Source of the DNA: Melioribacteraceae bacterium
Lineage (GTDB): Bacteria > Bacteroidota > Ignavibacteria > Ignavibacteriales > Melioribacteraceae
Assembly (NCBI GenBank): GCA_011525875.1
Contig: WYBN01000010.1
Span: 62,001 to 126,000, forward strand
DNA: 64,000 nt
Reading direction: 5' to 3'
The translations under genes and the position numbers were made by a program. The notes under the pieces are model-generated. The model did no database searches. It was not told the origin of the DNA and saw only the letters and a program-made list of their open reading frames with translations. This document shows positions 1 through 64,000 of the stretch, piece after piece. Each line of letters starts with the position of its first letter. The first letter of the stretch is position 1.

Positions 1-36
1 GTTTTCGCATTATATCGGTCTTTGTTTTGAAAAATT

Positions 37-360
37 TTATGTGGTTCTTGCAGTTAAACGCAGTCCAATTATTCCAGCTATGATCAATAAAATGAAAAAT
101 ATTCTTAGCATCTCACGCGGTTCAGAAAAAAATAATATGCCGTAAATCGCTGTTCCTACAGCGCCAATACCAGTCCAAACAGCATAAGCCGTTCCAATGG
201 GAAGACCTTTCACTCCCATTGCAAGGAATATATAGCTTAATATCATTGCTGCAATAGTAACGATGCTTGCTTTCAATTCGGTAAATCCGTTTGAATACTT
301 TAGTCCTACCGCCCAGGTGATTTCAAAAACAGAAGCAATAATTATATATAACCAATACAT
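37..360 (-). CDS. gdx: SMR-family efflux protein, guanidinium exporter type (Gdx/SugE)
   Basis: This 107-residue protein has four predicted membrane helices and the normal length of a small multidrug resistance (SMR) subunit. The essential proton/substrate glutamate is at E13 in helix 1. The surrounding WAVGLKYSNGF and the later PIGTAYAVWTGIGAVG resemble the SugE/Gdx subgroup more than EmrE. Members of that subgroup export guanidinium in exchange for protons across the inner membrane, acting as dual-topology dimers. The start lies 4 bp downstream of the rlmN stop, so the two are probably co-transcribed. There is therefore no room for a guanidine riboswitch directly upstream. The family call is secure; the guanidinium substrate is inferred from subgroup resemblance. 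Confidence 0.9.
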   Translation of the reverse strand: MYWLYIIIASVFEITWAVGLKYSNGFTELKASIVTIAAMILSYIFLAMGVKGLPIGTAYAVWTGIGAVGTAIYGILFFSEPREMLRIFFILLIIAGIIGLRLTARTT

Positions 361-364
361 AAGT

Positions 365-1438
365 TCATATCCTTAAACTTAAATATTTAACGGCTAATTG
401 ACCGCAGGCTGCCGCAATATCATCGCCTTGAGTCTCTCTAATAAAAACAGATATATGGTTCTCCCTCAACTTTTCAACAAAAAGAGCGATCCTTTCGGGC
501 GGAGTGCTTTCAAGTTCAGCCGAAATACCCGAAGGGTTCATGTGCTTTATACTGTTAAACGGAATCACATTAATTTTTGAAGGCAGCGAAGAACATAATT
601 TGATTAACGCATTTACGTCTTCATCTCTGTCGTTAATGTTTTTCAACATAGTGTATTCAAATGTTATTCGAGTTTTTGTTTTCTTTGAATAGATTCTAAC
701 AGCGGCAATGTTTTCCCGTAGAGAATATCTTTGATTAATAGGCATTATTTTCGATCGGATATCCTCGAAACAGGAGTGAAGCGAAAGCGCAAGTTTTGCC
801 CTGATTCCGCTTTCTGCCAGTTCAATAATTTTGTGCGGAATTCCCGCGGTTGAAATAGTGATTCTGTTTCTGCTTACTCCTTTTGTGATTTCATTTGTAA
901 AAATTTGAAGAGAGGAAATGGTTCGCTCATAATTAAGCAGCGGTTCGCCCATGCCCATGTAAACAATATTGGTAATATATCCCTTGCCATTTTCCTTTGC
1001 GCTAAGCAGATATTGATCGACTATTTCTCCGGTTGTCAAGTTTCGTTTGTAACCCATCACTCCGGTTGCGCAGAACTTGCAATCAAGCGGGCATCCTACC
1101 TGAGTCGAAATACACAGCGTGTTTCTTCCCTTTTCGGGGATTATCACGGATTCAATGTTTTGATTGTCTGATGTTCTGAAGAGATACTTTGTGGTGCCGG
1201 TTTTTGGTGAATACTGTTTATCGATTAACTGAAGCGAAGAAATTATTGAATTGAGTTTAAGCTTCTCCCTTAACGGTTTCGGAAGATTTCTCATCTGATC
1301 AAAATCGAAAACCAAATGGTTATATATCCAGTTGAATACCTGATCGCCTCTGAATTTCCGCTCGCCGAGAGATTCAAAATATTTTTGTATTTCGCCGGGC
1401 GTTAAGCCTTTTAACTCTGTTCTAAATAAGTTATCCAT
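365..1438 (-). CDS. rlmN: 23S rRNA (adenine-2503-C2)-methyltransferase RlmN
   Basis: This is a radical SAM enzyme that methylates C2 of A2503 in 23S rRNA and also A37 of some tRNAs. Its 357 residues fit the family length. The cluster motif CPLDCKFC gives C116, C120 and C123. The two further conserved cysteines of RlmN are visible at C109, seven residues before the cluster as in the E. coli enzyme, and C345 in AAACGQLA near the C terminus; they form the methyl-transfer intermediate. GEPLLN and the GDDI motif are also present. It is the first gene of a short minus-strand unit with gdx. Confidence 0.96.
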   Translation of the reverse strand: MDNLFRTELKGLTPGEIQKYFESLGERKFRGDQVFNWIYNHLVFDFDQMRNLPKPLREKLKLNSIISSLQLIDKQYSPKTGTTKYLFRTSDNQNIESVIIPEKGRNTLCISTQVGCPLDCKFCATGVMGYKRNLTTGEIVDQYLLSAKENGKGYITNIVYMGMGEPLLNYERTISSLQIFTNEITKGVSRNRITISTAGIPHKIIELAESGIRAKLALSLHSCFEDIRSKIMPINQRYSLRENIAAVRIYSKKTKTRITFEYTMLKNINDRDEDVNALIKLCSSLPSKINVIPFNSIKHMNPSGISAELESTPPERIALFVEKLRENHISVFIRETQGDDIAAACGQLAVKYLSLRI

Positions 1439-1501
1439 CGCCGGTAAAAATAATAAATGATTTCTTCTTTTTATAATTAAGCGGGGCAGAGCATAATATC
1501 G

Positions 1502-1639
1502 CTAATTTATTTTCTGAAATATTATTATCCTGGCGTCGTAATATAACTGGTAATCATCTCCGCATTTACCGATATAGAAGCCGCAATCCGCCCAGGCAGT
1601 TGTTCCTCTGTTTACTGTTGCTTTTAGAGTCTGTTGCAC
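1502..1639 (-). pseudogene. possible 3' gene remnant (about 46 codons)
   Basis: On the minus strand an open frame of about 46 codons runs to a TAG at 1502-1504. It includes the stretch ADCGFYIGKCGDDYQLYYDA, which has a protein-like composition. An in-frame TGA closes the frame just upstream of 1639, next to the palindromic element at 1654. I do not recognise the family. It could be the C-terminal end of a decayed gene, or chance. Confidence 0.22.
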
Positions 1640-1653
1640 AAGTCATAAAATTG

Positions 1654-1802
1654 CCGTTCACTTTAGTGAACGGGGGAAATAGCAACAAACTATACGAACT
1701 TTAGTCCTATTAAATAGAATGAATGGGGCTAAAGCCCAGAGATAAGTTGGCAATCTTAATCCCCGACTTTCCCATAGGGATGCCCTTGGCAAAAAGTCGG
1801 GG
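1654..1802. repeat. cluster of intergenic palindromes
   Basis: Three inverted repeats sit in the 524 bp without a clear gene between rlmN and the acyl-CoA dehydrogenase. The first has stem CCGTTCACT / AGTGAACGG (1654-1673) with a 2-nt loop. The second is GGGCT-AA-AGCCC (1726-1737). The third has stem CCCCGACTTT / AAAGTCGGGG (1761-1802) with a 22-nt loop. None is followed by a T-run typical of a terminator. Their density suggests a dispersed intergenic repeat unit rather than a terminator, but other copies would have to be found to prove this. The rest of the stretch (1803-1962) shows only a possible TTG-N20-TAGTTTTA promoter (1877-1907) for the next gene. Confidence 0.5.
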
Positions 1803-1962
1803 CAAATTGAAGTAATTAAAAGACAAGTGGTGCGTTTTGATGCGGAATTAATTCTGCGGGCAAGTTAAATTCATTGTTGAAATTTCAGATCACATTCATT
1901 AGTTTTAATTATTGATATACCTCTAAGTAATTTTTTTATTCCAAATAACTGAGGAAAATTTT

Positions 1963-3105
1963 ATGAAATTCGATTTAACCGAAGACCAATTAATGATTCA
2001 GCAGACTGCGCGGGAATTTGCGCAATCAGAGATTCTGCCCACAGCCATTCAAAGAGATATTGCTGGGGAGTTCCCGTCTGAAATTGTTAAAAAACTTGGA
2101 GAACTCGGCTTTATGGGAATGATGGTTTCGCCCGAATATGATGGAGCCGGACTTGATACTATAAGCTACTGCCTCGCGATGATTGAAATATCAAAGGTTG
2201 ATGCGAGCGTTGGAGTTATAATGTCTGTGAACAATTCTTTAGTCTGTTTCGGTCTCGAAAAATGGGGGTCTGATTTTATTAAAGAAAAGTATTTAAAGCC
2301 GCTGGCGCGTGGAGATAAGCTCGGGGCTTTTGCATTATCAGAGCCCGAAGCCGGAAGCGATGCAACGCAGCAGAAAACTTCAGCCGTTAAGGAAGGAGAT
2401 TACTGGATTTTAAACGGGATTAAGAATTGGATTACTAATGGTATCAGCGCCGATTACTATATAGTTATGGCTCAGACCGATCCATCTAAAGCTCATAAAG
2501 GAATAACGGCTTTCATTTTGGAAAAAGGGTGGGAGGGATTCGACCACGGACAGAAAGAAGACAAACTCGGCATTAGAAGCTCCGACACATGCTCGCTTAC
2601 TTTTACAAACGTTAAAGTGCCCGAAAGCAATGTTATTTGGGAGATCGGAAGCGGATTTAAATTTGCAATGAATACACTTAACGGGGGACGCTACGGAATT
2701 GCATCGCAAGCGGTGGGTATTGCCGAAGCATCTTTTGAAGCCGCATTGAAATATTCTAAAGAAAGAAAAGCATTCGGAACGGAGATATGTAATCATCAGG
2801 CAATTCAATTCATGCTTGCCGATATGTCTATTAAAGCTGAGGCGGCAAAACTTTTAACTCTTCAGGCTGCAGGGTTAAAGGATGCCGGGAAAACGTATAT
2901 TAAAGAGGCTTCAATGGCGAAACTCTACGCATCAAAAGCCGCAGTACAAAATGCGCTGGATGCTATTCAAATTCACGGCGGTTACGGATATGTGAGAGAA
3001 TATCAAGTTGAAAGATTTCTCCGTGATGCAAAAGTAACGGAAATTTATGAAGGCACTTCTGAAATTCAAAAGATAATAATTGCAAGAGAGCTTACGAGGA
3101 ATTAA
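1963..3105 (+). CDS. acyl-CoA dehydrogenase (short-chain/butyryl-CoA type)
   Basis: This FAD enzyme introduces the alpha-beta double bond in acyl-CoA thioesters and passes electrons to electron-transfer flavoprotein. Its 380 residues match the short/medium-chain acyl-CoA dehydrogenase family exactly. N-terminal helical, central beta (AFALSEPEAGSDA, KNWITNG) and C-terminal helical domains are all recognisable. The catalytic base sits in IYEGTSEIQ as E363, the position used by short- and medium-chain enzymes. The start ATG has a GAGGAAAA ribosome site. The following gene overlaps the stop (TAATG). Bcd is the closest well-known relative, but chain length cannot be fixed from the sequence and no etfAB is in view. 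Confidence 0.93.
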   Translation: MKFDLTEDQLMIQQTAREFAQSEILPTAIQRDIAGEFPSEIVKKLGELGFMGMMVSPEYDGAGLDTISYCLAMIEISKVDASVGVIMSVNNSLVCFGLEKWGSDFIKEKYLKPLARGDKLGAFALSEPEAGSDATQQKTSAVKEGDYWILNGIKNWITNGISADYYIVMAQTDPSKAHKGITAFILEKGWEGFDHGQKEDKLGIRSSDTCSLTFTNVKVPESNVIWEIGSGFKFAMNTLNGGRYGIASQAVGIAEASFEAALKYSKERKAFGTEICNHQAIQFMLADMSIKAEAAKLLTLQAAGLKDAGKTYIKEASMAKLYASKAAVQNALDAIQIHGGYGYVREYQVERFLRDAKVTEIYEGTSEIQKIIIARELTRN

Positions 3106-3383
3106 TGCCCGATCTAATAAAGGTTAAAGCTTTGCAGAACGATAAAATTTATGTTGAGTATTCCAACGGCGTCTCCGGCGAGGTGCCGCTTGCACATCTA
3201 AGGAATAAACCGGGTTATGCCTCAATATTCGATGGCGAAAATTTTCAGTCTGTAGTTATAGATAATTTCACAAAAGACCTTATCTGGAACAGCGGAGTGC
3301 TGCTCTGCAAAAATGCTTTGTACAAACAACTTGAACTTATTCTATTGATGAAAAAACTCAGAATTGATTTGAATAAAATATGA
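3105..3383 (+). CDS. DUF2442 domain-containing protein
   Basis: A 92-residue protein resembling DUF2442, whose pattern is a short strand (VKALQNDKIYVEYSNG), then GEVPLAHL, and later IDNFTKDLIWNSGVLLC. Solitary DUF2442 proteins have no established activity. The start overlaps the acyl-CoA dehydrogenase stop by one base, and its own stop overlaps the next gene by 4 bp, so it is translationally coupled on both sides. The C-terminal 20 residues extend past the usual domain. Confidence 0.75.
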   Translation: MPDLIKVKALQNDKIYVEYSNGVSGEVPLAHLRNKPGYASIFDGENFQSVVIDNFTKDLIWNSGVLLCKNALYKQLELILLMKKLRIDLNKI

Positions 3384-3832
3384 TTAAAATTATTTTCTTA
3401 TTTGTCGCATTTTTTTTCCTTTCGAGCCTGTCGCTTGCGCAGACGGATTGGATTAAATGGGATAAAGCGGAAGAATCATATCAAATTAAATCAGAATACG
3501 GGAGAAACTACAAATGGAACAGAACAAGCATAAGTTCAACGGTGCTCAGCGGAGCGCAGTCGCTGTATTATTTTTTTATTTCTGATCTCGATGGAAAAAA
3601 CTGCCCCTTTCACCCTTCTTGTTCAGTGTTTTTCATTGAGTCGTCAATGAGAACAAATGTGTTTAAAGCTGCGTTGATGTTTGCCGATAGATTTGTGAGA
3701 GATACAAACCTGTTTAAACGTTATCCGCATTATCCAAAACATGCATCCGGAAGTTTATATGATCCAGTCGAGAATTATTTGTTGAATCAGGCTTTGGTTA
3801 AATATTTCCCGCGCGAGGAAATTGTTGAGTAG
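3380..3832 (+). CDS. YidD-like protein with N-terminal signal peptide
   Basis: The central part carries the YidD (haemolytic domain) hallmark CPFHPSCSVF, equivalent to CRFYPTCS of YidD, preceded by LYYFFISDLDG and followed by DPVENYLL near the end. YidD assists membrane protein insertion through YidC. Ordinary YidD is a protein of about 80 residues bearing an amphipathic helix. This one is 150 residues and starts with a cleavable-looking signal peptide ending SLSLAQ, so it is probably periplasmic and not a standard YidC partner. It overlaps both neighbours and is coupled to two envelope proteins with DUF5683-like C termini. Family resemblance is good; function is unknown. Confidence 0.8.
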   Translation: MIKIIFLFVAFFFLSSLSLAQTDWIKWDKAEESYQIKSEYGRNYKWNRTSISSTVLSGAQSLYYFFISDLDGKNCPFHPSCSVFFIESSMRTNVFKAALMFADRFVRDTNLFKRYPHYPKHASGSLYDPVENYLLNQALVKYFPREEIVE

Positions 3833-4697
3833 GATAAAACTATTACAGTTCTTTTTATTTCTTGTAGCCACAGGCAATATTTATGCGCAACGGACGGCAG
3901 CTGACGATTTATTCTCGGTTAACAACAGAATTGCATTTGCCGAATACCTTTTCTGCGCGGAAGACTATCTTCGCGCAGTAGTTGAATTTAGGGAAGTGTT
4001 AAAATCATCGGCTAACGATACTGCAAGATTCCGCATCGGCTATGCGCTTAATAAAATGAACAGATACAGAGAAGCGGAAGATAATTTAAAAGGATTATTC
4101 TTTAGTTCTCAATTATCTGAGGAGGCAAGACTCGAATTTTATAAATCAAACTATTTTGGGAAAGACTTTATTGATTACGGCGATTTGTTGGAATACAATA
4201 ATTACCTGCCGGAAAAGTATCATTCAGTTTTATTGAAAACATATCACAACAAACTGTTGCTGCAATCCCGGAGCCTGCCTGATTCGTCAACATTTTTCAG
4301 CGTTTACAACTCTGACGAAAAAGAAGAGCTGTTGAAATTCTATATGATGAAAAAACGCCCAGGTTACAAGAACGAAACCACCGCCGCTTTACTTTCTGCC
4401 GTATTGCCAGGGGCTGGAAAGGTTTATTCAAACGAAACTGGAGACGGTATTACTTCATTTCTCTTCACAGGCATATTAACGTTTCTTGCTGTAAATAATT
4501 TTCAGAACGATCATAAAATTAGAGGCTGGATTTTTACCGGACTTGCGGCTTATTTTTATGCGGGGAATATTTACGGTTCGGCAGCCGCTGCTCAGAATTT
4601 TAATGCTGGCATAAAATTCAACTTCGAAAAAGAATTTATATTATTTCTCGATGGCAAAAACCATTTTTTTCCGGAATATAATTTTCTGTGCAAGTGA
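3822..4697 (+). CDS. signal peptide + TPR-like + DUF5683-like membrane protein (copy 1)
   Basis: Residues 1-22 form a signal peptide (ending NIYAQ). Residues 25-130 are helical and TPR-like (EYLFCAEDYLRAVVEFREV, ALNKMNRYREAEDNL). From about 185 the protein has a hydrophobic region beginning LLSAVLPGAGKVYSNETGDG, the glycine-rich turn and hydrophobic pair typical of DUF5683. The start is TTG (3822, or TTG 3825), overlapping the YidD-like stop. The next gene encodes the same architecture, so the two look like a tandem duplication that has diverged. The likely location is the cell envelope; the role is unknown. Confidence 0.75.
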   Translation: MLSRIKLLQFFLFLVATGNIYAQRTAADDLFSVNNRIAFAEYLFCAEDYLRAVVEFREVLKSSANDTARFRIGYALNKMNRYREAEDNLKGLFFSSQLSEEARLEFYKSNYFGKDFIDYGDLLEYNNYLPEKYHSVLLKTYHNKLLLQSRSLPDSSTFFSVYNSDEKEELLKFYMMKKRPGYKNETTAALLSAVLPGAGKVYSNETGDGITSFLFTGILTFLAVNNFQNDHKIRGWIFTGLAAYFYAGNIYGSAAAAQNFNAGIKFNFEKEFILFLDGKNHFFPEYNFLCK

Positions 4698-5554
4698 ATA
4701 ATAAAATGAATAATTGTGCAATTACATACTTTAAAATTTTATTAATAATCATTGTGCTAAGCGGTATTAGCCCGGCACAAGATAATTTATCGAGACAGTT
4801 TGATTACGCAAATAATCTCTTCGCCAGCGGGTTGTTTTACGACTCCATTACGGAATACAAAAGACTTATGTTTTTCGACAGAGAAGAGGTTTACAATTAT
4901 AAAGCTAACATAAATATTGCGCTTGCTTATAAAGCCGGCGGCAAATTAGATGAAGCGGTTAAATTTTTTTCGATTGCTGAAATTAATGCAAAAACGGAAG
5001 ATGAGCTCTATGAAGCAAAGATGCAGATTGTCCGTACAAATATTCTGAGAAAAACGCACCAAAGAGCTTCAGAACTTTTAGATGAAATCGAGAAAAATTT
5101 TCTTAATAGAGATAAATCCGATGAAATAAATTACTGGCGCGGCTGGAATTTCATGCTTGCGGATGACTGGGCAAACGCTGCGAAATATTTTGGCAAAATT
5201 GATTATCAACACCCATTAAAAATATTGTCGGACGGGGTTGAAAGAGACAAATATTCGGTTACTTTTGCCAAGGTAATTTCTTATATTTTACCAGGCTCCG
5301 GACAATTTTATACGGGCAATTATTTGTCCGGACTAATGTCACTCGGATGGAATGTTCTGCTGGGTTATTTTACGATTAATGCATTTGTTGAAGACCGTGT
5401 CTTTGACGGGCTGGTAGTTGGAAATCTGCTTTGGCTAAGATTCTACAGGGGCAGTATCGAAAATGCAGAAAATTCCGCCCGGCAGAAAAATATTGAAGCT
5501 GCAAATAAAACTCTAAAATATCTTGAAACAAATTTTGAAGGAATTAAACCTTGA
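4688..5554 (+). CDS. signal peptide + TPR-like + DUF5683-like membrane protein (copy 2)
   Basis: This 288-residue protein has a signal peptide ending GISPAQ. It is followed by helical TPR-like repeats (FDYANNLFASGLFYDSITEY, NIALAYKAGGKLDEAVKFF) and a C-terminal hydrophobic module starting ISYILPGSGQFYTGNYLSG. That module is the same DUF5683-like motif as in the preceding gene. Three in-frame starts are possible: GTG 4688, GTG 4694 (overlapping the upstream TGA) and ATG 4706; none has a clear ribosome site. The paired paralogues and the YidD-like protein make a coupled envelope gene set. Confidence 0.75.
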   Translation: MQVNNKMNNCAITYFKILLIIIVLSGISPAQDNLSRQFDYANNLFASGLFYDSITEYKRLMFFDREEVYNYKANINIALAYKAGGKLDEAVKFFSIAEINAKTEDELYEAKMQIVRTNILRKTHQRASELLDEIEKNFLNRDKSDEINYWRGWNFMLADDWANAAKYFGKIDYQHPLKILSDGVERDKYSVTFAKVISYILPGSGQFYTGNYLSGLMSLGWNVLLGYFTINAFVEDRVFDGLVVGNLLWLRFYRGSIENAENSARQKNIEAANKTLKYLETNFEGIKP

Positions 5555-5979
5555 AGATAAGCGAAGACGAAATAAGAAGACTTACACTCGAAGCAATTAC
5601 CGAATTGGGTGATAAAGCAACTCCAGACTTGATCAAAAAAGTTGTTTCAAAATCGGTTAGCAGTATTGGAATGCTGCCCGAGGACAAGTTGTCTGACAAT
5701 TTATCCTCTGGAAGAATTATTCTTACCTCTTTTGGTTTAAATAGCCCAGGTATTATTGCGCAAATTACAAAAACTCTCAGCGAATCAAAATGCGATATCC
5801 GCGATCTAAGCCAAAAGATAATGGATGAATTTTACACGATGATAATGATAATTGACATATCGAATTCACCAAAAGATTTTAAAGATATTCAAAACGAAAT
5901 GAATCGTGTTGCCGAAGAATTAAAAGTGAAAATTTTTTTACAGCATGAAGATGTTTTCCGTTATATGCACAGAATTTAA
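5551..5979 (+). CDS. ACT domain protein (UPF0237-type) with N-terminal extension
   Basis: The 142 residues consist of a helical N-terminal extension of about 50 residues and then an ACT domain beginning RIILTSFGLNSPGIIAQITK, with the glycine/proline turn that binds small effectors in this fold. Stand-alone UPF0237 ACT proteins are usually about 90 residues, so the extension is extra. The start is TTG, overlapping the previous stop (TTGA). It lies 41 bp before a UPF0210 gene, a pairing commonly seen in other bacteria, which suggests a shared function, probably ligand sensing. The ligand is unknown. Confidence 0.85.
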   Translation: MKISEDEIRRLTLEAITELGDKATPDLIKKVVSKSVSSIGMLPEDKLSDNLSSGRIILTSFGLNSPGIIAQITKTLSESKCDIRDLSQKIMDEFYTMIMIIDISNSPKDFKDIQNEMNRVAEELKVKIFLQHEDVFRYMHRI

Positions 5980-6020
5980 TGATATATAAATAATCAATAA
6001 TCAATCATAAGTTAAAAACT

Positions 6021-7382
6021 ATGCCATACGAATTTGACGAAATACTTGAGACAATAAAAATGACGGAGATCGAGCACTTTGATATCCGCACGGTTACGCT
6101 GGGAATTAGTCTCCGCGATTGTGTCGACCGGAATATTGACGTTACAAAACAGAAGGTTTACGATAAAATTATGCGTTTCGGGAAAAACCACGTTAAATAC
6201 GCTAAAGAGGTTGAATCTACTTACGGAATTTCGATAGCTAATAAAAGAGTAGCCGTTACGCCGATCTCGATACCTTTTGATATGTTCGGCATGGAGGATT
6301 TTATTGAAATAGCGAAAGTTCTCGATAAAGCTGCAGGTGAAATCGGAATTGATTTTTTAGGCGGCTATTCTGCACTTGTTCAAAAAGGAATGTCCAATGG
6401 CGAATTGGAATTTATCAAATCAATTCCTTTTGCGTTATCCCAAACCAAACGCGTGTGTTCTTCCGTTAATGTTGCATCTACTAAAGCAGGTATAAACATT
6501 GATGCAATTAATATGATGTCCGATGTTATTTTATCAACGGCAGAAAAAACAAAAAACGAAGGTTCTATAGGGTGTGCTAAACTGGTCGTTTACTGTAATG
6601 TGCCTGAAGATAATCCGTTCATCGCCGGGGCTTTCCACGGAATCAGCGAACCCGAAGTTACTCTTAATGTTGGTATAAGCGGACCCGGCGTCGTTCTCGA
6701 AGCAATTAAAGAGATAGGCAGCGCAGATATGAGAACGCTTGCCGAGACGATTAAGAAAACAGTATTTAAAATTACGCGTGCCGGCGAATTGATAGGTAAT
6801 AAAGTTGCCGAAAAACACGGAATACCATTCGGTATTGTTGATATCTCATTGGCGCCGACTCCAGCTGAAGGTGATAGCATAGCGGATATTTTAATTGCAA
6901 TGGGAGTTGAAGACGTTGGCGCTCCCGGCACAACTGCTGCCCTTGCAATGCTAAATGACTGCGTTAAAAAAGCCGGACTAATGGCAAGTTCTTCCGTCGG
7001 CGGATTAAGCGGCGCATTCATACCGGTAAGCGAAGACCAGGGAATGATTAGAGCTGTAGAAAGAGGCAATCTTTCACTCGAAAAATTGGAGGCTATGACG
7101 GCAGTCTGCTCGGTCGGTCTTGATATGGTGGCAATCCCGGGTGATACTCCAGCTTCAACTATAGCCGGAATAATTGCCGATGAATGCGCTATAGGAGTTA
7201 TAAACGATAAAGCCACTGCTGTAAGAATTATTCCGGTCTACGGGAAAAAAGTTGGCGAGGTTGTTGACTATGGAGGCTTGCTTGGTAAAGCGCCGGTGAT
7301 GATGGTAAGAGAATTATCAAGTAAATTATTCGTGGGAAGAGGCGGAAGAATTCCAGCGCCAACAAGAAGTTTAACAAATTAA
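6021..7382 (+). CDS. UPF0210 (PFL-family, DUF711) protein
   Basis: A 453-residue protein of the typical UPF0210 length. The start [20 protein letters not shown], the middle [20 protein letters not shown] and the end [16 protein letters not shown] all match the pattern of this family. Structures in the family resemble a pyruvate-formate-lyase barrel, but the glycyl radical and catalytic cysteines are not established, and no activity is assigned. It follows an ACT domain gene, the usual partner. An antisense open frame across its 3' half is a compositional shadow. Confidence 0.93.
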
Positions 7383-7397
7383 TCGAAAGGAGTTGAA

Positions 7398-8003
7398 ATG
7401 AAAAAGGGTGCAATGATAGGCTGCGGTATCGGCGGAGTGCTTATTTTAATTGTTATTGGTCTGATAATGTGGGGTGTCGGGGTTTATAACCAGCTTGTTA
7501 CACTCGACGAGCAAGTAACCGAATCTTGGAGCCAGGTTGAAAATCAATATCAGCGCCGGGCAGATTTAATACCTAATCTGGTCAATACCGTTAAAGGAGT
7601 TGCCGAATTCGAAAGAGAAACGTTTACGGCGGTAACAGAAGCCAGAGCGCGTGTAAATCAATTGAATGTTTCTCCCGAAATTTTAAATAATCCACAGGCT
7701 TTCCAGCAATTTCAAACGGCCCAGGATAATTTGGGAAGCGCTCTTTCGAGATTGCTTGTAACGGTTGAAAATTATCCTCAGCTTAAAGCTAATGAGAATT
7801 TCCTGCAGCTTCAAAGCCAGCTTGAAGGTACTGAAAACAGAATTTCAGTTGAAAGAAGAAGATTTAATCAGTCCGTTCAAAGTTTCAATACAAAGATCAG
7901 AACATTTCCGGCAAATTTTATTGCAAATATGATGGGATTTGCACAGAAATTGTATTTTGAAGCGGCGCCGGGATCAGATCAAGCGCCGAGAGTTGAATTT
8001 TAA
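7398..8003 (+). CDS. lemA: LemA family protein
   Basis: The N terminus is a single membrane anchor (residues 8-28, glycine and isoleucine rich) placing the rest outside the membrane. The long helical LemA domain follows with its signature (EQVTESWSQVENQYQRRADL, IPNLVNTVKG). The length of 201 residues is standard. A strong AGGAG lies 7 nt before the ATG. The stop overlaps the start of a TPM-domain gene (TAATG), an arrangement common for LemA. Function is not established; the pairing suggests an envelope role. Confidence 0.95.
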   Translation: MKKGAMIGCGIGGVLILIVIGLIMWGVGVYNQLVTLDEQVTESWSQVENQYQRRADLIPNLVNTVKGVAEFERETFTAVTEARARVNQLNVSPEILNNPQAFQQFQTAQDNLGSALSRLLVTVENYPQLKANENFLQLQSQLEGTENRISVERRRFNQSVQSFNTKIRTFPANFIANMMGFAQKLYFEAAPGSDQAPRVEF

Positions 8004-8716
8004 TGGAGATGAAAAAAGTTATTCTAATATTTTTGGTGGCTGCAGTATCAGTTCATTCGCAGCCAAATATTCCCCCGCTAAAAAATTATGCAAATGATTT
8101 TTCGGGCGCTCTGTCTAACGGGGAATTAAATGCTGTTGAGCAGGACCTTCGAGATTTTGACGCGCAGACATCAAACCAAATTGTACTGCTTCTGATAAAC
8201 TCACTGGAGAATTATCCTATCGAAATGCTCGCTCATGAAGTGGCAGAAAAAAACGGTATCGGCAGAAAAGGCAGAGATAACGGGGTTCTCCTTCTGATTG
8301 CAATTAAAGATAAAAAACTTCGCATTGAAGTAGGTTACGGACTCGAAGGTGCTCTCCCGGATGCGCTCGCAAGCTCGATAATAAGGAATGAAATTGTTCC
8401 GCACTTCAGATCGGGGAATTTTTACCGGGGTATTCAGGCAGGAATTAATGCAATTAAATCGGCGACCGTTGGCGAATATTCTGGCGACCCGAAACCGATT
8501 GAAGAAGACGACGACAGATTAGGTCTGCCGGTAATTTATTTCATAATTTTTATTCTTCTCTCGCTCCTTTTTCGAGGGAAAGGGCGCGGTTTAGGAAGCC
8601 TTTTATTGTTGGGGTCGTTGAGCGGCGGACGGTCTTCCGGCGGAAGTTTCGGCGGCGGCGGCTTCAGCGGAGGGGGCGGCAGCTTTGGAGGCGGAGGCGC
8701 AAGCGGAGGCTGGTAA
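8003..8716 (+). CDS. TPM domain (YgcG-type) membrane-anchored protein
   Basis: Architecture: signal peptide (to about VHSQ), then a TPM domain (NYANDFSGALSNGELNAVE, GRDNGVLLLIAIKDKKLRIE, VGYGLEGALPDALAS). A hydrophobic segment follows at about 172-190 and then a low-complexity glycine/serine tail ending GGGGASGGW. The tail and length (237 residues) are typical of the YgcG group. TPM domains have been given phosphatase activity in some plant and bacterial relatives, which is not assured here. It is coupled to lemA by a TAATG overlap. An internal ATG at 8009 is an alternative start. Confidence 0.93.
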   Translation: MEMKKVILIFLVAAVSVHSQPNIPPLKNYANDFSGALSNGELNAVEQDLRDFDAQTSNQIVLLLINSLENYPIEMLAHEVAEKNGIGRKGRDNGVLLLIAIKDKKLRIEVGYGLEGALPDALASSIIRNEIVPHFRSGNFYRGIQAGINAIKSATVGEYSGDPKPIEEDDDRLGLPVIYFIIFILLSLLFRGKGRGLGSLLLLGSLSGGRSSGGSFGGGGFSGGGGSFGGGGASGGW

Positions 8717-9058
8717 TTCGTGCAGATTAGAATGATATGTTCCCATTATTACCGGCGGGGCTTGTGGTATTTTACAGTAGAAAAATATTTACCCGCCCTA
8801 TCCGGAGGATTTGCAAGAACTTATTATTTTCATTTGTTAAGTTTCAAAGGCAGCAAATAATAATTTTGAGGGATAAACATGTAAATTTAATTTGTTCGAA
8901 AATTTTTATGTATATTATCCTTGAATATTTGCTCAAAGATATAGATGTTTTCACTTAATAAATTCCGTTTTGTAGTTCTTTTTAATGTTGGCAATGGAGA
9001 AATTTTCTTTAAAAAATTCACAAGAAACTAATACAATAATAAAATTTGAGGTAATATT
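8717..9058. other. gene-free stretch with hairpin and possible promoter
   Basis: This is 342 bp without a supported gene. It holds an inverted repeat GGCGGG/CCCGCC (8754-8797) with a 32-nt loop and a possible promoter TTG-N21-TATCCTTG (8892-8923). The promoter has one mismatch to TAnnTTTG and would give the ferredoxin gene a leader of about 130 nt. A 73-codon open frame (8737-8958) has no recognisable family and AT-rich composition, and I do not call it. Confidence 0.35.
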
Positions 9059-9391
9059 ATGGCTATAATGATAACTGACGAATGTATCAACTGCGGCGCT
9101 TGCGAGCCTGAGTGCCCGAACACAGCAATTTATGAAGGCGGAGTTGAATGGGAATTAGGAGGAAAAACTTACAGTGAAGGCGACGCCTCTCCAATGGGAG
9201 CCGAGGGTTTCTTCTCCAACGAGTTCTTTTATATCGTACCTGATAAATGCACAGAATGCGTAGGATTCCACGATGAACCGCAGTGTGCAGCTGTCTGCCC
9301 GGTTGATTGCTGTGTGCCAGATCCAAAGCACGTTGAATCAAAAGAAGAGTTACTCGCACGTAAAGAGCATCTAGATTCATTAGGAAGATAA
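9059..9391 (+). CDS. 2[4Fe-4S] ferredoxin, long Bacteroidota/Chlorobi type
   Basis: A small electron carrier. The first cluster motif [12 protein letters not shown] supplies C9, C12, C15 and C19. The second has the insertion found in CxxCx8CxxxCP ferredoxins ([20 protein letters not shown]). Between the clusters lies an extra loop (about residues 24-55, [20 protein letters not shown]). The total of 110 residues is longer than a minimal clostridial ferredoxin but usual for this lineage. The ATG follows TGAGGTAATATT. No obvious operon partner; it is probably a general low-potential donor. Confidence 0.93.
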
Positions 9392-9411
9392 TTTATCTGC
9401 AATTCAAAATA

Positions 9412-9495
9412 GGGGCTGTCTTAAAAAGAAAATCGTCTAAAACGTCCTTTGCGGGAGTATTATTTAGCGATGGGCAAAATTTTTAAGATATCCCC
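9412..9495. repeat. imperfect 16-bp inverted repeat element
   Basis: The left arm GGGGCTGTCTTAAAAA (9412-9427) and right arm TTTTTAAGATATCCCC (9480-9495) match at 13 of 16 positions and enclose 52 bp. A T-run follows (9496-9502). The arm shares (A)GGGCTGTCTTAA with the hairpin at 12685-12724. It may be an atypical terminator for the ferredoxin or a small dispersed element. Confidence 0.45.
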
Positions 9496-9521
9496 TTTTT
9501 TATTAACGATTCTTTTTCAAA

Positions 9522-10367
9522 ATGAAAATTGGAAAATATAAACTCATATCTCTGGAGACTGGAACAATATATCTCGACGGAGGAGCAATGTTTGGGGTTG
9601 TTCCCAAAACACTCTGGCAAAAGACTAATCCGGCTGACGAATTAAATAGAGTAAAACTTTCTACCCGGAACCTCCTTCTTATAAGCGATGACAAAATAAT
9701 TTTGATTGATACCGGCATCGGCGAATACTGGGATGATAAATTCACAAAGATTTATGGAGTTGATCATTCGATGCACTCTCTGACGGCAGGGTTTAAGAAA
9801 AACGGAATTGAAGCTGGAGATATTACCGATGTAATTTTAACGCATCTCCATTTCGATCATACCGGCGGCTCGGTTACAAGAGAAAACAATAAATTTCTAC
9901 CGGCTTTTCCTAAGGCAACATATCATGTGCAGAAGAAACATTTCGATTGGGCTAATAATCCAAGCGAGAAGGACAGAGCCAGCTTTATCCGCGAGAGGTT
10001 TATTCCTCTTTTTGAAGAAGGCGTATTGAACCTCATTGATAACAAAAATGAGTTTGACGAAAATATTAGCTTTATGCTAATTGACGGACATACCATCGCA
10101 CAGCAGATGGTTAAGATTTCCGACGGCAGCGAAACACTGCTTTACTGCGCAGATCTTATGCCGTTCGCTTCACATATTCGAATACCGTATATCATGGCTT
10201 ATGATATAAACCCGCTTAAGACGCTTGAAGAGAAAAAAACAATTCTTCCGCAGGCTGCAGAAAAAGAATGGAAATTATTCTTCGAACATGACCCTGAAAT
10301 AACAGCGGCAACTGTTGAGCGAAGCCAAAATGGATTTGTAATCAAAAACGCATTATATGAGTTATAG
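9522..10367 (+). CDS. MBL-fold metallo-hydrolase
   Basis: The metal-binding motif HLHFDHTGG is present, followed by later conserved positions (LIDGHTIAQQMV, LYCADLMPFASH) of the glyoxalase II-like branch. The length of 281 residues is normal for quorum-quenching-type or general hydrolases of this fold (GTIYLDGGAMFGVVPKTLWQ at the start). The substrate is not predictable; a lactonase-like activity is one possibility. It lies 2 bp before a Rieske gene, so the two are probably co-transcribed. Confidence 0.88.
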   Translation: MKIGKYKLISLETGTIYLDGGAMFGVVPKTLWQKTNPADELNRVKLSTRNLLLISDDKIILIDTGIGEYWDDKFTKIYGVDHSMHSLTAGFKKNGIEAGDITDVILTHLHFDHTGGSVTRENNKFLPAFPKATYHVQKKHFDWANNPSEKDRASFIRERFIPLFEEGVLNLIDNKNEFDENISFMLIDGHTIAQQMVKISDGSETLLYCADLMPFASHIRIPYIMAYDINPLKTLEEKKTILPQAAEKEWKLFFEHDPEITAATVERSQNGFVIKNALYEL

Positions 10368-10369
10368 TA

Positions 10370-10705
10370 ATGCTTATTGATAAACAGTTTATTAAAATAT
10401 GCACAATAGACGACTTAAAAGAAAACCTCGGGAAAAGATTTATAATTGACAATTCCGAAATAGCTGTCTTTAAAGTCGAAGGTGAAATTTATGCGCTCAG
10501 CAATATTTGTCCTCACCAGAAATCAGCAATAATATTTGACGGTTTGATCGAATGCGGCAAAGTCATTTGTCCGGCACATGGATGGGAGTTTGATCTTGCA
10601 ACCGGAAATCAAGCCGGCGGAAGAAGGGGATTGACTTCTTATCCTGTATTTATCCATGGGCGCGATGTTTATATCAAAATGATTGAAAAAGATATTAACT
10701 GGTAA
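10370..10705 (+). CDS. Rieske [2Fe-2S] protein
   Basis: The Rieske cluster motifs are intact: CPHQK (Cys and His ligands) and CPAHGWEF (the second pair), 18 residues apart. At 111 residues it consists of the domain only, like stand-alone Rieske ferredoxins or the small subunit of nitrite reductase, with no signal peptide or anchor. It is cytoplasmic. The gene is sandwiched between the MBL hydrolase and queG with short gaps. The redox partner is unknown. Confidence 0.9.
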   Translation: MLIDKQFIKICTIDDLKENLGKRFIIDNSEIAVFKVEGEIYALSNICPHQKSAIIFDGLIECGKVICPAHGWEFDLATGNQAGGRRGLTSYPVFIHGRDVYIKMIEKDINW

Positions 10706-10716
10706 TGTACGGCTAA

Positions 10717-11646
10717 ATGAAAATCACAAATAAAATAGTGATTGACACAGCACATGAATCCGGTTTTTCTTTGGTTGGATTTTGCAAAGCCGAAGAACTT
10801 TCCGAAGAATCAACACGCTTCGAAAAGTGGTTGAAACGGGGTTATCAAGCCGGCATGGCTTATATGGAGAAAAATACTGACCGGCGGCGAAACATTGACT
10901 TAATACTACCCGGCGCAAAATCTGTGATATCTCTCGGCATGAATTATTACACCAATAACTATCACGAAAACAAAGACGGATACGGCAAAATTTCACGATA
11001 TGCCTGGGGTAAGGACTATCATTATATTATTTGGGATGCGCTGGATGAAATGATAACGAAGTTTCGTTCGATAGACAATTCTTTCGAAGGTAAATCCTAT
11101 GTTGATACAGGCCCGGTTATGGATAAAGCCTGGGCTGTGAGAGCGGGGTTGGGGTGGCTCGGCAAGCATACGAATGTAATATCAACACAGATAGGAAGCT
11201 GGTTTTTTATTGCAAACATTATTACTAATTATAACTTCAAGTACGATAAACAAAAAATTGATCATTGCGGGACATGCAGAGCGTGTATTGATGCGTGCCC
11301 GACGAATGCAATTGCCGATGAATATTTAGTCGATGCTAACAAATGCATTTCTTACCTTACAATAGAAAACAAAGGAGCAATTCCAGCAGAGTTCGAAGGG
11401 AAATTTGACAGATGGGTTTTCGGCTGTGATATCTGCCAAGAAGTTTGTCCGTGGAATATAAAATTTGCAGTTGAGTCCAAAGTTGAGGAGTATAATCCTG
11501 TTGAAGGAACAGAAATTAATCTTGATGAAATTGAATCGATGACTCAAAATACATTTAAGCAAAAATTCGGGACTACGCCAATTACACGCGCAAGATTAAA
11601 GGGAATAAAACGGAATGCCAATTTTCTTCGCGGCAGAGGTTACTGA
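10717..11646 (+). CDS. queG: epoxyqueuosine reductase QueG
   Basis: Catalyses the last step of tRNA queuosine synthesis, reduction of epoxyqueuosine, using cobalamin and two [4Fe-4S] clusters. Motifs: CGTCRACIDACPTNAI and CDICQEVCPWN for the clusters, and DTGPVMDKAWAVRAGLGWLG for the cobalamin-binding part. The length of 309 residues matches the shorter QueG class. It follows the Rieske gene by 11 bp. The other queuosine genes are not in the window. Confidence 0.95.
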   Translation: MKITNKIVIDTAHESGFSLVGFCKAEELSEESTRFEKWLKRGYQAGMAYMEKNTDRRRNIDLILPGAKSVISLGMNYYTNNYHENKDGYGKISRYAWGKDYHYIIWDALDEMITKFRSIDNSFEGKSYVDTGPVMDKAWAVRAGLGWLGKHTNVISTQIGSWFFIANIITNYNFKYDKQKIDHCGTCRACIDACPTNAIADEYLVDANKCISYLTIENKGAIPAEFEGKFDRWVFGCDICQEVCPWNIKFAVESKVEEYNPVEGTEINLDEIESMTQNTFKQKFGTTPITRARLKGIKRNANFLRGRGY

Positions 11647-11713
11647 CAGCAATTTTTTTGAATCCAATTGAATTTAAATGAATCTAATAACATTGAAAAA
11701 TATTGAATAAAAA

Positions 11714-12676
11714 ATGGAGAAAACGATGGGTGAAAATCATCATAAAATAATAATTATTGGATCCGGACCGGCTGGGTTAACCGCAGCTCTATATACCGCA
11801 AGATCTGAATTAAAACCAGTAATCTTTGAAGGAATACAACCTGGCGGACAGCTGACAATTACAACCGAAGTGGAAAATTATCCCGGCTTTGAACATGGCA
11901 TTCAAGGACCGGAACTAATGGATATAATGAGAAAACAAGCTCATAGATTCGGCGCGAAATCTTTTTACAAAGAGATTACCGAAGTTGATTTCAGTAAAAG
12001 ACCATTCGTTGTGAAATCGAACAATGAAATCTACACAGCCGATTCGGTTATTATCTCAACGGGAGCTTCTGCTAAACTTCTCGGCATCGAAAGCGAAAAG
12101 AAATACATGGGATACGGCGTATCTGCATGCGCAACCTGCGACGGATTCTTTTTCAAAAATTTAAAAGTGTTAGTCGTTGGGGGCGGGGATACTGCAATGG
12201 AAGAAGCGAATTATCTCACAAAATTTGCATCGGAAGTCACCATTGTTCATCGTAGAGAAGGATTCCGCGCATCCAAAATTATGATTGACAGAGCAATGAA
12301 AAATCCGAAAATAAAATTCGAATTGAATTATGTAATTGATGAAGTGCTCGGCAAAGAAGAAGACGGCAAAAAATACGTTACCGGCGCCGTTCTGAAAAAT
12401 ACTGCTGACGGTTCGGTAAAAACTGTGGAAGCAGATGGAATTTTTATGGCAATTGGGCATAAACCTAATACAGAACTTTTTATCGGTCAGCTTGAACTTT
12501 TTGATAACGGTTATTTGAAAGTTAAATCAGGCTCTACGAGAACAAATATCGAAGGAGTTTTCGCCGCGGGTGACGTTGCCGATTCTGTTTATAGACAGGC
12601 TGTAACCGCTGCCGGCACAGGCTGTATGGCTGCACTCGATGCTCAAAGATGGCTGGAAGAAAACGAATTAGCTTAA
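11714..12676 (+). CDS. trxB: thioredoxin reductase
   Basis: This FAD/NADPH enzyme reduces thioredoxin. It has the FAD dinucleotide motif GSGPAG near residue 16, redox-active disulfide CATC (C139, C142) and NADPH motif VVGGGDTAMEEA. The C-terminal FAD motif TNIEGVFAAGDVAD is also present. At 320 residues it is of standard length. Two starts are possible: ATG 11714 and ATG 11726 (MGENHH). A hairpin terminator lies just downstream. Confidence 0.96.
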   Translation: MEKTMGENHHKIIIIGSGPAGLTAALYTARSELKPVIFEGIQPGGQLTITTEVENYPGFEHGIQGPELMDIMRKQAHRFGAKSFYKEITEVDFSKRPFVVKSNNEIYTADSVIISTGASAKLLGIESEKKYMGYGVSACATCDGFFFKNLKVLVVGGGDTAMEEANYLTKFASEVTIVHRREGFRASKIMIDRAMKNPKIKFELNYVIDEVLGKEEDGKKYVTGAVLKNTADGSVKTVEADGIFMAIGHKPNTELFIGQLELFDNGYLKVKSGSTRTNIEGVFAAGDVADSVYRQAVTAAGTGCMAALDAQRWLEENELA

Positions 12677-12684
12677 TTAAATGA

Positions 12685-12724
12685 GGCTGTCTTATCAACC
12701 AAAATAATATTTGTTAAGACAGCC
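12685..12724. terminator. perfect hairpin between convergent genes
   Basis: A 10-bp perfect stem GGCTGTCTTA / TAAGACAGCC with a 20-nt loop lies between trxB (plus) and the DUF6249 gene (minus). Its position suggests a bidirectional terminator, but no long T-run follows on the plus strand. Its arm sequence is shared with the element at 9412, so it may be a repeat co-opted as a terminator. Confidence 0.55.
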
Positions 12725-12732
12725 CTAAATTC

Positions 12733-13074
12733 CTACAGCTCTGAATTCTTATCAAGATTTCTTGTTATAAGAAACGAGACAATGAAACCGAGTCCGGTCA
12801 TAGAAATAATCAAGAAGGGCACCCATTCTTCAATTTCTGTGAATCGGTCAATCAATAGACCAGAGCCAAGACCAACTCCAAAAAACAAAGTGACGATGCC
12901 TATTTTCATCATAAGATAAGGATCGCGTTTGGTTTTGAAGAATTCCATCATTTGTTCGTATGATAACCCTTTTTCGATCATGAGCTGCTTTTCACGGCTT
13001 CTGAAATAAATGTGGGAAACCCAAATAATTCCGATAACCAAAAAAAGTATTATCGGTATAAATACTTCAGACAT
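12733..13074 (-). CDS. DUF6249-like small membrane protein
   Basis: A 113-residue protein with an N-terminal membrane helix (about 5-24), then a charged stretch with the pattern EKQLMIEKGLSYEQMMEFFK, and two further helices (about 55-75 and 85-105). This shape fits the DUF6249 family of Bacteroidota and relatives. The function is unknown. A GGAGG-like site (TGGAGGTATAAG) precedes the start at 13074. It stands divergent to the ECF sigma gene, with which it shares the intergenic region. Confidence 0.7.
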   Translation of the reverse strand: MSEVFIPIILFLVIGIIWVSHIYFRSREKQLMIEKGLSYEQMMEFFKTKRDPYLMMKIGIVTLFFGVGLGSGLLIDRFTEIEEWVPFLIISMTGLGFIVSFLITRNLDKNSEL

Positions 13075-13231
13075 CTTATACCTCCATATTAATTTTAATC
13101 TTCAATGCTTATGACCGGCGAAAATATGTAATGGTTACAAAATTCGGTTATTATTTATGGATAAATTTTTGTTATCTTAAAACCTATACAGAACTGCTCT
13201 TTATTTCCTGGATACTGAGGGCAAAAAAAAC

Positions 13232-13260
13232 GTAACCTTTTGAGTTAAACCCGGTCTAAA
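13232..13260 (+). promoter_or_regulatory. ECF-type promoter of the sigma gene at 13267
   Basis: The sequence GTAACCTTTT (-35-like, 13232-13241) is followed after 12 nt by GTCTAAA (-10-like, 13254-13260), close to the classic ECF pattern GGAACTT-N15-17-GTCTAA. Only 6 nt separate it from the ATG, so a transcript from here would be almost leaderless. A very similar motif precedes the other ECF gene at 61801. Autoregulation is inferred. Confidence 0.5.
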
Positions 13261-13266
13261 GCGTAG

Positions 13267-13833
13267 ATGAAAAAAATGACTGACATAGAAATAATTGACT
13301 CCGTTACCAGGGGCAACACGGCGGATTTTGCGCTTCTAATAGACCGCTATAAAGACAAAGCTTTTTCACTATTGAAAAGAATGCTGAAGAATGAAATGGA
13401 CGCCGAAGAGGTGCTGCAGGACAGCTTTTTGAAAGCTTACAATTCGCTAAAAAATTTCCGGCATGAAGCAAGATTTTCTACATGGTTTTACCGAATAGTT
13501 TATAATTCTGCTTTAAGCGTTTTATCGGCAAATAAAAGAAAAATTGAGCATGAAATGATTTCAATTGACGAATATTTTCAACCGGGCATAATTGACGATA
13601 GAATCTACTCTTCATCGGAGAATGCTCAGGAATACATCCTTAAGCTCATTGACCAATTGCCGATAAGAAATGCTCTGGTAACAATACTATTTTATGTAGA
13701 TGGTTTGTCGCTTTCGGAGATAAGTAAGGTGATGGACATATCTTTAGTAAACACAAAAGTTTTGCTGCACCGTTCCAGAAATGCTCTGAGGGATATACTG
13801 TTAAAGCACAATTATCAAGAGGAAATGTTATGA
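13267..13833 (+). CDS. RNA polymerase sigma factor, ECF subfamily
   Basis: A 188-residue sigma factor with region 2 (DRYKDKAFSLLKRMLKNEMD then AEEVLQDSFLKAYNSL) and region 4 (LPIRNALVTILFYVDGLSLS then EISKVMDISLVNTKVLLHRS). The intervening region is short, as in ECF factors that lack regions 1 and 3. The start ATG could also be 13276 (MTDIEIID). The stop overlaps the next gene by 4 bp, and that gene is a membrane protein, so a sigma/anti-sigma pair is likely. The upstream motif suggests autoregulation. Confidence 0.93.
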   Translation: MKKMTDIEIIDSVTRGNTADFALLIDRYKDKAFSLLKRMLKNEMDAEEVLQDSFLKAYNSLKNFRHEARFSTWFYRIVYNSALSVLSANKRKIEHEMISIDEYFQPGIIDDRIYSSSENAQEYILKLIDQLPIRNALVTILFYVDGLSLSEISKVMDISLVNTKVLLHRSRNALRDILLKHNYQEEML

Positions 13834-14363
13834 AAAAGAATACTGATGAATTATTGAACGATTATATTGATAATCAGATAGACGGCTTTATGCTTGAGGA
13901 AATAAATGAAAGAATTAAAACCGATTTAATTCTGCTGAAAAAACTCCAGGCATTAAAGACAATTGATCAGTCTCTATGGCATATCGAGATTTATCCGGCT
14001 CCCGATGGATTTACAAAAAAAATAATGACTAAATTAATTAATCCGTCTGTCGCAGCGCTTAATAAAATCAAATCATTTTTCGTAAGCGTTGTCGGGCTGC
14101 TCAGCACATCAATCTTAGCATTGCTTTTGGCTGCCTATTTAACGGCATCATCTGCAGTTTCGGAAAGAGAAACCTTTGTCAAACTTGATTCTGTTATTAC
14201 ATTCATTAAAGAAAATATGTCGTATGGTTTTAGTTTTGTCGGCAGTCAAAAAGCAGTTTCAATCGGTTGGGTAGCAAGTATGATTCTTATAATAAGCGTT
14301 TATTTTATAGTCGAATCTCATATCAATTTTAAAAATAAAATTAAACAGATAAACCGTAATTAA
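13830..14363 (+). CDS. putative anti-sigma factor
   Basis: A 177-residue protein coupled to the ECF gene (ATGA overlap). It opens with the anti-sigma-like pattern ELLNDYIDNQIDG and has APDGFTKKIMTKL, comparable to TSENFEFNLMTRI in the anti-sigma candidate at 62392. Two membrane helices follow (about 85-107 and 148-166). No zinc-binding HxxxCxxC is present. The assignment rests on position and topology. Confidence 0.65.
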   Translation: MKKNTDELLNDYIDNQIDGFMLEEINERIKTDLILLKKLQALKTIDQSLWHIEIYPAPDGFTKKIMTKLINPSVAALNKIKSFFVSVVGLLSTSILALLLAAYLTASSAVSERETFVKLDSVITFIKENMSYGFSFVGSQKAVSIGWVASMILIISVYFIVESHINFKNKIKQINRN

Positions 14364-14398
14364 ACTCAATCTCAAATCGAAGAAAATTAATCAGACCC

Positions 14399-14422
14399 GT
14401 TAAAGAAACGTTTGTCTTTAAC
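14399..14422. terminator. weak hairpin before era
   Basis: An 8-bp perfect stem GTTAAAGA / TCTTTAAC with an 8-nt loop lies between the anti-sigma gene and era. No T-run follows, so termination is uncertain. Confidence 0.3.
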
Positions 14423-14474
14423 ATCTTCCTTCAATATTTTGCACACCAAAATCATGTTCGAAGGGTAAAAGAAA

Positions 14475-15377
14475 TTGAAATCGGGCTTCGTCGCAATTTT
14501 AGGTCTGCCTAATGCCGGAAAATCTACGTTGATGAATGCATTGATTGGCGAGAAACTTTCGATAATTACGAATAAACCGCAGACCACGCGCAAGAAAATT
14601 TTGGGCATTTTAACTACTGAAGAATATCAAATAATCTTTCTCGATACTCCGGGAATATTGGAGCCTGAATATTTACTGCAGGAGAAAATGCTTGAAAGCG
14701 TAAAAGCCGCCGCGAATGACGCCGATGTCATTTTATTTTTGATTGATATAAATTCCGACCCGCAGGGTAATAAAACATTCACCGAGAAAAGCGTTATTGA
14801 GATACTTGACCGAAAAAAGATAAGAAAAATTTTACTCTTGAATAAAATAGATCTTTCGAATCAGAAAACTGTTAAAACCATTATCGAAAAATTTTCATCG
14901 AAAGATACGTTTGAAAAAGTAATTCCAATATCTGCAGCTGAGAGATACAACCTCGATTCGGTGATTGAAGCCGTTCTCGAATACCTGCCTGTGCACCCAA
15001 AATTTTTTCCCGGCGACGACTTAAGTGATGCCAACGAAAGATTTTTTGTCTCGGAAATCATCCGCGAAAAAATATTTGAACAATTCCGCGACGAGATTCC
15101 TTACAGCACAGAAGTGATCATCGAAGAATTTAAGGAAAGGGAAAATAGAAAGGATTATATATCAGCTTCCATAATAGTTGAGAGAGAAACACAGAAGCCA
15201 ATTATAATAGGCAATAAAGGGCAGTCAATAAAAAAAATAGGCGAAAGAGCGCGGGCTGCGGTTGAGCAATTTTTAGGACGTGCCGTTTTTCTTGAATTAA
15301 GAGTTAAAGTCAGAAATAAATGGCGCAATAATGCTAATTTGTTAAAGAGTTTTGGTTACGATATTTCAGATGAATAA
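14475..15377 (+). CDS. era: GTPase Era
   Basis: Ribosome-associated GTPase that assists 16S rRNA 3'-end processing and 30S assembly. G motifs: GLPNAGKS (10-17), DTPG, and NKID. The C-terminal KH domain contains the typical IIGNKGQSIKKIGERAR. Its length of 300 residues is standard. The start is TTG (14475), preceded by GAAGGGTAAAAGAAA; the sequence MKSGFVAILG from here matches other Era N termini. Confidence 0.96.
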   Translation: MKSGFVAILGLPNAGKSTLMNALIGEKLSIITNKPQTTRKKILGILTTEEYQIIFLDTPGILEPEYLLQEKMLESVKAAANDADVILFLIDINSDPQGNKTFTEKSVIEILDRKKIRKILLLNKIDLSNQKTVKTIIEKFSSKDTFEKVIPISAAERYNLDSVIEAVLEYLPVHPKFFPGDDLSDANERFFVSEIIREKIFEQFRDEIPYSTEVIIEEFKERENRKDYISASIIVERETQKPIIIGNKGQSIKKIGERARAAVEQFLGRAVFLELRVKVRNKWRNNANLLKSFGYDISDE

Positions 15378-16308
15378 TTCTAATATTTCGTTCCACGAGA
15401 GATTCAGAAGTGAAATTGCACTTTTGCTTGTTACACTGCTATGGGGCGGGACATTTGCAATTGTTAAGGAATCACTTAACGATATTTCTTCTATGCTGTT
15501 TATTGCGTTAAGATTTTCTTTTGCGGCATTGTTGTTAACGCCTTTTGTTTTGAAGCAGAGAAAGTATTTTAACACAAAATCTGTTGTTGCCGGTATAATT
15601 TTGGGGATGCTGATGTTTTTTGCCTTCGCGGCTCAGACTGTCGGATTAAAATATACTACCGCAACAAAGTCCGGTTTTTTAACCGGGACTCTCGTTGTCA
15701 TGGTCCCTATTTTGCAGACAATCATAAAAAAAACCGTTCCTTCCAGAGGATCAATAATAGGCGTTGCCCTTGTATTTACAGGAATTGTTTTTTTATCAAG
15801 CGGAGGGGATTCCATTTTAACCTTCATTGATGATCTTGGCAGTAATTTTAATATCGGCGATTGGCTTACCTTAGTATGCGCATTTCTTTTTGCTCTTCAT
15901 GTAGTATACCTGGATATGTTCTCAAACAAATATAATTTTTGGGTTCTTCTATTTTTTCAGATTTTCATTTCAGCGTTGATGGGATTTGGCGCATCGTCGC
16001 TTTTTTCAGCTGTAAACCTTGAAGCAGTGCGGCTAAATCTTACAACATATTTATTGTTTGGCTTGGTCTATACTTCAATTCTTGCTACTCTTATTACAAC
16101 AGCTCTTCAAACAAAATTTCAAAAAAATGTTACACCAACAAAAGCGGGCATTATTTATTCTTTCGAACCGATTTTTGCCGCTATAATTGCCTTTTTTGCA
16201 TTGAGTGAAAAAATCACTAATTTTGGTTTGATTGGTTGCGTATTGATTTTTTCAGGTCTTTTAATTTCCGAAGTTTATGACGCATTAAAAAAAAGAAATG
16301 GACAGTGA
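15370..16308 (+). CDS. EamA/DMT superfamily permease
   Basis: About ten membrane helices in two EamA halves, beginning LLWGGTFAIVKESL and later SFEPIFAAIIAFFAL, the repeat of drug/metabolite transporters. The ATG at 15370 is preferred over the TTG at 15352, because the latter would add residues inside the end of era. It overlaps era by 8 bp and acylphosphatase by 11 bp. The substrate is unknown; related proteins export amino acids or metabolites. Confidence 0.92.
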   Translation: MNNSNISFHERFRSEIALLLVTLLWGGTFAIVKESLNDISSMLFIALRFSFAALLLTPFVLKQRKYFNTKSVVAGIILGMLMFFAFAAQTVGLKYTTATKSGFLTGTLVVMVPILQTIIKKTVPSRGSIIGVALVFTGIVFLSSGGDSILTFIDDLGSNFNIGDWLTLVCAFLFALHVVYLDMFSNKYNFWVLLFFQIFISALMGFGASSLFSAVNLEAVRLNLTTYLLFGLVYTSILATLITTALQTKFQKNVTPTKAGIIYSFEPIFAAIIAFFALSEKITNFGLIGCVLIFSGLLISEVYDALKKRNGQ

Positions 16309-16582
16309 CTTAGCCAGATATGAATTACACGTACACGGTCTTGTTCAAGGGGTCGGATTCAGATATTTCGTGTACCGGGAAGCGGTAGATCTCGGTTTAA
16401 AAGGATTCGTGAAAAATTTATATTCAGGAGAAGTCTTTATAATTGCCGAAGGAAAAATCTATCAACTGGAAGAATTGTTTAACAAGGTAAGAATAGGTCC
16501 CGCTCATGCGCATGTTAGAAATGTAAATTTACAAGTGAGCAGCCACAAAAATGAATTTAAGAGATTTGAAATCAGGTATTGA
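16298..16582 (+). CDS. acyP: acylphosphatase
   Basis: This 94-residue enzyme hydrolyses acyl phosphates. The phosphate-binding GLVQGVGFRYF contains the catalytic arginine, and GFVKNL has the catalytic asparagine. The gene overlaps the permease upstream and the ispF region downstream, so it is part of the same unit. Confidence 0.94.
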   Translation: MDSDLARYELHVHGLVQGVGFRYFVYREAVDLGLKGFVKNLYSGEVFIIAEGKIYQLEELFNKVRIGPAHAHVRNVNLQVSSHKNEFKRFEIRY

Positions 16583-16584
16583 AT

Positions 16585-17070
16585 ATGGATTATAGAATTG
16601 GGTTTGGATATGATGTTCATTCATTTGCTTCAGGGAGAAAACTTATTCTCGGCGGCGTTGAAATTCCGCACGAGAAAGGGCTTCTAGGTCATTCCGATGC
16701 GGATGTTCTTCTTCACGCAGTCTGTGATGCAATGCTCGGCGCATTGGCTTTAGGAGATATTGGCATGCACTTTCCCGATAACGATAATACGTATAAAAAT
16801 ATTGACAGTAAGATTTTGTTGGAGAAAACCTACCGCATAATTAACGATAAAAATTATTCTGTAGTTAATCTCGATTCGACATTAGTAATTCAGCAGCCGA
16901 AGATTGCGCCTTATGTTGATCAAATGATAAAATCCATTTCGGATATTCTGCACTGTTCGGCAGACGCGATTTCAATTAAAGCAACGACTTCAGAAAAGCT
17001 GGGATTTGCCGGCAGAGAAGAGGGCGCCGCGGCATTTGCTACTGTACTGCTCAAACGGAACGGCGGCTGA
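16585..17070 (+). CDS. ispF: 2-C-methyl-D-erythritol 2,4-cyclodiphosphate synthase
   Basis: Fifth enzyme of the non-mevalonate (MEP) isoprenoid pathway, forming the cyclodiphosphate with release of CMP. Motifs: YRIGFGYDVHSFASGR (zinc-binding Asp/His), GHSDADVLLHAVCDAMLGA, and KATTSEKLGF. The ATG at 16585 has an AGG 8 nt upstream; a TTG at 16579 is the alternative. The stop overlaps the next start (TGATG). IspD is not in the window. Confidence 0.96.
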   Translation: MDYRIGFGYDVHSFASGRKLILGGVEIPHEKGLLGHSDADVLLHAVCDAMLGALALGDIGMHFPDNDNTYKNIDSKILLEKTYRIINDKNYSVVNLDSTLVIQQPKIAPYVDQMIKSISDILHCSADAISIKATTSEKLGFAGREEGAAAFATVLLKRNGG

Positions 17071-17672
17071 TGGTACAAGAAATTTTTTCTTTTATCAGCG
17101 CCGTTGATCCTTTATGGATTTATCTGACTCTATTTTTTTTTTCATTCATTGAAAATGTTTTTCCGCCTTCGCCGAGCGATTTGGTTGTTGTGTTCGGAGC
17201 CTCGATGATCGCTTCAACTTCAGTGGATTATTTTCCTGTATTGTTAATTACAAGCATAGGGAGCGCGCTCGGATTTATTTTAATGTATTATGTCGGCAAA
17301 CTTTTCGGGGATAAAATTATAAAGCGGGGCAAGATAAAATTTCTTTCGCAGGAAGACCTCAGCCGCACTGATATATGGTTCACGAAATACGGCTATAAGC
17401 TTATCATTGCTAATAGATTTTTGCCCGGCACAAGATCGGTTATTAGTTTTTTTTCGGGTATGTATGAACTCGATATTCTTAAAACATTTTTATATGCTTC
17501 GATAAGCGCATTTATCTGGAACGCTGTGATAATTTATCTTGGAATGCTTCTTGGGAACAACATTGAATTAATAGATTACTATTTAACCGTATATTCAAAA
17601 GTGATAGTCCTTATCACAGTTCTAATAATCATATTTTTTACCGTTAGATATTATTTGAGAAAAGAGAAATAG
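17070..17672 (+). CDS. DedA/SNARE-associated family membrane protein
   Basis: A 200-residue protein with the DedA core: FIENVFPPSPSD near the start, then the signature NRFLPGTRSVISFFSGMYEL before the C-terminal helices. Such proteins are needed for envelope homeostasis and proton motive force; some act as phospholipid or undecaprenyl-phosphate flippases. It overlaps ispF by 1 bp and lies 1 bp before lnt. Confidence 0.93.
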   Translation: MVQEIFSFISAVDPLWIYLTLFFFSFIENVFPPSPSDLVVVFGASMIASTSVDYFPVLLITSIGSALGFILMYYVGKLFGDKIIKRGKIKFLSQEDLSRTDIWFTKYGYKLIIANRFLPGTRSVISFFSGMYELDILKTFLYASISAFIWNAVIIYLGMLLGNNIELIDYYLTVYSKVIVLITVLIIIFFTVRYYLRKEK

Positions 17673-17673
17673 A

Positions 17674-19323
17674 TTGATCTCACTATTCAAATCATATAAG
17701 ACAACCGAAGAGAAAAGACAGAATAAAAAAGAACTGCTGCTGGGGCTTTTTTCCGGCATAATGCTGGGAATTTCTTTTCCACCCGTTCCTTTTTTCGGGA
17801 TTGTATTTCTGGCGTTCCTTCCATATTTATTTGTTCTCGTGCGCCGGGACTCGCTGGCGTCAATTAACCGGTTTACATATTTCACGGCATTCTGGTTTAA
17901 CTTAATTGCATTATATTGGGTGGGAAGCTGGACCGAAGAAGCGGATCCATTTTTAATGATAAGCGGTGTTGCCCTTATATTTTTCAATCCGCTTTTATTC
18001 CTTATTCCATCAACACTTTATTACATAACAAAGAAATATCTTAGCGGGCTTGCGGCGCTATTATTGCTGCCCGTCTTCTTTGTTTTTTACGAATATATTT
18101 ACACGGTTTCAGATTTCAGATTTCCATGGCTTACTCTCGGCAATAGTCTTGCATATTATAATAGCTTCATACAAATTGCAGATATTATTGGCGTTTACGG
18201 ATTAACCTTATTGCTGTTGTATATCAATATCTTGATCTTTATCCTTCTCGGCAGAAAGCTTTCAAATAAATGGGCTAAATTGATTTGTATTTTTACTCTT
18301 ATCAATCTATTTGCGGTTCCGATAATATACGGACTGTATAAGACAAACAATTTTAAAGTGTCGAAAGAAAAAGTAAAAATCGGGTTGATACAGCCTAATT
18401 TAAATCCATGGAAAAAATGGGAAGCGGGAGATTTAAACGAACAGCTTGATTTATATCTTTCTCTGTCAAAAAGTGCGGTGGACGAAGGTGCAGAGGTAAT
18501 TGTATGGCCTGAGTCTGCGCTTCCTGTTTACTTAATGACCGGTTCGTATAAAAAACAGGTTGAAAGAATAAAACGCTTTATTGACTCGAATAGAATTTAT
18601 TTGGTTACAGGCATGCCGGATGCCACATTTTTCTTCGACGAAAACACAGCCCCTGAAGATGCCAAAAAAACGGAAAGCGGAACGTTATATACATCGTATA
18701 ATTCCATTCTTTACTTTCAACCCGATACCGAAGAAGTGATTAAGTATGCGAAAATTAAGCTCGTACCATTCGGAGAAAAAGTCCCCCTCGTTGAACACAT
18801 TCCTTTGCTGGGAGATATAATCAAATGGAATGTGGGAATATCAAGCTGGAATACGGGCAGAGAAATTGTAGTCTTCAATTCATCAAATAGTAATCTAAAA
18901 ATCGGCGGTGTAATTTGCATCGAATCTATTTATCCGGATTTCTGCGCGCAATTCGTCCAGAAAGGAGCTGAAATTCTTGTTATAGTTACAAATGACAGCT
19001 GGTACGGCAATTCGAGCGGACCTTATCAACACAAAGAATTCGCATCTCTTAGAGCCGTGGAAAATCGCAGAAGCCTTGTGCGTGCTGCTAACGGTGGAAT
19101 CAGCTGTCTTATCGATCCTTTAGGCAGAACTATTGAGATGACACAGATGTTTGAAAGAACTTACATAGTTGTGGAAGCTTCGTTGGAAAACCCAAAAACT
19201 TTCTATACTAAATACCCGTTGTTATTGCCAAATACTGCTCTATCTATTACAATTATTATTATGCTTATTGGAACAGCCGGGAAAATTTATGAATTAACTA
19301 ATAAAAAAAAGAGTAAGACTTAA
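17674..19323 (+). CDS. lnt: apolipoprotein N-acyltransferase
   Basis: Transfers the third acyl chain to the N-terminal cysteine of lipoproteins in the inner membrane. Architecture: eight or so membrane helices (about 20-220), then the nitrilase-like periplasmic domain (231-510). The catalytic triad is visible: E280 in VWPESALP, K360 in [11 protein letters not shown], and C415 in GGVICIES. The 549 residues fit the family. The start is TTG (17674). Its neighbours do not include phosphate-transfer genes. It supports the many lipoproteins in this window. Confidence 0.95.
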
Positions 19324-20354
19324 TGAAATTTATTGATTTGAGAAGCGACACTGTAACTATTCCTTCGCCCGGAATGAGGAAGGCAATGTATGAAGCGGAA
19401 GTTGGAGACGATGTATACGGCGAAGATCCTACGGTCAATCAACTTCAAGACTATGCTTGTGAATTGTTAGGCAAAGAAGCTTCGCTCTTTGTTCCAAGCG
19501 GAGTAATGGCAAATCAGATTTGCTTAAATATTCTTACTAATCCCGGTGATGAAATCATCTGTGAGCGGACAGCTCATATTTTTGAATATGAGTCGGGTAG
19601 TCCGGCTAAACTCAGCGGGATTCAGATGAATGTTATCGAAGGAAAAAACGGAGTTATTACACCCGGACAGGTTGAGCCATTGATTCGACCGGAGAGCGCT
19701 TATTATATGCCGCGAACAAAGCTGATAGAGCTGGAGAATACTCACAATGTCGCCGGTGGAACAGTAATTCCGCTTGAAATTATCTGCGCTTTGAAACTTC
19801 TTGCGGATAAATACAATCTATACATGCATCTCGACGGCGCAAGAATTTGGAATGCTGCTGTAGCGAGCGGCGTCGCATTGAATGAATATACTTTTTATTT
19901 TGACACAGTCTCTTGCTGTCTTTCAAAAGGATTGGGTGCGCCGATAGGCTCTTTAATCGCAGGGAAAAAAGAAATAATAAAAGAAGCAATACGGGTGCGG
20001 AAATCATTCGGAGGGGGAATGAGGCAGGTCGGCATAATAGCAGCGGCAGGTCTTTATGCACTTCAAAACAATATCCAAAGACTTGAGGAAGATCACCGTA
20101 AAGCCGCAGAATTAGCAGGGTGTATTGCAGAAAACAAAAATTTAGAGATTGACTTCAGCACGGTTCAGACGAATATTATAATATTTCGGCCGTTAAAAAT
20201 GTCAGTCGAAAAGTCACTCGATCTGCTTAGGCAGAACGGAATACTTGCCGGCACGGGGTCTGTTGGTTCAATACGTTTTGTAACACACATGAATATAAGC
20301 TTCAATGATATTAATGAAGCTAAAAAGATTATTTCAGATATTTTCGGAGTATGA
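19323..20354 (+). CDS. ltaE: low-specificity L-threonine aldolase
   Basis: This PLP enzyme cleaves threonine to glycine and acetaldehyde. Motifs: [20 protein letters not shown] at the start, [14 protein letters not shown], and the PLP lysine in [12 protein letters not shown]. The length of 343 residues is standard. It overlaps lnt by one base and is followed by a thioesterase gene. Confidence 0.95.
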
Positions 20355-20357
20355 TTG

Positions 20358-20837
20358 ATGAAAGAGTCCTGCGAGAGTATAGAGAATTTCAAACATAAAA
20401 TTGAAGAGACCGTAAAATTCCACGAGGTTGATTTGATGGGAATATGCAACAATGCTGTTTACTTCAATTATTTTGAAGATGCGCGCATCAAATATATTCA
20501 GGATCTTAAATCAAAATACAATTTAAAAAGCTTGCTTCACAACAATTCATTTTTTATTATGGCTCACAACGAATGCGATTATATTCTTCCGGCTAAATTT
20601 GACGATAAACTTTTTATATATACTCGCATTTACTATGCAAAAAATTCGAGCATCGGGTTTTCGCATTTGGTCGTAAAGCAAGACACTCTGGAGATAATTG
20701 CCTCTGGCAAAGGAGTTCTTGTACATATTGATATTTCTTCTAAAACAAAGATGCCTCTTCCCGGTGAATTTTATTCTGCTGTTCGAGATTTCGAAATCAA
20801 AGTGGAGATAATTCACAGAAATGAAAATAGTATTTGA
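20358..20837 (+). CDS. acyl-CoA thioesterase, 4HBT/YbgC type
   Basis: Hotdog-fold thioesterase: VKFHEVDLMGICNNAVYFN followed by YFEDARIKYIQDL is the family start, with the catalytic aspartate in VDLMG. The length of about 159 residues is typical. The ATG at 20358 is chosen over the TTG at 20355. The acyl substrate is unknown; the Tol-associated YbgC group is one comparison, but no tol genes are near. It overlaps the next gene by 17 bp. Confidence 0.9.
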   Translation: MKESCESIENFKHKIEETVKFHEVDLMGICNNAVYFNYFEDARIKYIQDLKSKYNLKSLLHNNSFFIMAHNECDYILPAKFDDKLFIYTRIYYAKNSSIGFSHLVVKQDTLEIIASGKGVLVHIDISSKTKMPLPGEFYSAVRDFEIKVEIIHRNENSI

Positions 20838-21507
20838 TATAGAAACCGTTGGAGTAAGTTTCGATTCCTTATCGGAGTCGCAGCAAGAATACCTGCTTAG
20901 ATACGCAGAGAAAGAGAAAGACGAAGGGATTAAAGAACAAAAAATTGACGATGCCATTAGATATCTGAGTCTTTATCCTTACACCGCCAGTATTGCTGCA
21001 ATTGCAATGTTAAATACCGAAACCGGCAACACACTTGTACTTTATGAAGATTCAGTCAGCGAAGAAAGCTCCTTCGACGACAAGAAAGTTAAATATAAAT
21101 CCATGACTGAAAATGAAATTCTCGAGACGTTTTGGAATTATGTTTCAAAAGCGTCAACGTTAATATCTTTTAACGGCAAGTGTTTCGATATTCCATTTCT
21201 GATGCTTCGTTCTGCTATACTGAAAGTAAAGCCGACAAGAAATTTTCTTAAGAGCAGGTATGATTCTAAAGAACACATAGATCTGCTCGATAAATTTTCA
21301 TTTTATGGTTTGACGCGTAAATTCAATCTTGATTTTTACTGCCGTGCATTCGGGATAGAATCTTCCAAATCGAAAGGCTTATCGGGAATGGATGTGAAGG
21401 AGTTTTATAATTCCGGACGCAAAAAAGAAATAGCAGTTTACTGTGCAGATGATGTAAGGGCGACTTATGAGCTGTTCAAGATATGGGAAGAGTATTTAGA
21501 TATTTAG
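20821..21507 (+). CDS. predicted 3'-5' exonuclease (PolB-like, DEDD)
   Basis: The three exonuclease motifs are present: FDIET (motif I), SFNGKCFDIPFL (II) and YCADDVRATYELF (III, with the catalytic Asp). The 228 residues are the domain alone, as in predicted PolB-like exonucleases. The last base pairs overlap the minus-strand gene that follows. The biological role is unknown; repair or RNA trimming are possibilities. Confidence 0.88.
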   Translation: MKIVFDIETVGVSFDSLSESQQEYLLRYAEKEKDEGIKEQKIDDAIRYLSLYPYTASIAAIAMLNTETGNTLVLYEDSVSEESSFDDKKVKYKSMTENEILETFWNYVSKASTLISFNGKCFDIPFLMLRSAILKVKPTRNFLKSRYDSKEHIDLLDKFSFYGLTRKFNLDFYCRAFGIESSKSKGLSGMDVKEFYNSGRKKEIAVYCADDVRATYELFKIWEEYLDI

Positions 21508-21920
21508 TCGACATCAAATCCGTCATTCAACATCATATTACCAACACGCCTTGTCCGTTCAACTTCCCGTATTGCTTCAATTTCTGCCTCGATTAATGCC
21601 TCGTCATTTTTCATCGCAAAAATTTTTTCGTCAAGTTGTTTTCTGAGCATATCTTCGCTGATAAACTTTCTGTCGAATGGATTTAGCATCGTTTTATTGG
21701 CAGCCTCTTTTACAAAACTTATAAGTTCGGGGCAAATATCGTAATTTGATGAAGAATAATTTACTAGAGATTTTAACGTGATATAATAATTTTCTTCGAA
21801 GCAGGAAATTACAGTCTGTAATTTGACTTTCTGTTCCAATAAATAATTTAATTTTTCCTCCTTAGAGCAAAGTAAGCAGACAGTATTACGAATCTTGAAA
21901 ATATTAAAATCTTCTTCCAT
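21504..21920 (-). CDS. hypothetical protein, helical
   Basis: No family recognised. The ATG at 21920 is chosen because AGGAAATTG sits just before it; a TTG at 21974 would extend it by 18 residues. The 138 residues are mostly helical and charged, with a cysteine-bearing start (VCLLCSKEEK) and a final basic region (IREVERTRRVGNMM). Its stop overlaps the exonuclease stop by 4 bp, so the two genes converge. Confidence 0.6.
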   Translation of the reverse strand: MEEDFNIFKIRNTVCLLCSKEEKLNYLLEQKVKLQTVISCFEENYYITLKSLVNYSSSNYDICPELISFVKEAANKTMLNPFDRKFISEDMLRKQLDEKIFAMKNDEALIEAEIEAIREVERTRRVGNMMLNDGFDVD

Positions 21921-22026
21921 CAATTTCCTAAAAGATTTGCATAATATATCTTTTGCAAATAATGTACCGATCAAAAGAGAAAAGCCCCGGAATTAATTCG
22001 CTAAAATCTATCCTAATTGCACATTC

Positions 22027-22053
22027 ATGAGAGTTGATTTATAAATGAGAGTT
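22027..22053. repeat. 9-bp direct repeat upstream of purL
   Basis: ATGAGAGTT occurs at 22027-22035 and again at 22045-22053, spaced by exactly 18 bp. It lies in the region between the minus-strand gene and purL and could be a regulator site. A chance repeat is quite possible. Confidence 0.25.
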
Positions 22054-22160
22054 CTTGAGCAGGTTAAATTTACAGGTAAACGCTTTTGAAAATGAGCTTA
22101 CAGCAGGAAATCTCCGTGTTCAAAAAGTTTTAATAATTGAGTATATTCGAGACAAAAATA

Positions 22161-24407
22161 ATGGCGAGTTATTCAATGTTGAAAGAACCGGAAGTCAATT
22201 TAGAATTGGCTTTACAGCACGGCTTAACCGAAGAAGAATATGATCTGATTATCAAAAAATTAGGGCGCAAACCGAATTTTACCGAACTCGGAATATTCAG
22301 TGTAATGTGGAGTGAACATTGCAGTTATAAAAATTCCATTGCATTGTTAAAAACGCTGCCCCGCGAAGGCGGAAGGCTTCTTGTCGGTGCCGGAGAGGAA
22401 AACGCCGGACTTGTTGATATAGGAGACGGGCTTGCAATTGCATTTAAAATTGAAAGCCACAATCACCCTTCGGCGGTGGAGCCTTATCAGGGTGCAGCTA
22501 CCGGAGTCGGAGGAATATTAAGAGATATTTTTACAATGGGGGCTCGGCCGATTGCATCGCTGAATTCACTTAGATTTGGGTCGCTTGATAGCGCCAGAAC
22601 AAGATTTTTATTCGAACATGTTGTGCAAGGTATTGGCGATTACGGCAATTGTTTCGGCGTTCCGACAGTAGGCGGCGAAGTTTACTTCGATGAGTCATAT
22701 AAGGATAACCCCCTTGTTAATGCGATGGCAATAGGTTTGGTTAATGTCAATCAGACTGCATCAGCTGTAGCAGAAGGTAAAGGCAATCCGGTTTTAATTG
22801 TTGGTTCATCAACGGGAAGAGACGGAATTCATGGTGCAACTTTTGCGTCGGAAGAAATCTCCGAAAAGTCCGAATCAAAAAGACCATCGGTGCAGGTCGG
22901 CGATCCTTTTACAGAGAAGCTGTTATTAGAAGCAACTTTAGAGATCATAAAAAACGGCTGGGTGGTTGGAATACAAGATATGGGAGCGGCGGGAATTTCC
23001 TGCTCTACTTCTGAGATGAGCGCAAAAGGAAAAAGCGGAATGAAAATAGACCTGGATAAAGTGCCTCTGAGGGAGGAAGGAATGACAGCCTATGAAATTA
23101 TGCTTTCCGAAAGCCAGGAAAGAATGCTCGTGGTTGCCCGCAAAGGATATGAAGATAAAATAATTGAAACTTTTCAAAAGTGGGATTTGAATTCTGCAAT
23201 AATTGGAGAGGTGACGGATGAAAACACATTGTCAATCAATTATAACGGCGAACTTAAAGCAGACATTCCTCCTTTTGAATTAGTATTAGGTGGCGGCGCA
23301 CCAGTATACATTCGCGAAACTACAGAGCCTGAATATCTTAAACAGATGCGAAGTTTTAACTTCGGCAAGATTCCCGAACCTGATGACATCTGCGATACAT
23401 TTCTCAGAGTTTTTTCCTCGCCGAATATCGTCTCTAAAAGATGGGTTTACCAGCAGTATGATTCAATGGTTAGAACAAATACCATTACCGGTCCGGGATG
23501 CGATGCGGCTGTTATTTATATTAAGGGAACAAATAAAGCAATATCAGCAAGCACAGACTGCAACGGACGATATGTTTTTCTTAACCCGAAAGAGGGCGCA
23601 AAAATAGCAGTCGCCGAATCAGCAAGAAATGTTGTCTGCTCCGGGGCAGTACCTCTTGCAATAACCAACTGTCTTAATTTCGGTAACCCGTATAAACCCG
23701 AGATGTACTGGACATTCAAAAAGGTGATAGAAGGATTGGGCGAAGCATGCAGATATTTTCATACACCGGTTACCGGCGGTAATGTTAGTTTTTATAACGA
23801 AAGCCCCGACGCAGCCGTATATCCCACACCGGTTATCGGAATGCTCGGTTTGATTGAAGATTTAGATCACATTACAACATCTTACTTCAAAAATGAAAAC
23901 GAACTGATTTATCTGCTTGGCGTTGATAACGAAGAGCTTGGCGGAAGCGAATATCTAAAAGTTATTCATAAAGTGGTTGCCGGAGATTCACCCAGTCTGG
24001 ATCTTCAAGCCGAGAAAGATCTGCAGAAGCTGGTACACGATCTTATCAGAAATGGCGTTATTAACTCAGCGCATGATATTTCGGAAGGAGGAATTATTAC
24101 GGCGCTTGCTGAATGTTGCATTATGAACATGGAAAAGCCCGTAGGAGCGGAAGTTCATATCCCGATCCGTGCTAGAACCGACTTTGCGTTCTTCTCGGAA
24201 AGTCAATCGCGCGTGATTGTTACTGTGAGCGAAGAAAACGAAGACAGTTTCGAAAAAATTGCTTCGGAAAGTTTTACTCCTTTTATTTTACTCGGCAGAA
24301 CCAGCGGCAGTTCGCTTAAGATAAACGATCAATTTGATTTTAATCTCAATCACTTGAAGGATATTTACTTCAATACAATATCAAAATTAATGAATGAAGC
24401 AGATTAA
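22161..24407 (+). CDS. purL: phosphoribosylformylglycinamidine synthase II
   Basis: Fourth step of purine synthesis, the small (Bacillus-type) PurL of about 750 residues, which needs separate PurQ and PurS subunits not present here. Motifs: [11 protein letters not shown] near the start, [20 protein letters not shown], and [17 protein letters not shown]. The ATG at 22161 gives [12 protein letters not shown]; a TTG at 22137 would add 8 residues. The promoter region of about 180 bp lies upstream. The stop overlaps the next start. Confidence 0.96.
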
Positions 24408-25314
24408 ATTTTTAAGAACGGTTCATAAGTTTATTTCTATTTCGACTCTGAAGAAAATTTATCAGTTCTGGAAATACTATCTCGTCGGATTATGGAACCG
24501 TACGGATGAGCATCATCTATTTTTATCTGGCGGCGGAATTGCTTTCTCGCTGATTTTAAGCCTTGTTCCTATTATACTTCTTTTAATTTCAATTCTCGGC
24601 AGCATACTTGAACCGGAGACGGTTCAAGAGCAAATTTCAACCTTTATTAATGCCGTCATTCCCTATCCAAAGTACGCAGAATACACAAAAGAAGCTATAC
24701 TAAACCGAATACCTGAGGTTTTTGAATACAAGACGCTTGCCGGTATATTCGGAGGATTCGGATTATTTTTTACTTCCACATGGTTATTCAGCAGCCTTAG
24801 AACAGTTTTGAATAACATATACGGAGAGTCAAAAACCAGCGGTATTCTTAAAGCTCTGGTAAGAGATTTCGGTATGGTTATTCTTCTGATAATACTTGTG
24901 CTTCTTTCAATTGTTATTCTTCCTTTGATCAACATGATTTTATACGAATCTTATGCGGTTAATCTTATTAAAGTAATTGGTATTAAGGGATTATTGCGCG
25001 ATTCTTTTTCTGTTCTTTCTATTATAATAATTTTTATAATGTTCTTCCTTTTTTACAAACTTATACCTTATGCTAAACTGGGCAGAAAAGTTCCTCTTGT
25101 CAGCGCATTCTGGGCAACTCTTCTCTGGGCTTTCGCAAAAAACCTTTTTGGATATTATGCAGCTCATTTTCTATCTGCAAATAAGTTTTACGGCGCTTTC
25201 ATTTTAATAATTGTAATACTTTTTTGGATATTTTATTCTTCATGTTTGTTTATAATAGGGGCGGAGATAGGGCAGCTTTACCGCGAAAGAAAACAGCAGA
25301 AGAGCGCCGCTTAA
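24394..25314 (+). CDS. YihY/virulence factor BrkB family membrane protein
   Basis: A 306-residue protein with six predicted membrane helices and the YihY features [34 protein letters not shown] and FKNL-like spacers between helices. The family is widespread in bacterial inner membranes; its earlier link to ribonuclease BN was an error, and transport has been proposed. It overlaps purL by 14 bp. Confidence 0.9.
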
Positions 25315-25346
25315 ATAAAAACATTTTTCCCGAATCAGAGTGAGCA

Positions 25347-26705
25347 ATGAATAAATTTCTCTCGCTGGGCGGAGCCGATGAAATTGGCGCAAGCTGCTTT
25401 TACTTTAATATTGACGGCACCGGCATTTTGCTCGATTGCGGAATTCACCCGCAGAAAACCGGCGCCGAATCGTTACCGATGTTTAATCTGCTAGAAAACA
25501 AACCTCTGGATTTTGCATTTATTTCCCATGCGCATCAAGATCATATCGGGGCTTTACCTTTCTTGATTAAGAAATATCCGCACGTTAAAATATTTGCGAC
25601 TCCGCAGTCAATAGATATTGCTAAATTGACACTACACAACACAGTTAATTTTCTCAGCCGGCAGCTGAGCCTGGATGATGGAATTACAGCCTATACTCAC
25701 GAAGAAATTGATATGCTGCTGCGGAGCGTTAATACGGCAGATTATAATGAAGAGATATTTCTAAAAGGAATTAGGCATGAAACCGCAGAAGAAATAAAAA
25801 TTTCTTTTCACGATGCAGGTCATATTCTCGGATCTGCCGGAATACTGATAGAATATAATAACGATAAGACTTTTTATACCGGCGATATTTCACTGCTGCC
25901 TCAAACTTTGATGGCAGGCGCTTCACTGCCCGGGAAAAAAATCGATAGCTTAATAATGGAATCTACTTACGCCGGCAGCAATCAGGAACTGTTAGGCACT
26001 CTTGCTAGTGAAACAAAGCGGTTTACAAAATCTGCAAATAAAATATTATCAGAAGGCGGATCAATTTTAATTCCTGTGTTTGCACTTGGTAAAATGCAGG
26101 AAGTTCTTGCAAACATATTTATTCAAATGGAAAATGGAAAATTAACCGAAACGAATATTTATACCGCCGGGCTGGGAAGAAGTATTTCTCATATTTATGA
26201 CCTCAACCGTTATATTGTAAAATATTCCGATAAAGAATTTGAATTAAAAAATATTCCGCAGCAGAATTACTTTGAGATAAACGATTTGAATCATTTCAAG
26301 CGTCATCCTGGAATCGTGCTTGCTTCGAGCGGCATGATACTGAAGGACACTTCGTCCTACCGCTTTGCCGAATACTGGTTGAAGCAGGAAAAATTTGCCG
26401 TTTTTATCGTAGGCTATATGGACCCGGACACCATGGGTTACAAAATAGCAAATGCCGGTACCGGAAGTAAAATCACTTTCGGAGACGAAGAAATTATAAT
26501 CAGGTGCGGGATTGAACGGTTTTATTTCCCGACCCATTCAAAGCGTAATGAATTAGTTACAATAGTAAAAAAACTCAATCCGAAAAGAGTTGTAATTGTT
26601 CACGGCGAACCAGCGGCTCATGACTGGATGGGAAATAGAATTCTAACAGAATTTCCGCACATGCAGGTGTTTTCGGCGGAAAAGGGAAAGGAGATCTTAC
26701 TTTAA
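25347..26705 (+). CDS. MBL-fold beta-CASP nuclease (CPSF/YSH1-like)
   Basis: The metallo-beta-lactamase motif HAHQDHIGALPF and a beta-CASP region are visible, with HDAGHILGSAGI (Motif 3 His) and TGDISLLPQTLM, ESTYAG, and a C-terminal FPTHSKRNELV and VIVHGEP. This is the mRNA 3'-processing/CPSF73-like exonuclease branch. Its 452 residues are normal for that branch. RNA is the expected substrate. A ribosome site is not obvious. Confidence 0.9.
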   Translation: MNKFLSLGGADEIGASCFYFNIDGTGILLDCGIHPQKTGAESLPMFNLLENKPLDFAFISHAHQDHIGALPFLIKKYPHVKIFATPQSIDIAKLTLHNTVNFLSRQLSLDDGITAYTHEEIDMLLRSVNTADYNEEIFLKGIRHETAEEIKISFHDAGHILGSAGILIEYNNDKTFYTGDISLLPQTLMAGASLPGKKIDSLIMESTYAGSNQELLGTLASETKRFTKSANKILSEGGSILIPVFALGKMQEVLANIFIQMENGKLTETNIYTAGLGRSISHIYDLNRYIVKYSDKEFELKNIPQQNYFEINDLNHFKRHPGIVLASSGMILKDTSSYRFAEYWLKQEKFAVFIVGYMDPDTMGYKIANAGTGSKITFGDEEIIIRCGIERFYFPTHSKRNELVTIVKKLNPKRVVIVHGEPAAHDWMGNRILTEFPHMQVFSAEKGKEILL

Positions 26706-26783
26706 ATAATTCTTGTTAATATTCCCGGGACTTACTAATTAAAAACGCAATTGTTATATTTACACAAAGAACGGACAAAAAAA

Positions 26784-27350
26784 ATGGAAACTTCAAAATT
26801 AATTTATGCGGGTTTCTGGAAGAGATTAGTTGCTTACTTTATTGATCAAATTATCCTCAGCTTTATTAACTTCATCGTAATTATTCCAGCAATAATTTTT
26901 CTCGGCGTAAGTTTTTTTTCGAGCGAGTACTTAGAATTTGAAGGTAGCTACTCCAATGTAGCAGAAAGATACGAGGACTGGGATCATTTAATGTCGGTTG
27001 CTGATGCAACTCTTATTATTTTCACCCTGCTATTTGTCTTTTTAATAGTTGCAATAATTCAATGGTTATACTTCTCTTTGATGGAATCTTCTGCAAAGCA
27101 GGCGACTCCCGGCAAAAGGATTATGAATCTTGTTGTGACAGATATAAACGGTGAAAGGATTTCGTTTGCGCGCGCGACAGGACGGTATTTCGGTAAAATT
27201 ATTTCAGGAATTGTTCTTTATATCGGATTTATTATGGCGGCATTCACCGAAAGAAAACAAGCGCTTCACGATATTTTAGCCGGATGTCTTGTGCTTGACA
27301 GATCACCGGAAAAAATTTACGGTCGAATCAATAACCAAATGGACTTTTGA
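26784..27350 (+). CDS. RDD family membrane protein
   Basis: Starts MEKTS-like with FWKRLVAYFIDQIILSFINF, the RDD signature (arginine plus two aspartates) at about residues 10-20, and has two or three membrane helices (10-35, 70-92, 131-150). A second RDD landmark is ATPGKRIMNLVVTD. The ATG at 26784 is chosen over the TTG at 26751. The family is of unknown function. The stop overlaps the next gene. Confidence 0.9.
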   Translation: METSKLIYAGFWKRLVAYFIDQIILSFINFIVIIPAIIFLGVSFFSSEYLEFEGSYSNVAERYEDWDHLMSVADATLIIFTLLFVFLIVAIIQWLYFSLMESSAKQATPGKRIMNLVVTDINGERISFARATGRYFGKIISGIVLYIGFIMAAFTERKQALHDILAGCLVLDRSPEKIYGRINNQMDF

Positions 27351-27745
27351 TGAATTTAGGATTAAAGTCGCTGTTTATAATATTGCTGGCAGTGTGTGCT
27401 TGCAGTCAGAATACTAACCCTGTGATAGTTGATAATAATTTCATCAATCCGGATTCACCCGAAAACATGATTGTAATTCGACCGAACGGACTCGACTTTG
27501 TTAAAAGAGGTTCAAAGTTTCCGATAAATTATATTGTTCCGCAATCGGCTGAAACAATTAGCATTAAACTATACGAGCGGAATAGTTTTGTTTATACCAT
27601 AGTTAATTCAACTTACAACGACGGATTATTTAAATGGGCTGTCCCCAATGAACTGGAAGTGTCAGTTAATTATGTCTTAAAACTCTATAATGCCGCTACC
27701 GGAGAATATATCGGAAACAGCATGAGCTTTAGGATTGTGAGGTGA
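27350..27745 (+). CDS. small lipoprotein with Ig-like/Kre9-type domain
   Basis: A 131-residue protein. A hydrophobic N terminus ends in AVCACSQNT, which could be a lipobox with the second cysteine lipidated. The rest has the pattern of the Kre9/KNH-like extracellular beta-domain, IVIRPNGLDFVKRGSKFPIN then LFKWAVPNELEVSVNY and ISM-type end SFRIVR. The start ATG (27350) overlaps the RDD stop. It is probably a surface protein of unknown role. Confidence 0.6.
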   Translation: MNLGLKSLFIILLAVCACSQNTNPVIVDNNFINPDSPENMIVIRPNGLDFVKRGSKFPINYIVPQSAETISIKLYERNSFVYTIVNSTYNDGLFKWAVPNELEVSVNYVLKLYNAATGEYIGNSMSFRIVR

Positions 27746-27949
27746 GATATTTTGAAAATGCCACAGAAGCATCTCTCAAAATTCGGGAATTAAAGTTGAT
27801 GGGCATAAATCTTATTAGCACCTAAATCAATAATAGTCACGATTGACAAATGAAGGTAAAGAGACAAACAATTTTGAATTAATAAATCTTATCTAACATC
27901 AAAACATTTAATTCGAATTAATATTCTCAAGATAAGAGCGAAGATTTAA

Positions 27950-28190
27950 CCAAAGCAATGCCTCCGGCGTGCAGCCAACAAAAAATCTTCTAAATCGAAA
28001 CCGGGTTATTCAGAAAGAAAAGACGCCGCATTATTGAGGTCGCGATTTGGAAAAAACCATTTGAAATCCTACTCAAGTCAAATTAAGAGCCTCGTCGAAT
28101 ATGAATTCTTCTCTTTCTGAAATAGCTGCCGCGGATTTGATATTTTCTGCCATGTTAATGCTTGACGGCGTTTCTAAGCAAGAATATTAG
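27950..28190 (+). pseudogene. frameshifted gene remnant
   Basis: Frame A is open from 27950 to a TGA at 28118-28120 and ends HLKSYSSQIKSLVEYEFFSF. Frame B, shifted by one base and open from about 28065, continues to a TAG at 28188 with SLSEIAAADLIFSAMLML then DGVSKQEY. Joining them near 28105-28118 gives one smooth protein-like sequence, as expected for a single indel in a former gene. I do not recognise the family. Confidence 0.4.
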
Positions 28191-28380
28191 CAGCGTAAAT
28201 ATTCATTAGTTTATTTTTTCACATTATAATTAAAGCGAATCGAATTAAATTGTTCAATAAATGTTTTGTAATAAAATGCAGTATTTCATACGCGGATACT
28301 AAAATTGGCAGATACGAAAATAATGAGGAGTTAGAATTCGTTCAGCTTAAAATATTTCTTTAACAATGTTTAAAACAACA

Positions 28381-28400
28381 AATCCGACAAATGTCGGATT
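28381..28400 (-). terminator. terminator of the tRNA gene
   Basis: A perfect 8-bp stem AATCCGAC / GTCGGATT with a 4-nt loop lies 11 bp beyond the tRNA 3' end. On the minus strand it is followed by TTTGTTGTTTT, a T-rich tract consistent with intrinsic termination. Confidence 0.65.
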
Positions 28401-28411
28401 GTTATTTGTAG

Positions 28412-28484
<73 letters not shown>

Positions 28485-28537
28485 GTGTAAAGTTTAAAAT
28501 CAAATCACATTCTAAAAAGAACTGAAAATTTCGAGAC

Positions 28538-28568
28538 GAAATATAGATTATGTTGTATGGAATGTCAA
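28538..28568 (-). promoter_or_regulatory. promoter of the initiator tRNA
   Basis: On the minus strand TTGACA begins the -33 region and TATATTTC lies 20 nt after the TTG, one mismatch from the Bacteroidota-type TAnnTTTG. The expected start is about 47 nt before the tRNA 5' end. Confidence 0.5.
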
Positions 28569-28654
28569 ATCTGCTGCCGGGCGGAAAATTTTCTTGAAAA
28601 TTGTTTGCATCTGTTGTATATCGTATTCGTACAAAAAATATATAAAGTAATTTT

Positions 28655-30373
28655 ATGCTTACCACTCTGCTGATAAAAGATTATGCGCTGATCGAAAACA
28701 TAATAGTGGATTTCGGGAAAGGATTGAATATAATAACCGGCGAAACCGGCGCCGGGAAATCCATTTTAATAGAAGCTATGGGGCTGCTTCTCGGTGAAAG
28801 AGCGTCCACTCAAGTCATTAGGAAAGAGGCTAATAAATCTGTAGTCGAAGGCGTTTTTGATGTTACTTACAACAAAAAAGTAGAGCGCCTCTTATCTGAA
28901 AACGAATTAGACTATTATGACGAGCTGATAATAAGGAGGGAAATTACGCTGAAAGGATCGAATAGATGTTTTATCAATGATACGCCGGTTACGCTTTCAT
29001 TGATTCAAGAAGTCGGCAATCTTCTTGTTGACATGCACGGTCAGCATGATCATCAATCCCTTCTCAGAGTTTCAACCCATAGCGAATATCTTGATGAATT
29101 TGGAGATCATGAAAATATTCTTAACAAGTTCAGGGAGAAATACAATGAACTATCCGAGATAAACAAAGAACTTTTTTTGCTGCGTAATAAAGAGAAATCA
29201 ATTAAACAAGAAAAAGAGATTTATCAATTTCAGTTAAAAGAGATTGAAACGGTGTCGCCGGAACCAGGAGAGGAGGAAGAACTAAAAACCCAACTAAATA
29301 TACTTGAGAATTCCGAAAGACTCCTTGAGTTATCAAATAAAATATTGGAATCGGCGTATGATTCGGAAAATTCCGTAACTGATCTGCTCGGAATAATAAG
29401 AAACAATTTGCAGGAACTCAGCGGCATTGATTCGCGGTTCGCAGGGAAATTGAATGATATAGATGCAGGGATAGCAATTATTGAAGATGTTTCGAAAGCA
29501 ATACGGAGCTATGCTGATAAAATTGATATTGAGACAAATCGACTGGAAGAAATCAGAGAAAGACTTGCATCATTTAGTCTATTGAAAAAAAAATACGGCG
29601 GTACAATTGAAAAAGTTCTCGGACACCGTGATAAGCTGAGAGAAGAACTCGATGCAGCCGAAAACTTTGAAGAGAAAATAAAATTCCTTGAGGGAAGATT
29701 GGATAAAGTCCGGAAAGAAGCCGGAGAAAATGCTTTTGAATTATCGGTTAAAAGAAAATCATCCGGCGGCATAATAGAAAAAGAAGCGATTAAGGTAATT
29801 AGTGATCTCGGAATAAATGATTCGCAGTTCAAAGTTAAGATATCTTCAATAAAAGCCGATGAAAGCAGCGCTAATTTTATTCTTGTAAACGGCTCGAAAT
29901 ATAAATTCAATTCGAGAGGAATTGACGAGATTGAATTCTTGATCTCTACCAATTTAGGGGAAGACCTAAAACCGCTTTCTAAAATTGCATCCGGCGGCGA
30001 GATATCGAGAATAATGCTCGCATTAAAAACTATTCTTGCTAAAAATGACAAACTTCCTGTTCTAATCTTTGACGAAATAGATACTGGAGTAAGCGGAAGG
30101 ATTGCACAGAAAGTCGGGCTTACATTAAAGAATTTATCCGAGTATCATCAAATAATTTCAATTACTCATCTACCCCAGATTGCAAGTTTAGCTGACCGCC
30201 ACTACTCGGTTGAAAAGAAAAAACATGACGATAGAATTATCAGCACGATTAGATCCTTGAATGAGGAAGAAAGGATAAACGAAATTGCAAAACTGCTGAG
30301 CGGCGAAGAGATTACGGGAGCGGGCATTAAAACAGCAAAAGAGCTTTTAAAAAATAAAAAAGGCGGAGAGTAG
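28655..30373 (+). CDS. recN: DNA repair protein RecN
   Basis: SMC-like ATPase acting in double-strand break repair. Walker A GETGAGKS lies at about 27-34, then a long coiled coil (about 150-370), the ABC signature (KIASGGEISRIMLALKTILA) and Walker B FDEIDTGVSG. Its 572 residues are standard. It stands alone and divergent from the tRNA gene; a terminator hairpin follows the stop. Confidence 0.96.
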   Translation: MLTTLLIKDYALIENIIVDFGKGLNIITGETGAGKSILIEAMGLLLGERASTQVIRKEANKSVVEGVFDVTYNKKVERLLSENELDYYDELIIRREITLKGSNRCFINDTPVTLSLIQEVGNLLVDMHGQHDHQSLLRVSTHSEYLDEFGDHENILNKFREKYNELSEINKELFLLRNKEKSIKQEKEIYQFQLKEIETVSPEPGEEEELKTQLNILENSERLLELSNKILESAYDSENSVTDLLGIIRNNLQELSGIDSRFAGKLNDIDAGIAIIEDVSKAIRSYADKIDIETNRLEEIRERLASFSLLKKKYGGTIEKVLGHRDKLREELDAAENFEEKIKFLEGRLDKVRKEAGENAFELSVKRKSSGGIIEKEAIKVISDLGINDSQFKVKISSIKADESSANFILVNGSKYKFNSRGIDEIEFLISTNLGEDLKPLSKIASGGEISRIMLALKTILAKNDKLPVLIFDEIDTGVSGRIAQKVGLTLKNLSEYHQIISITHLPQIASLADRHYSVEKKKHDDRIISTIRSLNEEERINEIAKLLSGEEITGAGIKTAKELLKNKKGGE

Positions 30374-30387
30374 TTTCTCCGCCTTTT
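30357..30387. terminator. bidirectional terminator between recN and the lipoprotein gene
   Basis: Stem AGGCGGAGA / TCTCCGCCT with flanking A- and T-runs (AAAAAGG... CCTTTT) in an intergenic gap of 26 bp. A-runs on one side and T-runs on the other fit termination from both strands. Confidence 0.75.
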
Positions 30388-30399
30388 AAGTTTTCTGCG

Positions 30400-32037
30400 C
30401 TAATTACAGAAACTTCCCACATCCGGGTCTTCAATAGTAAAATTATAAACTGTTTTTCCCGGTTCGAGCCGTTTGGGTGCATCGGGGTAATTGCTTGAGT
30501 AATACCATTGACCGTCAATATAAGCTGTGAAAATGTAATCTGTATTTTCCTTCAAGCAAAGTTTAATTTGCCCGGGTTCAAAAGGAGATGAACCTATATT
30601 GCCGGCATTAATCCATGAATAAGTTCCTTCAACCTTATAATACAACGGAATACCTTGAGGATAAAATACTCTTGGCGGATCGGTCTGTGTACATTTTCCA
30701 GTAATATTTATTGTTATTTCCCTCAAACCCGGAACATCTATATTGACGTTGAGCGTCTGTTCAACGCAAAGGTCATCAATAGAAACCTCGCCAACCTTTT
30801 GTCCGTCAGTCCAGTAATTAACATATTCATAAAATTCAACCCTTACAGGTAAACCTTGAGGGGCTCTATAGAAATAAAAATTGGGGTCACTGCTGTAAAT
30901 ATACTTATAACTTATTTGTGAGTTGTCGCTTTGTCTTATTATTCGTGCGATAACAGTTCTATCAAAACACCCTATAAGTCTAATGGTCGTCCCATAGTAA
31001 CACATATCCGAGTACCAGTCGAGATTCCAATAAGATAGGTGGGTAACATTCTCTTTTTTAATCTGCATCTTACCGGTACGGGCTGATCTTGCCGGAACTG
31101 TATAATTACCTTCCCATTTCCATTCTCCGTTATCTTCATCATAACTCCAAAGAGGAATAACGTCTCCGGCTTTTACATTTTGTCCGGTTTCGGGATTTAC
31201 AACTTCATCGGGAATATCGAAAGTAATAGTGGCGCTTTGGCTGAATCCTTCAACGGATGTGCCATTTACAGTCATGTCAATCGAAACGAAACCGGCTGTG
31301 ATAAACTGAACATCCTGCTGTTGACCTGTTTCGTTCTGCACACTGACTTCAAAACCGCCCGGGAATGAATTTAAAGACGACTGATCAAGCGGGTTGAAAT
31401 AAGTAACGCGTGTTTCAACATTTCCCGTTAGAACATTGCCGTTGACGTCAAGCAGCTGCGTGCCGGCGGGAACAGAAATGCTTGCCCCTGAATTTGAATT
31501 AGGTTCAAGACCCGAACTAATAGTGATAGGGGCTGTTAAGCCGCTGCTGCCTGTAGAGCCTTCTCTGACCAGGTTAGTAACAACACCCTGTGGAGTGTTG
31601 TTCACGTTGGTTAAAAACATATCATACGAACTGCCGCCGGTTTTGAATATGGTTATTTGTTTGCTGGAATTTATATAACCGTTGGACGTAAAGAGAAGCA
31701 CAAGACTCACCGGATTTTCCAAATTCGGAACAATTTCATCTTTCAGAGAAAAAACAATATTTCCCGTATTCGTTGTTAAAGAAGTAATTGGCTGGTTTGA
31801 ACTGCTTATCACCTTGTTTGCATTCGCACCGCTGAAATTAACAGTGACCTGCTGGTCAACCTGATTGCCGCTGGCAGCATCATAAATCTGTACGGTAATA
31901 ACCGTGGTTCTCTCAAGTCCCTTTAGTCTTACTTCAATTCCCTCTGTGGGGCTTTTGATATCGCAGCTGCTGATGAATATTCCGCTAACAACTGCCACAA
32001 TAAAGAATATAGCTAAAATCAATTTACTTTTTTTCAT
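30400..32037 (-). CDS. large lipoprotein with CILP/FAM171-like domain
   Basis: The first 25 residues end in a lipobox FISSC (Cys25). Residues about 185-345 match the beta-sandwich type seen in CILP and FAM171: ISVPAGTQLLDVNGNVLTG, the PGGF turn, DVIPLWSYDEDNGEWKWEG, and VTHLSYWNLDW. More Ig-like beta segments follow to residue 545, with several cysteines. The start at 32037 has GGAGG upstream. It is the second gene in an operon with a beta-barrel protein and is probably held at the outer membrane. The domain match is from my recall of the pattern, not a search. Function unknown. Confidence 0.7.
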   Translation of the reverse strand: MKKSKLILAIFFIVAVVSGIFISSCDIKSPTEGIEVRLKGLERTTVITVQIYDAASGNQVDQQVTVNFSGANANKVISSSNQPITSLTTNTGNIVFSLKDEIVPNLENPVSLVLLFTSNGYINSSKQITIFKTGGSSYDMFLTNVNNTPQGVVTNLVREGSTGSSGLTAPITISSGLEPNSNSGASISVPAGTQLLDVNGNVLTGNVETRVTYFNPLDQSSLNSFPGGFEVSVQNETGQQQDVQFITAGFVSIDMTVNGTSVEGFSQSATITFDIPDEVVNPETGQNVKAGDVIPLWSYDEDNGEWKWEGNYTVPARSARTGKMQIKKENVTHLSYWNLDWYSDMCYYGTTIRLIGCFDRTVIARIIRQSDNSQISYKYIYSSDPNFYFYRAPQGLPVRVEFYEYVNYWTDGQKVGEVSIDDLCVEQTLNVNIDVPGLREITINITGKCTQTDPPRVFYPQGIPLYYKVEGTYSWINAGNIGSSPFEPGQIKLCLKENTDYIFTAYIDGQWYYSSNYPDAPKRLEPGKTVYNFTIEDPDVGSFCN

Positions 32038-32049
32038 TCTAATCCTCCG

Positions 32050-32691
32050 TTAAAACTTATAAGTAATGCCAAGTGAGACAACAGGAAACCATTTAAACCA
32101 GCTTACGTTATCCTGCAACTGTTCCTGCTGATCGGGCGCAGCCGAAGGTTCTATCAGCCCTGTTGCCGATAGGTCAACTTTAGGGGCGCCTTGATAAACC
32201 GTTCCGATATCGAGAGCAAACTTTAATCCGGAATCGCCGGCAGTTGGATTACCGATGCCAATCCCGATATATGGTGAAAGTTTATTGAAATCAATTTTTG
32301 CTGTGAGTTTACCTAACTTATCGGGTGTATATTCGTCGCCGCCAACTGTATAAGTTTCGGTCGGCACAAGGTCAACGTCAAATGTGTTTAGGTTGATCAG
32401 CACTCCCCCGGTAAGTCTGAAAGTATTGCCGAAAGGAAAATAATCAGCAAGCATAGAAATTGAAAAGAGTTTGAGTCCTGCCGAATACTCAAAATCCTCA
32501 TCGCCGCCGCCGCCGTCATAGTTGTAATTAAAAAAAGCGAAACCGACGCGGGCGTTAAAATCTTCTCCGAAAGAACGGACGCCTTCGAGATTTATTCCCA
32601 ATGTTCCGACTTTGAGAGATGCTGCATAGTCTTGAGCCTTAACTGAGAAAACTGCAAGCAGCAGGAGAAGCACGGTTAATTTAATTTTCAT
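32050..32691 (-). CDS. outer-membrane beta-barrel protein
   Basis: A 213-residue protein with a signal peptide ending SVKAQ, alternating hydrophobic strands, and a C-terminal PVVSLGITYKF with a final aromatic residue, as in small OMP beta-barrels. The start ATG (32691) follows GGAGG directly (AATTGGAGGTTTTA); the reading frame 4 codons longer would begin inside that site. First gene of the operon with the large lipoprotein, 12 bp from it. Confidence 0.85.
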   Translation of the reverse strand: MKIKLTVLLLLLAVFSVKAQDYAASLKVGTLGINLEGVRSFGEDFNARVGFAFFNYNYDGGGGDEDFEYSAGLKLFSISMLADYFPFGNTFRLTGGVLINLNTFDVDLVPTETYTVGGDEYTPDKLGKLTAKIDFNKLSPYIGIGIGNPTAGDSGLKFALDIGTVYQGAPKVDLSATGLIEPSAAPDQQEQLQDNVSWFKWFPVVSLGITYKF

Positions 32692-32770
32692 TAAAACCTC
32701 CAATTATGATTTATTAAATCAGTTTTCATAAATTCGTAGGGTGGTATTCAAAACTTCAAATCTCTTTTAA

Positions 32771-32800
32771 CAAATTAAGAGACTTAATATCATAAAGCAA
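32771..32800 (-). promoter_or_regulatory. promoter of the beta-barrel/lipoprotein operon
   Basis: On the minus strand TTG (32798-32800) and TTAATTTG (32771-32778) are 19 nt apart, one mismatch from TTG-N19-TAnnTTTG, and about 80 nt before the start codon. Confidence 0.4.
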
Positions 32801-32858
32801 ACTTTTTTTTTAATAAGTTGACGGTCTTCACAATCAATTATTTATGGAATTTTCTTGA

Positions 32859-33989
32859 ATGAACAGATTATCAATTTATGTGCACATTCCTTTTTGCGAT
32901 CACAAATGTATCTACTGCGATTTCTATTCGATACTTTCAGCGGAAAATGAAGAAAAATTCATTGATTCTTTAAAAAAAGAAATAGAGCACTACGCCGGGC
33001 GTTATTCAAATCAATATAAAGTTAATACAATTTATTTCGGCGGGGGAACGCCTTCCCTTATTGACGCAAAGCACATTGAAGCTATTCTAAATTCGATAGC
33101 GCAATGTTTCGCCGTTGACGGCGAAGCTGAAATTACTCTTGAAGCCAATCCCGGAACATTAAGCGAGAGCAAGCTGAAAGAGTACTTAAGAATTGGGGTT
33201 ACACGCATTAGCATCGGGGTTCAATCTTTTGATGAGGCAGAATTAAAATTTCTCACCCGCATTCATGATAAACAAACCGCGATTAATACTGTAGAGAAAG
33301 CAGCGAAAGCCGGTTTTCAAAATATTAATATTGACCTCATATTTAATATTCCAGGACAGACTAAAAAGAAATGGAAATCAAATTTAAAGCATGCGGTATC
33401 GCTGCCTGTAAATCATATATCTGCTTACAGTTTAATACTTGAACGCGGAACTATACTTAATAAGATGGTACTTGACGGCAGAGTGAAAATCAGCGGTGCG
33501 GATTATGATGCTGATCTTTACAATATGACAATAGATTTTTTAGCGGCAAATTCTTTCGAACAATACGAAGTCTCAAACTTTGCAAAAGCCGGGGCTTATT
33601 CAATTCACAATCTGGCTTACTGGCAGCATAAAGAATATCTCGGGTTTGGAACGGCGGCTCACTCATTTATCGGCGATAGAAGATGGTGGAATTTCAGCAG
33701 TTTGAAAATGTACATAAGCGCCGTCAACACAAGCGCAAATGCAGCGGCAGGTTCTGAATCACTGTCAGAGGCAGAACTCCTTGACGAATATGTTATGCTT
33801 AACCTAAGAAGCAGGGGATTGAACCTTGCGGAGTTGGAATTAAAATACGGCGGCAGGTGGATATCAAACAATTCAAAATATATTAATTCGCTTATTGAAA
33901 AAGGATTCTTAGCTAAGAGTAATAATTTTATTAAATTTACAAAACAAGGCTACAGTATATGTGACGAAATTTTATCTAAATTCACATAA
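32859..33989 (+). CDS. hemW: radical SAM protein HemW
   Basis: Coproporphyrinogen III oxidase-like protein, now considered a heme chaperone. The radical SAM cluster motif is HIPFCDHKCIYCDFYS (C-x3-C-x2-C), followed by FGGGTPSLIDAKHIEAIL. Its 376 residues and the C-terminal HemW domain match. No cysteine outside the canonical motif suggests it is not the true HemN. It starts a plus-strand group with the symporter, proC and the peptidase. Confidence 0.94.
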   Translation: MNRLSIYVHIPFCDHKCIYCDFYSILSAENEEKFIDSLKKEIEHYAGRYSNQYKVNTIYFGGGTPSLIDAKHIEAILNSIAQCFAVDGEAEITLEANPGTLSESKLKEYLRIGVTRISIGVQSFDEAELKFLTRIHDKQTAINTVEKAAKAGFQNINIDLIFNIPGQTKKKWKSNLKHAVSLPVNHISAYSLILERGTILNKMVLDGRVKISGADYDADLYNMTIDFLAANSFEQYEVSNFAKAGAYSIHNLAYWQHKEYLGFGTAAHSFIGDRRWWNFSSLKMYISAVNTSANAAAGSESLSEAELLDEYVMLNLRSRGLNLAELELKYGGRWISNNSKYINSLIEKGFLAKSNNFIKFTKQGYSICDEILSKFT

Positions 33990-33998
33990 GGACATTTA

Positions 33999-35213
33999 AT
34001 GAAAAAACTCGAACTTCACTGGCAGATATTAATTGCGTTAATTTTTGCTGTGCTCTACGGTTCGCTTTTCCCCGAAGCGGTTCAATATGTCAGCTGGCTC
34101 GGCGATATTTTTCTCCGCGCGCTTAAAATGATAATTGTCCCTTTGATACTTGCGTCAATAATTTCGGGAGTAACCGGAATCGGCAATGCAGAAAATCTCG
34201 GCAAACTCGGCATCAAAACAATTACATATTATATTGCTACTTCACTGCTGGCAATATTTGTCGGACTATTGCTTGTAAATTTAATTCAACCCGGCGTCGG
34301 CGCAGATTTAGGTTTATCAAAGCAGGTAGAAGATTTAAGCGCTGCCAAGGATTCATTCGGAGATACTTTGATTCAAATAATTCCAGTGAATATATTCGAG
34401 TCGTTCTTGAAAGGCGATATGCTTTCGATAATTTTCTTTTCGATTCTATTCGGCTTTTTTATAACACAGACAGGAGAAACATATCGAACTCCGCTGACAA
34501 ATTTTTTCGATGCTTTGTTTGAAGTAATGATGAAAATAACAATGTTCATAATTAAGTTCGCGCCTATCGGCATTTTCGGGATTGTAGCCCGCACAATTTC
34601 GCAGCAATCCGATTTGATACATCTAATTCAAAGCATGGGTCTTTATATGATTGCCGTTTTGCTCGGCTTATTTATTCACATCGCGTTTACTTTACCTATG
34701 CTGCTCAAGTTTATCGGCAGGGTAAATCCGCGTAAACATTTCCATGCCGTAGCCACGCCATTAATTACTGCTTTCTCAACATCTTCATCAAATGCTACAC
34801 TGCCTCTTACAATTGATGCGGTAAAAAATAATTCGGGTGTATCGACGAAAATCACGAGTTTTACCCTGCCGCTCGGCGCAACAATTAATATGGACGGAAC
34901 CGCATTATACGAATGTATAGCCGCTATGTTTATTGCTCAGGCTTACGGCGTTGAACTTACGTTTGTTCAGCAGATGATTGTTGTGATTACTGCGTTATTG
35001 GCTTCGATCGGCGCCGCTGGAATTCCAATGGCTGGTTTAGTTACCATAACGATAATATTGAGCGCCGTCGGTTTACCTTTGGAAGGCGTAGGTTTGATCT
35101 TATCCGTTGATAGAATTTTAGACATGTGCCGCACAACTGTAAATGTTTTTTCTGATACTTGCGGCGCTGTGATAATTGCAAAAACAGAAGGCGAAACACT
35201 TAAAATCGAATAA
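33999..35213 (+). CDS. dicarboxylate/amino acid:cation symporter (DAACS)
   Basis: A 404-residue member of the glutamate/dicarboxylate symporter family: serine-rich re-entrant loop STSSSNATLP, the substrate motif NMDGTALYE, and the final DRILDMCRTTVNVFSD. It probably imports glutamate/aspartate or dicarboxylates with Na+ or H+. The substrate is not fixed by the sequence. It lies 9 bp after hemW and 9 bp before proC. Confidence 0.95.
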   Translation: MKKLELHWQILIALIFAVLYGSLFPEAVQYVSWLGDIFLRALKMIIVPLILASIISGVTGIGNAENLGKLGIKTITYYIATSLLAIFVGLLLVNLIQPGVGADLGLSKQVEDLSAAKDSFGDTLIQIIPVNIFESFLKGDMLSIIFFSILFGFFITQTGETYRTPLTNFFDALFEVMMKITMFIIKFAPIGIFGIVARTISQQSDLIHLIQSMGLYMIAVLLGLFIHIAFTLPMLLKFIGRVNPRKHFHAVATPLITAFSTSSSNATLPLTIDAVKNNSGVSTKITSFTLPLGATINMDGTALYECIAAMFIAQAYGVELTFVQQMIVVITALLASIGAAGIPMAGLVTITIILSAVGLPLEGVGLILSVDRILDMCRTTVNVFSDTCGAVIIAKTEGETLKIE

Positions 35214-35222
35214 GGAGTATTT

Positions 35223-36044
35223 ATGTCGTTGTCTTACAAGAAAATTGCCGTTCTCGGCTGCGGAAATATCGGTTCGGCAATTGCTGTTGGTCTGGTAAAA
35301 TCAAAAGCATATAAAGCCGATAAAATATTTGTTACGAGGAGAAACCCCGATAAAATGGAAAAGTTTATCAGCGGGGGATATAAAGCAGGCTATGATAATA
35401 TTGACGCAGTTAAAAATTCCGATGTGATAATAATTGCCGTAACGCCGCAGCAATTGGATAAATTATTGTCGGAAATAAAAGATTCTCTTAATCCTCAAAA
35501 ACATTCAATCATGTCGGTTGTTTCAGGCGCTTCAATAAAACAGATTAAAGAAAGAATCGGGAACGGTGTTCCGGTTATACGAGTTATGCCGAATACTGCA
35601 ATAGCGATTCAAGAATCAATGACTTGCATCAGCGCCGACGAAGAAGACAAAGAAGCGCTTGATATTTCCATAAAGATATTTAACCAATTGGGTAAGACTG
35701 TTGTGATTCACGAAAATTTAATGGTACCGGCAACAGCGTTGTGTGCTTGCGGCATTGCATTTTTTCTAAGGGCTGTCCGAGCCGCTTCACAAGGCGGAAT
35801 TGAAATCGGCTTTCATGCCGAAGACGCATTATTTATGGCTGCACAGACTGCCAAAGGAGCCGCTTCAATTATATTGGATGCAGGAAGCCACCCCGAACGT
35901 GAAGTAGATAAAGTTACGACGCCTCAAGGATGCACCATATCGGGATTAAATCAGATGGAGCATCACGGATTCAGCTCGTCATTAATTAAAGGGATTGTAT
36001 CATCAGCCCAGAAAGCGGAAACTCTTTATTCAACGGAAAAATGA
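35223..36044 (+). CDS. proC: pyrroline-5-carboxylate reductase
   Basis: Last step of proline synthesis. Motifs: Rossmann start VLGCGNIGSAIAVGLV, RVMPNTAIAI, and the C-terminal PQGCTISGLNQME. Its 273 residues are standard. It is probably co-transcribed with the symporter. The C terminus overlaps a longer possible start of the next gene, but the likely start is 36049. Confidence 0.95.
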   Translation: MSLSYKKIAVLGCGNIGSAIAVGLVKSKAYKADKIFVTRRNPDKMEKFISGGYKAGYDNIDAVKNSDVIIIAVTPQQLDKLLSEIKDSLNPQKHSIMSVVSGASIKQIKERIGNGVPVIRVMPNTAIAIQESMTCISADEEDKEALDISIKIFNQLGKTVVIHENLMVPATALCACGIAFFLRAVRAASQGGIEIGFHAEDALFMAAQTAKGAASIILDAGSHPEREVDKVTTPQGCTISGLNQMEHHGFSSSLIKGIVSSAQKAETLYSTEK

Positions 36045-36048
36045 CATA

Positions 36049-38472
36049 ATGAAAAATTTGATTGTAATGTTGTTTTTATCGGCTTCGTTACTATTTGCCG
36101 ATGATTATAAAAAAGTTAAAATAGATATCCAGTCACGTCAGGATATTGCACGCCTTATTTCACTCGGCATGGAATTCGACCATTTCGAGTTTGAAGACGG
36201 AAGAAGTTTAGAGGTTTTTATCAGCGGCAGCGATTTTGAAATCTTAAAATCATCTGGCTTCGGTTATGAAATCTTAATAGATGATTGGATAAAATTTTTT
36301 GATGACAGAAATTCAAAAATAGGTTATGATGAATTGGAATTACAGAGAAGTTTATCACAACAAAACTTCGGAGTGAAATCTTTCGACTTCGGTTCTATGG
36401 GAGGTTACTATACATTGGATGAAGTTTATCAGAAACTTGACGAGATGTTCTCAGCATATCCGGATTTAATTACGCAAAAGGCGAGCATTGGCGCTACTCA
36501 CGAGTCAAGAGATATTTATTTTGTAAAAATTTCGGATAATCCCAATTCAAGCGAAGATGAACCTCAGGTTCTGTACACTGCACTTCATCATGCCCGCGAA
36601 CCTGAAAGTATGATGCAATTAATTTATTTCATGTTTTACCTGCTTGAAAATTATAATGTCAATCCTGAAGTTAAATTTCTTGTGGATAGCAGGGAGTTAT
36701 ATTTTATCCCGGTTGTAAATCCCGACGGATATTTTTATAATCAATCGACAAATCCAAACGGCGGTGGAATGTGGAGAAAAAACCGGAGTCAAAATATGGA
36801 TGGATCCAGAGGCGTTGACTTAAACAGAAATTACGGACCGATGGAATATTGGAATTCAAGCAATGGTGGATCAAGCACGCAAGGTGGGAGCGATACTTAT
36901 AGGGGAACGGCGCCTTTTTCTGAACCTGAAACAAGCGCCATCCGGGATTTTCTCAGCGGGCTTAATATTAGGAATTGCTTAAACTATCACACTTACGGCA
37001 GCTATTTAATTTTCCCTTATGGCGCAATTAATAGCGAGACCAAAGACTCTCTGATTTTCAGAGATTTTTCATCCAGTATGACAAAGTACAACGGCTATAC
37101 AACTGGCACTGATATGCAGACTGTTAACTATAACACAAGAGGTAACAGCGATGATTTTATGTATGACGGAGATACAAATCTTGTGGGCTCAATTATTGCA
37201 ATGACTCCCGAAGTCGGTAAATCGACCGATGGATTTTGGCCTGCATCAAACAGAATTATTCCTCTTGCGGAAGAAAATATTTTCCCCAATCTCTATTTTG
37301 CATGGGCTGCAGGCGGACTCGTTGAATATTCGGCAATATCACAGACTAACGAATATGCCTTGCCGGGCAGTGAAATTTTTCTTAATGTAAGAATAAGAAA
37401 TGTTGGGCTTGGAAACGCAGAAAATATCAGACTTTTAGGAACCAGCAGCGAAGATGGAATTGTGGTTGAGACTCCAAACTTACAGCCATTATCTCTTTCA
37501 AGTAGAGAGGAATCTAACCTGGATAATGCGATCAAAATCAAAATTCCAAATGATGCACAGATAGGGAAAAGATATTTAGTTGAACTTCAGATTTATTCTG
37601 GCGAGATATTGATGTCTTCAGATCAATTTGATTTTGTAGTTGGTATGCCGGATTACCTATTTACCGATAATGCCGCGGATTTAAACAACTGGATATCATA
37701 TTCCACAAAAAGCAGCAGTAAGTGGGATCTTTCAGAATCAGACTTTTTTGATGAACCCACGGCATTTACCGACAGTAAAACGGGGAACTATGCATCGAAT
37801 GTAACTGCCACATTAACCTTGATAGAAGAAATAGATCTGAATGGAACGCAAAATCCATATCTTAGTTTTTATACGAAGTTCGCTATCGAAAAAAAATACG
37901 ATTATGGGCAGGTTCAGGCAAGTTCTGATTCCGGAAAAACCTGGAAACCAGTTGAGGGTAAACTTACATCAAATTCAAGCGGAATTTCTCCGCAGCCATT
38001 CAATCAGCCAGTATATCACGGCTTTCTAAGGGATTGGGTAAAAGAGGAGATAAGTCTTGAGGAATTCATTGGCAAGAAAATTTTAGTTAGATTTTTGTTA
38101 GTCTCTGACGCTTATATTGAGTTTGACGGCTGGTATGTTGATGATCTCGCCATATATTTTTATCCTTCTCCAACCGATGTTGATAATTCATACCAAACTA
38201 AAATTGATTATAACCTCTATCAAAATTATCCCAATCCTTTCAATCCGGAAACGCATGTTAGATTTTCAATAGCGGAAGATGGGCTGGTGAGTTTGAGATT
38301 ATTTAATCTTTTGGGAGAGGAAATAGCGGTAATTGTAAACAGATTCTATAAAGCCGGTTCTTATTCAATATCAATAAATGCCGTTCAATATTTGCTCTCG
38401 AGCGGAGTGTATATCCTGCAGATGCAGACAAATAACTTCTCTGGATCGAAAAAAATGCTTTATTTACGTTAA
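36049..38472 (+). CDS. secreted M14 carboxypeptidase with T9SS sorting domain
   Basis: The start ATG (36049) gives a signal peptide (to LLFAD). A pro-region (about 20-115) precedes the zinc carboxypeptidase domain: zinc ligands H181 and E184 in HHAREPE and H314 in NYHTYGS, arginine in LNRNYG, catalytic glutamate E388 in MTPEVGK. Then come CARDB-like and immune-inhibitor-type beta domains (VDDLAIYF), and finally the sorting domain with YQNYPNPFNPETHVRF and a KKMLYLR end. It is therefore exported by the type IX system to the outer surface. The 807-residue length is consistent. Confidence 0.93.
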   Translation: MKNLIVMLFLSASLLFADDYKKVKIDIQSRQDIARLISLGMEFDHFEFEDGRSLEVFISGSDFEILKSSGFGYEILIDDWIKFFDDRNSKIGYDELELQRSLSQQNFGVKSFDFGSMGGYYTLDEVYQKLDEMFSAYPDLITQKASIGATHESRDIYFVKISDNPNSSEDEPQVLYTALHHAREPESMMQLIYFMFYLLENYNVNPEVKFLVDSRELYFIPVVNPDGYFYNQSTNPNGGGMWRKNRSQNMDGSRGVDLNRNYGPMEYWNSSNGGSSTQGGSDTYRGTAPFSEPETSAIRDFLSGLNIRNCLNYHTYGSYLIFPYGAINSETKDSLIFRDFSSSMTKYNGYTTGTDMQTVNYNTRGNSDDFMYDGDTNLVGSIIAMTPEVGKSTDGFWPASNRIIPLAEENIFPNLYFAWAAGGLVEYSAISQTNEYALPGSEIFLNVRIRNVGLGNAENIRLLGTSSEDGIVVETPNLQPLSLSSREESNLDNAIKIKIPNDAQIGKRYLVELQIYSGEILMSSDQFDFVVGMPDYLFTDNAADLNNWISYSTKSSSKWDLSESDFFDEPTAFTDSKTGNYASNVTATLTLIEEIDLNGTQNPYLSFYTKFAIEKKYDYGQVQASSDSGKTWKPVEGKLTSNSSGISPQPFNQPVYHGFLRDWVKEEISLEEFIGKKILVRFLLVSDAYIEFDGWYVDDLAIYFYPSPTDVDNSYQTKIDYNLYQNYPNPFNPETHVRFSIAEDGLVSLRLFNLLGEEIAVIVNRFYKAGSYSISINAVQYLLSSGVYILQMQTNNFSGSKKMLYLR

Positions 38473-38542
38473 ATAAGGGCTTTTTCTGTGCTTATATAAA
38501 TTTGCTAATTCCTATTAATAATGTTATTTTTGGTAACCTTTT

Positions 38543-38565
38543 TCGCCCCTTTGTGGGCGATTTTT
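38543..38565 (+). terminator. terminator-like hairpin just before rimP
   Basis: Stem TCGCCC / GGGCGA with a 6-nt loop is followed by TTTTT (38561-38565). The hairpin ends 12 bp before the rimP ATG at 38572, and the T-run ends 6 bp before it. It may end the peptidase transcript or act as an attenuator for the rimP operon. It falls within the extended frame from 38521, which supports the later start. Confidence 0.6.
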
Positions 38566-38571
38566 ATTTGT

Positions 38572-39021
38572 ATGAAAATGAAATACAGTGAAATATCATC
38601 GGAAGTAAGGGAAATCGTAGAATCTAACAATTTCCTTCTGATTGACTTTGTTCTTCGCGGTACAGAAAACAACCCGGTAATCGAAGTTTATATCGATAAT
38701 TCAAACAGTATAACTGCCGAGGACTGCGCCGTTATAAGCAGGCAGTGCAACTCGCTCTTCGAAGAAAAATACGGCGGGGTGAATTACCGCTTGGAAGTTT
38801 CATCGCCGGGAGTTGATAGGTCGCTCAAATATTTGCAGCAATTTCCTAAAAATATCAATAGAAATTTTGAACTGCAGTTTGAGCAGAATGGCAATATTAA
38901 CAAACTCAACGGGAAATTGACTGCCGTTAAAGGAAACGTTCTAATTTTTGAAACGAAGAAAGAACAATTATCAATTGATTTCAATAATATTAAATCAGCA
39001 AAAGTATTAATCAGTTTATGA
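38572..39021 (+). CDS. rimP: ribosome maturation factor RimP
   Basis: Helps 30S subunit assembly. Start at ATG 38572 (MKMKYSEIS), or 38578. Motifs: VYIDNSNSITAEDCAVISRQ and LEVSSPGVDRSLKYL typical of the family. Its 149 residues are of the normal length; the longer frame from 38521 would include the hairpin. First gene of the rimP-nusA-infB-rbfA-truB operon. Confidence 0.9.
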   Translation: MKMKYSEISSEVREIVESNNFLLIDFVLRGTENNPVIEVYIDNSNSITAEDCAVISRQCNSLFEEKYGGVNYRLEVSSPGVDRSLKYLQQFPKNINRNFELQFEQNGNINKLNGKLTAVKGNVLIFETKKEQLSIDFNNIKSAKVLISL

Positions 39022-39038
39022 TTTTGGAGGCTTAACAA

Positions 39039-40292
39039 ATGAACACTGAAATTGTCGAATCATTTTCTCAAATGGTAAGAGAAAAAAGTTTAGATAAAGA
39101 TGTTCTTGCAGGAATAATTGAAGAAATTTTCGGGCTTATGGTCAAAAAGAAATACGGTCAGGAAGCGAACTTCTCCGTTGTCGCCAACATGGACAAGGGC
39201 GATATCGAAATATTTCTGGAGAGAAAAATTGTTGATGAAGTAGCAGACCCTAATACGGAAATCTCTATTGATGAAGTTAACGAAAAAGGAAACGAAGACG
39301 AACTTGACGTCGGCGAAATCTATGTCGAAAAGCTGGAGTTATCGTCTTTCGGCAGAAGACTTGTAAATCTTGCCCGTCAGAGTCTAAATCAAAAAATAAG
39401 AGAAATTGAAAAAGACATAATTCATAACGAATACAGCGAGATGCTCGGCGAAATTATAGTAGGGGATATTTACCAGGTGAGAAGAAACGACGTCCTTGTA
39501 AATCATAATAAAAATGAATTGATACTTCCGAGGTCAGAGCAGATTCCGAGAGAGAAATACCGTAAAGGCGATACGATTAGAGCGGTGGTTAAAGAAGTTA
39601 AAAAGACCCCGAACGGTCCCGTCATAGTAATCTCGCGTGCTGATAATTTGTTCTTACGAAGACTTTTTGAAATTGAAATACCTGAAATATACGACGGTAT
39701 AATAGAGATTATTGGTATAGCTCGCGAACCTGGAGAGCGGGCAAAGGTTTCAGTTGAATCGCAGGATCAGCGCATTGATGCTGTTGGCGCATGCGTTGGA
39801 ATGAAGGGCGTTAGAATACACGCCATAGTACGTGAGCTGAACAATGAAAATATTGATGTTATAAATTATTCGGATGATCCGGTGATATATATACAAAGGG
39901 CGCTGGCGCCTGCAAAACTTAAGCAGATTGATATTGACGAAGATGCAAAAAAGTGTACTGTTGTTGCTGACAGCGACCAGGTTTCTATGATAGTTGGAAG
40001 AAACGGGGTTAATATCCGCCTTGCAATCAAGCTTACCGGATTTGAAATTGACGTCATCAGGGAAGAAAAACCTTTTGAGGAATATGAGGAAGATATCGAA
40101 CTTGTTGATCTTAAAGAAGAACTCGGAGCCGATATTGTTGAACTTCTTATTAACAACAGACTCGATACGGCAGTTGAAGTTTTAACCGCCGGACTTGAAA
40201 ACCTTGCAGAAATTGAGGGAATATCCAAAGAGAAAGCCGAAGAGATTATTGATATTATTAAGAATCAATTCGAAGAGGAAGAAGAAGAGTAG
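39039..40292 (+). CDS. nusA: transcription termination/antitermination factor NusA
   Basis: N-terminal RNA-polymerase-binding domain (1-130), S1 domain (about 140-205, GDIYQVRRNDVLVNHNK), KH1 and KH2 domains (KGVRIHAIVRELNNENIDVI, then VGRNGVNIRLAIKLTGFEID). A short acidic end follows. The 417 residues lack the second acidic repeat region present in E. coli NusA, as in many non-proteobacteria. Confidence 0.96.
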   Translation: MNTEIVESFSQMVREKSLDKDVLAGIIEEIFGLMVKKKYGQEANFSVVANMDKGDIEIFLERKIVDEVADPNTEISIDEVNEKGNEDELDVGEIYVEKLELSSFGRRLVNLARQSLNQKIREIEKDIIHNEYSEMLGEIIVGDIYQVRRNDVLVNHNKNELILPRSEQIPREKYRKGDTIRAVVKEVKKTPNGPVIVISRADNLFLRRLFEIEIPEIYDGIIEIIGIAREPGERAKVSVESQDQRIDAVGACVGMKGVRIHAIVRELNNENIDVINYSDDPVIYIQRALAPAKLKQIDIDEDAKKCTVVADSDQVSMIVGRNGVNIRLAIKLTGFEIDVIREEKPFEEYEEDIELVDLKEELGADIVELLINNRLDTAVEVLTAGLENLAEIEGISKEKAEEIIDIIKNQFEEEEEE

Positions 40293-40321
40293 GCTAATTT
40301 TAAAACACAGGTAATTTTGTT

Positions 40322-43015
40322 ATGTCGGAAACTAAAGAAAAAAAAATACGTATCTACAAATTTGCATCCGAGTATAATCTTTCGACTGAAGCTTTGATGG
40401 AGTTCCTATCGGAAAAAGGCTATGCTATAAAATCGCACATGTCTTTGTTAACAGACGAAATGATAGCCGATATAAATACGCATTTCAAGAAAGATATTGA
40501 AAAGGCTGAGCTTCATTACAGAAAAATATCGGAATTCCAGAAGAAACGGGCTGATAAAGCCGAAGAGCATCATAAGCCGGCTGTTGTTATAGAAGAAAAA
40601 GTTGAAGTTAAGGAAGAGAAACCGTCTGTTGAAGAATTAAAGCCCGTTGACGAAGAAGAAATTAAAAAAACTGATTTAACAGCCGCTGAGGATAAAGAGA
40701 AAAAAGAGGCAGAACCTTCTGCGGAAATAAAAGAAGAAACTCCCGAAACGCCCGAACTATCACTATCCGATCAGGAAAAAATAGAAAAGAAAACATATAA
40801 GACGCAGGGCGAACTTGAATTAAAGCAAAGAAAAAAAGGCTTAACCGTAGTAGGGAAAATAGATCTCAAGAAGCCGCGCAAGAAAGAAGAAGTATCTAAA
40901 AAAGTTCCTTTAACTGAGAAGCCTTCGGTTAAGATTGAAGAAAAAACCATTGATCAAAAAGCCCGGGTTGAAGAACCGACAGTTGATGATTCTGATGACA
41001 AAAAAGTCAAAAAGAAAAAACTAAAGGTCAAAACAAAGAAGAAAGCCGACGGTACGCCAGACGATCAGGTTAAAGTAAAGAAATTCAAAAAAGTTAAAAA
41101 GCTGGAAGTTGACAAGCGTGAGGTAGAAGCCGCGATCAAGCGGACCATGAAAACCATGGACGATGCTGTGCTCGGCGATAGAGCCGCGTTTAAAAAGAAA
41201 AAGAAAAAAGAAAAGCAGGATTTACAGGAAAGACTCGAAGAACAACGAGCCATCGATAAGAAAACAATACGAGTAACTGAATTCATTGCAGTAAATGAAA
41301 TAGCAAACCTTATGAATGTGCCTGTTACAGAAGTCATACAAAAATGTATAGGACTCGGCATAATGGTTTCGATTAATCAGCGGCTTGATCTTGAAACGAT
41401 TACTCTGCTTGCTGATGAGTTCGGGTTTGAAATCGAATTAGAAGAAGAATTTTCCGCGGAATCGCTTGAGGATAAACCTGATGCTGAAGAAACTTTACAG
41501 CCAAGACCTCCGGTGGTTACTATAATGGGTCATGTCGATCACGGTAAAACTTCTCTGCTTGATTATGTAAGAAAGGCAAATGTTGTTGCCGGTGAATCGG
41601 GCGGTATTACACAACATATCGGCGCCTACCAGGTTGAAGTCAGCGAAAATAAATTTATTACTTTCCTGGACACTCCAGGACACGAAGCGTTCACTGCTAT
41701 GCGCGCACGCGGGGCAAGAGTTACTGACATAGTTGTACTTATTGTTGCCGCTGATGATGCTGTAATGCCGCAGACTGTAGAAGCAATAAACCATGCTCAG
41801 GCAGCTAACGTGCCTATTATTATTGCAATTAATAAAGTAGATAAGCCCGGCTCTAATATCGAGAAGATAAAACAACAGCTTGCTGACAGAAATATTCTGG
41901 TCGAAGATTGGGGGGGTAGATACCAGAGCGTTGAAATATCGGCAAAGTTCGGAAAAAACATTGATGTTCTCCTTGAAAAGATTCTGCTGGAAGCAGAAAT
42001 ACTCGAACTAAAAGCCAATCCCGAAAGACATACACGGGGAACAATAATAGAAACAAAGCTTGAACAAGGCAGAGGTGTCGTTGCTACAGTGCTTGTTCAA
42101 AAAGGAACTCTTCGCGTAGGCGAGCCTTTCGTAGCGGGCAACTTTCACGGGCGCGTTAGAGCTATGTTTGATGAAAGAAATAAAAAAGTTGATTCAGCAG
42201 GACCCTCCACTCCTGTAATTGTGCTTGGTTTTGAAGGTTCGCCTCAAGCCGGCGATTCGTTTATAGTTGTCGATTCTGAAAAAGAAGCTCGCGAAATTTC
42301 TATAAAGCGTCAGCAGATAAAACGTGAGCAGGATAACCGCCAGGTAAGGCATATTACTCTCGACGAAATTGCACAACAGATAAGCGAAGGCGGTTATAAA
42401 GAACTGCCGCTGATTGTGAAAGGCGATGTTGACGGTTCTGTCGAAGCGCTTTCCGATTCGTTCATGAAACTGACGAACAAGGAAGTTGCAGTAAATGTCA
42501 TTCATAAGGGTGTCGGCGCAATCTCTGAAGGTGACGTGCTTCTCGCTTCGGCATCAAATGCAATTATTATTGGGTTCCACGTGCGGCCTAACAGCAATGC
42601 AAGAAGATTAGCTGAAGCCGAGAAAGTAGATATTCGATTGTATAATGTTATTTACGATGCAATAAACGAACTTAAGTCCGCTCTCGAAGGAATGCTCTCG
42701 CCGATATTATCAGAGGAACTAACAGCAACGCTTGAAATACGAGATACATTCAAGGTGCCAAAAATCGGAACTGTTGCCGGCTGTTATGTACAGGAAGGAA
42801 AAATTTCTCGCAATGATAAAATAAGACTCTTTAGAGACGGCGTAATTACTTATGAAGGTAATCTTGCTTCACTGAAACGCTTTAAAGACGACGTTAAGGA
42901 AGTTGATGCAGGTTATGAATGTGGCTTAAATATCGCAAACTTCAACGATGTAAAAGTAGGCGATATCATTGAAGCCTATAAAGTAATTGAAACAAAAAAG
43001 AAACTGGCTAATTGA
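40322..43015 (+). CDS. infB: translation initiation factor IF-2
   Basis: The GTPase that places initiator tRNA on the 30S subunit. N-terminal IF2_N domain (1-50), then a lysine/glutamate-rich variable region to about 290, a second N domain ([20 protein letters not shown]). Next the G domain with GHVDHGKT (G1, about 401), DTPGHEAF and NKVDKPG. The C-terminal beta-barrel domains (final [11 protein letters not shown]) complete it. The length of 897 residues is normal. Its stop overlaps rbfA. Confidence 0.97.
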
Positions 43016-43374
43016 TGTCTGTTAGGTTAGAAAAAATATCAGCATTAATAAAAGATGAAATTAGTTTGATCTTTCTGCATAAAATCCAGGACCCCTCGCT
43101 TGGTTTGGTCACTATAACCGGCGTGAAGGTTTCACCTGATTTAAAGAATGCAAAAGTTTATCTTTCAATTTATGAACGTGAGAGCAGACAGGAAATTTTA
43201 GAAAAAGTGAATGACATCAAAGGACTTATCAGAAATCAATTGGCGCAGAGAGTAAAGTATATCAGAAGAATACCGGAGCTTACATTTTATATTGATGATA
43301 CGCTGGATTATGTCGAAAAGATTGAAAATTTATTTAAAGTAATACACAAGAATGATAACCAAAGAGGTAAGTGA
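43015..43374 (+). CDS. rbfA: ribosome-binding factor A
   Basis: Needed for 16S rRNA 5' processing and 30S maturation. The KH-like fold begins RLEKISALIKDEISLIFL and has the typical VSPDLKNAKVYLSI and PELTFYIDDTLDY. The ATG at 43015 overlaps the infB stop (TTGATG). The 119 residues are normal. Confidence 0.95.
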   Translation: MSVRLEKISALIKDEISLIFLHKIQDPSLGLVTITGVKVSPDLKNAKVYLSIYERESRQEILEKVNDIKGLIRNQLAQRVKYIRRIPELTFYIDDTLDYVEKIENLFKVIHKNDNQRGK

Positions 43375-44056
43375 TTTAAGTAATATCGATTTTGCTAAAG
43401 GCGAAGCCGTTCTTATAGACAAAGAAACTGGAATGACTTCATTCAGAGTTGTAAATGCAATTAGAAAAATTACCGGCGTTAAAAAAGTGGGACACGCCGG
43501 AACCCTTGATCCGGCAGCAAGTGGTTTATTGATTATTTGCACCGGTGGGAAAACTAAAGAAATTTATAAATACCAGGAAAGCATTAAAGTTTATTCGGGA
43601 ATTATTTGTCTTGGCTTTGTTTCTGACACATTAGATATTGAAGGAACGCTGATGCAGGTAAAACCTCTTATAGATATTGCTGATAACCAAATTTTTTCGG
43701 CGGCGGAAAAGTTTACCGGCGTTATCGAACAGATTCCGCCGATGCATTCAGCAGTAAAACATAAGGGAAAGTCCTTGTATAAGTATGCGAGAAAAGGCAT
43801 CGTGGTTGAAAGGAAGGCAAGAAAAGTAAATATTGAGGAATTTAAGATTACAAAAATTAATTTGCCGGATGTTCATTTTAAGATTGTTTGCTCTAAAGGT
43901 ACATATATCAGAGTAATAGCCGATGATTTTGGAAAAGAACTCGGGTGCGGTGCGTACTTAAAAAATCTTAGAAGAGATGCCATCGGTCAATGGAATGTTG
44001 ATGACGCGGTTACCTTAAGTGATTTTGAAAAAAGATTTCAAAATGTACCGATTTAA
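43352..44056 (+). CDS. truB: tRNA pseudouridine-55 synthase
   Basis: Catalyses pseudouridine formation in the T loop. The catalytic motif is GHAGTLDPAASGLL with the nucleophilic aspartate, preceded by LIDKETGMTSFRVVNAIRKI. It overlaps rbfA by 23 bp, so an internal start is possible, but the conserved region begins soon after this ATG. The protein has 234 residues, with a shortened C terminus relative to E. coli TruB. Confidence 0.94.
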   Translation: MITKEVSDLSNIDFAKGEAVLIDKETGMTSFRVVNAIRKITGVKKVGHAGTLDPAASGLLIICTGGKTKEIYKYQESIKVYSGIICLGFVSDTLDIEGTLMQVKPLIDIADNQIFSAAEKFTGVIEQIPPMHSAVKHKGKSLYKYARKGIVVERKARKVNIEEFKITKINLPDVHFKIVCSKGTYIRVIADDFGKELGCGAYLKNLRRDAIGQWNVDDAVTLSDFEKRFQNVPI

Positions 44057-44075
44057 TTTCCGTTTGCAATAAGAG

Positions 44076-45017
44076 ATGAAAGTAATAAGAAATTTTAGCG
44101 GCATAGAACAGAATATAAATTCAGCAATTACTGTCGGCACTTTTGACGGCGTTCACGAAGGGCATAACAATATTTTTAGAAAGCTGACAGCGATTGCAGG
44201 TGAGAAACAATATAAAAGCGTGGTGGTAACGTTTGAACCTCATCCGCGTAAAGTTATTTCACCCGGATCAGAAATAAAATTATTAACGACTACCGGCGAA
44301 AAGATTAGAGAGTTAGAGAAATACGGAATTGACGAAGTGGTAATTCTAAACTTTACTCATGAGTTTTCCGATCTTTCTGCTGAAGAATTTGTAAAAAAAT
44401 TTTTGGTTAAGAAAATTGGGATATCGCATTTTGTTATTGGTCACGACCATAAATTCGGGAAAGACCGCATAGGCGATGAAAACAAGCTGAGACAGCTGGG
44501 AATTAAATATGCTTTTGAAGTTGCCGCCGTTGATGCAGTGAAATTCGGCGGCGAAACTATTAGCAGCACAATAATAAGAAGCCTGCTGCTTCAGGGCAAT
44601 ATTGAAAAAGCTAATAAGTTTTTGGGTAGAAGATATTCGTTCTCAGGCAAAATTGTTGAAGGGGCTACCAGAGGAAAAATGCTCGGGTTCGCCACCGCAA
44701 ATATTGATATCGCAGATGACGAAAAGTTGATACCTAAAACCGGAGTTTATGCAGTCGAATGCAGACTGAATGACGAAATCCATTACGGAGTGATGAATAT
44801 CGGTTTTAGACCAACGTTCGAAAAAGACGGCGCTTTAGTAGTTGAGGTTCATATTTTTGAGTTCAATAGAAATATTTACGGGCAGCAATTGAAAATAAAA
44901 CTGCTTAATCGGTTGAGAGAAGAAAAAAAATTCAATTCAAAAGAAGAATTGATTTATCAAATAGAAAAGGATAAGAAAAAAGCCATTCAAATTATTGGCG
45001 CAATTATAAATAATTAA
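44076..45017 (+). CDS. ribF: bifunctional riboflavin kinase / FMN adenylyltransferase
   Basis: Makes FMN and FAD. The N-terminal adenylyltransferase part has TVGTFDGVHEGHNNIF and the SxTxxR-like SSTIIRSLLL; the C-terminal kinase part contains GATRGKMLGFATANI and VYAVECRLND. The 313 residues are standard. It sits in the usual place between truB and rpsO. Confidence 0.96.
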   Translation: MKVIRNFSGIEQNINSAITVGTFDGVHEGHNNIFRKLTAIAGEKQYKSVVVTFEPHPRKVISPGSEIKLLTTTGEKIRELEKYGIDEVVILNFTHEFSDLSAEEFVKKFLVKKIGISHFVIGHDHKFGKDRIGDENKLRQLGIKYAFEVAAVDAVKFGGETISSTIIRSLLLQGNIEKANKFLGRRYSFSGKIVEGATRGKMLGFATANIDIADDEKLIPKTGVYAVECRLNDEIHYGVMNIGFRPTFEKDGALVVEVHIFEFNRNIYGQQLKIKLLNRLREEKKFNSKEELIYQIEKDKKKAIQIIGAIINN

Positions 45018-45038
45018 CGCTGGTTAAGTCTGGCGTTA
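45016..45038 (+). promoter_or_regulatory. small hairpin in the rpsO leader
   Basis: TAACGC ... GCGTTA forms a 6-bp stem around a 12-nt loop, 32 bp before the rpsO start. S15 mRNA leaders often carry structured autoregulatory elements, but the short stem is not proof of one. Confidence 0.25.
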
Positions 45039-45069
45039 CATCGTATAACAAACTATAGGAGTTACAAAA

Positions 45070-45339
45070 ATGAACTTAAGTAAGGAAGAAAAATTTGAAG
45101 TGATTAAAAAATTCGGCGGTAATGAAAAGGACAGCGGAAAAACCGAAGTTCAAATCGCATTGCTTACTGCAAGAATAAATAAGCTTACCGATCATTTCAA
45201 CGAACATAAAAAAGATCATGCATCAAGACGGGGGCTGATGATGATGGTTGGTAAAAGAAGACGGCTTCTTGATTACCTTGTGAAGAAAGATATTGAAAGA
45301 TATCGTACAATAATTAAACAACTTGATATTAGAAAATAA
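45070..45339 (+). CDS. rpsO: 30S ribosomal protein S15
   Basis: An 89-residue primary binder of 16S rRNA. Conserved [22 protein letters not shown] and [20 protein letters not shown]. An AGGAG site lies 9 nt before the ATG. It precedes pnp, the classic order. Confidence 0.98.
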
Positions 45340-45349
45340 GGAAAAGTAA

Positions 45350-47446
45350 ATGATTTACTCAAAAGAAGTACAACTTGGGGATAAAAACATAATAATAGAA
45401 ACCGGACGGTACGCAAAGCAGGCAAGCGGTGCGGTAATGGTCAGAATGGGTGATACAATGGTTTTGGTGACGGTGGTTTCATCGGAATCGAGAGAAGAGT
45501 TGGATTATTTCCCGCTTTCTGTTGAATACAGAGAAAAATCATTCGCTGCGGGGAAAATACCCGGCGGGTTTTTTAAGAGAGAAGGAAGACCTACCGAAAA
45601 GGAAATTCTTAGCGGAAGATTGATTGACAGACCTATTAGACCTTTGTTCCCAGATAATTTTAACAACGAAACACAAGTTGCAGCATTTGTGTATTCCTTC
45701 GACGGCGAAAATGACGCCGACGTTCTTGGCGCTGTAGGCGCTTCTGCCGCACTTACAATTTCGGATATTCCTTTCCTCGAACCGATCGGCGAAGTTAGGG
45801 TGGGAAGGATTAACGGTCAGTTTATAATTAATCCTACACTTAAGCAGATCGAAGAAAGCGATATGGAATTAGTTGTCGCCGGCACTGCAACTTCAATAAT
45901 GATGGTTGAAGGTGAATCGAAACAGATTAGTGAAGAGGACTTACTTGAAGCGCTTAAATTTGCACACGGAGAAATCAAGAAACTCGTGCAGGTTCAACTC
46001 GAACTTCAAAAGGAATGCGGAAAGGAAAAAATCGTTGTTCCGGATAAGGAAATAGATGAACAATTATTCAGCGATGTAAAAGAATTGGTGTATAATAGAT
46101 TTTCCGAGCTGGTTTCAACTGTACTTGCCAAGGAAGAACGTTCTGCGAGAAATAAGGAATTGGTCGATGAGGCAATTGCATCCCTCGCTGAAAAATATCC
46201 CGAACAGGAAAAAGCAATAAAAGAAATATGCCATGATTTCGAAAAAGAACTATTAAGGAAAAGAATTCTTGCAGAAGGCAGACGCCTTGACGGAAGAGGG
46301 CTAAGCGACATTAGACCGATAACTATTGAGTTAGGACTTCTTCCGAGAACACACGCCTCTGCTCTTTTTACAAGAGGCGAGACACAGAGCTTAACTACGC
46401 TTACTCTTGGCACTAAGGCTGATGAACAGATTATTGACGGGCTGCAGGAAGAGTTCAGAAAGAGATTTCTTCTTCATTATAACTTTCCGCCGTTCAGCGT
46501 AGGCGAAACCGGGCGATACAGCGGAGTTGGACGAAGAGAGGTTGGGCATGGAAATCTTGCAGAACGGGCTTTGAAAATTATAGCGCCCAAAGAAGAAGAG
46601 TTTCCATACATCATCAGACTTAACTCAGATATTCTTGAATCGAACGGATCTTCTTCTATGGCTACCGTTTGTGCCGGTTCTTTGGCAATGATGGAAGGCG
46701 GCGTTCCAGTTAAAGCTGCCGTTGCCGGAATTGCAATGGGCTTGGTAAAAGAAGGCGAAAAATATGCTGTGCTTTCGGATATATTAGGAAACGAAGATCA
46801 CCTCGGCGATATGGACTTTAAAGTTACCGGATCAAAAAACGGCATTACAGCATTTCAAATGGATATTAAAATCCAGGGCATTTCATACGAGATAATGGAA
46901 AAAGCATTACAGCAAGCTAAAGAAGGCAGAATGCACATTCTTGGAATAATGGATGGCGCGATAAGTCAGCCTAATCCGAATATTTCGTCTTATGCGCCTT
47001 CGCTTTTATTCCTTCAAATCAATCCGGATAAAATTGGTTCGTTGATTGGTTCAGGAGGAAAAACAATTCAAGGAATTCAGAAAGAGTTCGGTGTTGAAAT
47101 ATTTATTGAAGAAGACGGAAAAGTGAGCATAGCCGGCGTGAATTCCGAGCAGGCTAAAAAAGCTAAAGAGTATATAAAATTATTGCTCTCCGAACCTGAA
47201 CTCGGAAAAACATATTTTGGCAAAGTGGTTAAGATTGCAGAATTCGGAGCATTCGTTGAAATACTACCGGGCACTCAGGGGCTTCTGCATATTTCTCAGA
47301 TTGATAACACGCGCGTTAATAATGTTAAAGATGTCTTAAAAGAAGGCGATAAAGTAAAAGTTAAGTTGATTAAAATCGAGAACGGTAAATTTTCTTTATC
47401 AAGAAAGGCATTATTGAACGAAGAAAATAAAGTTGAAGATAAGTAA
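45350..47446 (+). CDS. pnp: polyribonucleotide nucleotidyltransferase
   Basis: 3'-5' phosphorolytic exoribonuclease of RNA decay. Two RNase PH domains (KIPGGFFKREGRPTEKEIL; GETQSLTTLTLGT then VGETGRYSGVGRREVGHG), a KH domain (IGSLIGSGGKTIQGIQKEFG) and a C-terminal S1 domain (YFGKVVKIAEFGAFVEILPG) are visible. Its 698 residues are standard. It lies at the end of the operon, 10 bp after rpsO. Confidence 0.97.
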   Translation: MIYSKEVQLGDKNIIIETGRYAKQASGAVMVRMGDTMVLVTVVSSESREELDYFPLSVEYREKSFAAGKIPGGFFKREGRPTEKEILSGRLIDRPIRPLFPDNFNNETQVAAFVYSFDGENDADVLGAVGASAALTISDIPFLEPIGEVRVGRINGQFIINPTLKQIEESDMELVVAGTATSIMMVEGESKQISEEDLLEALKFAHGEIKKLVQVQLELQKECGKEKIVVPDKEIDEQLFSDVKELVYNRFSELVSTVLAKEERSARNKELVDEAIASLAEKYPEQEKAIKEICHDFEKELLRKRILAEGRRLDGRGLSDIRPITIELGLLPRTHASALFTRGETQSLTTLTLGTKADEQIIDGLQEEFRKRFLLHYNFPPFSVGETGRYSGVGRREVGHGNLAERALKIIAPKEEEFPYIIRLNSDILESNGSSSMATVCAGSLAMMEGGVPVKAAVAGIAMGLVKEGEKYAVLSDILGNEDHLGDMDFKVTGSKNGITAFQMDIKIQGISYEIMEKALQQAKEGRMHILGIMDGAISQPNPNISSYAPSLLFLQINPDKIGSLIGSGGKTIQGIQKEFGVEIFIEEDGKVSIAGVNSEQAKKAKEYIKLLLSEPELGKTYFGKVVKIAEFGAFVEILPGTQGLLHISQIDNTRVNNVKDVLKEGDKVKVKLIKIENGKFSLSRKALLNEENKVEDK

Positions 47447-47624
47447 TTAGTTGCTTATGTAATGGGACTGCAAGAAACTACCGGTAAAGTTAATTATCTG
47501 CAGCAAAGCGTTCTTAAAATCAGCGCGCTTTGAAGCAGAAATTTTATAACAGTCTCACTGAATATAGCCCGTTTTATTGTCTGAAATACGGGTTGATTCG
47601 TTCATCAAACGGAATTATGTTATT

Positions 47625-48689
47625 ATGAGAATTGGTGCTCTCGACATAGGCAGGAAATTAATCTTGGCTCCGATGGCTGAAATTACAGACGGAGCCTTTA
47701 GAAGAATTGCTAAAGAAAACGGTGCGGGATTGACTTTTACACAAATGGTCAGCGCCAATGGAATAGCCAATTCCGATTTTGAAACCCTCAGACTTTTTGC
47801 TTTCCCGCGCGATGAAAAACCGATCGGAGTTCAAGTTTTAGGAAATGATCGCGATGACCTTAGAGCTGCTGTAAGAGAAATAAAAAATTACAAACCTGAT
47901 GTAATTGATTTAAACTGCGGTTGCCCGGTTGCTAAAGTTACCGGGAATAACATGGGCTCATACCTGCTTGATGATCCCAAATTACTTGCATCTTTAATTG
48001 ACGCAATGGTTAAAGAATCCCAAGGCGCAGTGCCTATCTCAGTCAAAATGAGGCTCGGCAAGGATAAAAAGAATATAAGTATTCTCGATAACGCTAAAAT
48101 TGCCGAGGATTATGGGGCTTCTTTTATTACGGTTCATACAAGAACGCGTAAAGATAAATACAGCGATCAATCGCAATGGGAATGGTTAATTAAAATTAAG
48201 CAGAGTGTAAATATCCCTGTGGTCGGCAACGGTTCTCTGTTTGATACCGCCGATGTTATCAGGATGATAACCGAAACTGGCTGCGATAGCGTAATGGTTG
48301 CCCGGGGCGCCCTCGGAAATCCGTTTCTCTTTCACCGGGTAAATACTTTTTTAGAAACAGGATCAGACCCCGGTAATCCCTCGGTTGATACTTATGCATC
48401 GACTGCAGTTAAACATTTGGAATTTTCGGTTAGAGAATTCGGCGAGGCTATCGGCGTAAAAAAAGTAAAAAAACATATCATCTGGTATTTTAAGGATTTT
48501 GGGGGAGTATTTGATTTTGCCGGCAGAGTGTTTTCAAATAAGTATCAAGAGGGATTAAAGGAACTTATTTACGACCATGCCCAAAGAATTGAATCGGGTT
48601 ATTACCCGACGGCAGATAAAGAAAATATTAGAAAGTTATTCAACGAAAAAGTGCAATTCTGGCTTTTTGAGGAAATGAAAGTTCAATAA
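47625..48689 (+). CDS. dusB: tRNA-dihydrouridine synthase, DusB type
   Basis: This FMN enzyme reduces uridines of tRNA to dihydrouridine. Motifs: LAPMAEITDGAFRRIAKENG, the catalytic cysteine in DLNCGCPVAKV, KMRLGKDKK, and GNGSLFDTADV. The ATG at 47625 is chosen over the TTG at 47577. The 354 residues are somewhat longer than E. coli DusB. The gap upstream (47447-47624) has no clear terminator. Confidence 0.93.
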   Translation: MRIGALDIGRKLILAPMAEITDGAFRRIAKENGAGLTFTQMVSANGIANSDFETLRLFAFPRDEKPIGVQVLGNDRDDLRAAVREIKNYKPDVIDLNCGCPVAKVTGNNMGSYLLDDPKLLASLIDAMVKESQGAVPISVKMRLGKDKKNISILDNAKIAEDYGASFITVHTRTRKDKYSDQSQWEWLIKIKQSVNIPVVGNGSLFDTADVIRMITETGCDSVMVARGALGNPFLFHRVNTFLETGSDPGNPSVDTYASTAVKHLEFSVREFGEAIGVKKVKKHIIWYFKDFGGVFDFAGRVFSNKYQEGLKELIYDHAQRIESGYYPTADKENIRKLFNEKVQFWLFEEMKVQ

Positions 48690-48707
48690 AATTTTGAGAC
48701 CAAATAA

Positions 48708-50285
48708 ATGGTAAAAGAAATAATTATTAATTCAACGGCGTCGCAAACAAGGGTAGCCATAACCGAAGACAGCCGTCTTGTTGATTTTTTTGTCGACCAT
48801 CCGGAGAAAAGACGAATGGTTGGCAATATTTATTATGGCAAAATTGCACGGGTTCTGCCCGGTATAAGAGCTGCTTTTATTGACATCGGGCTGAAGCACG
48901 ATGCCTTTCTGCACTTTTCCGATATTGGAAATAAACTTGAGGATATGAAAGGCGTGTTCGATGATGACGAAAGCGATTTTGATGATGACGAGCCGAAGCA
49001 AAACGGTTCGGATCAAGGCGAAAAATCCGTCAAAGAAAAGAATGCACCCGAACCGAAATTGCCGCCTAAATTATCTAAAGGCGATGATATTGTAATTCAG
49101 ATAATCAAAGAACCTGTTAAAGACAAGGGAGTAAGAGTCTCTTCTTCAATATCAATTCCAGGAAGATTTTGCGTACTGCTTCCTTTCGACGATAAAATTG
49201 GTGTATCGAAAAAGATTGCCGATTATCGTGAAAGAAGAAGGCTTCGGAAAATTGCCCGAGGTATTCTTCCCGATAACTGCGGGCTTATCATAAGAACCGC
49301 TGCAAAAGACCAGGAAGAAAAAACTCTTGCCGGCGACTTAAAATATCTTGTGAAAACCTGGGACGAAATTCAGAATAAAATTAAAAGCGTAAAACCTCCT
49401 TCAATGGTGTATGCGGATTTGACCACCACTATTAGTGTTATACGCGATTTCCTTACGCCAGACGTTTCAAAAATATTTATAGATTCAAAAAAAATATTCA
49501 AAGAAATAAGAGATTATATTCAATTCATTCAGCCTGAACTTTTAAGCAAGGTGGAGTTTTATAAGAACACTACTCCGATTTTCGAAGAATTCAAAATTGA
49601 AGAGCAGATTAAATCTTTGATGGGAAGGCGCGTTTCGCTTCCAAGCGGCGGTCATATTGTAATTGAGCATACCGAGGCTATGGTTGTTATTGACGTAAAC
49701 AGCGGCAGATATGCGGCTAAGAAAGATCAGGAACTTAATTCGTTGAAAACAGATCTTGAAGCCGCCAGAGAAACAGTAAGACAATTAAGGCTGAGGGATA
49801 TAGGCGGACTAATTGTAGTCGATTTTATTGACCTCGAAGACGACAAGAACCGCAAGAAAATTTATGACGAATTGAAGAAAGAGTTTAAACGGGACCGGGC
49901 AAAAATAGCTTTGCTTCCAATGACCGAATTCGGTTTGATGCAGATAACCCGCGAACGTATCCGCGAAAACATTCTGCAGTCTATGCATGACGCATGCCCG
50001 TGCTGCAACGGAACAGGATTAGTAATTAAGAAATCGAATCTTATTCATGAACTTGAGGAATGGCTAAAGAGATTTCAGCAGGAAGGCAAGGTGAAATCCA
50101 TTATTATCAAACTTCATCCTTCGCTTGCTTCCGAACTCCGTAAAGGCAAAATATCAACCTTCGCTAAATTCCGTTTCAAATATATGTGGCGCATGAAAAT
50201 AGAAGAAAACGAAAAAATCGGACTTCAAAAATTTCAGATAATTAATGCAAAGACTAACGAGGATATTACCGAAGAGTTTTCGTAG
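48708..50285 (+). CDS. rng: ribonuclease G/E family protein
   Basis: Endoribonuclease for rRNA and mRNA maturation. The S1 domain (35-140) is split by an acidic insert of about 40 residues (80-121, DDDESDFDDDEP). The catalytic core contains VVIDVNSGRYAAKKDQELNS and LIVVDFIDLEDDKNRKKI with the metal-binding aspartates; the zinc-link is ACPCCNGTG. The 525 residues fit RNase G. No long C-terminal scaffold is present. Confidence 0.94.
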   Translation: MVKEIIINSTASQTRVAITEDSRLVDFFVDHPEKRRMVGNIYYGKIARVLPGIRAAFIDIGLKHDAFLHFSDIGNKLEDMKGVFDDDESDFDDDEPKQNGSDQGEKSVKEKNAPEPKLPPKLSKGDDIVIQIIKEPVKDKGVRVSSSISIPGRFCVLLPFDDKIGVSKKIADYRERRRLRKIARGILPDNCGLIIRTAAKDQEEKTLAGDLKYLVKTWDEIQNKIKSVKPPSMVYADLTTTISVIRDFLTPDVSKIFIDSKKIFKEIRDYIQFIQPELLSKVEFYKNTTPIFEEFKIEEQIKSLMGRRVSLPSGGHIVIEHTEAMVVIDVNSGRYAAKKDQELNSLKTDLEAARETVRQLRLRDIGGLIVVDFIDLEDDKNRKKIYDELKKEFKRDRAKIALLPMTEFGLMQITRERIRENILQSMHDACPCCNGTGLVIKKSNLIHELEEWLKRFQQEGKVKSIIIKLHPSLASELRKGKISTFAKFRFKYMWRMKIEENEKIGLQKFQIINAKTNEDITEEFS

Positions 50286-50350
50286 GCTTATTTACAACTG
50301 TTTTTTTTATTAAGTTTGAACATCGATAAAAATTTTCGGGGATAAAATAT

Positions 50351-50998
50351 ATGAAGTTTTTTATAGACACTGCAAATATTGATGAAATTAAAGAAGCCTC
50401 AAGCATGGGGATTCTTGATGGAGTTACGACCAACCCGTCTTTAGTAGCAAAAGAAGGCAAGAACTTTAAGGAACTTTTAGAAGAGATTGTTAAAGTAGTT
50501 GACGGACCGATCAGCGCCGAAGTTGTTTCCACTGATTATGAAGGCATGTTAAAAGAAGCCGAAGAGCTTGCCGCCATTCATCCAAATATTGTCATCAAAA
50601 TTCCTCTTATTCCAGAAGGTATTAAAGTCGTTAAGACATTAAGCGGAAAAAACATTAAAACAAATGTTACGCTTTGTTTTTCTGCATCACAGGCAATACT
50701 CGCAGCAAAAGCCGGGGCAACATACATAAGTCCGTTTGTCGGCAGGCTTGATGATATCAGTCATTCCGGCATGGACTTGATTGAACAGATTGTTCAGATA
50801 TATAATAATTATGGATATCAAACTCAGGTGCTCGTTGCAAGTATCCGTCACCCGCTTCATCTGGTTGAATCGGCAATGATGGGAGCTGATGTTGCAACAA
50901 TTCCTTTTTCGGTAATACAGAAATTATTCAGCCACCCTTTGACTGATATCGGATTGGAGAAATTTTTAAACGATTGGAAAAAGCAAAACAAAAAGTGA
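50351..50998 (+). CDS. tal: transaldolase (TalC/fructose-6-phosphate aldolase-like)
   Basis: A 215-residue small transaldolase. Start [30 protein letters not shown], the Schiff-base lysine in IKIPLIPEG, and [19 protein letters not shown]. The family covers transaldolase and F6P aldolase; the distinguishing residues cannot be settled here. The last codons overlap a longer gcvT frame. Confidence 0.93.
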
Positions 50999-51000
50999 GT

Positions 51001-52083
51001 ATGAAAAAGACAAAATTTTATCAGATGCACTTAAACTCTAATGCAAAAATTGTTGAATTTGCCGGCTATTTAATGCCTATACAATATTCGTCAATCATTG
51101 CCGAACACAAAGCCGTTAGGAACAGCATTGGCGTTTTTGATGTCTCGCATATGGGAGAAATAATAGTTAAGGGGAAAGAGGCTCTGAAATTCGTGCAGAA
51201 TATTACAACGAACGATGCTTCTAAACTAAGCCCCGGCAGAGTGCAGTATTCTGCAATGTGTTTTGATGACGGAGGTATTGTTGACGATCTTCTTGTTTAT
51301 AAATTATCCGACGACGAATTCATGCTGGTTGTGAATGCTTCAAACATTCAAAAGGATTTTGATTGGATGAATAAAAACAACAAGTACGACTGTATTCTAA
51401 TTAATGAAAGTGATGATTATTCACTACTGGCGGTACAAGGACCAAATTCTAAAGAAACGCTTCAAAAAATTTTTGACGTGGGACTTGAGCTTGAATATTA
51501 TCACTTCATGCGTACCGAATTTGCAGGGGTTGAAATGATTATTTCCCGCACAGGATATACAGGCGAACTTGGTTATGAATTGTATTTTAAAGGCGATGAA
51601 AATACTGCTGCCGATTTGTGGCAGAAATTATTCGACGCCGGAAATGAATTTGGAATACAGCCTGTTGGCTTAGGGGCAAGGGACACTTTGAGACTTGAAA
51701 TGGGTTACTGCCTTTACGGCAATGATATTGACGCAACAACGAACCCACTCGAAGCCGGTTTGGGCTGGATAACAAAATTGAACAAGGGAGATTTTATAGG
51801 GCGAGACGCTTTACAAAAAATTAAAGAAAATGGGCTGGGAAAAAAGTTAACTGCTCTGATATCTAATGAAAAAACTTTCCCGCGCACCGGGTACGAATTA
51901 ATATTTGAGAATAAGGTTGTAGGAAAAATCACCAGTGGAACCGTAAGTCCCATTCTCGAAAAACCTATAGCACTTGCATATGTTGAAAAAGAATATTCAA
52001 CAGAAGGCGCTGAATTAAAACTTTTAATCCGCGGGAAAGAAATTCCTGCCTTTGTAACTAAATTGCCGTTTATTAAGAAGTGA
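51001..52083 (+). CDS. gcvT: glycine cleavage system aminomethyltransferase (T protein)
   Basis: Transfers the methylene group of glycine to tetrahydrofolate. Folate-binding and GCV_T features: FDVSHMGEIIVKGKEALKFV, ITTNDASKLSPGRVQYSAM, GYTGELGYELY, and EAGLGWITKLNKGDFIGR. The ATG 51001 follows a GTGAGT. The 360 residues are standard; no gcvH or gcvP is in the window. Confidence 0.95.
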   Translation: MKKTKFYQMHLNSNAKIVEFAGYLMPIQYSSIIAEHKAVRNSIGVFDVSHMGEIIVKGKEALKFVQNITTNDASKLSPGRVQYSAMCFDDGGIVDDLLVYKLSDDEFMLVVNASNIQKDFDWMNKNNKYDCILINESDDYSLLAVQGPNSKETLQKIFDVGLELEYYHFMRTEFAGVEMIISRTGYTGELGYELYFKGDENTAADLWQKLFDAGNEFGIQPVGLGARDTLRLEMGYCLYGNDIDATTNPLEAGLGWITKLNKGDFIGRDALQKIKENGLGKKLTALISNEKTFPRTGYELIFENKVVGKITSGTVSPILEKPIALAYVEKEYSTEGAELKLLIRGKEIPAFVTKLPFIKK

Positions 52084-52084
52084 T

Positions 52085-52819
52085 ATGAAAGTACATGTTT
52101 TATTGTCTCATCTGAATGCTGACGAGCTTTATTTTACTAACCGTACTACTGTTGTGATTGATGTTTTACGTGCAACGAGTGTTATCGCTCAGGCTTTGAG
52201 TTCGGGGGCAAAGGAAATTACACCTGTAGGTTCAGTTGATTTTGCCATGAAAATATCGGGAGATATAAAAGGCGGGCAGACTTTGCTCTGCGGTGAGAGA
52301 AATACAAAAATGGTTGAAGGATTTAATCTTGGAAATTCTCCTCTCGAATACGACGATACGGTTGCCGGTAAAACAATAATACTCTTTACTACAAACGGCT
52401 CTAAAGCAATCTTAAAAGCAAGATATTCGGAGAATCTTTTCTGCTGCAGCTTCAATAATTTATCTGCTGTCGCAAAGCATATTTCGTCGCTGACCGATGA
52501 ATTAACTATTCTATGCTCGGGCTCAAACGGAATGTTCTCCTTGGAAGATACAGTCTGCGCCGGCAAATTAATTAAAGAATTAACCAAGTATGGTAAAAAT
52601 ATTAATCTTTCCGACGCAGCCAGCGCAAGTCTTGTTCTAAGTAAAAATTTTGGTAAAGATTTGTTAAAACTTTTGAGTGAAACAGAGCATGGCAAATTAC
52701 TGATAGAGAACGGATTCGAGCAAGATATCGAGTTTTGCTCGCGATTAAGCAACCTGAATATTATTCCTGCCTTCATCAACGGATCAATAAAATTATTACA
52801 ACAGGATTCAGATAATTAG
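52085..52819 (+). CDS. comB: ComB-like 2-phosphosulfolactate phosphatase
   Basis: A 244-residue protein with the ComB signature TVVIDVLRATSVIAQALSSG, LCGERNTKMVEGFNLGNSPLE and LFTTNGSKAILKA. The named activity is dephosphorylation of phosphosulfolactate in coenzyme M synthesis, but many bacteria carry isolated copies with unknown real substrate. It is 1 bp from gcvT and 11 bp from ftsK. Confidence 0.88.
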   Translation: MKVHVLLSHLNADELYFTNRTTVVIDVLRATSVIAQALSSGAKEITPVGSVDFAMKISGDIKGGQTLLCGERNTKMVEGFNLGNSPLEYDDTVAGKTIILFTTNGSKAILKARYSENLFCCSFNNLSAVAKHISSLTDELTILCSGSNGMFSLEDTVCAGKLIKELTKYGKNINLSDAASASLVLSKNFGKDLLKLLSETEHGKLLIENGFEQDIEFCSRLSNLNIIPAFINGSIKLLQQDSDN

Positions 52820-52830
52820 TATCGAAGAAA

Positions 52831-55308
52831 ATGTCAAAACAAAAGTTAAAAGCTAAATCAGATGACAGAAGTTTCTTTTCTGTAACAGTTGAGAAGAAGA
52901 AAAAGCTGATAGGAATTGCTCTGATTGTTTTCGCACTTCTAATCCTTTTAAGCATATTAACTTATTCGCGGGCAGATAAAAGCAACTTTGGACTCGGCAT
53001 GAGCGATATCTTTAAAATATTTTCATCGAATCCGGAATTCCAGGCAAGAACATCTCAGGTTAATAACTGGCTCGGGCTGCTGGGAGTTTACATTGCCGAC
53101 TTCTTCATCAATTCAACAATCGGTTATTTAGCAATAATTTTTCCGGTGATGCTGTTTGTTTGGGGCTATAGCGTTCTTCGTGATCAGAACTACCGTATTG
53201 CTTTATATCTTTCAAATTTTTTATTAGTTGTTGGAATTATTATTTCTTCGTTTTTCGGGATGCTTCGCCGAAGTGAAAATATATTAAGCGATTATCAAGA
53301 GCTATCTGGCAAAGTGGGAGACTTTTTCGGGTCTGCTTTAGGTAAATTGCTAGGCGGTTTGGGCAGCACGATAGTTTTGATTACTCTGCTTGTCGTTTCC
53401 TTGATTATTGCTTTCGATATCCGCTTCGAAAAAATATTCAACTGGCTCAAATCATTGCTCGCCGGCTCTTTGGAAAAAGAAGACGGGAACAGCGAAGAGA
53501 CAAAGATCCGTATAAATCATCCTGATGAAAACCTTGACAAGATCGAAGAGATCAGCGTTCGTAAAAAGAAAAAAATATTTAACAAAACATCGGATGCCGA
53601 AGGTGAGGAAATCAAATCCGGGAATGTGCAGTCCGATGAAAAAGAAACAAGTATTAGAATAATCAAAAAAGATTCCGAGCCGAAAGTTGTAGAAGCGGAA
53701 ATTGCAAAGGATGAAATTGAACCTCAAATAAGCAAGTCAACTCCGGCATCGGGTAAACCCGAAAAGTCCGGCTCTGATCTGCAAAAAGAGCAGGAATTGC
53801 CCGATCAATGGGAAGAAAATATTAATTTCAAAGCTCCGCGGTTGGACTTGCTCACTCAGCCGAATGAAGAAGATATAAAGATATCCGAAAACGAATTAAA
53901 AAAGAATGCAGAACTTCTCAAAGAAAAATTGGCGCTTTTTGATATTCAGATAGAAGATATTTCCGTTACGCCGGGCCCAGTTGTTACGCTTTATGAAATA
54001 GTTCCAGCACCCGGAGTGAAAATAAGCAGAATAGTAAGCCTCGAACACGATATAGCTCTTGCCCTTGCTGCGCGGGGCATTAGAATAATTGCTCCGATAC
54101 CCGGCAAAAGCGCCATTGGTGTAGAAATACCAAATGAAAAATCTGCTCTTGTAAGCGCCAAAAGTGTTATCGCAAAAATTAAAGAAGTGAAAGCGGAGCT
54201 CCCCCTTGCACTCGGTAAAACAATTGTTGGCGATGTTTATATCACCGACCTTTCTACAATGCCGCACCTGCTTATAGCCGGTTCTACGGGATCGGGAAAA
54301 AGTGTTGGTATTAATATGATGATAACCAGTTTGATATACGCTAAGGATCCGTCAGATGTAAAGTTTGTGATTATTGACCCCAAAAAAATAGAACTATCTT
54401 TTTATAAACAATTAAACAAACACTATTTGGCAGTTTCGCCCGATTTGGATGAAGAGATTATTACAAATCCGCAGAATGCATTGTTAGTGCTCAAAGCGGT
54501 TGAATACGAAATGGAAAAACGTTACGATAAATTAGCCAAGCTTGGCGTTAGAAATATTATTGATTATAATCATAAAGTTTCGGATGTAAGAAAAAGACCG
54601 CCGGATACTGAAACAGTTAAGCATCATAAAATTCCCTACATTATAGTAATAATTGATGAGCTGGCAGATCTAATAATGACTTCGGGAAGGGAAGTTGAAG
54701 AACCTATTGCTCGTTTAGCTCAGCTTGCAAGAGCAGTCGGAATTCATCTTATAGTTGCAACACAGAGACCGTCTGTTAATGTAATTACCGGCGTTATCAA
54801 AGCAAATTTTTCTGCAAGGATAGCTTATCAAGTTGCAACAAGGATTGATTCGCGAACAATTTTGGATATGAACGGCGCAGAGCAGCTATTAGGCAGAGGA
54901 GATATGCTTTTCCTTCCGGGCGGTATGCCAAAACCGGTTCGTATTCAAAATGCATTTATAACTACGGAAGAAGTTGAAAAAGTGACCAATTACGTTTACA
55001 CGCAGAAAGGTTATTCGAAAAGATATTTTCTGCCTTCGATGTTTGAGAAAAAATCGAACCAGGCAGGAAATTTTTTAGCAGAGCTTGATCCAATGTTTGA
55101 AGATGCGGCGCGGGTAATTGTCCGGCATCAGCAGGGATCGGTTTCTCTGCTGCAAAGAAGGCTTAAACTTGGCTATTCGCGGGCTGCAAGAATTGTTGAC
55201 CAACTTGAGCAAGCAGGGATTGTTGGTTCAGCAGACGGCAGCAAAGCCCGGGAAGTTAGAATTGAAAACGAAGACCAATTGGAAGCATTGTTGAAGAATC
55301 TGTCATGA
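52831..55308 (+). CDS. ftsK: DNA translocase FtsK/SpoIIIE
   Basis: Septal DNA pump that clears chromosomes at division. Four membrane helices (about 25-200), then an acidic linker (210-330), the motor with Walker A GSTGSGKS (about 487-494), Walker B IIDELADL and the gamma winged-helix (GSVSLLQRRLKLGYSRAARI) at the end. Its length of 825 residues is standard. The stop overlaps lolA (ATGA). Confidence 0.96.
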   Translation: MSKQKLKAKSDDRSFFSVTVEKKKKLIGIALIVFALLILLSILTYSRADKSNFGLGMSDIFKIFSSNPEFQARTSQVNNWLGLLGVYIADFFINSTIGYLAIIFPVMLFVWGYSVLRDQNYRIALYLSNFLLVVGIIISSFFGMLRRSENILSDYQELSGKVGDFFGSALGKLLGGLGSTIVLITLLVVSLIIAFDIRFEKIFNWLKSLLAGSLEKEDGNSEETKIRINHPDENLDKIEEISVRKKKKIFNKTSDAEGEEIKSGNVQSDEKETSIRIIKKDSEPKVVEAEIAKDEIEPQISKSTPASGKPEKSGSDLQKEQELPDQWEENINFKAPRLDLLTQPNEEDIKISENELKKNAELLKEKLALFDIQIEDISVTPGPVVTLYEIVPAPGVKISRIVSLEHDIALALAARGIRIIAPIPGKSAIGVEIPNEKSALVSAKSVIAKIKEVKAELPLALGKTIVGDVYITDLSTMPHLLIAGSTGSGKSVGINMMITSLIYAKDPSDVKFVIIDPKKIELSFYKQLNKHYLAVSPDLDEEIITNPQNALLVLKAVEYEMEKRYDKLAKLGVRNIIDYNHKVSDVRKRPPDTETVKHHKIPYIIVIIDELADLIMTSGREVEEPIARLAQLARAVGIHLIVATQRPSVNVITGVIKANFSARIAYQVATRIDSRTILDMNGAEQLLGRGDMLFLPGGMPKPVRIQNAFITTEEVEKVTNYVYTQKGYSKRYFLPSMFEKKSNQAGNFLAELDPMFEDAARVIVRHQQGSVSLLQRRLKLGYSRAARIVDQLEQAGIVGSADGSKAREVRIENEDQLEALLKNLS

Positions 55309-55910
55309 AAAAATACTCATTTTATATATTACTATTTACCGCTTCAAATTTATTTTCTCAGTCCGATGATATTATGAAATCGATACAAAACAGGTTTAAC
55401 AATCTGACCTCTATCAGTTCAGACTTCGCGCAGAAGGTTAAAAGCAGCGCAGCCAATGATTTCATTATTTCAGGCGAGTTTAAGTATAAGAAAAAAGGCA
55501 AATACCGGATAGAGTTTGACGATAAGATAATCGTTTCGGATGGCGAGGCGGTCTGGAACTATAACGCTGAGCTAAATAGAGTTATTATTACGCGTGCGGA
55601 TGACAGCATAAATCTATTCTCAATCGAAAAAATAATTTTTGATTTCCCTTCTCAGTGTACAATCAAAACCATTTTGAATACGAATGCGGAAAAAAGAATT
55701 CAATTGATTCCGGCAAATGAAATGATGGGTTTCAAGTCAGCTCAGATCTTTACGGATAATAAATATGATATAAAAAAGATTATTATTAATGATTTTATTG
55801 AATCGATCTACGAACTCGAATTGTTCAACATGAGAATTGACGAAGAACTTTCAAACCAGTTGTTTGTATTCGTTCCAAAAGCAGAGGCAGAAATTATTGA
55901 TCTCCGATAA
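55305..55910 (+). CDS. lolA: outer-membrane lipoprotein carrier LolA-like
   Basis: Periplasmic carrier of lipoproteins. A signal peptide ends NLFSQ, followed by the LolA fold: QNRFNNLTSISSDFAQKVKS, GEFKYKKKGKYRIEFDDK, and VWNYNAELNRV. Its 201 residues are normal. It works downstream of Lnt and LolCDE. It is coupled to ftsK and to the next membrane gene. Confidence 0.92.
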   Translation: MKKYSFYILLFTASNLFSQSDDIMKSIQNRFNNLTSISSDFAQKVKSSAANDFIISGEFKYKKKGKYRIEFDDKIIVSDGEAVWNYNAELNRVIITRADDSINLFSIEKIIFDFPSQCTIKTILNTNAEKRIQLIPANEMMGFKSAQIFTDNKYDIKKIIINDFIESIYELELFNMRIDEELSNQLFVFVPKAEAEIIDLR

Positions 55911-56964
55911 ACAACCAGCAAATAGTATAAAAAAAATCTTCGGTTATATTTTCCCGTTTATATTAACAATTCTGTTTTTGTTTCTTGCATTTAGAAAAAT
56001 TGATGTGGCTAAAAGTCTCGAACTGATTATTGAGATAAAAATCGGTTGGCTCGTCATTTTCATTTTAATATTTTTTATCTCTCATATTATACGGGCTCTC
56101 AGATGGCGTATTATGCTTACCTCAGTTAAGCGGGATGCGTCATTGCTAAATTTATTCGGCGCCGTTATGGTTGGTTACGGCGTTAATTGCATCGTGCCCC
56201 GCCTCGGTGAAATTTACAGAGCATTGTTTGCAGGCAAATGGGAAAATATTTCACGCACTTCTATGTTCGGCTCAATCATCATCGAGCGCGTCATTGATAT
56301 TATCGCACTCGGCTTTGCAGTGCTTATCAGTGTCGCCATTTATTCGGGCAATCTTTATTTGGAATTTAAGTGGCTGAAGGTAACTGTGATTACCGGATTC
56401 TTTTTTATGGCTTTGCTGGTTCTTTTCATCTTTTTAGTCGTCAAGCTAAAAGATAAATTTACGAGTGGAATAATAAAAATAATCACGAAGCTTTCAAGCA
56501 GCTTTGCCGAGAAGATTTCTTACATTTTTACAATGCTTATTGAAGGGTTTGCCTGCCTGCGCGGCTGGAAAAATTATACGATGGTTTTCATTTATACTGC
56601 TGCAATTATGTTAATTTATGGATACACTTCATATCTTGGAATGTATCTGCTTAATATGCATGAAAGTCAGGAAGTAACATATAAAATGGCATGGATCGTT
56701 ATGACAATTAGCGCCTTCGGAATCGTGATTCCAACGCCGGGCGGCACGGGTTCGTACCATTTTATTACTATCTCAGCTCTTGTTACACTCTATGGATTTA
56801 ACGAAGAATTATCGGCGGCTTTTGCTTTATTAACTCATTTTATTTCATACGTCATTTTTATTCTCACGGCAATTAGCATGATTTACATTATCAACCTCAG
56901 GAGAAAAAAAATGAATCTGCCGGCAGAAAATTTTTTCAGTGTAATGAAATTGAACAGGGAATAA
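55897..56964 (+). CDS. lysylphosphatidylglycerol synthase TM-like (UPF0104) membrane protein
   Basis: About eight membrane helices; characteristic HIIRALRWRIML, MVGYGVNCIVPRLGEIYRAL and IPTPGGTGSYHF for this flippase-like family. The TTG at 55897, giving MISDKQPANS, is preferred over TTG 55837, which would overlap lolA by 74 bp. Such proteins may move lipids across the inner membrane. The substrate is unknown. Confidence 0.85.
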   Translation: MISDKQPANSIKKIFGYIFPFILTILFLFLAFRKIDVAKSLELIIEIKIGWLVIFILIFFISHIIRALRWRIMLTSVKRDASLLNLFGAVMVGYGVNCIVPRLGEIYRALFAGKWENISRTSMFGSIIIERVIDIIALGFAVLISVAIYSGNLYLEFKWLKVTVITGFFFMALLVLFIFLVVKLKDKFTSGIIKIITKLSSSFAEKISYIFTMLIEGFACLRGWKNYTMVFIYTAAIMLIYGYTSYLGMYLLNMHESQEVTYKMAWIVMTISAFGIVIPTPGGTGSYHFITISALVTLYGFNEELSAAFALLTHFISYVIFILTAISMIYIINLRRKKMNLPAENFFSVMKLNRE

Positions 56965-56966
56965 TT

Positions 56967-57605
56967 ATGAAAAAAAAACTTTTTGTGATAATGATTTTAT
57001 TTTTTTCACAATTAGGTTACGCACAAGTTGACTTTACCGCCGGCATGGGGATAAGTTTCGTAAACAACTCCTCGCTCCAAGATTATATTAATTCGAACTT
57101 TTCTTCTGGGTCCGACCTTTCTTCGTTCAACAGCTCTATAGAAGTTTATATCGAGGCAGATTATTCAATGAGCAGTCAATTTCAGCTTGGCTTGGAATAT
57201 GTGTTTTCGATTTATTCCTACACGGCGGAATTCGGAGGTATTGGTCAATATGAATTTTCATCTATTCAGCATAAACCTTCCATGCTCGGCTATTATGTGA
57301 TTGCCGGTCCGGGTTATAAATTTAAATTTGGCGGCGGCGCCGGTTTGCGAATTGCCGATGTTGATGAGGACATTATCGGCACTAAAAATTATTCAACTTC
57401 CGGGTTGGGATTATTACTCAGAGGGCAGGCTCATACTCTTCTGGGCGGAAGTTTATTTGCCAATTTAGGATTAACATTACGTTATGATTTGCCAGGCGAA
57501 CCCGAAAACAGCGGAGTTAAAATGCGTAATAATGTTTTGGACGAAGCTGTAAACCTTAATTCAGTTTCTTTCAGTATTAATCTGGGACTTTCATACTTTT
57601 TGTAA
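56967..57605 (+). CDS. outer-membrane beta-barrel protein
   Basis: A signal peptide ends GYAQ, then alternating beta strands with glycine- and aromatic-rich pattern (LGLEYVFSIYSYTAEFGG, GPGYKFKFGGGAGLRI) and a C-terminal LGLSYFL. The 212 residues fit a small OMP barrel. It is 2 bp from the flippase-like gene and 9 bp before uppP. Confidence 0.85.
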   Translation: MKKKLFVIMILFFSQLGYAQVDFTAGMGISFVNNSSLQDYINSNFSSGSDLSSFNSSIEVYIEADYSMSSQFQLGLEYVFSIYSYTAEFGGIGQYEFSSIQHKPSMLGYYVIAGPGYKFKFGGGAGLRIADVDEDIIGTKNYSTSGLGLLLRGQAHTLLGGSLFANLGLTLRYDLPGEPENSGVKMRNNVLDEAVNLNSVSFSINLGLSYFL

Positions 57606-57614
57606 GAGGTAATT

Positions 57615-58463
57615 TTGAATTTTATTGAAGCTGTATTTCTTGGCGTTATACAAGGTTTGACGGAATTTCTTCCGATAAGCAGCACGGGGCATTTAACAAT
57701 CGCAGGTAAATTGATGGGATTTATATCCGAACAGAACCCTGAGCACTGGACTGCTTTCATAGCCGTTATACAATTGGGAACGCTTCTTGCAATACTAATC
57801 TATTTTTGGAAGGATCTGCTTAATATTTTTGTAGAATTCATGCGGGACAATTTTGTTGCAAGGAAATCCTACAAACAGCAATCGCCTCAATCCAGGCTCG
57901 GCTGGAATATCATAATAGGCTCAATACCCGTTGTTATTATCGGGTTGGGTTTTAAAGATATAATCGAAGGGTCCCTTACAAAAAATCTATACATTATTGC
58001 CGGCAGCCTTATTACTTTAGGCGTAATTCTAGCCTTAGCGGAAAGAGTCGGAAAGTTTTCTAAAGAGATTACAGAAGTAAATTTCCTGACAGCTTTTCTT
58101 ATTGGTATAGCTCAGAGTATCGCTCTGATACCAGGTTCCTCTCGATCGGGCACAACAATCACAGCCGGTTTATTCATGGGGCTCAAAAGGGAAGCCGCCG
58201 CACGTTTTTCGTTTTTATTGAGTGTGCCTGCAATACTTGGCAGCGGACTGCTGGAATTTTATGAATCAATCAAATTTATTGACAGCACCGGTTTAATTAA
58301 TCTTTTTATCGCAACAGTATTTTCCGCCGTAAGCGGATATCTTGCCATATCGTTTTTATTGGCTTACCTGCGTAAACATTCAACATATATTTTTGTATTT
58401 TACCGTATTATTATAGGAGTTATAATCCTGCTATTAATTAATTTTGATTTAATAAAACCTTAG
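57615..58463 (+). CDS. uppP: undecaprenyl-diphosphatase
   Basis: Recycles undecaprenyl diphosphate for cell wall synthesis. Motifs: GVIQGLTEFLPISSTGHL and the phosphatase PGSSRSGTTITAG. The 282 residues and eight helices are standard for the BacA/UppP family. The start is TTG (57615), with AGAGG upstream. Confidence 0.96.
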   Translation: MNFIEAVFLGVIQGLTEFLPISSTGHLTIAGKLMGFISEQNPEHWTAFIAVIQLGTLLAILIYFWKDLLNIFVEFMRDNFVARKSYKQQSPQSRLGWNIIIGSIPVVIIGLGFKDIIEGSLTKNLYIIAGSLITLGVILALAERVGKFSKEITEVNFLTAFLIGIAQSIALIPGSSRSGTTITAGLFMGLKREAAARFSFLLSVPAILGSGLLEFYESIKFIDSTGLINLFIATVFSAVSGYLAISFLLAYLRKHSTYIFVFYRIIIGVIILLLINFDLIKP

Positions 58464-58472
58464 GAGGATTCG

Positions 58473-59114
58473 ATGAAAAAAACAATATTACTTCTGCTTA
58501 TTGCCGTAATCGTTTTTGCATGCAGCAATTCAAAATCGAACGAAACAAGCGGAGTAAATCAAGATAATAATCAAAACAAAGAAGAGGCTAATTTGAAAGA
58601 ACTATTAAATTTAGAAAACGAGGAAATACTCGTTGCTGTGTTTCAAACAAATATGGGCAATTTTGAAATTGAACTCTTTGCGAAAGACGTTCCCAAAACA
58701 GTTGAAAATTTTGTGGGACTAACCCTTCGCGAATACTATAAAGGAGTTGTTTTCCATAGAGTGATAAGTAACTTCATGATTCAGGGCGGTGATCCTACTG
58801 GTACAGGCAGAGGAGGGGAAAGCTACTGGGGCGGTAAATTTGAAGACGAATTCAAAATGCATTTGAAGCATGAGAAACCAGGGATATTGTCGATGGCAAA
58901 TGCGGGTCCAAATACTAACGGCAGCCAATTCTTTATTACTTTAGTGCCCACTCCCTGGCTTGACGGCAAACATTCGGTTTTTGGCAGTGTTATTTCTGGT
59001 ATGGAAGTAGTTTTTGAAATCGGGCTTACCCCCACTTCAAAACCTGGCGATAGACCGCTGAAAGATGTTATCATAGAAAAAATAACTGTCGAGAAAAGAA
59101 AAATTAATCAATAG
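58473..59114 (+). CDS. cyclophilin-type peptidyl-prolyl isomerase lipoprotein
   Basis: The signal sequence ends in a lipobox VFACSN. The cyclophilin domain (about 55-210) contains [39 protein letters not shown] and HSVFGSVI. A perfect AGGAGG precedes the ATG. It is probably an envelope-facing foldase. It lies 9 bp after uppP. Confidence 0.93.
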
Positions 59115-59122
59115 TTTTGCTG

Positions 59123-60586
59123 ATGAAGCAAAATGAATTTTTTACGTCGCGGTGGGGACTTGTATTAGCTACTCTCGGAATAGCAATAGGAACGGGCAAT
59201 ATCTGGCGTTTTTCACGAATCGTTGCGCAGAACGGCGGCGGCTCTTTCTTAATTCCCTGGGTCGTGTTTCTTTTGCTATGGTCTGTTCCATTAATAATTT
59301 CTGAATTTGCACTCGGTAAATACGGCAGACGCGGTCCTATAGGTTCAATTGCAAAAACTGCAGGTAAATCCTTCGGGTGGATGGGCGCTTTTATAGCCTT
59401 TGTCTCTACAGCAATTATGTTCTATTATTCAGTTGTTACCGGCTGGTGTTTTAAATATCTTTATTCCTCTCTCTCGGGCGGACTTCTTCAACATTCAAAC
59501 CATTTTGATTATTGGAATAATTTCTCGTCGGGTTATGAGCCTGTGCTTTTTCATTTTATCGCGCTGCTTTTTGGTTCGATTGTAATTTACAGAGGAATTG
59601 TCAACGGTATCGAGAAGGCGAATAAATTTCTCGTAAGCTCTTTGGTAATCATTTTGCTTTTTTTATTTGTCAGGGCTGTAACACTTCCAAATGCTATTGA
59701 AGGGATAAAGTTTTTCTTCACTCCGAATATAGACTACATTCTTGATTACAAAGTCTGGCTGAACGCACTTACGCAAAATGCGTGGGATACCGGCGCAGGC
59801 TGGGGTTTGATTTTAACCTATGCAGTTTATATGAAGCAGAAGGAAGATGTACCTCTCAATGCAGCTTTAATTGGGTTTGGAAATAATTCAATATCCTTAC
59901 TTGCGGGCATAACAATTTTTTCGACAGTTTATTCGCTTAGTTCGGTTGATGCGATGAATCAGATTTCACAGTCCGGACCCGCGAATACCGGATTGACCTT
60001 TATATATCTGCCTCAACTATTTAACAGTATTTCCGGGAGCTACCTATTAAATACACTTTTTGCGTCAGCATTTTTCCTTGCGCTTTCCTTCGCTGCCCTG
60101 TCATCTCTTATCTCGCTGATTGAATTAACAACACGGACTTTTATGGATTTCGGATTTGATAGAAGAAAGTCTGTAATTTTAGTCGGCTCGATTGGATTTT
60201 TATTCGGACTTCCGTCCGCTATAAATATTGATTTCTTTGTTAACCAAGATTGGGTCTGGGGTGTCGGTTTGATTATCAGCGGGGCATTCATTTCTTTCAG
60301 CATAAATATGTTTGGTGTCGATAAGTTTCGCCGCGAAGTTATAAATGCACCGGGGAGCGATGTAAAAATCGGCAGATGGTATAATTTTATTATTAAATTC
60401 CTTATACCTCTTCAGGCTGTTTTATTGTTGGGTTGGTGGCTGATTTCATCAATTTCATGGGAACCCCAATGGTGGAATCCATTTGGCAAAGAAAATGCCG
60501 GCACAAGTCTTTTTCAATGGGGCATTGTAATTTTTATTTTTGTTTATTTCAATAAATTTATTGTTGAAAAAACTATGAGGGAATAA
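59123..60586 (+). CDS. sodium-dependent NSS/SNF-family transporter
   Basis: About twelve helices of the neurotransmitter:sodium symporter fold. The first helix has GIAIGTGNIWRFSR, the conserved unwound region of this family, with later TGWCFKYLYSSLSG and ALTQNAWDTGAGWGL. The ATG at 59123 is chosen. The small gene right after encodes a MetS-type subunit, so methionine or alanine are the best guessed substrates. Confidence 0.94.
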   Translation: MKQNEFFTSRWGLVLATLGIAIGTGNIWRFSRIVAQNGGGSFLIPWVVFLLLWSVPLIISEFALGKYGRRGPIGSIAKTAGKSFGWMGAFIAFVSTAIMFYYSVVTGWCFKYLYSSLSGGLLQHSNHFDYWNNFSSGYEPVLFHFIALLFGSIVIYRGIVNGIEKANKFLVSSLVIILLFLFVRAVTLPNAIEGIKFFFTPNIDYILDYKVWLNALTQNAWDTGAGWGLILTYAVYMKQKEDVPLNAALIGFGNNSISLLAGITIFSTVYSLSSVDAMNQISQSGPANTGLTFIYLPQLFNSISGSYLLNTLFASAFFLALSFAALSSLISLIELTTRTFMDFGFDRRKSVILVGSIGFLFGLPSAINIDFFVNQDWVWGVGLIISGAFISFSINMFGVDKFRREVINAPGSDVKIGRWYNFIIKFLIPLQAVLLLGWWLISSISWEPQWWNPFGKENAGTSLFQWGIVIFIFVYFNKFIVEKTMRE

Positions 60587-60697
60587 TTGGAAATAGCCAC
60601 TATAGCAACAATTGTCATTATAACAGGAATTGTCTGGGGAGGTCTGGGCTTTTTCTTGTTGAAAGCGATTAAAATGGAAAAGAAAAAAAATGGGTAA
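60587..60697 (+). CDS. metS: MetS-type NSS transporter small subunit (36 aa)
   Basis: Starts at TTG 60587, right after the transporter stop, and reads MEIATIATIVIITGIVWGGL, then GFFLLKAIKMEKKKNG before TAA. One membrane helix with a WGGL motif, then a basic tail: the known pattern of the small MetS subunit that follows NSS transporters of the MetP type. It overlaps the holA start by 8 bp. It is below the length at which genes are normally called. Confidence 0.85.
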   Translation: MEIATIATIVIITGIVWGGLGFFLLKAIKMEKKKNG

Positions 60698-61709
60698 AAC
60701 CGATAACTTTAAAACAGAATCAATTTATAATCTTGGGCATTATTTAAAAGAAGAAAAAATGCTTCCGATATATTTTCTATTTGGGGAAGACTCTCATACA
60801 ATTGCAAGTGCCGTTAAAATTCTCTCAAATTTTCTTGATCCTTACATAAAAAGCGAGTTTGATAAAGAAACTATTAGAGCAGAAAAGAGTTCAAATATTC
60901 TGCAGATACTTGACCTTGCGTATTCTTTTCCGTTCGGCGGCGGGAAAAAATTACTAGTGATAAATAATTTCGAGAATATTTCAGATAAAAATTCTTTCAC
61001 TGCCTATGTTGATAATCCGGCTGAATTTACCGTTCTAATTATCACACAATCCGGGAAAAAAGTTGATTTCAAGCGCGGTTTATACAAAAAGCTAGTTGAG
61101 AAGAATTTTATTTTTATAGCAAATGAGCTGCGCGGTGTGGAACTTCAACATTGGATTATTCGAAAAGCGAAAGAGCTAAAGCTGAGAATTACGCCGGAAA
61201 ATGCCATGCTGCTTATCGACATAACAGGGGAAAACAAATCTTATATTGAAATGAGTTTGATCAAACTTCAAAATTATCTGAACGATGGCGAGGAAATTTC
61301 TTCGAGTGCAATTGGGGAGATGGTTTCGGCTACAAAGGAATTTTCTATTTTTAACCTCCTTGATAAAGTGGGCGAGGGTAATAAATCGGAAGCGCTTAAA
61401 ATAGCGTTCAATCTGGTTGAGAACGGTTCGAGCCCCGTTTATATTATAACCATGCTAACAAGGTTTGTTACTACAATTGCACAAACTTTTGAAATGAATA
61501 AGAAAAAAATACACAAAAAAGAGGCTGCTAAAGAGGCGGGAGTTTCGGAATATTTTTATGAAAAATGTGCAAGAGCTGTTTATTTTAAATCCGCCTCACG
61601 GCTCCGGCAAGCCGCTAAAGCCTTGCTTGAAGCCGATACCGCAGTTAAATCGACTTCAATCGACGAAAAGTCCGCTGCTTCAATTCTGATAAGTTCTTTG
61701 ATTGAGTGA
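60690..61709 (+). CDS. holA: DNA polymerase III subunit delta
   Basis: The clamp-loader delta subunit. LPIYFLFGEDSHTIASAVKI is the family start; the later QHWIIRKAKELKLRITPENA and LIDITGENKSYIEMSLIKL fit the AAA+ domain II. The length of 339 residues is normal. It overlaps the metS 3' end. Confidence 0.92.
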   Translation: MGKTDNFKTESIYNLGHYLKEEKMLPIYFLFGEDSHTIASAVKILSNFLDPYIKSEFDKETIRAEKSSNILQILDLAYSFPFGGGKKLLVINNFENISDKNSFTAYVDNPAEFTVLIITQSGKKVDFKRGLYKKLVEKNFIFIANELRGVELQHWIIRKAKELKLRITPENAMLLIDITGENKSYIEMSLIKLQNYLNDGEEISSSAIGEMVSATKEFSIFNLLDKVGEGNKSEALKIAFNLVENGSSPVYIITMLTRFVTTIAQTFEMNKKKIHKKEAAKEAGVSEYFYEKCARAVYFKSASRLRQAAKALLEADTAVKSTSIDEKSAASILISSLIE

Positions 61710-61765
61710 TTCCTTATTTAGATTATAAATATTATTTTTTGCACCAGGTAATAATTAAAAAATGT

Positions 61766-61795
61766 GAAACATTTGCATAACCATTTGGGTATAAA
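61766..61795 (+). promoter_or_regulatory. ECF-type promoter of the sigma gene at 61801
   Basis: GAAACATTTG (61766-61775) and GTATAAA (61789-61795) resemble the motif before the sigma gene at 13267 (GTAACCTTTT and GTCTAAA). The AAC-to-GT spacing is 21 nt here and 20 nt there. Only 5 nt lie between it and the TTG start. Confidence 0.5.
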
Positions 61796-61800
61796 AACCG

Positions 61801-62388
61801 TTGAATAAGCATTTATCAGGTCTGACTGACGAAGAATTAATCAAAGAGTTTCAAGACAACAATACTCTCCAGGCATATGAGATATTGGTGAAACGCTACA
61901 AAGACCCTTTGATCAATTTCGTTTACAGATTTATAGGCGACAAGGATGTTTGCTCTGATATTGTTCAAGATACGATGATTAAGTTCTATTTGAACAAGGA
62001 TTCTTATAAGTCCTTCGCAAAGTTTTCTACATGGATTTATACAATTGCGGGGAATCTTGCAAAGAACGAATTGAAAAGGAGAAAGAGAAGGGTGATATTT
62101 TCACTCAGCTCCGCAGACGATGATGAGAAGACAATCCAGGTTGAGGACAAGTCGTTTTTCAGTCCGGATGTTTCAACTGACAGTAGAATTAAAAATGATA
62201 TTATTCAAAAAGCGTTGCTTAAAGTTAAACCTGTTTACAGAGAAGTTGTAATACTAAGAGATATACAGGGTTTTTCTTATGAAGAAATTGCAGAAATAAC
62301 AGAACTCTCGATTGGTACAGTCAAGTCGAGAATAAACCGGGGGAGATCACAATTGCAGAAATTATTAAAGAATATTTACAAAGAGTAG
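61801..62388 (+). CDS. RNA polymerase sigma factor, ECF subfamily
   Basis: A 195-residue sigma factor. Region 2: LVKRYKDPLINFVYRFIGDK and DIVQDTMIKFYLN; region 4: VKPVYREVVILRDIQGFSYE and EIAEITELSIGTVKSRINRG. The start is TTG (61801); no earlier ATG is in frame. It is followed after 3 bp by a putative anti-sigma gene. Close to the RpoE-like group. Confidence 0.94.
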   Translation: MNKHLSGLTDEELIKEFQDNNTLQAYEILVKRYKDPLINFVYRFIGDKDVCSDIVQDTMIKFYLNKDSYKSFAKFSTWIYTIAGNLAKNELKRRKRRVIFSLSSADDDEKTIQVEDKSFFSPDVSTDSRIKNDIIQKALLKVKPVYREVVILRDIQGFSYEEIAEITELSIGTVKSRINRGRSQLQKLLKNIYKE

Positions 62389-62391
62389 CTT

Positions 62392-63063
62392 ATGAAAAAA
62401 AATATTTACGATAATAAAAATGATCAACCCGATGTTGTTAAACTCCTGAATGATTTACCCAAAATTCAAACTTCGGAAAATTTTGAATTCAATCTGATGA
62501 CAAGAATTCAAAACGGGAATTTCAAACCTGAGGACAAAAAACTTCACAGTTTTTCTTTGTTCGGATTTCTTAAACCCGCACTTGTAGTTGCTGTTACATC
62601 AGTAATTGCATTTTTTGTAATTAATCTGCAAGACACAGATTATCATAATGCTCTTTTCTCGGAGCCTCAGCTTCGTAAGGAAGTATTAAATCAGCCCGAT
62701 AGCCAGCTGGAAAAGCTTGAATTTTATGTCTCGAACGAAGAGGGAGGCGCTTCAGAAGAAAAATTGGATGAAACCACAGATGGGTATAAAGTGGTGTTGA
62801 ACGATAACGATGTCATTTCCAAAGAAAAAATAGAATTTCCATTCGAGGATAAATCATTTGATCTGGACACAAGACTTAACAGGAATTATACGGGTCAGAA
62901 CCCTGCTTCACCGGGAGTTCTTGCGGGCACCGGCTCGAATCGGTTTAATTTTGAGGGTTTTTACACGAGAATTCCACCAAACCAAAAAGCTGTTGATTCA
63001 TTAAGGCAATTAAGAGATTCCCTCTACCAGGAATATCTTAAGAAGCAGCTTAACTCAAAATAA
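62392..63063 (+). CDS. putative anti-sigma factor
   Basis: A 223-residue single-pass protein. N-terminal cytoplasmic part (LNDLPKIQTSENFEFNLMTR), a membrane helix (about 63-81, ALVVAVTSVIAFFVI), then a long acidic periplasmic part. No zinc motif is seen. Its position directly after the ECF gene is the main evidence. The tail may sense envelope stress; this is a guess. Confidence 0.65.
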   Translation: MKKNIYDNKNDQPDVVKLLNDLPKIQTSENFEFNLMTRIQNGNFKPEDKKLHSFSLFGFLKPALVVAVTSVIAFFVINLQDTDYHNALFSEPQLRKEVLNQPDSQLEKLEFYVSNEEGGASEEKLDETTDGYKVVLNDNDVISKEKIEFPFEDKSFDLDTRLNRNYTGQNPASPGVLAGTGSNRFNFEGFYTRIPPNQKAVDSLRQLRDSLYQEYLKKQLNSK

Positions 63064-63076
63064 TTTTACTGCCTGA

Positions 63077-63106
63077 TTGAAAATAACAGCGTTTTTTGTA
63101 TATTTG
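63077..63106 (+). promoter_or_regulatory. promoter of rpmE
   Basis: TTG (63077-63079) and TATATTTG (63099-63106) are 19 nt apart, an exact fit to the Bacteroidota TTG-N17-23-TAnnTTTG pattern. About 25-30 nt separate it from the start codon. Confidence 0.55.
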
Positions 63107-63138
63107 TCACCTAAATTTTAAGAATAATAAGGGTTTTT

Positions 63139-63393
63139 ATGAAAAAAGGCGTTCATCCAACAAATTATAGACCGGTTGTATTTCAGGACACTTCCGCCGA
63201 TTATCAATTTTTGGTTCGTTCTACAGTTCAGACCAGCGAGACTACTGAATGGGAAGATGGGAAAACTTATCCGCTTGTAAAATTGGAAATTTCAGACAAA
63301 TCTCATCCATTCTTTACCGGCAAGCAAAAACTCCTTGATTCAACCGGACGTGTTGAAAGATTCAATAAAAAATACGGCATTAAGAAATCTTAA
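63139..63393 (+). CDS. rpmE2: 50S ribosomal protein L31 type B
   Basis: 84 residues with the type B pattern [20 protein letters not shown] and [13 protein letters not shown]; the zinc-binding cysteines of type A L31 are absent, as expected for this zinc-independent form. It has its own promoter and terminator. Confidence 0.96.
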
Positions 63394-63416
63394 GTCCGAA
63401 TTTTTGAGGACCATTT

Positions 63417-63444
63417 AAGCCGCTTTAATTCAAGCGGCTTTTTT
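63417..63444 (+). terminator. intrinsic terminator after rpmE
   Basis: Stem AAGCCGCTT / AAGCGGCTT, loop TAATTC, followed by TTTTTT. A textbook rho-independent terminator. Confidence 0.9.
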
Positions 63445-63541
63445 GTTTCTTTCCGTAAATTGAATTATCAATTCAAAATTCTTCTCAAAATAAAACAACA
63501 ATTTTTTTATATTTCCTTATCGATTAGAAATATGATTTACC

Positions 63542-64000
63542 ATGCCGGAAAATGAAGGGTCAAAAATGGATACAGTAACGAACAGCGCCGCCGGATTAAA
63601 TCTTTATCAGGGTGTTCGGGGTTTAGCGGTTAAGATATTAAACAGAATTGACAGAACCGACGCTTATCTGGACAAGCTTCTTGAGATTGAAATAAAAAAT
63701 TCCGAATTGAAAAGCCACGACAAAGCGTTATTGTTCGAAATTGTTCACGGCGTAACGAGATATCTCGGCAGAATAGATTGGGTGTTGAACGGTTTTTATA
63801 AGGGGCAGTTTTCCAAATGCATACCGAACGTAAAGAATGCAATGCGTGTCGCTTTATATCAAATTTTATTTCTCGACAGAATACCAGAATATGCTGCGGT
63901 AAACGAAGCTGTTGAGTTTATTAAAAAATTACAGGGCAAGAAACCTGCTGATCTTACAAACGCAGTTTTAAGAAATATTATACGAAGCAAAGATGCAATT
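63542..64000 (+). CDS. rsmB: 16S rRNA (cytosine-967-C5)-methyltransferase RsmB, 3' truncated by window
   Basis: The frame is open to the end of the window. It carries the NusB-like N-terminal domain of RsmB: KILNRIDRTDAYLDKLLEIE, HDKALLFEIVHGVTRYLGRI, ALYQILFLDRIPEYAAVNEA and LTNAVLRNIIR. The methyltransferase domain lies beyond. Start ATG 63542, or 63566 (MDTVTNSAAG). A lone NusB protein would be shorter and would not begin with this extension. Confidence 0.85.
   Translation, partial: MPENEGSKMDTVTNSAAGLNLYQGVRGLAVKILNRIDRTDAYLDKLLEIEIKNSELKSHDKALLFEIVHGVTRYLGRIDWVLNGFYKGQFSKCIPNVKNAMRVALYQILFLDRIPEYAAVNEAVEFIKKLQGKKPADLTNAVLRNIIRSKDAI

Follow-up and report, generated by a model that had tools for sequence, protein, structure and literature searches.

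Judging from its sequence, the short open reading frame at 60587–60697 on the forward strand very probably codes for a small subunit, one of the two proteins that make up an NSS amino-acid transporter; throughout, the window denotes the whole 64,000-nucleotide stretch of Melioribacteraceae DNA in which the frame lies. The small gene, which we assign to the MetS_like_NSS family, is intact, starts with TTG (taken as M) and translates into the 36 residues MEIATIATIVIITGIVWGGLGFFLLKAIKMEKKKNG, with one predicted membrane helix and a basic C-terminus. Its TTG begins at the base directly 3' of the transporter TAA (60584–60586), its 3' end overlaps holA by 8 nt (holA ATG at 60690), and a candidate ribosome-binding site, GAGG, can be read at 60577–60580 of the same strand, 6 nt 5' of the TTG. 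The first-pass annotation had described a TTG-started 36-residue gene between the transporter stop and holA, with one membrane helix carrying WGG and a basic tail; its coordinates proved exact, and a single helix is also what is predicted in our model of a homologue (L102, see below).

The upstream gene (59123–60586, forward strand) codes for a sodium-dependent transporter of the NSS (SLC6) family, a LeuT-like large subunit that matches PF00209 (SNF) with E 3e-57, and also NF037979. The start given for it in the list of open reading frames, TTG 59117, probably lies 6 nt upstream of the true one, since most of the 28 aligned proteins start at the position of ATG 59123. Downstream lies holA (60690–61709, forward strand), which encodes the DNA polymerase III delta subunit (TIGR01128, E 4.3e-60) and comes next after the small gene at 33 of 36 loci, contig ends truncating the remaining three; holA is a conserved neighbour, and a functional link to it forms part of none of our inferences.

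Conservation and family of the small gene

Purifying selection acts on the small open reading frame, which is a conserved gene. Among 79 genomes from the family to which the window belongs, we found 37 orthologues of the transporter at nearly full length, counting that of the window, the others being 61–75% identical to it; the remaining matches were paralogues of about 30–36% identity and two short transporter fragments (G053 and G073), which are left out of the count. Of the 37 orthologues, 36 (window counted) are followed by a small ORF in the same frame, with the WGG helix, two of these copies (L021 and L036) being truncated by contig ends, and in the 37th (L039) the contig stops 41 nt past the transporter stop, those bases forming the beginning of such an ORF. 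Selection was assessed on a 28-codon core in 35 copies from 22 genera, with the short L036 copy left out and L010 identical to L011 over this stretch. The core contains no in-frame stop, against 104 and 33 stops in the other forward frames, and its pN/pS is 0.50 in frame, compared with 1.00 and 1.14 in those frames and a mean of 0.89 over 60 shuffles of the columns, the lowest of which gave 0.68; a value of 0.58 is obtained for one reverse frame, which has 11 stops. Neither an unconserved frame nor neutral-like change, which the first-pass annotation had named as the findings that would speak against the gene, was thus observed. Among 34 aligned copies, the W17-G18-G19 motif (codons at 60635–60643, forward strand) is the best conserved, both of its glycines being invariant, and W17, A27, E31 and K34 are each conserved in at least 90%.

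Profile searches support placing the peptide in the broad MetS_like_NSS family (NCBIfam NF033493), and not in MetS proper. As the first-pass annotation had anticipated, a MetS-type profile recognizes the window peptide: NF033493 matches it over profile positions 1–29 of 30 with E 3.7e-4, its 20.1 bits lying below the curated annotation cut-off of 25, which some homologues exceed. Four of ten further homologous peptides are above that cut-off (44.9, 39.0, 28.2 and 27.1 bits), as are matches in 3 of 20 relatives' genomes, and 33 of the 34 copies in the family, that of the window among them, match the model when E is allowed up to 1 (best 1.1e-7). The Pfam model PF16951 (MaAIMP_sms) gives the window peptide 12.7 bits, with a cut-off of 26.2, and, with the same limit on E, picks out 23 of the 27 peptides in the wider set (best 7.1e-8). 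Because NF033493 also finds matches in 5 of 14 control genomes (E up to 0.1), three above cut-off, weak matches to it prove little by themselves; the sequence homology is continuous from the above-cut-off homologues down to the window copy. The MetS equivalog model, NF033494 (cut-off 70 bits), did not match the window protein at any E up to 10, and its cut-off was reached by none of the 34 family copies (best E 0.0015) and none of the ten further peptides (best 32.6 bits), so that it would be unwise to transfer the substrate of MetPS to this pair. The proposed likeness to the small subunit of MetP-type systems therefore stands at the level of the broad family, and is not supported for MetS proper or for methionine/alanine specificity. 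A search of PDB chains with the small-subunit profile found no convincing relative, the best match (E 0.004) covering 18 residues of ammonia monooxygenase subunit B. Scoring below both the NCBIfam and the Pfam cut-offs, the window copy would tend to escape annotation; our analysis corrects the annotation in that the small gene is real in spite of these scores, and it adds a member to an already known MetS-like family.

The large subunit and a predicted partner helix

We folded, as a single chain, the L102 transporter (a homologue 66% identical to the window transporter), its own spacer of 46 residues, in which stops were replaced by Gly, and the peptide, using an alignment of 50 rows of which 10 held both proteins. 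In this read-through model (mean pLDDT 87.4, spacer below 50), the peptide is predicted to form one helix at residues 542–575, with pLDDT of about 92–94 over 541–570. Model residues 4–489 align to LeuT 5–507, TM12 included (Z 43, rmsd 2.4, 462 residues), and MhsT, a protein of 11 helices, aligns with the model just to residues ~442–447 (Z 40). Since the LeuT alignment runs through TM12, the large subunit appears complete and the peptide would be an extra helix; the structural matches (VIA-align, Foldseek) concern the transporter chain only and are thus uninformative on the peptide itself. An apparent placement of the small subunits on TM1, obtained by aligning lone small subunits with transporters, was dropped. 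Separately, we noted that D224 of the transporter (59786–59788, numbered from the TTG start) is invariant in 28 aligned orthologues, the residue at this position being Thr in MhsT and Ser in the dopamine transporter entries shown. We take this to be the sodium-site-1 position in LeuT, and an invariant Asp there suggests that sodium coupling may be unusual.

On the reading we favour, one message would carry both genes, translation of the peptide following immediately on that of the transporter, and the peptide would insert as one helix. By the positive-inside rule, the basic end of a membrane helix is cytoplasmic, and the basic C-terminus hence suggests an N-out, C-in orientation, with this tail in the cytoplasm. 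The peptide may then dock through its WGG face against the outer surface of the LeuT-fold subunit, adding a 13th helix; in this position it would aid assembly, stability, turnover or cycling and leave the substrate and sodium sites to the large subunit, itself a putative sodium-coupled amino-acid importer.

Partnership, separation and apparent absence

By adjacency and co-occurrence, the small gene is tied to one NSS transporter clade. In a phylum sample of 395 genomes, searched with the small-subunit profile at E 0.01 and the transporter profile at E 1e-90, both genes are present in 21 genomes of the window's family and order, neither in 19, and one without the other in none, which is the co-occurrence that the first-pass annotation had expected in related genomes. 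Two further genomes of the same class (G082 and G290) have both genes too; three others of that class (G313, G341 and G368) gave weak small-profile matches (E 5.5e-4 to 0.0095) with this transporter absent, the G313 peptide scoring 14.1 bits to NF033493, a match that ranked behind another model. Elsewhere in the phylum, this transporter type occurs in 88 genomes, three of which (G095, G142 and G381) have a partner found by the small profile, the transporter standing without a detected small gene in the other 85; distant copies may be missed here, because members of the window's family were used to train the profile. The small gene of G381 adjoins its transporter, which is 37% identical to that of the window. 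Matches in G080 and G300 were rejected as false, as they sit in the long frames of unrelated proteins. The earlier claim that the peptide makes the transporter a two-component system is in this way upheld as a partnership of genes, from which its status as a component is extrapolated.

A scan of named genomes, in part the same assemblies as in the other samples, extended this picture over the best 80 of 576 loci. The small gene comes after the transporter in 54 of these 80, the pair occurring in Ignavibacteriota, KSB1, Calditrichota, Acidobacteriota and Aminicenantes, among others, and it was not found in the flanks (up to 3 kb per side) of the other 26. These comprise 19 members of a Rhodothermia/Balneolaceae clade, which takes in two Woeseiaceae and one Acidobacteriota record, five members of a mostly Gemmatimonadota clade, L159, and L139, where an 18-residue weak match (E 0.051) was left uncounted. 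When 14 of the 26 genomes were searched whole with a broader profile (A3, E 0.1), four were found to carry the small gene elsewhere, all in the mostly Gemmatimonadota clade, and no small gene was found in the other ten, namely L134, L159 and all eight Rhodothermia/Balneolaceae genomes so searched. Because those ten genomes, with no detectable copy, still have transporters belonging to the same clade (about 50% identity), the small gene is not universally required, and its apparent absence beside a persisting transporter suggests that the peptide is evolutionarily dispensable. No recognisable remnant of the small gene was seen upstream of holA in 26 holA loci, of which one (L231) begins at a contig edge and four come from the mostly Gemmatimonadota clade; two of the 26 carry hydrophobic ORFs unlike the small-gene family. 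Among transporter residues altered in both clades that have no adjoining small gene, P47 to A was, insertions aside, the only change to pass our filter, and A at position 47 is also present in 9 of 55 transporters that do have the small gene.

Seven genomes keep the small gene apart from the transporter. In one (G034, locus L027), a GxxExxY gene (TIGR04256) is inserted between the two, and the small gene, 486 nt downstream, has its family sequence intact. In the mostly Gemmatimonadota clade, three of four parted pairs lie on one contig, 3–7 kb apart and in one case on opposite strands, and the fourth is split over two contigs; all four genomes contain a single transporter from this clade, and any other NSS match in them is below 220 bits. 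In G095 and G142 the small gene, found between der and holA, overlaps holA when that ORF is taken at its longest, and an ECF sigma-factor gene comes next, of the kind present at 61801–62388 in the window; the two peptides score 18.4 and 18.6 bits, respectively, to NF033493. The G095 transporter is on a different contig, and that of G142 lies 1.25 Mb off along its single contig. The position of these two small genes (L208 and L209) at the der-holA site is apparently a remnant of the window-type gene order. In G454 (L166/L205), where the parted small gene lies about 5 kb downstream of the transporter, the gene directly upstream of it belongs to the tryptophanase family (NF009709, E 9.8e-208), a faint hint of an aromatic substrate in that genome.

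A second tree was calculated from 67 transporters, after 26 rows of the first tree (near-duplicates, type-C paralogues, and the long L159 and L162) had been dropped and six added. There the G142 transporter is sister to Rhodothermales-type rows (support 97/95), on a fairly long branch, a placement that fits a progression from linked to unlinked to lost; a regain of the small gene might conceivably have occurred instead. One could speculate, with appreciable doubt, that the peptide is a trans-acting, dispensable 13th NSS helix which, in the Rhodothermia branch, went from linked to unlinked at holA and was then lost, the transporter having evolved independence. If this were true, a comparison of the two branches, with and without the partner, would give direct access to the role of an auxiliary helix in an SLC6-type transporter. 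The transporters with an adjoining, a separated or an undetected small subunit form a natural set for studying the function of a single-helix partner in SLC6-type transporters.

Other NSS paralogues differ in what follows them. A second type (about 30% identical) is followed in three of five loci examined (L047, L048 and L052, out of L046–L049 and L052) by an ORF of 35–43 aa without WGG; one of the three matches NF033493 weakly (15.3 bits), and these ORFs are possibly a second, divergent small-subunit family. A further type (L002, L040–L045, L050 and L051; about 31–36% identical) has no comparable small ORF. The gene after it has one common start pattern across loci, and in L002, the one locus profiled, this gene encodes an AGCS sodium:alanine symporter (TIGR00835). 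Downstream of the transporter in L244, on a plasmid of Persicobacter sp. JZB09 whose record carries no annotation, we observed MEWDSLMSMFLILGSVMSAFGYFLHLASKAEKEK, which lacks WGG and is a possible divergent small subunit.

Alternative readings and known systems

The ORF is short, starts with TTG and touches both flanking genes, as would a frame that is open by chance, or a spacer whose translation merely couples that of the transporter to that of holA. We consider this extremely improbable, given the constraint at the amino-acid level across 22 genera, the conserved WGG helix with its family profile match, the copies away from the transporter in seven genomes, and the several clades in which the pair has no holA match downstream. 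It is also very unlikely that the peptide is a split-off TM12, completing a 12-helix NSS fold in trans. The 11 helices of MhsT and the start of the peptide at the transporter stop would be compatible with such an arrangement, but the L102 transporter model spans LeuT through TM12 on its own, well beyond the end of its MhsT alignment, and this fold alignment led us to discard the split; moreover, the relative reading frame of the transporter and small genes varies among relatives, and no natural fusion of the two was found among the loci examined. The fusion candidates in the phylum sample were two long open frames that turned out to be unrelated proteins, and a stop-free stretch upstream of the small ORF in G082. 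A read-through product was likewise rejected, since, of the 36 copies, most are out of frame with their transporter, although that of the window is in frame.

More serious is the question of whether the peptide regulates or inhibits the transporter, in the manner of regulator-type peptides such as AcrZ and MgtS, instead of being an obligatory subunit. The persistence of Rhodothermia/Balneolaceae transporters without the small gene fits an accessory role of this kind, but the strict co-occurrence in the family and order and the position next to the stop codon better fit a constitutive partner; we regard a regulator as somewhat unlikely, and infer that the peptide is a subunit. Within the subunit reading, the pair might be a true MetPS, a methionine/alanine importer, as the broad family and the gene order match a plasmid gene annotated for methionine/alanine import. 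This too seems unlikely, since the NF033494 cut-off is out of reach for the window protein, the 34 family copies and the ten further peptides alike, and the window transporter is merely 33% identical to the Priestia transporter.

The small subunit of a two-protein transporter, as we read the window gene, has annotated counterparts on plasmids, which a search with one homologue as query recovered. The Peptoclostridium acidaminophilum member (WP_148296003.1, beside WP_025437010.1; E 0.01) resembles the window's in having 36 aa, one hydrophobic helix and a basic tail, and that of Priestia megaterium, with 38 aa, was matched at E 8 and is backed by its annotation and by 30 bits to our in-house profile. 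Both, like the window peptide, have WGG at residues 17–19 and a gene that adjoins the transporter stop, and their partner transporters are 27% and 33% identical to the window's; unlike these annotated MetS-family members, the window copy scores below the curated cut-off and has holA as its neighbour. In the large subunit, the fold is like that of LeuT (2a65, 7dix and others; Z 43) and MhsT (4us3; Z 40), a likeness that applies to the transporter chain only. MetPS of Corynebacterium glutamicum reportedly consists of an NSS large subunit and a small subunit encoded in a two-gene layout. The window pair shares this layout with MetPS, whereas the methionine/alanine specificity of the latter is unsupported for it. 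The C. glutamicum MetPS study (Trotschel et al. 2008) is cited in PMC5105988 and PMC2807442, and metS has rows of its own in a table of the latter.
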